Source: Flavobacteriales bacterium
GTDB taxonomy: Bacteria > Bacteroidota > Bacteroidia > Flavobacteriales_D > Sanyastnellaceae
Direction: 5' to 3'
Assembly: GCA_947442505.1 (NCBI GenBank)
Contig: CANEVR010000023.1
Location: 1-36,974, forward strand
Length of the DNA: 36,974 nt
A program made the position numbers and the translations under genes. Shown piece by piece: positions 1 to 36,974 of the stretch (its first letter is position 1; each line of letters begins with the position of its first letter). A model generated the notes under the pieces. It saw only the letters and a program-made list of their open reading frames with translations, was not told where the DNA came from and made no database searches.

Positions 1-739
1 CGTAATTGCGGTTGGGTTCAACGATGTTCAATTCATCTGATGAATTTTGACCATGCTCACTTTCATAGATGATACCATTGGGACCAACGCAAAGACCTTG
101 ACCATTGCGGTGACCAAAAGAATAAACGTAAGAAGCAGGATCAGGATTATCACTTGGGATGCTTCCATCCAGATTGATGCGCAAAATTTTGCCATTCAAA
201 GATGAAATGTTTTGACTGCTAACACCCTGGTCGCCGTTGTCACCAGTGGTCATCAATATTTTGTTATCTGGCGTAATGATGATGCGAGAACCATTGTGTA
301 TGGCTGCGCCGCCGATGGCGTCAATCAAGATGGTTTCATTCACCAACGCTGTTCCATCGTATTCAAACATGGACAGACGCTCTTTGATGTTGTTGACACC
401 TTGGTTGTAATTGTAGACAACATAGACCTTTGGATTGGTCAAAAAATCAGGATGCAAACACATGCCCAACATACCAGGCTCACTGCCTCCGTTGTAGGGA
501 ACAGTTTTGGTCAACAACGTCTCGTAGTTTCCTGTTGCAGGATCAATGCGCAATACATTTCCTTTGCGCGTGGTGCACCAAATGTGATCATCTTGTCCCC
601 AAACCAATTCCCAAGGAATCTGAACACCTGTTACCAAATCATACTCGGTCAATGTTGTGTTGCCTACTTGGTGGGTATTTTGTGCCGTTGCAGAAAATGC
701 GAACGCCATGCACATAAAAACGAAAAACTTTTTCATCAT
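1..739 (-). CDS. PQQ-dependent sugar dehydrogenase (glucose/sorbosone dehydrogenase family), C-terminus beyond window
   Basis: I translated the minus strand from the ATG at 739; the frame stays open for 246 codons to the window edge, so the 3' part is missing. Residues 1-20 are a signal peptide (MMKKFFVFM...FSATAQ, cleavage after ATAQ), so the product is exported. Family motifs of the six-bladed sugar dehydrogenase propeller follow: EPGMLGMCLHPDF, IHNGSRIIITPD with MTTGDNGDQ, GKILRINLDG, and SFGHRNGQG leading to ESEHGQNSSDELN. These match the soluble glucose/sorbosone dehydrogenase (GSDH) family, which oxidises aldoses with PQQ in the periplasm; the actual substrate cannot be read from sequence. 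Any C-terminal T9SS signal would lie outside the window. A good promoter sits immediately upstream (745-776). The start could be either of two adjacent ATGs (739 or 736). Confidence 0.85.
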   Translation of the reverse strand, partial: MMKKFFVFMCMAFAFSATAQNTHQVGNTTLTEYDLVTGVQIPWELVWGQDDHIWCTTRKGNVLRIDPATGNYETLLTKTVPYNGGSEPGMLGMCLHPDFLTNPKVYVVYNYNQGVNNIKERLSMFEYDGTALVNETILIDAIGGAAIHNGSRIIITPDNKILMTTGDNGDQGVSSQNISSLNGKILRINLDGSIPSDNPDPASYVYSFGHRNGQGLCVGPNGIIYESEHGQNSSDELNIVEPNRNY

Positions 740-744
740 GATGG

Positions 745-776
745 TAAAAATAGCGGTTGGTTGGCTTAACGACAAA
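745..776 (-). promoter_or_regulatory. Bacteroidota-type promoter of the sugar dehydrogenase gene
   Basis: Read on the minus strand, TTTG (773-776) is followed by a 20-base spacer and TATTTTTA (745-752). This is one base off the Bacteroidota -33 TTTG / -7 TAnnTTTG consensus. Only five bases separate the -7 element from the ATG at 739, so the transcript would have almost no leader. The rest of the 740-876 gap holds nothing else I can recognise. Confidence 0.55.
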
Positions 777-876
777 TTTTTAACGATTGACGCACTGATT
801 ACTCGAGATAACAAAGCCTTTCCAAGAAAAAAAATGGCCATCCTAAATGTCAAAGAAGCCCTGCATTTGATATCGA

Positions 877-3087
877 TCAATGGATAATGACCAATCGCTC
901 TCTGCCCTTTTCATGGACCACGAAATACAATCCATTGGGCCATTCACGAACTGAGAAATGGCCATTGGCTGACAAAGCCTGAATTACCCGACCTTGGGCA
1001 TCGTAAACCATCGCAGGACCACCTGACCAATTCACCTCATCCACTGCAGGATTTGGATAAAGGAGCATTGGACTTTGATTGAAATCAAGAATCGATGTCA
1101 CCAAATTGGAGGCACTGGGTGTTGAGGCTAATGTCCAAATCCAAGGCTGACCACCGTCTTCAGAACGAGCATAAGAATGGAGCAATGGTCCATTGGAATA
1201 AGTGATGGAATCAATCCAATGAAAATCGCCATTATCCCAACTGGATATTCCTACAAATTCAGTCCCATTGTTCAATTTAAAATTCAAATGCTTCTGTCCT
1301 TGTTCGGGTGAATCGTCTGCCCATAGCGTTAAAAAATTGGGCGTCTGCATTCCAAAATTTTTCAACTTCCACTTATTGGGGTCATTGGGATCATCCGTTA
1401 TCCAGAGATCGTTCCATAAGAAGGTACTGCCCGGTTCACGATAAATTTCAATCCAATCATTTTGTTCTCCCAACTCATCGGTAAAACCCATTGTTCCACT
1501 AGGGGCAATTTCGTTCACATAATATCCCAGATTATTTAGACCACAATGGCTCACAAAGATCTGACAGGGTTGAGATACCAAGACTTCTGAACCAGGAGTT
1601 ACTTGCCATTCAATGGTTCCTTGAAAACCTGCCAATGGGAGCGAAACCAACATACCATAGTCCCATGACGTTTGCCCTGTTATTTCTGAACTTAACACGT
1701 TCCAACTCGATGCACCTTGAATGCGGTAAGCGACATTGGCTGTATTCATTGTTGACCTAAAATACAAATGAGCTGTATCTTGTTCAACCTGAGAATAAAC
1801 CTGGTAAACAAGTGCCGGACTTGTCACATTGGCATCCAATTGACTTAATGCACTGGCGACACGTGCCTGGGTATACTCCCAAACACCCATGGTTACATGG
1901 TTGCCCCAAGTGCTATCCAAGGCATTCAAAAAATCATCTTCAGTAAAACCGTAATCCAACGTACGATAAGTATCCGTTAAAGCAGATGGCGTAATCAACG
2001 ATTGCACACTCATGACTCCATTGCTAAACTCCATTGAGCTCATGTAATTGGCGACCTCTTGAATGTAATAACTGTAAATCGCCCGAAAAGCTGGAATGGC
2101 CATCATCTTATTGTACAAGGGCAAATTGGCACTACCATCCCAATTGTAAATATTGCGCGTACTCCAAACAATGTTGAACCAATCAATCCCAAAAGTATTG
2201 TCTGTATCATAGGGAATGAATTCCAATCGATGCGTCAAATCATTTTGAAACAAATAGAAATTATTCTTATTGAAGTGCGCACCATCCCAATTCCCTGTCA
2301 TCACGTCAATGGCCATGTATTGCAGTAAACGATCTACATTCATTACCTTGCGCAATTCACAAACGATATTTTGATTGGATGTGTTATTCAATACATTCAC
2401 AAAATCCGCCAGATCTTGATAATCGTTCAATTGGGTGTTGTTTTCCAAATCATAGATTGGCGTTCCCCATGAGGTCAAGATTTGATAATCCGTTCCATTG
2501 GGGCCGAGATATTCAAGAGTGGCTGGATACAAACACTTCCATCGATTCCCTGTCTTTTCATTAAAATACAACTCTGTGAATAAATCATCTACGAATTCAA
2601 CATTGATGTAAAGCCCTTTGTATTCTCCATTCACATATAGTTCAGTGTAGCTCACCCGAGAACCAGGCAAACCAAAATGGCGGCAAATGTCCCAGTACAT
2701 TTTGGCGCGCAGCAGGCTGGGATCATTGTGGTTTCCATTGAGATTCAATTCCCTTAAACCCTGCCACTTGCCCACTCCACCTGGCAGATCAAAATCTATT
2801 TTGAAGGATTTCTTCCCGGCTTGCAGGCTGGTATTTCCGCGGGTTCTAAATCCAACATTGGCAATGGAATCATTTAATCCATTGGACTCAAAAACGAAAG
2901 TCGCGGGGAATTCATGACCATTTCCCAAAACATCCGGTGATAACAATAACGACAATGAATCGGGATGAATATAAACTTTGATTTTGGTTACTTCATCTTG
3001 TGTAAAAACACTTCCCCAGTCAGGCAATTGACTTATGCCTTGATTCAAAAAAAACAAACAGAACAAAAAGATTAAAGTAACGCGCAT
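877..3087 (-). CDS. secreted CotH-family protein with lamin-tail-like domain and T9SS sorting domain
   Basis: A 736-residue secreted protein. Residues 1-19 form a signal peptide. Residues about 25-415 are a CotH-like atypical kinase fold: GFRTRGNTS (79-87), LNLNGNHNDPSLLRAKM (114-130), VNGEYKGLY (152-160) and the acidic PYDTDNTFG (292-300). CotH of Bacillus phosphorylates spore coat proteins; many Bacteroidota homologues are secreted and uncharacterised. Residues about 520-660 resemble a lamin-tail (LTD) domain (YYVNEIAPSG, NDWIEIY, FKLNNGTEFVG). Residues 672-736 are a type A T9SS C-terminal domain (LLYPNPAVDEV, then WPNGLYFV), so the product should cross the outer membrane by type IX secretion. 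The start lies 2 bases after the prmA stop, so it is probably the last gene of the fmt-prmA operon. The target of the presumed kinase is unknown. Confidence 0.85.
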   Translation of the reverse strand: MRVTLIFLFCLFFLNQGISQLPDWGSVFTQDEVTKIKVYIHPDSLSLLLSPDVLGNGHEFPATFVFESNGLNDSIANVGFRTRGNTSLQAGKKSFKIDFDLPGGVGKWQGLRELNLNGNHNDPSLLRAKMYWDICRHFGLPGSRVSYTELYVNGEYKGLYINVEFVDDLFTELYFNEKTGNRWKCLYPATLEYLGPNGTDYQILTSWGTPIYDLENNTQLNDYQDLADFVNVLNNTSNQNIVCELRKVMNVDRLLQYMAIDVMTGNWDGAHFNKNNFYLFQNDLTHRLEFIPYDTDNTFGIDWFNIVWSTRNIYNWDGSANLPLYNKMMAIPAFRAIYSYYIQEVANYMSSMEFSNGVMSVQSLITPSALTDTYRTLDYGFTEDDFLNALDSTWGNHVTMGVWEYTQARVASALSQLDANVTSPALVYQVYSQVEQDTAHLYFRSTMNTANVAYRIQGASSWNVLSSEITGQTSWDYGMLVSLPLAGFQGTIEWQVTPGSEVLVSQPCQIFVSHCGLNNLGYYVNEIAPSGTMGFTDELGEQNDWIEIYREPGSTFLWNDLWITDDPNDPNKWKLKNFGMQTPNFLTLWADDSPEQGQKHLNFKLNNGTEFVGISSWDNGDFHWIDSITYSNGPLLHSYARSEDGGQPWIWTLASTPSASNLVTSILDFNQSPMLLYPNPAVDEVNWSGGPAMVYDAQGRVIQALSANGHFSVREWPNGLYFVVHEKGRERLVIIH

Positions 3088-3089
3088 GA

Positions 3090-3914
3090 CTAGGATTTAA
3101 TGAGGTGTAGCATGCACCATCCATCTTTTATAGCCTGCTTGATGATTGTTGATTCTGGAAAAGCGTTGGTGAGAATTGGCACATCCTGTTCATAAAACCC
3201 GCTCAACAAAAGGTGACCACCATTTTTCAAATGCGACCAATAAATGGCTCCATCTCGGGTCAGTATATTTCTATTGATGTTGGCCAAAATCAAATCATAA
3301 TGTTGTGTAATCATCTCAGCTCCTCCTTGAATGGATTGTATTTTGGAACAACCATTTCGCAAAGCGTTTTCATTGCAATTTTCAAAAGCCCATTCATCGA
3401 TATCAATCGCGTCCAATTCCAACGCTCCTTTCTTCTCCGCTAGAATGGCCAATACACCAGTACCACTGCCCATGTCCAAGACCTTCTTTCCAGACAAGTC
3501 CATGGTTAACATTTCAGCCAACATCAAATGCGTGGTGGCGTGGTGTCCGGTTCCGAAACTCATCTTGGGTTCAATGATTAGCTCATATTGAACGCCCAAT
3601 TGCTGATGAAAAGGGGCACAAACGCGACATTCAGGAGACACATCAATGGGTTCAAACTGACTTTCCCATTCAGCGTTCCAATTTTGCTGTTCAATTTCTT
3701 TCCACTGATAGGAAACGTCACAATCTTCTACGTTCCAATTTTCGATGATTAACGCCATTCGATTTTCATCCCACAAATCCTTTTGAATATAAGCCGTTAG
3801 ACCATCCTCTTCCTCAACAAAACTTTCAAAATCGATGTCTGCCAGGTAAACAGTTAGTACCTCCCGATAGGGTAAAACGGGATTGATTTGGAATTTAACT
3901 TCTATGTAGTTCAC
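3090..3914 (-). CDS. prmA: ribosomal protein L11 methyltransferase
   Basis: A 274-residue cytoplasmic SAM-dependent methyltransferase that trimethylates ribosomal protein L11 at several sites. The N-terminal substrate-binding half contains the family feature NWNAEWESQFEPI (78-90). The catalytic half begins with MSFGTGHHATT (118-128), the hallmark of PrmA, followed by the SAM glycine motif VLDMGSGTG (145-153), the acidic ribose-binding DAIDIDE (168-174) and DLILANINRN (207-216), the N[IL]-type motif IV. Length is slightly below the usual 290. The ATG overlaps the tpiA stop (ATGA, 3911-3914), indicating translational coupling within the operon. Confidence 0.93.
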   Translation of the reverse strand: MNYIEVKFQINPVLPYREVLTVYLADIDFESFVEEEDGLTAYIQKDLWDENRMALIIENWNVEDCDVSYQWKEIEQQNWNAEWESQFEPIDVSPECRVCAPFHQQLGVQYELIIEPKMSFGTGHHATTHLMLAEMLTMDLSGKKVLDMGSGTGVLAILAEKKGALELDAIDIDEWAFENCNENALRNGCSKIQSIQGGAEMITQHYDLILANINRNILTRDGAIYWSHLKNGGHLLLSGFYEQDVPILTNAFPESTIIKQAIKDGWCMLHLIKS

Positions 3915-4657
3915 TGAGCTGCGCTATTAATGATGGAAACAAAATCATTTGCTTTTAGACTGGCGCCACCAACCAAACCGCCATCCACATTGGGACATGC
4001 AAACAAACCATCTGCATTCTGGGGATTGACACTACCGCCATATAAAATGCGAATACCTTGAGCCACTTCGTCATTCCATTGTTCTGAAATGCTCTTGCGA
4101 ATAAATGCATGCATCTCTTCTGCTTGATCATTGCTGGCAGTAACACCGGTTCCGATAGCCCAAACGGGTTCGTAGGCAATGACAACGGACTTCATTTGTT
4201 CAGCCGACAAATCAGACAGTGCGGTCAAAATCTGTTGACCAACGACCTTCTCTTGCTCATTGGCTTGACGTTGGGTTAAAGTCTCCCCGCAACAATAAAT
4301 GGGTGTGATCTGATTTTCCAAACAGCGTTGTACTTTAAGACCAATTAATTCATCTGACTCATGGTGGTACATTCTGCGCTCACTATGTCCCACTATAGCA
4401 GCATTCACTCCCATGGCTTTGAGCATGGGTGCAGATATCTCACCCGTATAGGCGCCCTTTTCGTGAATGCTAACATCCTGAGAAGCAATCTTGATTCCTT
4501 TTTGTTGAAGGGACAATAACCGCTCGATATAAATAGACGGTGCGCCAATGATGACTTCAGCTGTTTGATTTACGGGGGGCATATCTTGAATAAACTGATC
4601 AACTTCATTGATCAATAGATTCATTTTCCAATTTCCCGCTGCAATTTTTTTTCTCAT
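3911..4657 (-). CDS. tpiA: triosephosphate isomerase
   Basis: A 248-residue TIM-barrel enzyme interconverting dihydroxyacetone phosphate and glyceraldehyde-3-phosphate in glycolysis and gluconeogenesis. All catalytic elements are visible: AAGNWKMN with Lys11, IVGHSERR with electrophile His91, AYEPVWAIGTG with the base Glu163, and phosphate-binding ILYGGSVNPQNA and GGLVGGASL near the C-terminus. Full length for the family. It lies 1 base downstream of the rlmI stop and overlaps prmA by 4 bases. Confidence 0.97.
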   Translation of the reverse strand: MRKKIAAGNWKMNLLINEVDQFIQDMPPVNQTAEVIIGAPSIYIERLLSLQQKGIKIASQDVSIHEKGAYTGEISAPMLKAMGVNAAIVGHSERRMYHHESDELIGLKVQRCLENQITPIYCCGETLTQRQANEQEKVVGQQILTALSDLSAEQMKSVVIAYEPVWAIGTGVTASNDQAEEMHAFIRKSISEQWNDEVAQGIRILYGGSVNPQNADGLFACPNVDGGLVGGASLKANDFVSIINSAAQ

Positions 4658-4658
4658 A

Positions 4659-5831
4659 TCAATTGATTTCTAGTACAAATCCTTTTAAATATTCACCTTC
4701 AGGATGAAACAAACTTATGGGGTGATCCTCTGGCTGGTGCAGTTGATGTAAAATTTTCACTTCTCTTCCCGCATCGATGGCAGCCGCCAAGATGGCTCCT
4801 TTGAAAGTATCCTTATCAACAGCTTGTGAGCAAGAGAAGGTAAAGAGAATACCACCCGCTTTTATTTTTCGAATGGCCGCTTCATTGATTTTTCGATATC
4901 CCTGCACTGCCTTATGCTTGGCGCTGAGGTGTTTGGCAAAAGCTGGTGGATCCAACACAATCACATCATAATCACTGCCAACCGTCTTTATATACTCCAC
5001 AGCGTCGGCCTTGATGACCGCGTGTTTATCTTCTCCGTATCCATTGAGGGCGACATTGATCAATGTCAAATCCAAAGCCGATTGAGAACTATCTAAACTG
5101 TCCACATGAATGGCTCCCGCTTGTAAAGCCGTTAATGAAAAGCCCCCACTGTAGCAGAATGTGTTCAATACTTTTTTTCCTTTTGCATACTTGCCCAAGA
5201 GTTTTCTGTTTTCTCTTTGATCAATGAAAAAGCCTGTTTTCTGACCGGTTTCCCAATCAATAGAATATTTCAAATCCCACTCTAAAGCGTGAATCTCTAC
5301 CTTGCTCCCAACCACATAATAGGGTTCTTGACCTCCATTTTTTTCAGCGGGCTTTACGTAAATGGCCTTCCATTCTCGACCTACTTTCTTCATGGCTTCC
5401 GCGATATCCTTGGCATTGCGCAACATTCCATGGCTATGGGGCTGAATAACAGCGACATTGTCGTAAACATCAATAATCAATCCAGGTAAACCATCGCCTT
5501 CTCCGTGTACCCATCTAAAAATATTGGTTGAGGGATTTTCTGTTAACCCCATATTGATGCGTGAATTCCATGCCTTTTGAAGACGATTAATCCAAAAATC
5601 TGCATCCACAACATTGTCTTTAAAGTCAATGATTCGGACACAAATTGATCCTTCATGGAAATGGCCTTGACCCAAAAATTGACCTTTGGCATCTACCACT
5701 CTGACCCATTGTCCATCCTCTGGTATTTGATTGACACTGGCCACTGCCCCGGAAAAAACCCAAGGGTGTTTTCTGCGCAAGGATGCTTCTTTACCTGGTT
5801 TTAATTGAATGGTTGGTATTGCTATGCTCAT
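4659..5831 (-). CDS. rlmI: class I SAM-dependent rRNA methyltransferase, RlmI family (23S rRNA m5C)
   Basis: A 390-residue enzyme matching the RlmI/RlmQ family that methylates cytosine in 23S rRNA (C1962 in E. coli). Residues about 1-75 are a PUA-like RNA-binding domain (RKHPWVFSGAV, QFLGQGHFHEGS, VRIIDF). A central segment (TGQKTGFFIDQREN) precedes the SAM site KKVLNTFCYSGGFSL. The catalytic motifs VIVLDPPAFAK and FTFSCSQAV follow, the latter carrying the catalytic cysteine. Length is typical (about 395). The ATG is 2 bases after the rarA stop. The exact target base is assumed from the family. Confidence 0.88.
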   Translation of the reverse strand: MSIAIPTIQLKPGKEASLRRKHPWVFSGAVASVNQIPEDGQWVRVVDAKGQFLGQGHFHEGSICVRIIDFKDNVVDADFWINRLQKAWNSRINMGLTENPSTNIFRWVHGEGDGLPGLIIDVYDNVAVIQPHSHGMLRNAKDIAEAMKKVGREWKAIYVKPAEKNGGQEPYYVVGSKVEIHALEWDLKYSIDWETGQKTGFFIDQRENRKLLGKYAKGKKVLNTFCYSGGFSLTALQAGAIHVDSLDSSQSALDLTLINVALNGYGEDKHAVIKADAVEYIKTVGSDYDVIVLDPPAFAKHLSAKHKAVQGYRKINEAAIRKIKAGGILFTFSCSQAVDKDTFKGAILAAAIDAGREVKILHQLHQPEDHPISLFHPEGEYLKGFVLEIN

Positions 5832-5833
5832 TG

Positions 5834-7099
5834 TTATTTGTTTTTAAAGTCACCCCAAAGTTGTTGCATCCATTGATCAATGGATTGCTCTTTGCTGTTG
5901 TGAGCGGCTTGGTAAAATTTTTCGGTTCTGACTTCAGATGGCAGATAATCTTGTAGGATGAAATGATTGGCGAAGGAATGGGCATACTGATATTGCTGAC
6001 CATACCCCAACTCCTTCATCAATTTGGTGGGCGCATTGCGCAGATGAATGGGCACTGGCAAATCGCCTGTCTCATGAACTTTAGCGATGGCTGCATCAAT
6101 GGCCATGTATGCAGAATTGCTTTTGGGAGAAGTCGCCAAATAAATGGCACATTCGCTCAATGGAATTCTGGCCTCAGGCATTCCTATTTGATGCACAATA
6201 TAGGCTGTTGCTTGCGCTATTAATAGCGCATTGGGATTGGCCAATCCGACATCTTCTGCCGCCAAAATCATCATGCGCCTTGCGATAAACATGGGATCCT
6301 CTCCCCCCACTATCATTCTTGCCATGTAATACACTGCGGCATCTGGGTCACTTCCTCTGATGGATTTGATGAAAGCGGAAATGATATCGTAATGTTGTTC
6401 GCCATTCTTGTCATAATGTGCCGCATTGGCATTGGCCCACTTCTCGACGTCCGCGTTATTCAAAACTGGAGGTTGAGGCAAATGATCCACCACCAACTCT
6501 AAAATATTGAGCAACTTTCTGGCGTCACCACCACTGTATCGAATCAATGCCTCTGTTTCTTGAACAACAACAGATTTGGCTTTGATGATCTCATCGGATT
6601 GAACGGCCCGATGGATGAGACTCTCCAAATCCTCGCGGGTATGATTCTCCAATACATACACTTGGCATCGCGAAAGCAAAGCGTGATTGACTTCAAATGA
6701 AGGGTTTTCTGTTGTGGCCCCAATCAATGTAATCCAACCTTTCTCCACGGCCCCGAGAAGCGCATCTTGTTGTGATTTGGAGAAACGGTGAATTTCATCA
6801 ATGAAAAGAATCGTTGACTTTTGAAACAACCCAGTTCGTTTGGCTTCATCAATGACTTCTCTGATTTCCTTAACACCTGAGTTGATTGCGGATATTGCTT
6901 TGAAGGGTCTATCAACCGAGGCTGCAATAACTGAAGCCAAAGTTGTCTTTCCAACACCAGGCGGACCCCATAGAATCATACTGGGAATGCGTCCTGCTTC
7001 AATGGCGCGTCTCAGGGGGGCATTTTCACCCAACAAAGCTTTTTGCCCGATGTAATCGGACAAACTTTGAGGGCGCAAACGTTCCGCTAATGGTATCAT
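5834..7099 (-). CDS. rarA: replication-associated recombination protein A (AAA+ ATPase)
   Basis: A 421-residue AAA+ ATPase of the RarA/MgsA/WRNIP1 family, a clamp-loader-like protein acting at stalled replication forks. It opens with LAERLRPQSLSDYIGQ (4-19), typical of the family. Walker A is GPPGVGKTT (45-53), Walker B with sensor is ILFIDEIHRFSKSQQDALL (97-115), sensor 1 is GATTENPSFEVN (127-138) and the arginine finger region is LLSRCQVY (141-148). The C-terminal tetramerisation region contains GSDPDAAVYYMARM and EDVGLANP, both characteristic. The ATG overlaps the stop of the preceding small membrane protein gene by 4 bases. Confidence 0.93.
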   Translation of the reverse strand: MIPLAERLRPQSLSDYIGQKALLGENAPLRRAIEAGRIPSMILWGPPGVGKTTLASVIAASVDRPFKAISAINSGVKEIREVIDEAKRTGLFQKSTILFIDEIHRFSKSQQDALLGAVEKGWITLIGATTENPSFEVNHALLSRCQVYVLENHTREDLESLIHRAVQSDEIIKAKSVVVQETEALIRYSGGDARKLLNILELVVDHLPQPPVLNNADVEKWANANAAHYDKNGEQHYDIISAFIKSIRGSDPDAAVYYMARMIVGGEDPMFIARRMMILAAEDVGLANPNALLIAQATAYIVHQIGMPEARIPLSECAIYLATSPKSNSAYMAIDAAIAKVHETGDLPVPIHLRNAPTKLMKELGYGQQYQYAHSFANHFILQDYLPSEVRTEKFYQAAHNSKEQSIDQWMQQLWGDFKNK

Positions 7100-7467
7100 G
7101 CAATATGAAAATACCTCAATGATTTCTCGTGGGGAGTAACGATTTCAAATGCGTATTTCCCAGCGGATCTTCCATTGGTATTAAATACAAAGGAATGATC
7201 ACCTTTCTCAGAATGAGTGTCTTGAATGACCTCCAAAACATTTCTGTTTTCATCCAGCACTGAAACCTTCAACTGCATGGGCTGAAGCAATTGCAAACGA
7301 ATGCATACTTGATCATTTTCAATGGTGGTTTCTGTATCCAATGCGGGATACTTGGCCTGAACATTCTGACGTCCCATCATGTGCAACAAACGCTTGTAAA
7401 GGATAAAAACCAAAATGGCTACCAAGGAAACCAACAGTGCATCGCGCAACAATTCGAATTGACTCAT
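7096..7467 (-). CDS. small membrane-anchored protein with C-terminal beta-sandwich-like region, function unknown
   Basis: A 123-residue protein I do not recognise. One transmembrane helix at residues about 6-26 (LLRDALLVSLVAILVFILYK) is followed by a linker and a beta-rich tail. The tail (VCIRLQLLQPMQLKVSVLDE, then GDHSFVFNTNGRSAGKYAFEI) has the spacing of FlgD-like or T9SS-type Ig sandwiches, where a GxY near the end closes the fold. I infer a periplasmic or surface-facing Ig-like domain on a membrane anchor. It sits between the DUF493 gene (1-base gap) and rarA (4-base overlap), so it is co-translated with housekeeping genes. It could be a lineage-specific envelope protein; no catalytic motif is visible. 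Confidence 0.7.
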   Translation of the reverse strand: MSQFELLRDALLVSLVAILVFILYKRLLHMMGRQNVQAKYPALDTETTIENDQVCIRLQLLQPMQLKVSVLDENRNVLEVIQDTHSEKGDHSFVFNTNGRSAGKYAFEIVTPHEKSLRYFHIA

Positions 7468-7468
7468 A

Positions 7469-7741
7469 TTACAAACTGATTATTCCTTCAATTTTACCTA
7501 CAGCTTCATAGCGAGAGAAAATGGTATCTGCATCCATCATCATTTCTTTGATGGTTAGACTGGTGTATTTCCCACCACTGCTCTCTCGGGTAATGAATTG
7601 GGCACTTTCCCCAAAAATCATTTTCAAGGAAATTACTTTTTCTGGATTGGTCTCAAAGATAAACTTGAACATATAAGTACTTGGCCAATGGTGAATGGCA
7701 TTCAACCTTTCTCTTAATAGATTTTTCTTCTCTTCATCCAT
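7469..7741 (-). CDS. DUF493 (YbeD-like) family protein
   Basis: A 90-residue protein starting at MDEEKKNLLRERL. The segment WPSTYMFKFIFETNPEKV and the later GKYTSLTIKEMMMDADTIFSRYEAV match the DUF493/YbeD family, small ACT-like alpha/beta proteins thought to regulate other proteins. The frame extends upstream to 7801, but that would overlap the 3' end of fmt and add residues unlike the family, so I chose the ATG at 7741. It lies 31 bases after the fmt stop. The partner is unknown. Confidence 0.8.
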   Translation of the reverse strand: MDEEKKNLLRERLNAIHHWPSTYMFKFIFETNPEKVISLKMIFGESAQFITRESSGGKYTSLTIKEMMMDADTIFSRYEAVGKIEGIISL

Positions 7742-7772
7742 GCAGCGAAAGTACGAAATATCAAGGGAGCGT

Positions 7773-8696
7773 CTAGCGCAAACCCCGCATGAATTCATCA
7801 ATATTCATACGTTTCTTACCTTCCCATTGCACCTCCGTTGGATAATACCAGCCGTCGATGGTTCGAAAACGCAACTTGCCATCTTTCAATTCTTCTATTT
7901 CTGCAAAATCCTTCAAGCCATCAGCCATTTCATGGTAGCCCTTAAAGATCTTAAGGGTTTTATCCTTGTACATGGTCCAGGCGCATGGGTAAGGGGACAT
8001 TCCACGTATAAAATTATGTAGGATGATCCCAGGATTATCCCAATGGATTTGAGCAATTTCACGAGACAATTTTGGTGCATGACAAGCTTCACTATCCAAT
8101 TGTTCTTGTGATTGCGCGGAGCCATCTAAGATCAATTGTACTGTATGACAAAGGGTTTGGGCGCCGATGACCATCATGCGGTCATGCAATTCTCCCGTTG
8201 TTTCATTGGGACCGATAGGGATGACTGATCTTTCAATGACATCACCCGTATCAATTTGCTCGTTAATGAAAAACGTAGTTACACCTGTCTCAGTCTCACC
8301 ATTGACAACAGCCCAGTGAATTGGAGCAGCTCCTCTGTATTTGGGCAATAACGAACCATGAAGATTTATGGTACCCAAAGCTGGCATTTTCCATACCATT
8401 TCAGGAAGCATCCTAAATGCAACGACAACAAAGAGGTCTGCGCGCCAATCAGCAAGTGATGCAAGAAAAGCGGGATCTTTTAATTTAATGGGCTGAAGCG
8501 TTGGTATGCTTTGACTATCCGCAAAAATTTTAACAGCACTCTGTTGTATTTTTTGACCACGACCTGCTGGTTTATCTGGCACCGTTACCACACCCACTAC
8601 ATTGAAATTGGCTTCCACCAATGCCTGCAATGATGTGACTGCAAACTCCGGGGTCCCCATGAAAACGATTCTTTTGTTGATCATTGCTTTGGACAT
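7773..8696 (-). CDS. fmt: methionyl-tRNA formyltransferase
   Basis: A 307-residue enzyme that transfers a formyl group from 10-formyl-THF to initiator Met-tRNA. Visible motifs (numbering from the ATG at 8696) are IVFMGTPEFAV (10-20), VTVPDKPAGRGQK (37-49), INLHGSLLPKYRGAAPIHWAV (110-130) with catalytic Asn111 and His113, and NEQIDTGDV with catalytic Asp149. A C-terminal OB-like tRNA-binding domain follows. The frame runs upstream to 8726, but that would translate a terminator hairpin, so the start is 8696 or 8684. The ATG at 8684 (MINKRIVFMGTP) gives the more family-like N-terminus, so the true start may be there. First gene of the operon leading to prmA and CotH. Confidence 0.94.
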   Translation of the reverse strand: MSKAMINKRIVFMGTPEFAVTSLQALVEANFNVVGVVTVPDKPAGRGQKIQQSAVKIFADSQSIPTLQPIKLKDPAFLASLADWRADLFVVVAFRMLPEMVWKMPALGTINLHGSLLPKYRGAAPIHWAVVNGETETGVTTFFINEQIDTGDVIERSVIPIGPNETTGELHDRMMVIGAQTLCHTVQLILDGSAQSQEQLDSEACHAPKLSREIAQIHWDNPGIILHNFIRGMSPYPCAWTMYKDKTLKIFKGYHEMADGLKDFAEIEELKDGKLRFRTIDGWYYPTEVQWEGKKRMNIDEFMRGLR

Positions 8697-8720
8697 AAAA
8701 AAACGACCTTTCGGTCGTTT
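8697..8720 (-). terminator. Rho-independent terminator after the GH25 gene
   Basis: Read on the minus strand: AAACGACC, loop GAAA, GGTCGTTT, then TTTT. This is a perfect 8-bp stem with a GNRA-type tetraloop and a continuous T run. It lies 21 bases after the stop at 8742 and ends exactly against the ATG at 8696, so it separates the lysozyme gene from fmt. Confidence 0.85.
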
Positions 8721-8741
8721 CATCATTTCATTTTTGACTTT

Positions 8742-9467
8742 TTAGTCGATTAATATTTCGTTCAACTCTAGGATATTACCTCTGAACTCATTGTAATCCA
8801 CATTTCCTGCAATACCGCTCAGACGATGACGATCTGTTTTCTGCCAGAATGTCCAATTGCATCCAGGAGGGTTTTTACGGTAGTCCGCAATCCAAAGATG
8901 GTATTCATCATTTAAGACAATATCCAAATGATCATTGTACATTCTGCAAGGGCAGTAGATAATTGGTTTAACACCCAAAGAATCCTCTATCAAATCCACC
9001 CATTGCTTGACGTTTTTTGAAATCCACGCGGAGTTTGGCATCTCCTTTTTAAACTCAACATCCAAAACTGGAGGCAAATCCCCCTTTTCAATGTGCGCTG
9101 TCTTCAAAAAGTGCAATGCTTGATCTTTTCCCGAAGTAGTATAAGAGAAGAAATGATAAGAACCTACCTTGATGTCACGCTCAGCCGCTTCGAACTTGTA
9201 CTTGTGGTACAAACGGTCAACATGTGTGGTGCCTTCAGTCGCTTTGAAGAAAATGAAATAAGGCTTATCACATTCAATTTGATCCCAATCTACTTTATTT
9301 TGGTGATGAGACAAATCAATCCCCCAAATCAAAGCTGTAGTATCCAAAAGAGAATCCACAGGAGCATGACTTTCCTGATTAGACCAATGCGATGTCATTG
9401 AAGTATTTCCAATGAACAATGCTGTCATTAACAATCCATAACCAAGAGCTGCAATCCACTTTTTCAT
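8742..9467 (-). CDS. GH25 family lysozyme (N-acetylmuramidase)
   Basis: A 241-residue protein from the ATG at 9467. The upstream in-frame ATG at 9512 would add 15 residues before the hydrophobic leader and overlaps the promoter. Residues 2-21 form a signal peptide or membrane anchor (MKKWIAALGYGLLMTALFIG). The GH25 barrel shows WGIDLSHHQNKVDW with the first catalytic Asp, FFKATEGTTHVD, GSYHFFSY, LPPVLDVEF with the catalytic Asp-x-Glu, PIIYCPCRMYND, LWIADY and the closing TFWQKTDRHRLSGIAGNVDYNEF. GH25 enzymes hydrolyse the MurNAc-beta-1,4-GlcNAc bond of peptidoglycan. It is probably monocistronic, with a promoter at 9483-9513 and a terminator at 8697-8720. It may serve in wall remodelling or act against other bacteria. 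Confidence 0.92.
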   Translation of the reverse strand: MKKWIAALGYGLLMTALFIGNTSMTSHWSNQESHAPVDSLLDTTALIWGIDLSHHQNKVDWDQIECDKPYFIFFKATEGTTHVDRLYHKYKFEAAERDIKVGSYHFFSYTTSGKDQALHFLKTAHIEKGDLPPVLDVEFKKEMPNSAWISKNVKQWVDLIEDSLGVKPIIYCPCRMYNDHLDIVLNDEYHLWIADYRKNPPGCNWTFWQKTDRHRLSGIAGNVDYNEFRGNILELNEILID

Positions 9468-9482
9468 ATCCCAAACAAGGTT

Positions 9483-9513
9483 TAAAAATAAACAATCTTT
9501 CCTACTTTTCAAA
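9483..9513 (-). promoter_or_regulatory. Promoter of the GH25 gene
   Basis: On the minus strand, TTTG (9510-9513), a 19-base spacer and TATTTTTA (9483-9490) fit the Bacteroidota -33/-7 pattern with one mismatch. This leaves 15 bases before the ATG at 9467. The 172-base gap 9468-9639 is a divergent promoter region between this gene and the plus-strand CotH gene. Confidence 0.5.
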
Positions 9514-9604
9514 ACAAAGAAAAAAAAGGCTTAAAATTGCCCTGCTACTCAGATAGTTTTTCACAATGAGGTGGTGAATAGCACACCCTCTCGAAGAATT
9601 ATCA

Positions 9605-9633
9605 TTTAAATTTGAACCACAACCAAACATTTG
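9605..9633 (+). promoter_or_regulatory. Possible promoter of the large CotH gene
   Basis: TTTA (9605-9608), a 17-base spacer and AACATTTG (9626-9633) resemble TTTG / TAnnTTTG with one mismatch in each element. The -7-like element ends six bases before the ATG at 9640, and the TTG at 9631 is part of this element rather than the start codon. Confidence 0.35.
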
Positions 9634-9639
9634 CACTGC

Positions 9640-12600
9640 ATGAATATTAAAAAAGAAATTTGGAAAGCCTATATATTGTCGGCCATGTTGATAGGCGTTT
9701 CAATATTAGCAAGTGCACAGTTAGTCATCAACGAGGCTTCTAATAGAAACTTTGACCAACTTTTGGATGAAGATGCAGAAGCGCAGGATTGGGTTGAACT
9801 ATATAACAACGGCACTGAAGCCATCAATCTCTATGGATACAGAATAAGTGATAATAGCCTAGCATCTGAAGGTTTTGTGTTTGGATCGTACATTTTGCCT
9901 CCCAATGAATACCTTCTTGTGTTCTGCAGTGGCAAGGACAGACAATATTCAGAGGCCTTTACTTTTGTGCATGGAACGGACGGTTTTATTCCTCAGAATG
10001 GGTGGAATGACCACAACTTTATCACTCCCTATTTATGGGACGGAGTAAGCAATTTAATCATCAACACATGTTCGTACAGCAATACAGGTTACACCGTAAA
10101 CAGCATTTTCAATCAAACTTACACCTCCTTTCCAAGTACTGTTGTTGCCGTTCAAGATGGTGGTGACGGGATTTGTGGAGCTCAAACAGGTAATGTGCAC
10201 AGTGTAAGACCGGTAATGAAAATCAATGGTGTTGTTATTGGAAGTTATGATTATGTCAACGGCACAACGGACTATCCTGCACCTTATGGAAATTGGTATT
10301 GGGCCGCTAGGAATCAATTCATGATTCGAGCAGATGAATTGAATGCTGCGGGCATTGCTCCAGGTGAGATTCAACAAATCTCTTTTGATGTCAACTATAC
10401 TGATTCTACATTGTATACCTACTTCAACGTTCAGATGAAGCAAGTTGGGCAAATGGAAATGACCAGTCAATTCATCAACAGTGAGGGCGCTTATTTTCAC
10501 ACCAATTTTGGTTTAAGTTCTTCCGGAGATTCCTTATACTTGTTCAATCCGCAAGGGCAATTGGTGAATGATTTTTACGTCAACTGCCCGACATACAATA
10601 TCAGTCAAGGAAGGATACCCAATGGCATCGGCAATGAACTAACATTCTCGATACCCAATCCAGGTGAGTTGAACAACAACGATGTCATTGTTAACGGTAT
10701 GGCAAGCCCTCCACTTTTCTCAGAGAGTTCTGGCGTATTTAACGGCCTGATGAACATTGACATTTATGACACCAACCCGACGGGGGCAAGCATCTATTAT
10801 ACAACCAATGGAAACGAACCCACCGTTAATGACAATTTATACAATGGAAATTCCATTCCCATTTTTCAGTCTACTGTTTTAAGAGCCAAATCGTTTGTCT
10901 CAGGAATGTTACCCAGTGAAATGACCAGCGCTAGTTATTTGATCAATGTCAATCACTCCACGCCTATCGTCAGCGTAACTACTGATGCAAGCAATCTTTA
11001 TGGCGCAGAAGGGATTTTTGACAACTGGTGGCAAGATTGGGAGAAGTATGCGCAAATGGATTACTTTGATTCTACAGCACAACACCAATGGGTCTTTTCG
11101 AGACAAGCAGCCATGCAAATTGATGGAGGAGCCGGAGGCAGTAGATCCCATCCACAACACAGCTTTCGATTGGAGTTTGCAAAATCTATTTTCAATGAAA
11201 ATCCTGTTTTACTGCCATTGATTCCGCACCAACCCAATCGTGCGGATTATGACAGATTGTATTTCAGAAATGGGAGTAATCAATGGTTACAACTCCCATA
11301 TAAGGATGGTGCATTGACCGAAATGACCACAAGAGCCAATCATGGCTATTACTCCACCATGCGTCCGGTGAGTGTGTACCTCAACGGACAATACTTTGGC
11401 TTATATGAAATGCGCGAGAAATTGGATGAAGAGTATTTTAAACATCAAGACAATGGGTCCAAAAGCAGCATGGACGTTTTATCCTTGAGTTATTGGAATG
11501 GCGGGGTATTGCGCGCAACTGCTGGCGATGTGAACAATTATTGGAACGACGTGGGATACTTATGGGGATTAGATCCCAATGCCCCCAATTACCTTCAAAC
11601 GATTGATTCCATTTTTGACATGACCTACCTTACAGATTATATCATTGGCGAATCCTATGTAACCAACTATGATTGGCCATACAACAATATTAAAATTCAC
11701 CGCAGTGACTCTACACTTAATAAATGGAGATTTGCAACAATTGACATGGAATTGAGTTTGCAACCCAATGGTTGGAGTGATTGCAATTCCAATGGTTTGG
11801 AGCATGCTTTGGGCAATGGTCAAGACAATCCATTCATCAGGCCATGGTGGCAAAGTTTAGCCAACCCTCAATACAGGAGATACTTCATCAATCGCTACGC
11901 GGATGTATTAAATTCAAGTTACCGAATTGAAAGATTATTGGATGTAGAAAATAATTTTTTCAATATCTGGACTCCTGAGATGCCCAATGAATATCAACGA
12001 TGGGGAGATCCTTGGAACGTTGGGGGATGGATGCAAGACTATTACAATCGTCATTTACAAATGCGAGAAGAGTTGCTGTGCAAGTCTCAGAACATCAGAG
12101 GACAAATACAAAGTGTGATGGGTTTGGGCACGCCAAGAGAGGTATCACTGAACATTGAGCCATCAGGCGCAGGTGAAATCCATTTGAATACACTAAGCAT
12201 TTCTGATAGCACTTGGACCGGCTATTACTACGAAGATGTAGATATTGATATTTTGGCCAACGCCAAACCAGGGTATCACTTTAGTCATTGGGGAATAAAC
12301 AATGTAATTGAGGATACGCTTAGTGCATTTTGGAACGGTCTTGTCAGTGAGGATAATTTGGTTTTTACTGCGTATTTTGAAGAGGATACAACCTTAATAA
12401 ATCCGGTATCAAATATTGATTTTGCTTCCGTTCTGTTGTATCCTAATCCATCGAGTGATGTTATTCATATCGTCTCAAAATCCGCAAGTAACAATGCTCA
12501 AATCTTTAACGCTTATGGTCAAGAGATAATGACGAAGATTTTTTTGGGTAACATAACTACTTTGAATATCTCAGATTTAAGCAATGGTTTGTACATAGCT

Positions 12601-12657
12601 GTCATTACAGATAGAAGGAGTGGCTTTATGAATACATTAAATTTTATAAAAAAGTAA
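9640..12657 (+). CDS. large secreted CotH-family protein with lamin-tail, CHB_HEX-like, InlB-like repeat and T9SS domains
   Basis: A 1005-residue secreted protein from the ATG at 9640 (an upstream TTG at 9631 is also in frame). Residues 1-27 are a signal peptide ending ILASAQ. A lamin-tail domain begins at 28 (LVINEASN, DWVELYNNG, NLYGYRISD, PNEYLLVFCSGKD to about 100). It is interrupted by about 180 residues and resumes at 285-345 (YFHTNFGLSSSGDSLYLFNP, GRIPNG, NPGELNN). Residues 355-435 resemble a chitobiase C-terminal-like domain (SIYYTTNGNEPT, VLRAKSF). Residues 440-815 are the CotH domain (RLYFRNGSN, VYLNGQYFGLYEMREKLDEEY, WRFATIDMELS). Residues 835-915 resemble an InlB/Flg_new-type repeat (KPGYHFSHWG). 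Residues 928-1005 are a T9SS type A sorting domain (LLYPNPSSDV, LSNGLYIAV). Probably a single-gene transcript; role at the cell surface unknown. Confidence 0.88.
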   Translation: MNIKKEIWKAYILSAMLIGVSILASAQLVINEASNRNFDQLLDEDAEAQDWVELYNNGTEAINLYGYRISDNSLASEGFVFGSYILPPNEYLLVFCSGKDRQYSEAFTFVHGTDGFIPQNGWNDHNFITPYLWDGVSNLIINTCSYSNTGYTVNSIFNQTYTSFPSTVVAVQDGGDGICGAQTGNVHSVRPVMKINGVVIGSYDYVNGTTDYPAPYGNWYWAARNQFMIRADELNAAGIAPGEIQQISFDVNYTDSTLYTYFNVQMKQVGQMEMTSQFINSEGAYFHTNFGLSSSGDSLYLFNPQGQLVNDFYVNCPTYNISQGRIPNGIGNELTFSIPNPGELNNNDVIVNGMASPPLFSESSGVFNGLMNIDIYDTNPTGASIYYTTNGNEPTVNDNLYNGNSIPIFQSTVLRAKSFVSGMLPSEMTSASYLINVNHSTPIVSVTTDASNLYGAEGIFDNWWQDWEKYAQMDYFDSTAQHQWVFSRQAAMQIDGGAGGSRSHPQHSFRLEFAKSIFNENPVLLPLIPHQPNRADYDRLYFRNGSNQWLQLPYKDGALTEMTTRANHGYYSTMRPVSVYLNGQYFGLYEMREKLDEEYFKHQDNGSKSSMDVLSLSYWNGGVLRATAGDVNNYWNDVGYLWGLDPNAPNYLQTIDSIFDMTYLTDYIIGESYVTNYDWPYNNIKIHRSDSTLNKWRFATIDMELSLQPNGWSDCNSNGLEHALGNGQDNPFIRPWWQSLANPQYRRYFINRYADVLNSSYRIERLLDVENNFFNIWTPEMPNEYQRWGDPWNVGGWMQDYYNRHLQMREELLCKSQNIRGQIQSVMGLGTPREVSLNIEPSGAGEIHLNTLSISDSTWTGYYYEDVDIDILANAKPGYHFSHWGINNVIEDTLSAFWNGLVSEDNLVFTAYFEEDTTLINPVSNIDFASVLLYPNPSSDVIHIVSKSASNNAQIFNAYGQEIMTKIFLGNITTLNISDLSNGLYIAVITDRRSGFMNTLNFIKK

Positions 12658-12764
12658 CATCCCAGTAAGTTGATACTGAACTTTTAAAATCCTAAAAAAA
12701 ACGCTGCAAAACATCCAATTTCTTTTACGCTGAACTAAAAGAAAAGCATGCTAACAAATCAAGA
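12658..12764. other. Intergenic gap between convergent genes, weak AT-rich inverted repeat
   Basis: The 107-base gap between the plus-strand CotH gene and the minus-strand M61 gene contains TTCTTTTA (12720-12727) and its exact complement TAAAAGAA (12736-12743) around an 8-base loop. A self-complementary AGCATGCT (12745-12752) follows. The stem has a single G:C pair and would be weak. It could be a poor bidirectional terminator, but I would not rely on it. Confidence 0.3.
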
Positions 12765-14234
12765 CTATTGGGGTTTTGCGCAACGATATCTCTTGCTTAA
12801 TTTGTTGTGGCCGTTCAACGCAATGGAGACGACTTCCAATCTTCCACTCTCTGAGTTATTTAATCGGCATTTTTGCTCAAGCCATTCCAACGCAATTAAA
12901 ACTTCAGATGCATAATCTTTAGGTTGGCTGGATAAACCGATCAATTGTGCAGGGACTATACCCGATATTTCCTCAACCACATGCCAATAATCATCTATTG
13001 TAAATCCAATCGTTTGGGTATTATACTTTAACAACATCGCTCTCATTACATCGTCAAGTGACTTCTCTCCGAATTTGGATTTGATTATGAAAACATCGGT
13101 AAGAAATGCCAATAGCGCGCCTTCATTATAAATAGACACTTTCCTTCCCGGAGTACCTTTTACATATCCATCTACCCAGGTATCAATTGAACTGTCTAAA
13201 AGAGATGATGAAAATCTTCCAGGATTATTCAAGTGCGTATTGAGCCAATCCAAAATGCAAGTAACCAATTTCTCCCAAGACCAAACACCAGATTGCCACA
13301 ACATCAATTCACCGTAATAGGTAGTTATCCCCTCTGTGATAAAACCAGCGGCGCTGAACTGAGCTTGTGTAAAATCATAGGGGAAAAGATCTTTTGGTCT
13401 ACAATATTTGACATTCCAAGTATGGAATAATTCGTGTGACGATATCGACAATATCTCATCATAAAAGACTTCATCACTAACTTCCCCTTGCCCCATTACA
13501 ATCATTGTAGCGTTACAATGCTCTACCCCGTGACGCATTCTATATGGTGTGAAAATAAAGATGTAATGATAATCCTTTACTGGAAATCCATTCATCATTC
13601 TCACTTGAAACTCCGTGAATTGAATCAAGGAAGAATAATCACCTTCGCGCCAAGGCTTTGGCAGTTGACCAATGCTATGGCAATTGAATTCTACCCCTTC
13701 AGAAATCCACTGAAATCTTGAAATGACGGGAGCCAAGACAAAGGGACTATCGGCCAATTGGTCAAAGTTCTTGGCTTCCAAATAGATCTTCCCATCTTGA
13801 TTCTGAATGGGCAGACCTCCGGCATAATTCCAGTTGTCTTTTAATTCAACGGTTAGTCTGATGGGTTCCATTTCTTTTTGTTTTACAAAACAAAAAAGAT
13901 TAACGGGATTGACATAAAACAAGGTGTCCGACAAAAAGCTGCTACCGGCATTGAGCTCGTGAATACACCACTCGTAGGAAACCAGAATGTTTTGCGACTC
14001 ATTGGACTCAATTCGCCAATGGTTGGGTTGGATCTTGGTGACGCTGAGCGAATCACCATTTCCAATAACCCTAAAATTCCTAGACCACTTGACAAAGTTG
14101 CCTGGCTCATATCTTCCTGGACGCCAGAAGGGAAAGAACAAATCTGAAACCCCTGCTGGAACAGCCCATTTCATTTCGATATAAAAGGCTTTTTCCGGAT
14201 CTGTTTTGGAAGGTGCAATAAAATATTCGTTCAT
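12765..14234 (-). CDS. M61 family metallopeptidase (glycyl aminopeptidase-like), short form without PDZ domain
   Basis: A 489-residue zinc peptidase. The N-terminal beta domain carries FFPFWRPGRYEPGNFVKW (33-50), matching the M61 opening PxWxPGxY. The gluzincin-like core contains MRHGVEHCNAT (233-243; family GLEHxNS/T), the zinc motif HELFH (267-271) within SHELFHTWNVKYCRP, and the third zinc ligand Glu301 in FITEGITTYYGEL. M61 enzymes release N-terminal glycine or alanine. Most family members run to about 600 residues with a C-terminal PDZ domain; here the protein ends at 489 with no PDZ-like sequence. No signal peptide is visible, so it is probably cytoplasmic. Its ATG overlaps the phosphatase stop (ATGA), implying co-translation. 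Confidence 0.88.
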   Translation of the reverse strand: MNEYFIAPSKTDPEKAFYIEMKWAVPAGVSDLFFPFWRPGRYEPGNFVKWSRNFRVIGNGDSLSVTKIQPNHWRIESNESQNILVSYEWCIHELNAGSSFLSDTLFYVNPVNLFCFVKQKEMEPIRLTVELKDNWNYAGGLPIQNQDGKIYLEAKNFDQLADSPFVLAPVISRFQWISEGVEFNCHSIGQLPKPWREGDYSSLIQFTEFQVRMMNGFPVKDYHYIFIFTPYRMRHGVEHCNATMIVMGQGEVSDEVFYDEILSISSHELFHTWNVKYCRPKDLFPYDFTQAQFSAAGFITEGITTYYGELMLWQSGVWSWEKLVTCILDWLNTHLNNPGRFSSSLLDSSIDTWVDGYVKGTPGRKVSIYNEGALLAFLTDVFIIKSKFGEKSLDDVMRAMLLKYNTQTIGFTIDDYWHVVEEISGIVPAQLIGLSSQPKDYASEVLIALEWLEQKCRLNNSESGRLEVVSIALNGHNKLSKRYRCAKPQ

Positions 14235-15955
14235 TTCTTATCAGGGCTATTCAAACATCCTGATGGTCTATTGATATTGAGCAAATCTGAAATGATTGGT
14301 GCAATATCAGTAATGGACAAGGATTCATTGGCAATGCGATTAAAGGCAATTTCTGGTAAATTACAATTCCAGATATTACCAAATAAAATGAATGGTACGT
14401 GGGTGTCATAATCATAACCGGAGCCATGTGTAGTCCCTTGCTTGCCATATTCAATCCAACCTGGTTTCAAGACATAAATCACATCACCTGAACGGTGTTG
14501 ATCAAAACCTCGTTGCACACGTTCTGCAAAATCTTCTCGGGCAATACTGTAGGATAATTCAGCATGAGTATAGGCTGACTGAACGCCTTCAAATGAACAC
14601 GCCCAAATCGCCACCTCTTGCTGAATGGACTTTAAAGACAATTTCTTCTGCTCAACCCACTCCCGATTTAAAAACACATTTTGATTGGACTCGTTGATGA
14701 TCCAATCCCCTGCTCCATACTTTTCGATAAGTTTGTTTTCCAAAAACGTTTCCAATTTATCGGAAACAAAATTACCCGCCGCCAATTTTCGATCCATCAT
14801 CATAGCGGGGTTATTGGCAGCACCATGATCAGCTGTTAAAAAAATCAAGTAGCTATCACGACCGATGGTCGTATCCAAATAATCTATGAAATTGCTTATA
14901 TCCCTATTCAATCTCAAATAGGTGTCTTGGGTTTCTCTGCTGTGCGGACCGAATTGGTGGCCAACGTAATCTGTTGCAGAGAAACTCACACACAACATAT
15001 CGACAACACCATTTTGTTGCCCTAAACGCTCTCCCTCTATTGCAGCCTTAGCAAACTCCACAGTCATGGTATTGCCAAAAGGAGTGGCTTTCATCAAATC
15101 ATATTGATTATTGAGATTGGCCAATTCAGAAAGCTTGTAAGGGAAAACAGGTTTAATCAAACCTTTAAATGGCGCCTCATAAGGATTGTTGTCCGACAAA
15201 CTTTCGTTGTAAAAACTATCCGGATACATTAAGTTCCAATCACTCTTCAATACCTGAGCCCCATAACCTTTGACATTGAAATCTTGAACCCACTTTGGAA
15301 GTTCTTTCATGCCGTACCAAGAAGACGTAGCCCAAATGTCTTCCTTACCACCAATGTACCAATAGGCAGCATCAGCAGAACGACCGGCAGGTAAAATGGC
15401 ACCTCTGTCCTTTAAACTAATCCCTATAACTTTAGACTTTCCATTTGACATCAATTTTAACTCATCACCAATGGTGGTGGACAGCAAATGAATCGGAGAC
15501 ATTTTACCAGCCTCACTCAATGTGCCAACACCAACCACATTGGTATCCTTGGCGCAATACTGAAGCGCATTTCTTTTTTTATCGTACCAATCATTGGCGA
15601 TGATTCCATGCGTTACAGGCGTTGCTCCTGTAAAAATACTTGCATGACCTGGACCTGTATACGTCGGTATATAGTTGTAATGCGTATTGGAATTGGAGAG
15701 GCCTTCGAAAATCAATCTGGGAAAACCTCCTGCGTCCAATTCAAAATCTTGCTCAAATCGCTGCAGATAATCATAGCGCATTTGATCCACTGTTATTCCA
15801 ATCAACAATCTAGGCAGACCATCCTCTTGAATCACTTGGGTCACTGAGGTGTCGATATAAGCATACTCCATTACTCCCTCTTGCGCCATGTGAAATTTTG
15901 ACCTACATGACAACAAGAAAAACCCAACAATACAGAACCCTAAGATTTTTTTCAT
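14231..15955 (-). CDS. pafA: PafA-type alkaline phosphatase lipoprotein
   Basis: A 574-residue lipoprotein: the leader ends in LLSC (Cys17), so it is lipid-anchored and periplasmic or surface-exposed. It belongs to the alkaline phosphatase/NPP superfamily, and the residues that define PafA monoesterases are present: metal ligand Asp57 in ITVDQMRYDY, nucleophile Thr100 in PTYTGPGHASI, Asn121 in IIANDWYDK, and the Lys182-Asp-Arg184 pair in SLKDRGAILPAG. Metal ligands continue in SATDYVGHQFGPHS and LTADHGA. PafA of flavobacteria hydrolyses a wide range of phosphomonoesters and is reported to work regardless of phosphate supply. It lies 42 bases after the second receiver gene. That gap holds a TATTTTTG element, so it may be read from the signalling operon, from its own promoter, or both. 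Confidence 0.88.
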   Translation of the reverse strand: MKKILGFCIVGFFLLSCRSKFHMAQEGVMEYAYIDTSVTQVIQEDGLPRLLIGITVDQMRYDYLQRFEQDFELDAGGFPRLIFEGLSNSNTHYNYIPTYTGPGHASIFTGATPVTHGIIANDWYDKKRNALQYCAKDTNVVGVGTLSEAGKMSPIHLLSTTIGDELKLMSNGKSKVIGISLKDRGAILPAGRSADAAYWYIGGKEDIWATSSWYGMKELPKWVQDFNVKGYGAQVLKSDWNLMYPDSFYNESLSDNNPYEAPFKGLIKPVFPYKLSELANLNNQYDLMKATPFGNTMTVEFAKAAIEGERLGQQNGVVDMLCVSFSATDYVGHQFGPHSRETQDTYLRLNRDISNFIDYLDTTIGRDSYLIFLTADHGAANNPAMMMDRKLAAGNFVSDKLETFLENKLIEKYGAGDWIINESNQNVFLNREWVEQKKLSLKSIQQEVAIWACSFEGVQSAYTHAELSYSIAREDFAERVQRGFDQHRSGDVIYVLKPGWIEYGKQGTTHGSGYDYDTHVPFILFGNIWNCNLPEIAFNRIANESLSITDIAPIISDLLNINRPSGCLNSPDKK

Positions 15956-15959
15956 GTAT

Positions 15960-15994
15960 CAAAAATACACGAAGAACCATGAAGCTAGGCTAAA
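15960..15994 (-). promoter_or_regulatory. Possible promoter of pafA
   Basis: On the minus strand TATTTTTG (15960-15967) matches TAnnTTTG exactly. A TTTA (15991-15994) lies 23 bases upstream, at the long end of the allowed spacing. Only four bases separate the -7 element from the ATG at 15955. Confidence 0.4.
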
Positions 15995-15997
15995 TCT

Positions 15998-16450
15998 TTA
16001 AGATTGAGAAAGAAGATTTCTCAACTGCGAGCGCAAATGAAAATCCTCTTGAAAAACAGAAATCGCTTTCAGTACAGATTGGTTCAAGTAATCTGGCTCC
16101 CAGGGCTTACCAACGTATCGAAACAATTCCATGTGATGCAGAACTTTCAAAACATTGTCTACCTCCGCTTGACCGGTGAGCATCATTTTTTTGGAACGCG
16201 GGCAAATTTCATGCGCTTGAATCAAAAAATCAGAACCCAAAAGACCGGGCATCAGGTAATCAGAAATAATCAAAGCCAAAGGCTGTTGTTCATCCGAACT
16301 GAGTTGTTTGACCAATTCCAAACCTTCATAACCACTGGAAGCTCGCTCGATAATAACATGGTCGGGAAGAAAACGCTCCAATTGAATTCTGAGAACTTCA
16401 AGAATAAAAGCATCATCATCAACCAATAAAATGGAGAACTGCTGACTCAT
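15998..16450 (-). CDS. stand-alone response regulator receiver protein (second of two)
   Basis: A 150-residue receiver domain with no DNA-binding or enzymatic output. Acidic pocket DDD (11-13), phospho-acceptor Asp64 in IISDYLMPG, Thr92 in MMLTGQAE and Lys115 in YVGKPWEPDYL complete the CheY-like active site. A helical tail of about 25 residues (FQEDFHLRSQLRNLL) follows. The KPW motif after the lysine is frequent in receivers of phosphorelay networks. It begins 2 bases after the stop of the other receiver and shares the RIQLER helix and a 14-base identical DNA stretch with it, indicating tandem duplication. It probably receives phosphate from the upstream histidine kinase and acts by protein-protein contact. 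Confidence 0.92.
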   Translation of the reverse strand: MSQQFSILLVDDDAFILEVLRIQLERFLPDHVIIERASSGYEGLELVKQLSSDEQQPLALIISDYLMPGLLGSDFLIQAHEICPRSKKMMLTGQAEVDNVLKVLHHMELFRYVGKPWEPDYLNQSVLKAISVFQEDFHLRSQLRNLLSQS

Positions 16451-16452
16451 TA

Positions 16453-16854
16453 TTATGCGGATAGATTGGCCTTTAATGCATTATTGATGACATTCACCAA
16501 ATCCTCTTCACTCCAAGGTTTCAGCATTACTTTATCTATGGTTTGACTAGCAACCAACGCCATTGCCTTTTCCTCTTGCAATTGCCCGGAAAGAACAACG
16601 ACTTGAATTTTGGGATTGATGGCCTTAACATGTTCCGCTAAAACATCCCCATTTTTGGAAGGCATAATCCAATCTGAAATGATAACAATGAGCTCAACTC
16701 CTGTTGACGTAATGTCATCAATCACAGCAATGGCTTCATCGACATTTTGTGCAAACTCCAATAAATGCGTCTCCCCAAAATGTCGTTCCAATTGAATTCT
16801 CAATGAATTCAAAACCAAGATATCATCATCTACTGAAAGGATAGCGGATTTCAT
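16453..16854 (-). CDS. stand-alone response regulator receiver protein (first of two)
   Basis: A 133-residue receiver-only protein. Acidic residues VDDD (8-11), phospho-acceptor Asp61 in IISDWIMPSKNGD, Ser89 in VVVLSGQ and Lys112 in VMLKPWSEEDL are all present, so it should be phosphorylatable. There is no output domain. Its ATG overlaps the histidine kinase stop (ATGA, 16851-16854), a strong sign that the kinase is its partner. It resembles the following receiver (LRIQLERHFG versus LRIQLERFLP). Confidence 0.93.
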   Translation of the reverse strand: MKSAILSVDDDILVLNSLRIQLERHFGETHLLEFAQNVDEAIAVIDDITSTGVELIVIISDWIMPSKNGDVLAEHVKAINPKIQVVVLSGQLQEEKAMALVASQTIDKVMLKPWSEEDLVNVINNALKANLSA

Positions 16855-19805
16855 TCTATTTTGCTTTTTGGCAAAGTAACGATAAATCTGGTTAAACGCT
16901 CATCACTTTCACAGACAATGCTTCCCCCTTGCTTCTCAATAATCTTTCTGACGATATTCAAACCCAATCCTGTTCCCTCTCCTCTGGCCTTGGTTGTAAA
17001 AAACGGTTCAAATATTTTGTCCACTATCTCTGATGGAATCATTGGCCCATCATTGGCAACATTGATGACATGGTGCGTTGGCGTATCTGTATACTCAAAT
17101 GCAATCATGCAATTGTTGCCGGATGCTTGCAGTGCATTGTTCACCAGATTCGTCCAAACCTGAGACATCTCCTCTGCCAAACCAAAACAAACGATATCAT
17201 CAGGAATGGCATTGACCACTCTTGAACCTTGCTTAATTTTATTCCATAGGATGGTGAGAACAGTGTCCACATTCTCCTTTAGATTAAAATTGGACTTTTG
17301 AGACGATAGATTACCGTGGGCAAAGCTGTTTAAGGCCTTTACAACCTTGCTGCCTTGATCAGAAGAAGCTGTAGTAGTATTAATGCTTCGCAGAATCAAA
17401 ACAAAGTTCAAACTCAACTGAAAAATTTGTTCTGCTTTCTCTAATCTCATCCATTGCTTTATATCGTCATCAATGGTAAAAATTCCCATCTGCACCAACA
17501 TTCTGGCCATCTTGGTTTTTACTCGATCATTCATTTCTATGTCTGACATTTGAGCAATTACTTTCTGGATGTATTGCCTTTCCTCGGATGTAGATAAATT
17601 AATGATTTGGGCTCTTTCGTACAATCGGATGGCCAACATCAATTCCGAAGGCTCCATTTGCGCAATCAATTTCATGACACCTTCAGTGAACAAATACTTC
17701 AGGTTTTCGCCGGAAGCCTTTATGGCTCCCAATGGCGTGTTGATTTCATGAGCAATTCCAGCAATCAACATCCCCAAAGTGGAGAGTCTTTCCTTGCTCA
17801 CAATCTCCGATTGTGCCATTTTCAGCTCATCCAATGATTTTTCAAGTGCATCTGTTTTATCTCTTAATTCAGACTCTGCATGGGTCAACTGACTGACCAA
17901 ATGAGACAACTTCTCCTCATTCTGCTTTCTTTCTGTGATGTTGTGTAAGTATGCCCGCAACAATTTTTTCTCTTCCAACATGAACAAATTGATCTCAAAG
18001 ATCAATCCTTTGTAATGAAACTCTCCCTTCTCATGGTCCACTTCAAGGTCATGAGAAGTTATATTAAAAGTCAACAACAATTCAACAAAAGGCAGATTCA
18101 ATAAATCCCCCAAAATTCTTTTGGCCGCGGGGTTAACGTAATTCAGATTGGAATTCAACAAATCAAACTCCAGAACTGGATTTGGATTTTGCTCAGGAAA
18201 AAGCGCCAGATTTGCAATGTGTTTGGTTTTCTCTTCAACGGCTTTTTCAAGTCCTTCATTGATTGTTCTGATTTCCGCTCTGGAGTCCTCCAAAAGCTTC
18301 ACATACTGCTCTCGTTGGAGCTCCATTTCCTTGCGATCTGTGATGTCGTTCTCAACAGCCATGTACCCGGTAACATCATTTTTAGCATTGACAAGGGGAA
18401 CAATATTAATGGACAACCAATACTCATTTCCGGACTTTCCTTTGTTCAACAACTCAGCCCAAACAGATTGTCCCTGAGCCAATGCCAAATTTATTTTTTC
18501 AATCTCCTTTCTATCTGTCTTCTCAAACTGGAACATCTTGGGAGATTGACCGATGATCTCTTCCATGCTGTATCCGGTGATACTCAGGGCACTATCATTT
18601 ACCCATTGAATCTTCCTTTCACGGTCTGTGATGATTACCGCATTGGATGTCTTTTTGGCTACCAATGAAAGGATGTTCAATTCTTCTTGTGCATGCACCT
18701 GCTCTGTAATGTCTTGCAATACGCCAGCCAACTTAAAGTCGTTGGTTTGGGCATCTTGAACAAATTCACCAATACACTTAACCCAAATCACTACTTGATC
18801 AATGGGGCGTCGCAAACGGAAATTCAGCTCGAAACGACCTTTGGATTGAAATCCCGTTTGAAAAGATTGCTCAACCTCCTCTGCATCATCGGCAAAAACG
18901 ATGGCCATGAAATGGTCATAATCCTTGATAAAATCCTCTTTGATGCCGAGTAGCAATTTCAAGTTGTCACTGCCCTCCCAAGTATCATTCTCTAAGTTGT
19001 ATTCAAAACTTCCCAACTTGGAGATGGTTTGGGCCACATTCAAATCTTCCAAAGCGTTGAACAAATTGTTGGTGCGCAACCTGACCTCCTCTTCCAAACC
19101 TGCAGTCAATTGATCATTGGTGACCTTTTGTTGTTTCAACGTTTGAGACAATGAAAGCAATGAGTCTTGCAGAGAAATCAACTCTTTGGCTTGGTAATTA
19201 TTTTTGGCCTCCTTAATTTCAAAATTGCCTTGCTGCAGCGCCATCGCATTTCCCTTCACCAATTTGATGGGATCTGTGATGAGATTGGCCAAGAAATAAA
19301 CAATCACTAAAATCAAAGCCGCTATGAAAGTCAAGAACAAAAAGATTGGTCGATTCATACGGCTCACATCTTGTTTCAAATCTTCCCTGCTCACGGTCAA
19401 CATAACGTGACCTTTAAAGCCTTCCGTTTGAAATCCATCGCTCACAGATAAGAAATGAATCGTGTCTCTTTCCAATGATTCATGAGAAAGCGTATCCGGC
19501 ATAGTCACAGTGTACTCAGGCTGTCCCAAGCTGTCCTCTAAAACATAGGATACCGCTAACAACTCGGCATCTGATTGCAGGTGCTTCATCGTCTTGGACA
19601 AACCCTGCAAATCGTCACGATCCAAACTCAACTCTACGCTTAATGCCAAAATAGAGGCCTGCTGTTTTAACTCAGACAATTTGTACTCCACCAGCAAAGC
19701 CCTTTGGCGGGATGGATAATACATCGCCAAAACACCTATCAGCACCAAAACGATGATGGTATACGGCAACCAAATTTGGGTAAATATGCTGGATTTAATT
19801 TTCAT
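16851..19805 (-). CDS. membrane sensor histidine kinase with HAMP, three PAS domains and an extended DHp region
   Basis: A 984-residue inner-membrane kinase. Transmembrane helix 1 spans about 13-30, a periplasmic sensor about 31-150, transmembrane helix 2 about 153-174 and HAMP about 175-228. PAS-type domains lie at about 258-370, 380-490 (NAVIITDRERKIQWVNDSA, a textbook PAS) and 525-625, each followed by D/NITE or DITD-type linkers. The H-box is AGIAHEINTPLGAIKA with phospho-acceptor His686. The ATPase domain has the N-box WTNLVNNALQA (884-894), G1 VANDGPMIP and F/G2 FEPFFTTKARGEGTGLGL (932-949). About 100 extra helical residues (705-815) separate the H-box helix from the next helix SKVVKALNSFAHG. 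No receiver is fused. The ATG overlaps the upstream PstS-like stop (TAATG). Confidence 0.93.
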   Translation of the reverse strand: MKIKSSIFTQIWLPYTIIVLVLIGVLAMYYPSRQRALLVEYKLSELKQQASILALSVELSLDRDDLQGLSKTMKHLQSDAELLAVSYVLEDSLGQPEYTVTMPDTLSHESLERDTIHFLSVSDGFQTEGFKGHVMLTVSREDLKQDVSRMNRPIFLFLTFIAALILVIVYFLANLITDPIKLVKGNAMALQQGNFEIKEAKNNYQAKELISLQDSLLSLSQTLKQQKVTNDQLTAGLEEEVRLRTNNLFNALEDLNVAQTISKLGSFEYNLENDTWEGSDNLKLLLGIKEDFIKDYDHFMAIVFADDAEEVEQSFQTGFQSKGRFELNFRLRRPIDQVVIWVKCIGEFVQDAQTNDFKLAGVLQDITEQVHAQEELNILSLVAKKTSNAVIITDRERKIQWVNDSALSITGYSMEEIIGQSPKMFQFEKTDRKEIEKINLALAQGQSVWAELLNKGKSGNEYWLSINIVPLVNAKNDVTGYMAVENDITDRKEMELQREQYVKLLEDSRAEIRTINEGLEKAVEEKTKHIANLALFPEQNPNPVLEFDLLNSNLNYVNPAAKRILGDLLNLPFVELLLTFNITSHDLEVDHEKGEFHYKGLIFEINLFMLEEKKLLRAYLHNITERKQNEEKLSHLVSQLTHAESELRDKTDALEKSLDELKMAQSEIVSKERLSTLGMLIAGIAHEINTPLGAIKASGENLKYLFTEGVMKLIAQMEPSELMLAIRLYERAQIINLSTSEERQYIQKVIAQMSDIEMNDRVKTKMARMLVQMGIFTIDDDIKQWMRLEKAEQIFQLSLNFVLILRSINTTTASSDQGSKVVKALNSFAHGNLSSQKSNFNLKENVDTVLTILWNKIKQGSRVVNAIPDDIVCFGLAEEMSQVWTNLVNNALQASGNNCMIAFEYTDTPTHHVINVANDGPMIPSEIVDKIFEPFFTTKARGEGTGLGLNIVRKIIEKQGGSIVCESDERLTRFIVTLPKSKIE

Positions 19806-20239
19806 TAATTGACAACCGTTATCAATTGTCCACTAGGGATAAGACTCTTCTTGTCCGCAGTAAAAACACCAATAGCCCCTGGTGTGCGCTTCACATAGTC
19901 CACCATTTCCTGCTCTGAATCAAAAAAAACGGGTGACTTGGCTCGACCTTGAAAAACCAAAGACAACCAAAATTTCTGAACCTCTTTCACAGACTTATTG
20001 TACACCTTGGTATAAACTTCTTGCGCTTTGGCTGATTTGGTGCCCGGCAGGCAAATTACAACCGTCTTTCCATTCTTCCACAAAGTCTCCTTTCCGGTAA
20101 AAACACGCTGTATCTTGGCATTGGTCATGCTTGTCATACCGACCTCATTTCCAAAGTAAACCACATTCTGCGACCATGCGAATTGTGAAATCATCCACAA
20201 TGCCACTATCATTAGCCCTCGGTATAATCTAGAATCCAT
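19805..20239 (-). CDS. small PstS-like periplasmic substrate-binding protein (half-size)
   Basis: A 144-residue exported protein with a signal peptide (residues 1-24, ending FAWSQ) and a mature part of only about 120 residues. The pattern VYFGNEVGM, IQRVFTGKETLWKNGKTVVI, VQKFWLSLVFQG and TPGAIGVF matches the short 'phosphate ABC transporter substrate-binding' family, where a W-x-x-G segment and a terminal PGAIGY/F motif recur. No permease or ATPase genes are nearby, so a transport role is doubtful; I infer ligand sensing for the kinase that follows with a 1-base overlap. I chose the ATG at 20239, which overlaps the porin stop by 11 bases. The longer frame to 20287 lies within the porin gene and would hide the signal peptide. 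Ligand (phosphate or another oxyanion) is inferred. Confidence 0.82.
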   Translation of the reverse strand: MDSRLYRGLMIVALWMISQFAWSQNVVYFGNEVGMTSMTNAKIQRVFTGKETLWKNGKTVVICLPGTKSAKAQEVYTKVYNKSVKEVQKFWLSLVFQGRAKSPVFFDSEQEMVDYVKRTPGAIGVFTADKKSLIPSGQLITVVN

Positions 20240-21290
20240 AAGCCAATTGGAATTTAAAGTCATAACGTTCAACATGCAAATCACCATGGTGACTCAAGTG
20301 ACTATCGTTAGAAATGGTTCTTTCTACTTGAAACTTAACATTACATGTCTCACTGAACTCATACTTATAACCGATGGCCGTTTTTAATTGTTTACCAGGC
20401 GCGGCATGCAAATCATTATCTGAAATATGCATGAAGTCAGCCACAGCATACACGGTATTCACATCCTTCACTTTAACGCCCAAATAGTTGAATGAGGAAA
20501 AATTCTCAGCCTTACCCAAGCTATCTGTAGTGTTCACCCCGTATCCTGTTTCACTCATAAACTCATATTGATCCGTAAATCGTTTGATGGATAAACTGTA
20601 CAGTTCAAAATTCAAAGCTCCTTCGTAACCGCTATTATATGAGGCGTGACCACTGTGAACTCCTGGTTTGTTCGTAGGCATGTAATCATTGTAATAAGAC
20701 GCCCCAATACGCGTGTATTCGTCAGGCCTGATGTGCATTCCCAGCATCACAGCTTTGTTGGTGCTGCTGTCATAAACATCCGTAGAGGAGATTCCATTTC
20801 CAATGACAACATCATATCCAAAATTCAATTTACCTAGGTACTGACCTCTGAAGGAAACACCGGATGTATGCACAGGAACCATTGTATTAAAAAACAACGG
20901 CCGATCAATCGATGGAAAAAACAATCGACCATGGTGATACTCATCATTCCAAGTATTGACTGGCGTGTGAATTTTACCCATGATAATGCTGTGATTGCCG
21001 TAATAATCCCACTTCATCTGGGCGCGTTCTATACTGGGAGCGAATTTTGCTGCGGTGGCCGCGTCATATTTAACCACTGTTTCCCCCAGGAAACTGATAC
21101 GATCCGTTAGCTTAGCAGTGACAAAAAAATCTTGCTCTCCCAGAGAGAAATAAGAATTTTGATCCTGATCAAACTTATCCAAATTGTATTGCATATGCCC
21201 ATACAATTTCAAATCAATATTTCGATCAGATTGTGACCATCCCCATATTGATTGCACAAGGAGGCCACTTGCGAAAATTATTTTTTTCAT
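20229..21290 (-). CDS. outer-membrane porin-like beta-barrel protein
   Basis: A 353-residue protein with a signal peptide (residues 1-19, ending WGWSQ) and alternating amphipathic strands throughout, closing with a terminal aromatic (QLAYGF) as in outer-membrane barrels. The start IDLKLYGHMQYNLD and the segment FFVTAKLTDRISFLGE resemble porins of the phosphate-selective or general OprP/porin type, but I cannot assign a substrate. It is the first gene of the run porin > PstS-like > kinase > two receivers and overlaps the next gene by 11 bases. An exact -7 element lies upstream (21308-21315). A role in admitting the ligand sensed by the downstream proteins is inference. Confidence 0.8.
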   Translation of the reverse strand: MKKIIFASGLLVQSIWGWSQSDRNIDLKLYGHMQYNLDKFDQDQNSYFSLGEQDFFVTAKLTDRISFLGETVVKYDAATAAKFAPSIERAQMKWDYYGNHSIIMGKIHTPVNTWNDEYHHGRLFFPSIDRPLFFNTMVPVHTSGVSFRGQYLGKLNFGYDVVIGNGISSTDVYDSSTNKAVMLGMHIRPDEYTRIGASYYNDYMPTNKPGVHSGHASYNSGYEGALNFELYSLSIKRFTDQYEFMSETGYGVNTTDSLGKAENFSSFNYLGVKVKDVNTVYAVADFMHISDNDLHAAPGKQLKTAIGYKYEFSETCNVKFQVERTISNDSHLSHHGDLHVERYDFKFQLAYGF

Positions 21291-21307
21291 TTTTTATTAT
21301 TGCTTTT

Positions 21308-21315
21308 CAAAGATA
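21308..21315 (-). promoter_or_regulatory. -7 promoter element ahead of the porin/signalling operon
   Basis: TATCTTTG on the minus strand is an exact TAnnTTTG match, 17 bases before the porin ATG. No clear TTTG occurs at the -33 position (only ATTAAG-type sequence), which could mean dependence on an activator or on read-through from the barrel gene upstream. Confidence 0.45.
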
Positions 21316-21338
21316 GATGATGTAGCCGCTTAATCCTT

Positions 21339-22202
21339 TTAATAATAGAACGAGGCTGTTAGCGTCTTGTTCCATCCATTGGTCTCCCAATCCCACAACT
21401 TCATTTTCTCCCGGTAAGTTCCAAAAGAAATATCCGCGGAGTGACCTGTTCCCAATGGAAATTCAAATCCAATTTGAACTCCTGCGCCCATTCCAGTAGC
21501 TGTTCTTGGGACGTATCCATACGTTTGATTAAAGTTGTCCCCACCAATAAACAAATCATAAGTTCGGTCAGCGATGTAGGCTTTGTTGTTAACTACTTTA
21601 ATACCTGTCAAGCTTATTCCTGGTTGAACAAAAAAGTCCATTCCTTCGTTGATTTCCCATCCTTGACGATAACCCAATACCATCTGAAAGCGCTGCTCAT
21701 TACCTTCAATGGTAAACAGACGAATATCTTGTTGCGCATTTTGTTGCGCCCCCGTACCTTCAAATATGACAGAATATTTGTCCACCGTTTTGATTCTTGT
21801 CGTTAGAAACTGAAAAACAAATGAACTGTATCGATCCAATCGGTAACGCAAATCCAAACCCAATGCGATGGCCGGACTATAGCGCATAGCCGTGGGATAA
21901 GCATAATTGTCATAATAGTTGGGAAAGGAAAATCCACTTGACCCATAATAGCTATTGATGTATTGGGTTTCCAATGGATTCCAATTGATTCTTTCCGCAA
22001 TCGACATGGCCCTTACACCGGCGTAATTGGTACCCGATTGAAGCACCCCTGAACCATTGTAAAAGTTGGCTGTGGTGTCCGACGCTGAATATGCCCCAAT
22101 GCGCAGACCGAAAGAAAATCCACGGTATTCGTCCTCTTGCGCCTTTGAACAAATTGGACTTATTATCAACATAAGTAGCGCTATTCTTGTTTTCATTGTC
22201 AT
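21339..22202 (-). CDS. outer-membrane beta-barrel protein, function unknown
   Basis: A 287-residue protein with a signal peptide (ending SPICSKAQ) and strand-rich sequence typical of small Bacteroidota outer-membrane barrels: GFSFGLRIGAYS, PAIALGLDLRYRLDRYSSFVFQFL, QRFQMVLGYRQGWEI, FFVQPGISLTG, GAGVQIGFEFPLG and the C-terminal TLTASFYY ending in aromatics. No catalytic or TonB features are visible. Start may be the ATG at 22202 or 22196 (MKTRIALL). It lies 48 bases upstream of the porin gene in the same orientation and could be co-transcribed with it, but the -7 element between them suggests a separate unit. It is divergent from the exonuclease gene with a 34-base gap. Confidence 0.75.
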   Translation of the reverse strand: MTMKTRIALLMLIISPICSKAQEDEYRGFSFGLRIGAYSASDTTANFYNGSGVLQSGTNYAGVRAMSIAERINWNPLETQYINSYYGSSGFSFPNYYDNYAYPTAMRYSPAIALGLDLRYRLDRYSSFVFQFLTTRIKTVDKYSVIFEGTGAQQNAQQDIRLFTIEGNEQRFQMVLGYRQGWEINEGMDFFVQPGISLTGIKVVNNKAYIADRTYDLFIGGDNFNQTYGYVPRTATGMGAGVQIGFEFPLGTGHSADISFGTYREKMKLWDWETNGWNKTLTASFYY

Positions 22203-22236
22203 TCCTTATTCTATTTGCGACCTAAAGTTAAGCATA

Positions 22237-23592
22237 ATGCGTTTTGCCATCACCGATATTGAAACCGTAGGAAGTAAACCTGGCCAAGGTACCATTATCG
22301 AGATTGCCATCTGCATACATGACGGAGAAAAGGTGATTGATAAATACGAGACGCTCATCAATGCCGAAAAAAAAATCCCTCCATTCATCGTTTCACTTAC
22401 GGGAATCAACGAAAAAATGTTACAACATGCGCCACTTTTTGAGGATGTGGCTGATGAGATTTTTGACTTGTTGAAAGATTGTGTTTTTGTTGCGCACAAT
22501 GTGAACTTTGATTACAACTTTGTCAAAGCTGAATTGGACGCCGCCGGATTTCAATGGAAGCCTGAAAAACTTTGCACTGTCCGTTTGGCCAGGGCATCAT
22601 TTCCAGGGCACCGAAAATATGGGTTGAGCTCCATGTGTGAATTGTTTGAAATTCCCAACTTTGCGGCTCACAGAGCAATGGGCGATGCCCAAGCCACTTC
22701 CATCTTGTTTGACAAGTGCATTGAAGAACATGGTTTCACCATCATTCATGACATGCTCAAAATAGGAAGTGGGGATTCATTTTTACCCAACCACATTCCC
22801 AACGAGGAGTTCCAGCAATTGCCCACCACAGCCGGAATCTATTTTTTCAAAAACGAAAAAGGTGAACACTTGTATATTGGTAAGGCATTGAATATAAAAA
22901 AACGTGTTCGTTCTCATTTCAATCCCGACGGTGGTGAAAGGCAACAGTTTTTCTTACGTGAGATTGCGCACATAGAATTTCAAGAAACGGGAACTGAGCT
23001 CTTGGCCTCATTGATGGAGGATGCCGCGATAAGAAAACATTTTCCCAAATACAACAAAGCGCAAAAGAAAAAGGCGCACCCCTATCATTTGATTTCATTT
23101 TTTGACCAAAAGGGAATACACCGTCTCCAGGTGATCAAGGGAAAAACAGCACAGAGCATTCACAGCTTCCCTTCAATGAAGGCGGCCTACCAATGGCTTA
23201 ACACTTTAAAGGACGAACATCACATTCAAGGTCGCTGGATTGGATTGCACAACTTTCAAGGAGAAGAATTGCAAGAAGAAATTTCTGTTCACAATCAAGC
23301 CTTGGAGAATGCGCTTCAAACCATGATTGCCAAGCAGCCATCCTACTTGGTTATTGGTCGTGGCAGAAAAGACAACGAAAAATCGTTTGTTTGGGTGCAA
23401 CGTGGGAATTTAAAAGGATACGCTTTTGTAGATAGAGAACAACGCATCGAGCATGAAGAGGAATTGGATTGGATTATACAACCCTTACCCTCTTCTGAAA
23501 TCACGCCTTATTTGCTGAAGTCACACTTTGAAAGTCCCAAGCAATGCTACATCAAAACTTTTTCTGATCCTCTTTTGGAATGCGATAAATAG
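22237..23592 (+). CDS. DnaQ-like 3'-5' exonuclease fused to a GIY-YIG (UvrC-type) nuclease domain
   Basis: A 451-residue two-nuclease protein. Residues 1-165 are a DEDDh exonuclease like the DNA polymerase III epsilon subunit: DIE (7-9, ExoI), AHNVNFDYNF (86-95, ExoII with Asp92) and HRAMGDAQAT (145-154, ExoIII with His145 and Asp150). Residues 196-275 are a GIY-YIG domain: AGIYFFKN (199-206), LYIGKALNIKKRVRSHF (212-228) and TGTELLASLMED (251-262) with the metal-binding glutamate. The final 170 residues contain no motif I recognise. Such fusions are common in Bacteroidota and are presumed to act in DNA repair alongside or instead of UvrC/Cho. The in-frame extension back to 22066 would run antisense through the barrel gene, so the ATG at 22237 is preferred. 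Confidence 0.88.
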   Translation: MRFAITDIETVGSKPGQGTIIEIAICIHDGEKVIDKYETLINAEKKIPPFIVSLTGINEKMLQHAPLFEDVADEIFDLLKDCVFVAHNVNFDYNFVKAELDAAGFQWKPEKLCTVRLARASFPGHRKYGLSSMCELFEIPNFAAHRAMGDAQATSILFDKCIEEHGFTIIHDMLKIGSGDSFLPNHIPNEEFQQLPTTAGIYFFKNEKGEHLYIGKALNIKKRVRSHFNPDGGERQQFFLREIAHIEFQETGTELLASLMEDAAIRKHFPKYNKAQKKKAHPYHLISFFDQKGIHRLQVIKGKTAQSIHSFPSMKAAYQWLNTLKDEHHIQGRWIGLHNFQGEELQEEISVHNQALENALQTMIAKQPSYLVIGRGRKDNEKSFVWVQRGNLKGYAFVDREQRIEHEEELDWIIQPLPSSEITPYLLKSHFESPKQCYIKTFSDPLLECDK

Positions 23593-25132
23593 TGATTTTT
23601 TCCAATGAGTTAACTGGGTTCAATTGGTGTAAAAAACGATCGAAAAAACTGGGTTCAATGGTTGTACAATAGGTCAAATGTGGAAACTTTCCTTTCCAAT
23701 TGCTTATCCTTTTTTCCAATTCCACATCATCATAAAAAAGAATGTAATTGGGGTAACTTCTGCGGTGCACATCATGAGCGAACGCAGAGTCCAAAACATG
23801 GAATAATCCAATGGTCTCCTCCAAGTTTTGATGCACGCCAAACGTATAATATTCATCCCATACATCTGCATAGAATCTGGGCGCGAGCGAAACACTTTCC
23901 TTGTGTGCATGTTCTTGAATAAAATTCTTGGCATCTCCAAATTGATACAACGCATGCATACTTTCAACCCTCGCTTTCTTGGGATAAATGCAACTGGCAC
24001 CGAAAAGCAAAACAACATTCAACACCCAAAAGAACTTCCAACTTCTTTTGATCCAGATTTTGGAATGCCAATCCTTCCATTCCATCCAATTGTTCCAACC
24101 GATGACACCAACCACCAGAAGAAGCGGAAGGACTGGAAATAAAAATCGTTCTTGTTTATTGGGAAAAACCAAATGAAAAACAGTAAAGACTAACCACGCC
24201 ATCCAAACGCCCCAAAAAGCCGCATGACGGGGATGTAAAGCCTGAACTTTTCTGAAAAAGGGAGTCAGTGCTCCCCAAAAAACAAACAAACTTACTGGAG
24301 GGAGTATAAAATAAGTCAACCAAGAAAGATAAGCCCATGGCGAATTGGGGAACTCTCCTGCATGTTGGGCATTGTATTCAAAATAACCCAACACATGTTG
24401 GAACGGTTTTCCTCCCCAAAGCAAAATATCATCCATTTGGGTAAGAAAAAATGCCATGCCTGCAGCAATAGCCACGATGGAGAATTTACGCCATTGCAAC
24501 ATGAACAATGTTGTCATTCCCCACCCGATGGGAATCCAAGCATTTTGAAAACGCAATCCGACAGCCACGCCCAACATCAATCCTCCCAACAACCATTGCG
24601 CCTTTTTATTGGATGTAATATAAAACAACCCGCCAATGATAACCGGTTGACTCACCACCTCTACCAAATTGCGAACCGCATTCATGGGCATCAAACCCAA
24701 AAAGGCCATCAGCAGGGCTGCTGTAACAGCAGAACTTTTATTTGAAAGACGGAGTGTCAATTGAAAGACATAATAAACAGAAAGCAATGACCACAATCCG
24801 TGCAGCATTCGAATGACAAGCTGAAGGTATTGCGGGTCATCCAGACCAATAAAATAAAGAGCCTTGTAGATCACAAAAAGCAATCCGTTGTACAAAAAAC
24901 TAAACGCCTGTGGCGCTGTTTCAGAATTTCCCCAACCAGGAATCCAATCGCCTGTATTGTAACCATTGGCCCAAGAACCTGCTATTTCAACGGTTAGAAA
25001 ATGATCATCCACCATGAGATAACCAGGTGAAAAAAAAGCGGCCCAAAGTCGAATGAAAAGTCCTCCCAACAGGATAACCTGCAGGGGTTGGTAATTCCAC
25101 CATGAAATAAAACTATTGCGCCACAGTCCCAT
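23552..25132 (-). CDS. GT22-like (Alg9/PIG-B type) polytopic mannosyltransferase family protein
   Basis: A 526-residue integral membrane protein with roughly ten hydrophobic helices. The first loop has YLMVDDHFLTVEIAGSWANG, equivalent to the conserved acidic loop of GT-C glycosyltransferases. The mid-protein motif HLVFPNKQERFLFPVLPLLL corresponds to the GT22 signature H-K-E-x-R-F-x-x-P. Members use a lipid-linked sugar donor; in bacteria they are thought to decorate glycolipids or glycoproteins. The C-terminal 150 residues form a soluble tail. The start is 3 bases after the acyl-CoA carboxylase stop, so the two are probably co-transcribed. Its 3' end overlaps the convergent exonuclease gene by 41 bases. 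The sugar and acceptor are unknown. Confidence 0.75.
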   Translation of the reverse strand: MGLWRNSFISWWNYQPLQVILLGGLFIRLWAAFFSPGYLMVDDHFLTVEIAGSWANGYNTGDWIPGWGNSETAPQAFSFLYNGLLFVIYKALYFIGLDDPQYLQLVIRMLHGLWSLLSVYYVFQLTLRLSNKSSAVTAALLMAFLGLMPMNAVRNLVEVVSQPVIIGGLFYITSNKKAQWLLGGLMLGVAVGLRFQNAWIPIGWGMTTLFMLQWRKFSIVAIAAGMAFFLTQMDDILLWGGKPFQHVLGYFEYNAQHAGEFPNSPWAYLSWLTYFILPPVSLFVFWGALTPFFRKVQALHPRHAAFWGVWMAWLVFTVFHLVFPNKQERFLFPVLPLLLVVGVIGWNNWMEWKDWHSKIWIKRSWKFFWVLNVVLLFGASCIYPKKARVESMHALYQFGDAKNFIQEHAHKESVSLAPRFYADVWDEYYTFGVHQNLEETIGLFHVLDSAFAHDVHRRSYPNYILFYDDVELEKRISNWKGKFPHLTYCTTIEPSFFDRFLHQLNPVNSLEKITIYRIPKEDQKKF

Positions 25133-25135
25133 GCT

Positions 25136-26785
25136 TTATACTTGAATAACTCCAGTGCGATAAGGTGGTGTTGGTTGCCCCAGAGACGCTGCCTGTATAC
25201 CCATGCTGATCCATTTTCTGGTATCCATGGGATCGATTATGGCATCTAGCCACAATCGTGCAGCAGCGTAATACGGTGTGGTTTGCTCGTCGTATCTTGA
25301 TTTTATCTTTTGATACAACGCATCTTCTTCTTCTTTTGTAATCACTTCGCCTTTGGCCTTTTTGGCTGCAGTCTCAATTTGCAACAATACCTTAGCTGCC
25401 TGCGCTCCACCCATCACAGCAACCTGCGCTGTAGGCCAGCCCACGATCAATCGGGGGTCATAGGCTTTGCCACACATGGCGTAGTTACCAGCTCCATAAC
25501 TATTACCCGTGATGATGGTAAACTTGGGGACCACGCTATTGGCTTGCGCATTCACCATTTTAGCTCCATCTTTAATGATGCCTCCGTGCTCGGATCTTGA
25601 TCCAACCATGAATCCGGTCACATCCTGCAAAAAGATCAATGGTATATTTTTCTGGTTGCAATTCATGATAAAACGCGCGGCCTTATCCGCACTATCACTG
25701 AAAATTACACCGCCCAACTGCATGCCATCTTTCTTACTCTTGACAATCATTCGCTGATTGGCCACAATTCCTACAGCCCAACCGTCCACTCTTGCATAAG
25801 CGCATACGATGGTCTTGCCATAATCTTCTTTGAACTCCAAATACTCCCCACCGTCCACCAATGTTGCAATCATTTCCTTGACATCATACGGTTTAACCCT
25901 GTCTTCTGGCAAAACGGCATACAAGTTTTTTTGATCCAACAGAGGCGCCACTGGTGCGATACGGTCAAAGCCTGCTGTATTGATTTGCTTGCCCAATTTG
26001 GACAACATGGACTTAATCTTGTCCAATGCATCGGCATCGTCCTTGGCTTTGTAATCGGTTACCCCACTGATTTCGCAATGGGTCGTTGCCCCGCCCAAGG
26101 TTTCATTGTCTATATCCTCACCAATTGCTGCTTTGACCAAATAGGACCCTGCTAAAAAAATGGTTCCTGTCTTGTCTACAATCAGACTTTCATCGCTCAT
26201 AATGGGCAAATAGGCTCCGCCTGCTACACATGACCCCATGATGGCTGCTATTTGCAAAGTACCTTGGGCCGAGAGCTTGGCGTTGTTTCTGAAAATGCGA
26301 CCAAAGTGCTCCTTGTCTGGAAAAATCTCGTCTTGCATTGGGAGATAAACTCCTGCACTGTCCACCAAATAAACAATAGGCAAATTGTTTTCTAATGCAA
26401 TTTCTTGCGCCCTTAAATTTTTCTTTCCTGTAATCGGAAACCAAGCTCCTGCTTTAACCGTGGCGTCATTGGCCACTACCAGACATTGCTTACCAGATAC
26501 CCAACCCATCACAACTACGACCCCACCTGAGGGACAGCCTCCGTGCTCAGCGTACATGCCATCTCCAGCAAATGCTCCAATCTCGATACGATCAGCCCCT
26601 TTGTCCAATAAATAGTCAATTCTTTCACGGGCTGTCATCTTGCCCTTGGCGCGCTCTTTTTCTTGACGAGCCTTTCCTCCCCCCTCCATAATTTTGGTCA
26701 AACGTTTGTTCATGTCTGAAACCATCAAGGCCATCTTGTCTTCATTGCGGTTGCGTTCAATCACTTTTGGATCTGCCATATTCAT
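25136..26785 (-). CDS. acyl-CoA carboxylase beta (carboxyltransferase) subunit, methylcrotonyl-CoA type
   Basis: A 549-residue biotin-dependent carboxyltransferase subunit. It opens with GGGKARQEKERAKGKMTARERIDYLL, has the first crotonase-fold half with VDSAGVYLPMQDEIFPDKEHFGRIF and GSCVAGGAYLPIMSDES, and the second half with PLIFLQDVTGFMVGSRSEHGGIIKDGAKMVNA and ITGNSYGAGNYAMCGKAYDPR. The HFGRIF and GGAYLPIMSDE stretches are those of methylcrotonyl/geranyl-CoA carboxylases. The propionyl-CoA type usually has GGARIQEG instead. Leucine degradation is therefore the likeliest role, though broad acyl-CoA use is possible. The biotin-carrying alpha subunit is not in this window. Start may be 26785 or the ATG two codons later (26779). 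Confidence 0.9.
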   Translation of the reverse strand: MNMADPKVIERNRNEDKMALMVSDMNKRLTKIMEGGGKARQEKERAKGKMTARERIDYLLDKGADRIEIGAFAGDGMYAEHGGCPSGGVVVVMGWVSGKQCLVVANDATVKAGAWFPITGKKNLRAQEIALENNLPIVYLVDSAGVYLPMQDEIFPDKEHFGRIFRNNAKLSAQGTLQIAAIMGSCVAGGAYLPIMSDESLIVDKTGTIFLAGSYLVKAAIGEDIDNETLGGATTHCEISGVTDYKAKDDADALDKIKSMLSKLGKQINTAGFDRIAPVAPLLDQKNLYAVLPEDRVKPYDVKEMIATLVDGGEYLEFKEDYGKTIVCAYARVDGWAVGIVANQRMIVKSKKDGMQLGGVIFSDSADKAARFIMNCNQKNIPLIFLQDVTGFMVGSRSEHGGIIKDGAKMVNAQANSVVPKFTIITGNSYGAGNYAMCGKAYDPRLIVGWPTAQVAVMGGAQAAKVLLQIETAAKKAKGEVITKEEEDALYQKIKSRYDEQTTPYYAAARLWLDAIIDPMDTRKWISMGIQAASLGQPTPPYRTGVIQV

Positions 26786-26802
26786 TGGAATTATACCGCG
26801 AA

Positions 26803-26835
26803 TTTAAGGCAGTACCCCGCATTCCCTTATTTTTG
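26803..26835 (+). promoter_or_regulatory. Promoter of the BtuF-like gene
   Basis: TTTA (26803-26806), a 21-base spacer and an exact TATTTTTG (26828-26835) fit the Bacteroidota promoter pattern. Five bases separate it from the ATG at 26841, again predicting a nearly leaderless mRNA. An in-frame GTG at 26835 falls inside the element and is unlikely to be the start. Confidence 0.5.
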
Positions 26836-26840
26836 TGCGC

Positions 26841-27830
26841 ATGAAATATTGGGTGTTCATCTTTTATATTGGAATGTTGTGGTCGTGTAAACCCAAAAGT
26901 TCAACCTCTGAAGACATCATTCAACCCCAATACGCCAAACTTTTTTACTTCAGCACGCAGTTCGGTGACACAACGTTGCACATCATTCAGGGGGGAGATA
27001 CCATTGCTGTAAAGAAAAAAAACGGTCACCAATTTCACCTCTTGAGCACCACACAAGTGGGATACTTTGATTTATTGGGAAACACCTCGGATATCAAGGG
27101 CGTGGTTTATCCCGAGGAAATCACCTACCCTTCACTTAAGGCAAGATGGCAACAAGGTCAATTGATTCAGCTCAATCCTGGTCATGGTGAAATAGACCAA
27201 GAATTGCTTTGGAGCCAAACTGCAGATTACGTGCTATACAGTCCTTTTGATCCTTTGGATTTTGCATTGCCAACATCAACTGAGAAAATTCCTTTCTTGG
27301 ACTACGCAGAAGAACATCCCCTGGGAAGATTGGAATGGATTAAGGTCATTGGTTTTTTGAGCTCGCGCGCTGTACCGGCCGAGAAAATTTTCAAAGAAAA
27401 AGCCCAACAATACGCTTCAGAAATTTGTAAAATAGAACAACCCCAAAAAGTAGTAATCGGCAGTTGGGATGGCGAGTATTTTTACATCAATAGTCAAAAA
27501 TCCACAATCAATCAAACCTTACTGGATGCAGGACACCAGACACTATCACCTGAAAAACAAGGCAACGTACAATGGGACAAAGAAATGCTTTGGTCAAAAC
27601 TTTCAGAAATTGATCATTTGATATGGATTTCCACCACCCAGCAGAAACCCCAACTGGAAAAGGAAATGCTGCAACCCGAATCATGGCAAAAAAAATGGGG
27701 AGTGACTCCCCATTTTATCCTCATCGATACCTGTGCCTATTTCCAGCAAGCCATTGTTGCTCCGGAAAAACTATTGCAAGATTTAAAGCATCTAAATGAT
27801 GCGCAAATTAAAACGTTCGTAACCAACTGA
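26841..27830 (+). CDS. BtuF/FecB-like periplasmic binding lipoprotein of an ABC uptake system
   Basis: A 329-residue lipoprotein (leader ending LWSC, Cys16). The two-lobed type III binding fold is suggested by STTQVGYFDLLG, IKGVVYPEEI, GEIDQELLWSQTADYVLYSPFDP and PFLDYAEEHPLGRLEWIKVIGFL, the last being a close match to the EhhPLgraEWikf segment of BtuF/FecB-type proteins from Bacteroidota. These bind cobalamin, haem or ferric siderophores for an ABC importer. The permease and ATPase are not in the window. The nearby B12-dependent mutase makes cobalamin an attractive ligand, but that is inference. It is divergent from the carboxylase gene and its 3' end overlaps the convergent outer-membrane protein gene by 23 bases. 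Confidence 0.78.
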   Translation: MKYWVFIFYIGMLWSCKPKSSTSEDIIQPQYAKLFYFSTQFGDTTLHIIQGGDTIAVKKKNGHQFHLLSTTQVGYFDLLGNTSDIKGVVYPEEITYPSLKARWQQGQLIQLNPGHGEIDQELLWSQTADYVLYSPFDPLDFALPTSTEKIPFLDYAEEHPLGRLEWIKVIGFLSSRAVPAEKIFKEKAQQYASEICKIEQPQKVVIGSWDGEYFYINSQKSTINQTLLDAGHQTLSPEKQGNVQWDKEMLWSKLSEIDHLIWISTTQQKPQLEKEMLQPESWQKKWGVTPHFILIDTCAYFQQAIVAPEKLLQDLKHLNDAQIKTFVTN

Positions 27831-28782
27831 CCATTGGGAATCCAAATTGAACGTCTTCCACATTGGTGTAGTTCAAGTAGAATTGAAAAGCCCTGTTCTT
27901 CGTCTCCATCACACGAATACCTGGCATAAACATGTAAAAAGCTCTTTCAGTATTCTTTTCCACCTTGAAACGATTAACATTAACGACATTCCAATTGGCA
28001 TCATAAGTGTATTCCTCTTCGTAGCTATTTCTTTTACTGTATAAATATCCAATCATGCTGTCAAAGATGAAACTAGCGGATTTGCTGATTCTCCATGAAC
28101 CCGCAACAGAACCCAAGAAGCCGTTGGCCTTGACATTGGTTTGATACAAGTCTGCCTTCATACCATTGTGCCAATGCACATATCCGCCTGAAAGGGTAAT
28201 ATTGTTTTCTCTATTTCCTTTAGTAATGGAGAGGAAATTCAAACTGAAAAGCCCTTTGAATTCATTGAAAAAACTGAGATTGCCGTTCAAAGAACCCAAA
28301 GCCAGATTGATATCCGGTCTTTTGGTTGCAAAGGATTTCTTTACGGTGAACAGGAATGGTGCACCTATCCATGTTGTCATGATGCCCACATTCACCGAGT
28401 TTGAAACAGCAACGTGAAACTCTGGTCCAAAAAGGTGGATCATATAATAATTCTCCCCTTTTTTGATGGGTAGTCCATTGGTGGTTAAAAAATAACGTGT
28501 AGAAAACGTGCTATTGTCCCACACTTCCCCATCGACAACCACTGCATGTGATTTGTCATTCTTGGTAATGGAAACAACATCGGTCTTACTTACATATATT
28601 TTCCCAAGAGACTTGGTTTGAATCAACATCTCACGTCCATCGTCTTGAACAATGACGCCCACATATTCATTTCCATTGCCCAACTTAATAATATACTCCG
28701 TTGTATCTCCGGGTGATACTTGCGCTTGCCCAAGAAAGGCGACCATCATTAAGAAGGCCGTTAGAATGATTCGAATTTTCAT
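27808..28782 (-). CDS. putative outer-membrane beta-barrel protein with N-terminal small beta domain
   Basis: A 324-residue exported protein: signal peptide residues 1-20 (ending FLGQAQ). Residues about 28-75 (YIIKLGNGNEYVGVIVQDD, then SLGKIYVSKTDVVSITK) form the small SH3-like beta unit often seen ahead of Bacteroidota outer-membrane barrels. The remainder has alternating strands (LFSLNFLSITKGN, ITLSGGYVHWHN, FLGSVAGSWRISKSASFIFDSMIGYLY, RAFQFYLNYTNV) and ends in the aromatic WLRTF. No function is recognisable. It starts 17 bases after the aminotransferase stop and is probably co-transcribed with it and the mutase. Confidence 0.7.
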   Translation of the reverse strand: MKIRIILTAFLMMVAFLGQAQVSPGDTTEYIIKLGNGNEYVGVIVQDDGREMLIQTKSLGKIYVSKTDVVSITKNDKSHAVVVDGEVWDNSTFSTRYFLTTNGLPIKKGENYYMIHLFGPEFHVAVSNSVNVGIMTTWIGAPFLFTVKKSFATKRPDINLALGSLNGNLSFFNEFKGLFSLNFLSITKGNRENNITLSGGYVHWHNGMKADLYQTNVKANGFLGSVAGSWRISKSASFIFDSMIGYLYSKRNSYEEEYTYDANWNVVNVNRFKVEKNTERAFYMFMPGIRVMETKNRAFQFYLNYTNVEDVQFGFPMVSWLRTF

Positions 28783-28799
28783 TTTATATATTTTTATTT

Positions 28800-29993
28800 T
28801 TAAATACCTGGATACTGCGTAAGTGCTTCCCTAAGGCATTCTACCGCATTTTTTAAATCTTCGACGTTTAACACATAGGCCAAGCGAACTTGATTTTTTC
28901 CGCTACCCGGAGTAGCGTAAAAGCCTGTTGCTGGGGCCATCATCACGGTTTGTCCATTGTGTTCAAACTTCTCCAACATCCACTGACAGAAATTGTCAGA
29001 ATCATCAATGGGCAATTCTGCAATACAATAAAATGCGCCTTGCGGTTTTGGACAACGCACACCGGGAATCGCATTTAGCCCATCCACCAAGGTGTCTCTT
29101 CTTTTGACATACTCTTCTACTACCCCATCAAAATAAGATTGCGGTGTAGCCAAAGCAGCCATGGAAGCCCATTGACCAAATGTAGGAGGCGACAAACGCG
29201 CCTGACCAAACTTCAGCGCTGCTGACATCAATTCTGCATTGCGACTAATCATAGCGCCTATACGAGCACCACACATCGAGTAACGTTTGCTCACGCTGTC
29301 AATCATGATGGCGTGGTTTTCCAATCCTTCCAAATTCATCACACTGAAAGGAACTGCGCCTTCATACATGAATTCACGATATACCTCATCTGAATACAAA
29401 AACAAGTTGTATTTCAAAACCAAATCACGCAATTGTTCCAATTCGCTTTTCGAATACAAATAACCGGTTGGGTTACCTGGATTGCAAATCAAAATCCCTT
29501 TTGTCTTGTCTGTGATCTTCTTTTCGAATTCAGAAATAGCAGGCAATGCAAATCCATTGTCAATCACAGCTGTCACTGGAACAACTGTTGCGCCGGCCAT
29601 CACTGCAAAACCGTTGTAATTGGCATAAAACGGTTCTGGAATAATGACTTCATCGCCTGGATTCAAAGTAGACATAAAGGCAAATACCAATGCCTCAGAG
29701 CCTCCCGTTGTGACCATGATATTGGCAACATCCAAATGAATGTCTTTTGATGCATAATATCCTTTTAATCCTTCACGGTAATTCAACATCCCCTCTGAAT
29801 TTGAATACTCAATGACTCGAGCATCTTGGGCTTTCATCGCCGCTCTCACCACTTCGGGTGTTTCAATATCGGGCTGACCAATGTTCAGGTGATAAACCTT
29901 GGTGCCTCTTTTCTTGGCCGCTTCTGAAAAGGGAACCAACTTTCTAATCGGTGATGCTGGCATGGATCCAGCTTTTGAACTCAAACTTGGCAT
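28800..29993 (-). CDS. class I/II pyridoxal-phosphate aminotransferase (aspartate aminotransferase family)
   Basis: A 397-residue PLP enzyme of fold type I. Substrate-side motif LNIGQPDIETP (36-46), cofactor-binding TTGGSEAL (95-102), ICNPGNPTGYLYS (169-181) with the conserved Asn, YSDEVYREFMY (200-210) with the PLP pyridine-binding Asp, Schiff-base Lys236 in DSVSKRYSMCGARIG, and the C-terminal arginine in VRLAYVL. The family transfers amino groups between aspartate or aromatic/branched amino acids and 2-oxoglutarate; the exact substrate is not clear. It lies 32 bases downstream of the mutase gene in the same orientation, which fits amino-acid degradation feeding the acyl-CoA pathway. Confidence 0.9.
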   Translation of the reverse strand: MPSLSSKAGSMPASPIRKLVPFSEAAKKRGTKVYHLNIGQPDIETPEVVRAAMKAQDARVIEYSNSEGMLNYREGLKGYYASKDIHLDVANIMVTTGGSEALVFAFMSTLNPGDEVIIPEPFYANYNGFAVMAGATVVPVTAVIDNGFALPAISEFEKKITDKTKGILICNPGNPTGYLYSKSELEQLRDLVLKYNLFLYSDEVYREFMYEGAVPFSVMNLEGLENHAIMIDSVSKRYSMCGARIGAMISRNAELMSAALKFGQARLSPPTFGQWASMAALATPQSYFDGVVEEYVKRRDTLVDGLNAIPGVRCPKPQGAFYCIAELPIDDSDNFCQWMLEKFEHNGQTVMMAPATGFYATPGSGKNQVRLAYVLNVEDLKNAVECLREALTQYPGI

Positions 29994-30025
29994 TGTTATC
30001 TTTTTTTACAATATTACTTTACTTT

Positions 30026-32929
30026 TTATGCTTTCATACCCTCAATGAGGATTTCTAAAATTTCTGATGCCGCCAAAGGTATCTTGGTTCCAGGTCCAAA
30101 AATCCCCACACAACCTGCGTTGTACAAAAAGTCAAAATCCTGTTCTGGGATTACACCTCCGGCCACCACCAATATATCTGACCTACCCTGGCTTTTCAAA
30201 ATATCAATCAACGCAGGCACCAAGGTCTTGTGACCTGCGGCCAAAGATGATGCTCCCACGATGTGCACATCATTTTCAATGGCCTGTTTGGCCACTTCCT
30301 CGGGTGTTTGAAACAATGGTCCCATGTCCACATCAAAGCCCATATCCGCAAAAGATGTTGCAATTACTTTTGCGCCTCTATCATGTCCGTCTTGTCCCAT
30401 TTTGGCCACCAAAATACGTGGCCTTCTTCCGGCCAATTGGGCAAAATCATGGGCCATTTTTAGCGCCTTTTGAAATGCTGGATCTTGTGATGACTCTGAT
30501 GAATACACGCCGCTTATGCTTTTAACCGATGCCTGGTGTCGGCCATATACCTTTTCCAGTGCATCTGAAATTTCGCCCAAGGTAGCCCTATTGCGCGCCG
30601 CATCAATGGCCAATGCCAATAAATTTCCGTCTCCACTCTGTGCACTTTGCTCCAAATTAGACAAGCTTGAAGTCACTGCTGCATTGTCACGGTTAGACTT
30701 AATGCGATTGATTTTCTCCATCTGCTCCAAGCGGACAGCTTGATTGTCCACCTCTAAGATTTCCATTTTGGTATCTTCTTCTACAGTAAACAAATTGACG
30801 CCAATAATTTTTTCTTTTCCACTGTCAATTTTGGCTTGTCTTCTCGCTGCAGCTTCCTCAATTCTTAGTTTCGGAATGCCGGCCTCAATGGCCTTGGTCA
30901 TGCCTCCTTCTTTTTCCACCTCTTCAATCAACGCCCAAGCGGCGTCCATCATTTCTTGCGTTCTGTTCTCCATCCAAACGGAACCTGCCCAGGGATCAAT
31001 CAGTTGACAAACGGCAGTTTCCTTTTGAATATACAATTGGGTATTGCGAGCAATCCGTGCAGAGAAATCAGTCGGCAGCGCGATGGCCTCATCCAGCGCA
31101 TTGGTATGTAAACTTTGTGTCCCTCCCAATACAGCAGCCATGGCTTCAATGCAGGTTCTGGCTACATTGTTAAATGGATCCTGCTTGGTCAAACTCCACC
31201 CACTGGTTTGACAATGCGTGCGCAATGCCATTGACTTGGCATTTTGTGGATTGAATTGCTGAATCAACTTGGCCCAAATTAAACGTGCAGCGCGCATCTT
31301 GGCAATTTCTGATAAATGATCCATACCAATGGCCCAGAAGAAAGAAAGTCTCGGGGCAAAATCATCAATCTTCATTCCTGCAGCTATCCCGGCTCTGACA
31401 TATTCCAATCCGTCGGCCAAAGTATAAGCCAACTCAATTTCCAAAGTAGCCCCTGCCTCTTGCATGTGATAGCCTGAAATGGAAATGGGATTGAACTTGG
31501 GCATGTGTTGACTGGTATACGAAAAAATATCACTAACAATGCGCATGCTCTGCGAAGGCGGATAGATGTAGGTATTGCGCACCATGAATTCTTTTAGAAT
31601 ATCATTCTGAATGGTCCCGCTTAACAAATCTGGACTTACCCCTTGTTCTTCTGCAGCTACAATATAAAAAGCCATGATGGGCAATACCGCTCCATTCATG
31701 GTCATGGATACCGACATCTGATCCAAAGGAATTTGATCAAACAACACTTTCATGTCTTCGACACTATCAATGGCCACTCCCGCCTTTCCAACATCGCCCG
31801 TCACGCGCGGATGATCACTATCATATCCACGATGGGTGGCCAAATCAAATGCGACACTTAATCCCTTTTGACCCGCCGCCAAATTTCTTCTATAAAAAGC
31901 ATTGGACGCCGCTGCGGTGCTGAAACCCGCATACTGGCGAATGGTCCAAGGACGTATCGTATACATCGATGCATATGGACCACCTTTGAATGGAGCTATG
32001 CCTGGACCATATTGTTCCAATGGATGAAGTGTTTTTTCGGAACTTGGAACATTTACCCCGCAGTACAACAAAATATTATGGGTCAAAGTCTCAATGGCAT
32101 AAGATCCCGCACCAAAGTCCTTAAGTTCATTCAAACGCGACTCTTCGCGGAGAAGATGCAAAATATTTCTGGACCAACGAGCAGCCTCTATATTGTCTTC
32201 ATGAAGAATGTCTTTTAACACAACCACATTGGCCCCTCCTAATACTGCGCTTAACGCTTGGGTTGACAAGCGAAGCAAATCGGTATACACCTCCTCATCC
32301 TCAACCCCTTGACACATGGCCACCAACTGGAAAGGATTATTTCGAAATTCCATCATGGCGCGTATGGCACGTAAAACAGACAAGTCAAAGAAATAACTAC
32401 CCGTCAAATGATAAACCACTTGACATATTTCTGATTCTAGCGATGCATGTGTTTTGAGGTTGGCCAAAACATCATCAGTTTTCTCACCTTTGATTACCCA
32501 TACTTGTTCCGATGGTTTGTAGATGGCGGCATGAAATTCACCCTGAGGCCAACCCTTAGAAAGATACCATTCCTTCAAGGACAACAACGTTTGCTCATTA
32601 GGCACCTGAAATGAAACGATGTTTCCCAAAACATCTTCCATGCCTGATAAATCATTGTTGTCATTTTTAACAAATAGACACTCGGCTCCGCCCATCAAGG
32701 CATTCATCACCCCATCATGGGAGGTTGAATCCACCCATGCGCCAATGGCAAAATGATTGGGAAAAGTGCTCAATGCAGTCACGCGATTGCTTGGAGCATA
32801 TGGAGAAAGCGGAAAAGCGGAAACAGGAGATGCTTGCATGGGATCGATGGTTTGTTGACCCAATTCCTTTTGCATTCCTTTCATCCATTGCTCCAGGCTC
32901 CAAGGTGAAAAAGTGTTTATTTCTAACAT
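30026..32929 (-). CDS. mutB: single-chain methylmalonyl-CoA mutase: shortened MutA-like module fused to complete MutB
   Basis: The ATG at 32929 gives 967 residues; positions here count from an in-frame ATG at 32968 (13 residues longer), which I reject because it lies in the divergent promoter region. Residues about 14-305 resemble the small subunit Mut[42 protein letters not shown] (231-250), [17 protein letters not shown] (263-279), [12 protein letters not shown]. Residues about 315-980 are a full Mut[23 protein letters not shown] (331-352), [43 protein letters not shown] (496-508), [17 protein letters not shown], then the B12 domain with the lower-ligand motif DGHDRG (860-865, His862) and VGASSL. 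Only one cobalamin site exists. It converts methylmalonyl-CoA and succinyl-CoA. Usual subunits are about 450-640 plus 715 residues, so the MutA part is much reduced. Confidence 0.9.
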
Positions 32930-32989
32930 GTGAAAGACTTTGCGCAAATATGCATCAATCAACGCCATCTTCCTTCGTTAATTTGCACA
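32930..32989. promoter_or_regulatory. Divergent promoter region between mutase and MFS genes
   Basis: Only 60 bases separate the two ATGs. A minus-strand CATATTTG (32945-32952), one base off TAnnTTTG, lies 15 bases before the mutase ATG. A plus-strand TTAATTTG (32978-32985), also one base off, lies four bases before the MFS ATG. The -33 zone of each would fall on the -7 zone of the other, so the promoters should compete. Confidence 0.4.
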
Positions 32990-34201
32990 ATGAAATTAGG
33001 AAACAACGCCATCATTTTCATCTTTATCACTTTGCTGATTGATGTGATTGGATTGGGAATCATCATCCCCATTCTACCCGCATTGATGACGGAGTTGACC
33101 GGTGAAAGTGTTGCTGAGGCATCCGCTGAAGGCGGGTGGCTGATGTTTGCTTATGCCATAATGACCTTTCTATTCTCCCCTATCCTGGGGAACTTGAGTG
33201 ACCGCTACGGCCGACGCCCCATAATTTTGTTTTCATTGTTGGGCTTGGGAATTGATTATTTATTCATGGCTTACGCACCAACATTGACCTGGTTATTCGT
33301 TGGCCGCATTGTTTCGGGAATCATGGGCGCAAGTTTCACCACGGCGTCCGCTTACATCGCAGATATCAGCACACCTGAAAAAAGAGCACAGAATTTCGGG
33401 TTGGTCGGCGCCGCCTTTGGTTTGGGCTTCATCATTGGACCTGTGATAGGCGGTCTCCTTGGCGGATTTGGATCTCGTATCCCTTTCTTTGCCGCTGCAG
33501 CTCTGTCACTCATCAATTTCATCTACGGCGTTTTTGTTCTTCCAGAATCATTGAGCGAGGAAAACAGACGACCTTTTGATTGGCGGCGAGCCAATCCCTT
33601 TGGCGCACTGAAAACCATTCGCAAACACAAAGAGGTGGCAGGAATTGTTTTGTCCCTTTTCTTCTTGTATTGGGCATCCTTCAGCGTTCAAGGCACGTGG
33701 TCTTATTATACAAAGTATCTTTTCAATTGGTCTGAAAGCGAGATTGGCTATTCCTTAGCCGCAGTGGGCTTTATGGCAGCTCTGGTGCAGGGATATTTAA
33801 TCCGAAAAATCAATCCAAAATTGGGCAATAAGAAAAGCATAGTCCTGGGAATCTTGCTCTATACTTCGGGACTAATTCTATTCTCTCTGGCCAATGAAGG
33901 TTGGATGATGTACGCCATTTTAATTCCTTATTGCTTGGGCGGGATCACCATTCCTGCCATGCAAAGTGAAATGGCCAAATACGTTCCGGCCAATGAGCAA
34001 GGTGAGCTTCAAGGCGCTCTGACAGCTGTCAACAGCATCACCGCCATCATCGGACCCGTTTCCATGACCACCATATTTGCCTACTTCGCCAGTACTTCTG
34101 CACCATTCTATTTTCCCGGTGCGGCATTTTTTGCTGGCGCGATTCTCTGTGCCATCAGCGCATGGATTGCTTTTGTATCATTCAAAAAACAAGGATCATG
34201 A
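32990..34201 (+). CDS. MFS drug exporter, TCR/Tet family
   Basis: A 403-residue, 12-helix major facilitator transporter. It starts IIFIFITLLIDVIGLGIIIP, the characteristic helix 1 of TetA-like exporters with the conserved Asp. Motif A GNLSDRYGRRP lies in the helix 2-3 loop, GRIVSGIMGAS in helix 4, and motif C-like GAAFGLGFIIGPVIGGLLGG in helix 5, the antiporter signature. Members exchange protons for tetracyclines or other hydrophobic compounds; chromosomal copies in Bacteroidota are mostly uncharacterised and should not be read as tetracycline resistance. The frame extends upstream to 32930, but the ATG at 32990 starts the first helix cleanly. It overlaps the HAD gene by 4 bases. Confidence 0.9.
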   Translation: MKLGNNAIIFIFITLLIDVIGLGIIIPILPALMTELTGESVAEASAEGGWLMFAYAIMTFLFSPILGNLSDRYGRRPIILFSLLGLGIDYLFMAYAPTLTWLFVGRIVSGIMGASFTTASAYIADISTPEKRAQNFGLVGAAFGLGFIIGPVIGGLLGGFGSRIPFFAAAALSLINFIYGVFVLPESLSEENRRPFDWRRANPFGALKTIRKHKEVAGIVLSLFFLYWASFSVQGTWSYYTKYLFNWSESEIGYSLAAVGFMAALVQGYLIRKINPKLGNKKSIVLGILLYTSGLILFSLANEGWMMYAILIPYCLGGITIPAMQSEMAKYVPANEQGELQGALTAVNSITAIIGPVSMTTIFAYFASTSAPFYFPGAAFFAGAILCAISAWIAFVSFKKQGS

Positions 34202-34686
34202 CAAAGAACAAAGTACTCTTCTTAGACCGTGACGGCGTGATCAATCATGACCCTGGTGATTACACCTATTCGTTGTCGGAATTTATCATTCTTCCAACTG
34301 TTATTCCAGCTTTGCAACTGGCTCAAAAAAAAGGATACAAAATAATACTCATCACCAATCAAGGAGGCGTTGCCAAAGGATTGTACACCCAGGAAACGGT
34401 TGAAGAAATTCATGCCTATTTCAAAAAAACTTGCGCGGAAGCAGGTGTGACCATTGACCATGTTTATTATTCCACGGATCACCCGGAGATAGGAAATTCC
34501 ATTTCTCGCAAACCCCATTCTCTGATGGTAGAAAGAGCCATTCAACGGTTCAATGTGGATGTGGAAATGAGTGTCATGATAGGAGACCGAGATCGAGATG
34601 TGGCATGTGCTGAAGGTGCTGGCGTCCGAGGAATCAAGATTGAAGTAAACAGTGATTTATTGGATGCTGTCCATACATTAGACTAA
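34198..34686 (+). CDS. HAD-IIIA family phosphatase (GmhB/HisB-N-like)
   Basis: A 162-residue HAD-superfamily phosphatase. Motif I LFLDRDGVINHDPGDY (9-24 region) carries the nucleophile and acid/base aspartates, motif II is ILITNQGGVAKGLY, motif III is the RKPH lysine, and motif IV is MIGDRDRDVACAEGAG. This set matches D-glycero-D-manno-heptose-1,7-bisphosphate 7-phosphatase (GmhB). However, the zinc-binding cysteine/histidine loop found before RKP in most GmhB proteins (CxH...CxC) is replaced by YYSTDHPEIGNSIS with no cysteine. The substrate may therefore differ. The ATG overlaps the MFS stop (ATGA) and the next gene begins 6 bases after its stop, so three genes are co-translated. Confidence 0.82.
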   Translation: MTKNKVLFLDRDGVINHDPGDYTYSLSEFIILPTVIPALQLAQKKGYKIILITNQGGVAKGLYTQETVEEIHAYFKKTCAEAGVTIDHVYYSTDHPEIGNSISRKPHSLMVERAIQRFNVDVEMSVMIGDRDRDVACAEGAGVRGIKIEVNSDLLDAVHTLD

Positions 34687-34692
34687 GAAAAA

Positions 34693-35529
34693 ATGGAATA
34701 CGTTTTTTACAGAGGAGAGTACGTCTTGCGCAATCAAGCGGTGATCCAGGTGGATGACCGAGCACACCGATTTGCCGATGGTTTCTTTGAAAGCATTCGA
34801 ATCATCAACGGTAAAGCCCAATTCCTTGAAAACCACTTTGCACGTGTTGACGCCACAATCAAGGCATTAAAAATCCAACCTTCGGATTTCTCTTTTGATT
34901 TATTGACCCAACACATTGATGGATTATTACAACGCAATGAAGTCTTTGAAGGCGGACGAATGCGCATCACCTTTTTCCGCAAGGCCAAGGGTTTTTACCT
35001 TCCCAAGGGCAATGACCTCGATTATTTCATCGAAGTAGAAGCATTGCCCATCAATCTGTTTGAATTGAATGAAACGGGTAAAATCATAGACATCTATACT
35101 GAAGTAAAAAAAGACCCCAACAAATATGCTGGCTTCAAGACCCTCAATGCGCAATTGTATGTGATGGCCTCCATTTTTGCTGAAGAGAAAAATTGGGATG
35201 ATGCCTTGATCCAAAATACCAAGCAGGCCATCATCGAGTCCACCAATAGCAATTTGTTTCTGGTTTCAAATGGTGTATTGTACACACCTGCACTAACAGA
35301 TGGCTGCATTGGAGGAACCATGCGCATGCAAATCATCAACTTGGCTGTACAAAGCAAATTAAAAGTGTATGAGTGCACCATGACTCCACAAACCCTGCTG
35401 TCCGCCGATGAGGTATTCCTGACCAATGCCATCAAAGGAATAGAATGGGTTGCATCATACCGCTCAAAACCCTATCAAAATGGCTTTTCAAGCAAGCTAT
35501 TGGATTTGTTAAATAGCAGTATAAAATAA
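34693..35529 (+). CDS. class IV aminotransferase family protein (BCAT / aminodeoxychorismate lyase type)
   Basis: A 278-residue fold type IV PLP enzyme. DDRAHRFADGFFESIRI (21-37) is the family opening, in which the F-x-x-G-x-FE motif is diagnostic. Schiff-base Lys149 lies in YAGFKTLNAQLYV, the PLP-pyridine-contacting Glu182 in IIESTNSNLFLV, and the phosphate-binding segment is LTDGCIGGTMRMQII. The length and the short N-terminal domain suit PabC-type 4-amino-4-deoxychorismate lyase (folate synthesis) or a D-amino-acid/branched-chain aminotransferase; I cannot separate these by eye. It follows the HAD gene by 6 bases. A 78-base gap with a promoter separates it from gltA. Confidence 0.85.
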   Translation: MEYVFYRGEYVLRNQAVIQVDDRAHRFADGFFESIRIINGKAQFLENHFARVDATIKALKIQPSDFSFDLLTQHIDGLLQRNEVFEGGRMRITFFRKAKGFYLPKGNDLDYFIEVEALPINLFELNETGKIIDIYTEVKKDPNKYAGFKTLNAQLYVMASIFAEEKNWDDALIQNTKQAIIESTNSNLFLVSNGVLYTPALTDGCIGGTMRMQIINLAVQSKLKVYECTMTPQTLLSADEVFLTNAIKGIEWVASYRSKPYQNGFSSKLLDLLNSSIK

Positions 35530-35555
35530 CTTCAACAAAAAACGCTGAGAAACGA

Positions 35556-35584
35556 TTGTTCAATCTTAAAAAATCGTACCTTGG
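35556..35584 (+). promoter_or_regulatory. Promoter of gltA
   Basis: TTG (35556-35558) and TACCTTGG (35577-35584), with an 18-base spacer, resemble the Bacteroidota TTTG / TAnnTTTG promoter with one mismatch in the -7 box. A leader of about 20 bases precedes the ATG at 35608, longer than for most other promoters here. Confidence 0.4.
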
Positions 35585-35607
35585 CGCGGTAAAAAATAAT
35601 CTCTCAC

Positions 35608-36897
35608 ATGAGCGAAACAGCAAAAATCATCCTGGACGGCAAAGAATTTGAATTGCCTGTCGTAGTAGGTTCTGAAAACGAAAAGGCCATTGACATTACC
35701 AAACTAAGAGACCTCACTGGTTACATTACTTTGGACAGCGGCTATAAGAATTCAGGTGCAACCAAAAGTGCCATCACCTTCTTGGATGGTGAAGAAGGCA
35801 TCTTGCATTACCGTGGATATGCCATCGAACAATTGGCAGAATATGGTAGCTTTTTAGAAATTGCCTATTTGCTCATCTATGGAGAATTGCCCACCGATGA
35901 TCAATTGAGTTATTTCACCAAGAGCATCGGTCACCACACATTGGTGCATGAAGACATGAAGCGTTTCTATGAAGCATATCCCACGGGAGCGCATCCGATG
36001 GGAGTATTGTCTTCGATGATAGCTTCCATGTCCACTTTCTACCCAGAATCTCAAAACCCCAACCAGCATTTCAAGGATATTGAGTTGACCATTCACCGTT
36101 TGATGGCCAAAATGCCTACACTTGCTGCACAGGCATACAAAGTGAGCATTGGTCACCCCATCATGTATCCCCGCAACGCATACTCATACACGCAGAATTT
36201 CATGCACATGATGTTTGCTTTGCCTACGCATGATTTTGAACCCGATCCTGTTATCGATGATGCGTTGAACAAATTGTTGATTTTGCATGCTGACCACGAG
36301 CAAAACTGCTCTACCAGCACGGTTCGTATGGTTGGTTCATCTCAGTCCAATTTGTACTCTTCTATCTCTGCAGGTATTGCTGCTCTTTGGGGTCCACTTC
36401 ATGGTGGTGCCAACCAAGCAGTGATCGAGATGTTGGATAAAATCAACGCCAGCGGCGGTGACGTAAGCAAATTTGTAGCAAAAGCTAAAGACAAGAACGA
36501 TCCTTTCCGATTAATGGGCTTTGGACACCGCGTTTATAAGAACTTTGATCCACGTGCCAAGATCATCAAAAAAGCTTGTGATGATGTATTGAATCGCATG
36601 GGTATTCATGATCCTGTTTTGGACATCGCCAAGCAATTGGAAGAAGTAGCTTTGAATGATGAGTATTTCGTAGAGCGCAAGTTGTACCCCAACGTTGACT
36701 TCTATTCAGGTATCATCTACCGCGCTATCGGCATTCCAACAGAAATGTTCACCGTGATGTTTGCTTTGGGACGCCTACCAGGTTGGATTGCACAGTGGAA
36801 AGAAATGACAGAACAAGGAGAACCCATTGGTCGTCCTCGTCAAATCTACACTGGACCAACATTGCGTGAATACGTTCCCATTGCAAAAAGACACTAA
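35608..36897 (+). CDS. gltA: citrate synthase
   Basis: A 429-residue type II citrate synthase that condenses acetyl-CoA and oxaloacetate at the entry to the TCA cycle. The N-terminal beta domain (AKIILDGKEFELPVV) is that of the hexameric Gram-negative form. GILHYRGYAIEQLA (64-77) is followed by the catalytic triad His265 in WGPLHGGANQAVIEML, His307 in MGFGHRVYKNFDPRA and Asp364 in LYPNVDFYSGI, and these positions align almost exactly with E. coli GltA (264/305/362). Length matches the family. It has its own promoter. The next reading frame starts 12 bases after the stop. Succinyl-CoA made by the nearby mutase would enter the same cycle. Confidence 0.97.
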   Translation: MSETAKIILDGKEFELPVVVGSENEKAIDITKLRDLTGYITLDSGYKNSGATKSAITFLDGEEGILHYRGYAIEQLAEYGSFLEIAYLLIYGELPTDDQLSYFTKSIGHHTLVHEDMKRFYEAYPTGAHPMGVLSSMIASMSTFYPESQNPNQHFKDIELTIHRLMAKMPTLAAQAYKVSIGHPIMYPRNAYSYTQNFMHMMFALPTHDFEPDPVIDDALNKLLILHADHEQNCSTSTVRMVGSSQSNLYSSISAGIAALWGPLHGGANQAVIEMLDKINASGGDVSKFVAKAKDKNDPFRLMGFGHRVYKNFDPRAKIIKKACDDVLNRMGIHDPVLDIAKQLEEVALNDEYFVERKLYPNVDFYSGIIYRAIGIPTEMFTVMFALGRLPGWIAQWKEMTEQGEPIGRPRQIYTGPTLREYVPIAKRH

Positions 36898-36909
36898 TTA
36901 CGATTTATA

Positions 36910-36974
36910 ATGGAAGGAAAAGTTTCCGTTGCTATAAAAGACACCGTTGCTACGGTGTCTTTTTTTCATCCCCA
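36910..36974 (+). CDS. start of a probable enoyl-CoA hydratase/isomerase (crotonase) family gene, cut by window end
   Basis: An ATG 12 bases after gltA opens a frame that continues to the window edge (21 codons). The peptide MEGKVSVAIKDTVATVSFFHP has the crotonase-family N-terminal pattern: a charged start, then I-x-(D/N)-x-(I/V)-A-T-(I/V)-x-(F/L)-x-x-P. An open frame of this length is not significant by itself, so the call rests on that resemblance and on the acyl-CoA gene context. A strong terminator-like hairpin lies inside these codons. Confidence 0.5.
   Translation, partial: MEGKVSVAIKDTVATVSFFHP
36936..36967 (+). terminator. Terminator-like hairpin after gltA, inside the next reading frame
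   Basis: AAAAGACACCG (36936-36946), loop TTGCTA, and the exact complement CGGTGTCTTTT (36953-36963) form an 11-bp stem followed by more T residues. By structure this is a convincing intrinsic terminator 39 bases after the gltA stop. It also forms codons 9-20 of the putative crotonase gene, so its role is uncertain. Confidence 0.55.

Follow-up and report, generated by a model that had tools for sequence, protein, structure and literature searches.

The window, by which we mean the whole stretch of 36,974 nucleotides analysed here, contains five open reading frames (ORFs) on the minus strand that a first-pass annotation had described as an envelope signalling operon. Each of these ORFs was reproduced, and the junctions are exact, with overlaps of 11, 1 and 4 bases followed by a 2-base gap, where the 11-base overlap of the porin and substrate-binding protein (SBP) genes presumes that codon 17 of its ORF is the start of the latter (in its longest form, the ORF begins at 20287). 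From upstream to downstream, the locus and its flanks comprise:

22202-21339, minus strand: gene for a protein of 287 aa, 48 bp upstream of the porin gene
20229..21290, minus strand: porin-family outer-membrane protein, 353 aa, with a signal peptide and a C-terminal Phe by inspection
19805..20239, minus strand: mini-SBP of 144 aa including its signal peptide, predicted from an AlphaFold2 model to be a secreted protein with only one lobe, domain II, of the PstS fold
16851..19805, minus strand: membrane sensor histidine kinase, 984 aa, with TM1, periplasmic PAS/Cache-like domain, TM2, PAS domains, HEINTPL H-box and HATPase_c
19131..19805, minus strand: sensor part of the kinase (residues 1-225), common to kinases, chemoreceptors and a SpoIIE phosphatase beside mini-SBPs (alignment A3)
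16453..16854, minus strand: stand-alone receiver 1, 133 aa, with acidic pair, phospho-Asp, Ser and Lys by inspection and no output domain
15998..16450, minus strand: stand-alone receiver 2 (150 aa), likewise lacking an output domain
14231..15955, minus strand: PafA-type alkaline phosphatase, 42 bp downstream of receiver 2 (NF042991, 655.8 bits, cut-off 650)
14234-12765, minus strand: M61 peptidase, following PafA in the same-strand run

The five genes are real, but the same-strand run extends beyond them on both sides. Promoter-like sites (25, against 23.3 in shuffled sequence) and terminator-like sites (10 against 8.4) showed no excess, so that a single transcript would follow from the packing only, and gene packing alone is no proof of co-transcription.

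The label PstS-like, given earlier to the small periplasmic protein, proved to be right, with weak support from sequence (PF12849 at 20.4 bits, below the cut-off of 27) and a strong fold match. The AlphaFold2 model has a pLDDT of 87 overall and about 95 in the mature part. Foldseek assigned it to the PstS fold (E 4.5e-5), and VIA-align superposed it on PstS domain II with a Z of about 10, up to 12.5, and an rmsd of 2.5 A. The low confidence of residues 1-23 and the beginning of the fold near residue 25 agree with the signal peptide and the mature part of about 120 residues proposed before. On the phosphate-binding protein 1quk, which has 321 residues, the mature protein spans just positions 78-211; of the two ligand-enclosing lobes of PstS, the model comprises domain II only. 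On the basis of this model we confidently predict that the mini-SBP is one lobe. With half of the usual cleft missing, ligand binding may be lost.

A truncated PstS pseudogene was considered and ruled out, since 34 aligned members keep a similar size and nine invariant columns. These strongly conserved residues may or may not constitute a binding face. Among 75 cases, ORF lengths were between 134 and 187 aa, except for an 86-aa broken copy and one 216-aa ORF; the one broken copy is found in L163. In E. coli, the phosphate-ligand loop of PstS reads RxDGSGT. No conserved equivalent was found in the mini-SBPs, where columns 65-69 of alignment A2 are mixed among the 34 sequences, and SGT or GSG, at whatever position, occurs in just 3 of 34 members of the Bacteroidota type and in none of 8 from Proteobacteria. 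Phosphate binding deduced from the name alone is thus unsupported, and the sequences do not support phosphate as the ligand. The loop is also mostly absent from the full-length PstS-like proteins of relatives (present in 2 of 8 readable sequences, 12 in the set), and the full-length PstS-like gene of the genome from which the window comes adjoins TPR- and TonB/ExbD-like genes, by inspection, and not PstCAB.

Three PAS domains had been attributed to the kinase; two of them are clear in Pfam (279-362 and 388-490), but the third stays below the cut-off (PAS_8, 19.9 bits against 21.8). The periplasmic domain, at about residues 31-150, lies between membrane helices assigned by inspection. In the AlphaFold2 model of the sensor (pLDDT 80), two long helices flank an alpha/beta domain, which fold matches liken to the LapD-type and WalK periplasmic domains. 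Ribosomal proteins also rank among these matches, so that the PAS/Cache assignment derives from the top receptor matches and is held loosely. In the sensor family, Pfam named no periplasmic domain; only HAMP is common (26 of 34), and LapD_MoxY_N appeared in one of 34 (E 0.029). As judged by the alignments, other proteins share the periplasmic sensor domain of the kinase, for which Pfam has no family.

Both receivers consist of a receiver domain only, in line with the earlier statement that they lack outputs. Their best NCBIfam match is a NosR-family receiver (NF053512), to which they do not belong: receiver 1 reaches 54 bits and receiver 2 84.5 bits, below the cut-off of 400, and the c-di-GMP phosphodiesterase is missing. 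Elsewhere, the genome encodes a receiver-SpoIIE protein whose receiver shares 42% identity with receiver 2. The output-less pair was seen only in the genus of the window (L030-L032); single stand-alone receivers lie downstream in L036, L043, L045, L048 and L067 and upstream of the porin in L037, L042, L053 and L055.

The porin of the window has no Pfam family match, and its family profile matched no PDB sequence. This profile (A4) does align over 295 columns (E 3.4e-10) with Proteobacterial neighbours of mini-SBPs, two of which exceed the Porin_4 cut-off. Our porin, SBP and sensor search profiles started from the window proteins and were extended by iteration on the ORFs of the fetched stretches, which makes their E-values optimistic. 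A search of PDB sequences with the SBP profiles gave marginal PstS matches only (E 0.012).

For the analysis of gene neighbourhoods, loci were gathered by mini-SBP sequence and the neighbours were read only afterwards. The sample comprised the window, all 42 loci of one mini-SBP search and stretches around 39 further matches. Five of 80 SBP ORFs were removed as near-identical (L039, L041, L048, L055, L069); the size limit left no SBP ORF in L157 and L170, and L154 contains a third, partial copy that did not reach the threshold. We found a porin-family gene directly upstream of the mini-SBP in 66 of the 75 non-redundant cases, and a same-strand membrane transducer within 400 bp downstream of 56 of the 67 mini-SBPs whose contig continues for over 1.5 kb. 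When L171-L173, chosen after the sensor matches were known, are set aside, the counts are 63/72 and 54/64; a smaller sample with 33 of the 39 further matches gave 62/69 and 52/62, and the phylum sample alone 28/37 and 26/36. The gene order is therefore kept far outside the genus of the window, the very conservation on which the first-pass annotation had staked its reading. In six of the nine porin-less cases, the porin position is taken by an ORF of 372-397 aa that is unassigned or scores below threshold; L201 has a porin whose overlap exceeds the 120-base limit, and no porin was recognised in L161 and L205. Of the eleven mini-SBPs that lack a same-strand transducer within 400 bp, five are still close to one: a chemoreceptor that has the same sensor and is convergent in L050, sensor-bearing genes upstream of the porin in L167 and L171, a sensor-bearing chemoreceptor 3.9 kb downstream in L201, and a second pair with a chemoreceptor near the first copy in L154. 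In L147, L150, L155, L160, L161 and L169, no same-strand transducer was recognised next to the SBP.

The full-length shared sensor is present in 44 of the 56 downstream transducers, namely 25 kinases, 10 hybrid kinases, 7 chemoreceptors, one SpoIIE protein and one split kinase. Five chemoreceptors beside Bacteroidota mini-SBPs carry a different input domain and those of Proteobacterial chemoreceptors look helical, so one docking mode cannot serve all. Related pairs were also found on Proteobacterial plasmids (17 of 20 distinct matching records examined), often beside chemoreceptors or EAL proteins. The general element is a porin, a mini-SBP and a membrane transducer with changing output. Since distant bacteria carry the porin and mini-SBP pair next to signalling proteins of many kinds, it looks like a reusable sensing module. 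Cultured strains among those identified are Algoriphagus marincola DSM 16067, Ilyomonas limi and Cognataquiflexum nitidum.

Moreover, the absence of an ABC ATPase partner, remarked upon earlier for the window, extends to the family: none of the 75 mini-SBPs has an ORF with a Walker A motif and an ABC signature closer than 3 kb, the nearest being at 5.3 kb. In the 17 plasmid records, ABC-transporter genes occur only apart from the mini-SBP and on the opposite strand (L105, L107); ABC-F proteins are encoded on L106 and L111.

The reverse test took the best 30 sensor matches and 40 SBP matches at E 1e-5 or better from 395 genomes of the phylum, including that of the window. With a sensor profile built from SBP-linked sensors, 19 of the best 20 sensor matches (at least 92 bits) lay within 4.2 kb of a mini-SBP, 15 of them within 300 bp, and one was without, while none of the next 10 (71-85 bits) was near a mini-SBP. 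As a control, 12 short loci of full-length PstS-like genes gave no porin, kinase, sensor or chemoreceptor match. Chance adjacency of the cassette genes is ruled out by the neighbourhood counts together with this test. Over 34 of 38 eligible cassettes, taken from the smaller neighbourhood sample, SBP distances correlated with those of the porin at 0.885 and of the sensor at 0.809, values that are inflated by linked inheritance. The SBP-sensor correlation was still 0.56 once the ATPase distance was removed, whereas the SBP-ATPase correlation dropped to 0.17 once the sensor distance was removed. Mini-SBP divergence thus follows porin and sensor more than the kinase ATPase. Of 42 SBPs and 38 sensors, 33 each were retained in the alignment set.

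What the computations show is that the genes keep their order across loci, that the mini-SBP models as a single lobe, that one kind of sensor is joined to different outputs and that the parts co-vary. On balance we lean towards a porin/half-SBP input cassette that controls an inner-membrane receptor, comparable to PstS-CtpL and AioX-AioS. The outer-membrane porin and the secreted half-SBP would form a periplasmic input unit, in which most likely the porin would admit or capture a solute and the single lobe would bind it, whether by itself, as a dimer or with a missing face provided by the receptor. The complex would then dock on the periplasmic PAS/Cache-like domain of the receptor. In the window, docking would set how far the kinase phosphorylates itself and passes the phosphate on to both stand-alone receivers; in other loci, this input would drive chemoreceptors, hybrid kinases or a SpoIIE phosphatase. 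Ligand binding, docking, the direction of control and phosphotransfer are the steps that we infer. The earlier proposal of hand-off to the kinase instead of transport stands insofar as the mini-SBP goes with the sensor, given the conserved neighbourhood, the joint divergence and the lack of an ABC ATPase ORF within 3 kb.

An alternative that we regard as unlikely, yet as the strongest rival, is a sequestration switch as in YfiBNR. In that case the half-SBP would not carry a ligand; it would be a periplasmic regulator docking on the sensor, from which the porin would titrate it away upon perturbation of the outer membrane. An outer-membrane part, a small periplasmic protein and an inner-membrane receptor with a periplasmic PAS domain make up that system (PMC4655355), and the close tracking of the porin by the SBP, the likeness of the sensor model to LapD-type and WalK domains and the unconserved ligand loop would all suit such a switch. 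But YfiB is a lipoprotein and not a porin, what the mini-SBPs retain is an SBP lobe with nine invariant columns over 34 sequences, and no relation in sequence to YfiB, YfiR or YfiN appeared among the Pfam and NCBIfam matches listed for the five proteins and the sensor family (for kinase and receivers, the best 25 NCBIfam matches).

Less probable still is that the mini-SBP is a porin accessory that aids uptake, gating or folding, with the signalling gene as a regulator of uptake and not as an SBP receptor. The SBP-porin pair is indeed the most constant element, and four plasmid records (L108, L192, L198, L200) hold a porin-sized gene and a mini-SBP with no transducer nearby, which suggests that the porin may be the primary partner of the mini-SBP. 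It is, however, the periplasmic sensor, more than the catalytic domain, that co-varies with the SBP; the sensor subfamily occurs almost only near mini-SBPs, and an ABC-type ATPase ORF is lacking within 3 kb. That a reduced PstS reports phosphate to the kinase, tied to the downstream PafA, is very improbable: the PstS domain II fold, the PstS-Pi-CtpL precedent (PMC4926252) and the PafA gene, in the same order in two same-genus genomes whose contigs reach its position, would fit, but the phosphate loop has no conserved equivalent, even if the full-length relatives mostly lack it too, and PafA lies beside the cassette in only 3 of the 81 stretches searched (the window, L030 and L032), all of this genus.

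Overall, our data favour the input cassette. More tentatively, and with less confidence than in that reading, we suggest that single-lobe SBPs may be a separate class of signalling adaptors, each of which, joined with a porin of its own, would build a portable receptor that reaches across outer membrane and periplasm. Different phyla would have attached this receptor to kinases, to chemoreceptors, to SpoIIE phosphatases or to c-di-GMP enzymes, so that the next-door transducer reads outer-membrane traffic. Most work on SBP-triggered receptors concerns SBPs with an additional role in transport. If our reading holds, a one-lobe family tied to a porin and to sensors of variable output would represent a dedicated signalling route from outer to inner membrane; small proteins now annotated as 'phosphate ABC transporter substrate-binding protein' would gain a function, an input domain missing from Pfam would be named, and the family would provide a natural biosensor part. 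As the mini-SBP is small and secreted, the question of its ligand is directly testable.

Among the open-access papers listed by our literature searches, a description of this cassette was not found. According to one survey, SBPs of at least 13 families can activate chemoreceptors, sensor kinases, c-di-GMP enzymes and Ser/Thr kinases, and a single-lobe SBP paired with a porin goes unmentioned in the available part of that survey (PMC9602780). Like other SBP-triggered receptors, the cassette has a dedicated SBP encoded with a receptor (56 of 67) and a predicted receptor periplasmic domain (AlphaFold2 model, membrane helices by inspection). In phosphate chemotaxis of Pseudomonas aeruginosa, PstS-Pi binds CtpL, so that a PstS-fold protein acts via the periplasmic domain of a receptor that does not itself bind the solute; that PstS is full-length, two-lobed and part of the PstSCAB transporter, and no dedicated porin is described in the accessible text (PMC4926252). 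Some mini-SBP cassettes also use chemoreceptors. AioX sits in a signalling gene cluster and, like ArxX and ArrX, is an SBP of the oxyanion type that is dedicated to signalling and not transport and whose gene accompanies those of a sensor kinase and a regulator, but it is a full two-domain PhnD-like protein, again with no porin described in the part of the source at hand (PMC5908839). In contrast to AioX, the cassette of the window has one lobe, a porin and receivers without outputs. A porin, OprB, enters the next comparison. GltB activates the sensor kinase GtrS in P. aeruginosa, and oprB forms part of the name of the regulated operon, gltBFGK-oprB; GltB, however, is the SBP of glucose transport under that two-component system (GtrS-GltR) and is not described as a single lobe in the available excerpt (PMC7927077). 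YfiBNR shares with the cassette the outer-membrane, small periplasmic and inner-membrane PAS receptor layers and the periplasmic hand-over, but differs in its protein families, its c-di-GMP output and the lipoprotein nature of YfiB (PMC4655355).

Five minus-strand genes make up the window operon (15998-21290). They code for a porin-like protein (353 aa), a secreted protein of 144 aa that is PstS-like (the mini-SBP, a substrate-binding protein of half size), a membrane kinase of 984 aa and a pair of receivers. Their spacings agree with the overlaps and the gap from which the first-pass annotation had proposed a five-gene operon. Using a Pfam scan, we found HATPase_c, two clear PAS domains and the H-box HEINTPL in the kinase, with a HisKA match under the cut-off; the third PAS domain originally claimed is sub-threshold. 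By inspection, both receivers have the canonical receiver residues (acidic pair, phospho-Asp, Ser/Thr, Lys), and the Pfam scan detected no output domain in either, as had been suggested. Their best NCBIfam relatives are NosR-family receivers, with scores below the cut-off of that model. On contig 31 of the same genome (L191:7439-8701), a receiver-SpoIIE protein, whose receiver shows 42% identity to window receiver 2, is encoded beside a hybrid histidine kinase. The operon is flanked by two further genes:

15955-14231, minus strand, PafA-type alkaline phosphatase gene, 42 bp after the operon
22202-21339, same strand as the porin gene, 287-aa protein without a family match, 48 bp upstream of the porin gene

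The PafA gene occurs in the same order in two stretches from the window's genus (L030 and L032) and was found in none of the rest of the 81 stretches searched. The 287-aa gene is present in stretches L016 and L017 and missing from that place in L018. Two CotH kinase-domain proteins are encoded at 877-3087 and 9631-12657 of the window, each carrying a C-terminal sorting domain for type IX secretion; that of the first is below the cut-off (23.6 vs 27 bits).

Built from 34 sequences, the mini-SBP model has a pLDDT of 87 (about 95 for the mature part), and its best structural matches are PstS proteins. It aligns with 1quk, a phosphate-binding protein of 321 residues that we take to be E. coli PstS, across positions 78-211 (Z 10.2, rmsd 2.5 A over 107 residues); this stretch is presumably the inserted second domain. 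Judged by this model, the predicted protein is a single lobe of PstS, which bears out its earlier description as half-size; a true PstS was ruled out since two lobes were not found. The phosphate loop of PstS is not conserved in the family, which is weak evidence because readable full-length relatives mostly lack the loop too. Nine residues are invariant in all 34 sequences (W54, K89, W91, L92, V95, F96, G98, P103 and G121) and may form a binding or docking face. The genome also encodes a clear full-length PstS-like protein (contig 77, L174:7132-8052), located by inspection between TPR-like and TonB/ExbD-like genes and not with PstCAB.

The arrangement is kept in relatives. Searching the window's genome and 99 relatives, we found the small protein in 14 of 100 genomes, the window's among them, with a porin-family gene adjoining it in all 15 loci shown. 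A profile scan of the collection gave 42 named loci, mainly in Bacteroidota, and a porin-family gene directly precedes the mini-SBP in every one. A few are in MAGs labelled Calditrichota, Latescibacterota, Gemmatimonadetes and Verrucomicrobia, the last two labels being likely binning errors because stretches L040 and L041 have identical gene sizes. Among 395 genomes sampled across the phylum, 30 had a match, the window's genome being one of them (non-redundant counts for this sample: porin 28/37, same-strand transducer directly downstream 26/36). In the pooled, completed and non-redundant set, a porin accompanies the mini-SBP in 66/75 cases and a same-strand transducer lies directly downstream in 56 of the 67 with enough contig. 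Loci were chosen independently of their neighbours save for three stretches picked after sensor matches had been seen (L171-L173), without which the counts are 63/72 and 54/64. The surroundings of the 75 mini-SBPs, out to 3 kb, contained no ABC-type ATPase ORF, in line with the proposed lack of an ABC ATPase partner.

The first 225 kinase residues represent a sensor domain family common to the transducers of these cassettes. Behind this shared sensor we found 25 histidine kinases, 10 hybrid kinases, seven chemoreceptors, one SpoIIE phosphatase and one two-frame split kinase. The input region of the remaining 12 of the 56 transducers is different or matches the sensor only in part; these are five chemoreceptors, five kinases, one hybrid kinase and one HisKA_2 kinase, the latter one residue below the full-length limit for a sensor match. 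In a Calditrichota-labelled MAG (L050), a chemoreceptor encoded in convergent orientation has this sensor too. The Pfam search of the sensor family found no periplasmic family. The model of the window sensor (pLDDT 80) has an alpha/beta domain flanked by two long helices and resembles WalK and LapD-type domains, a tentative assignment because ribosomal proteins also rank among the fold matches. At L154:3460-11104, tandem porin and mini-SBP pairs (two full, one partial) are followed by one chemoreceptor gene, which suggests duplicated inputs serving one receptor.

In the reverse direction, we examined the top 30 listed matches of the sensor profile in the 395 phylum genomes. At 92 bits or above, 15 of 20 matches, the window's own included, have a mini-SBP within 300 bp, four within 4.2 kb, and for one no mini-SBP is listed on the contig; none of the ten matches ranking next (71-85 bits) is near a mini-SBP. 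This shows that the sensor subfamily is almost confined to mini-SBP loci, and speaks for the subfamily only, not for every related sensor, because SBP-linked sensors served to build the profile. Some sensor match occurs in 346/395 genomes, among the matches listed mostly a partial one to the C-terminal HAMP-like part. Twelve short control loci of full-length PstS-like genes gave no porin, kinase, sensor or chemoreceptor match.

We compared distances in 34 cassettes that contain all of porin, mini-SBP, sensor and kinase ATPase. Those of the mini-SBP correlate with the distances of the porin (0.885), the sensor (0.809) and the ATPase (0.712). The informative part is the contrast between sensor and ATPase inside one protein: the SBP-sensor correlation is 0.56 after controlling for the ATPase, whereas SBP-ATPase drops to 0.17 once the sensor is controlled. 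SBP-porin given the sensor is 0.78. None of 2000 permutations reached the observed value, except for SBP-ATPase given the sensor (6/2000). All of these correlations are inflated by common ancestry.

Mini-SBP relatives are also found on plasmids of Pseudoalteromonas, Photobacterium, Vibrio, Alteromonas, Saccharobesus, Pseudomonas, Massilia, Ideonella, Caballeronia and a Comamonadaceae bacterium; the plasmid-type and Bacteroidota-type profiles align over 138 columns (99.5% probability). Among the 17 of 20 matching records examined in PLSDB gene tables, an annotated porin adjoins in six, an unannotated neighbour with a Porin_4 match in one, and a 318-452 aa 'hypothetical protein' in nine, two of which had no Pfam match when scanned; plasmid L104 has no porin-sized neighbour. 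In 11/17, a chemoreceptor, EAL protein or hybrid kinase lies at most one gene away, and no transducer is near in the incomplete tables of L108, L192, L198 and L200. The plasmid chemoreceptor inputs look helical (4HB_MCP_1 in L104), so docking by the half-SBP would have to accommodate different input folds. On two Alteromonas plasmids (L192:7241-10360 and L200:7121-10360), a porin-sized gene and mini-SBP pair adjoins type IV CRISPR csf genes.

Some Flavobacteriales have, next to the cassette, additional kinases and a gene for the nitric-oxide sensor H-NOX. H-NOX was confirmed by PF07700 in two stretches:

L020:9837-10373, H-NOX
L024:12512-13057, H-NOX

It was also found by profile in L033, L039 and L044, with identical contigs among these handles (L020/L038, L021/L039, L022/L044, L024/L056). 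A link of NO signalling to the cassette is possible.

Overall, the best-supported reading of our analysis is that porin and half-SBP form an input unit that would act on the periplasmic domain of whichever transducer adjoins; in the window, output would probably pass to the two receivers. A sequestration switch like that of YfiBNR (PMC4655355) is the chief alternative. For the porin/half-SBP input unit, what appears to be new is the combination of a single-lobe SBP, a porin of its own and outputs that can be exchanged; no description of such a cassette was among the titles listed in searches of an open-access library, which is no proof of absence. SBP-based signalling itself is known and, in PMC9602780, described as widespread. 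The proposed mode of action is like that of PstS-CtpL (PMC4926252), AioX-AioS (PMC5908839) and GltB-GtrS (PMC7927077).
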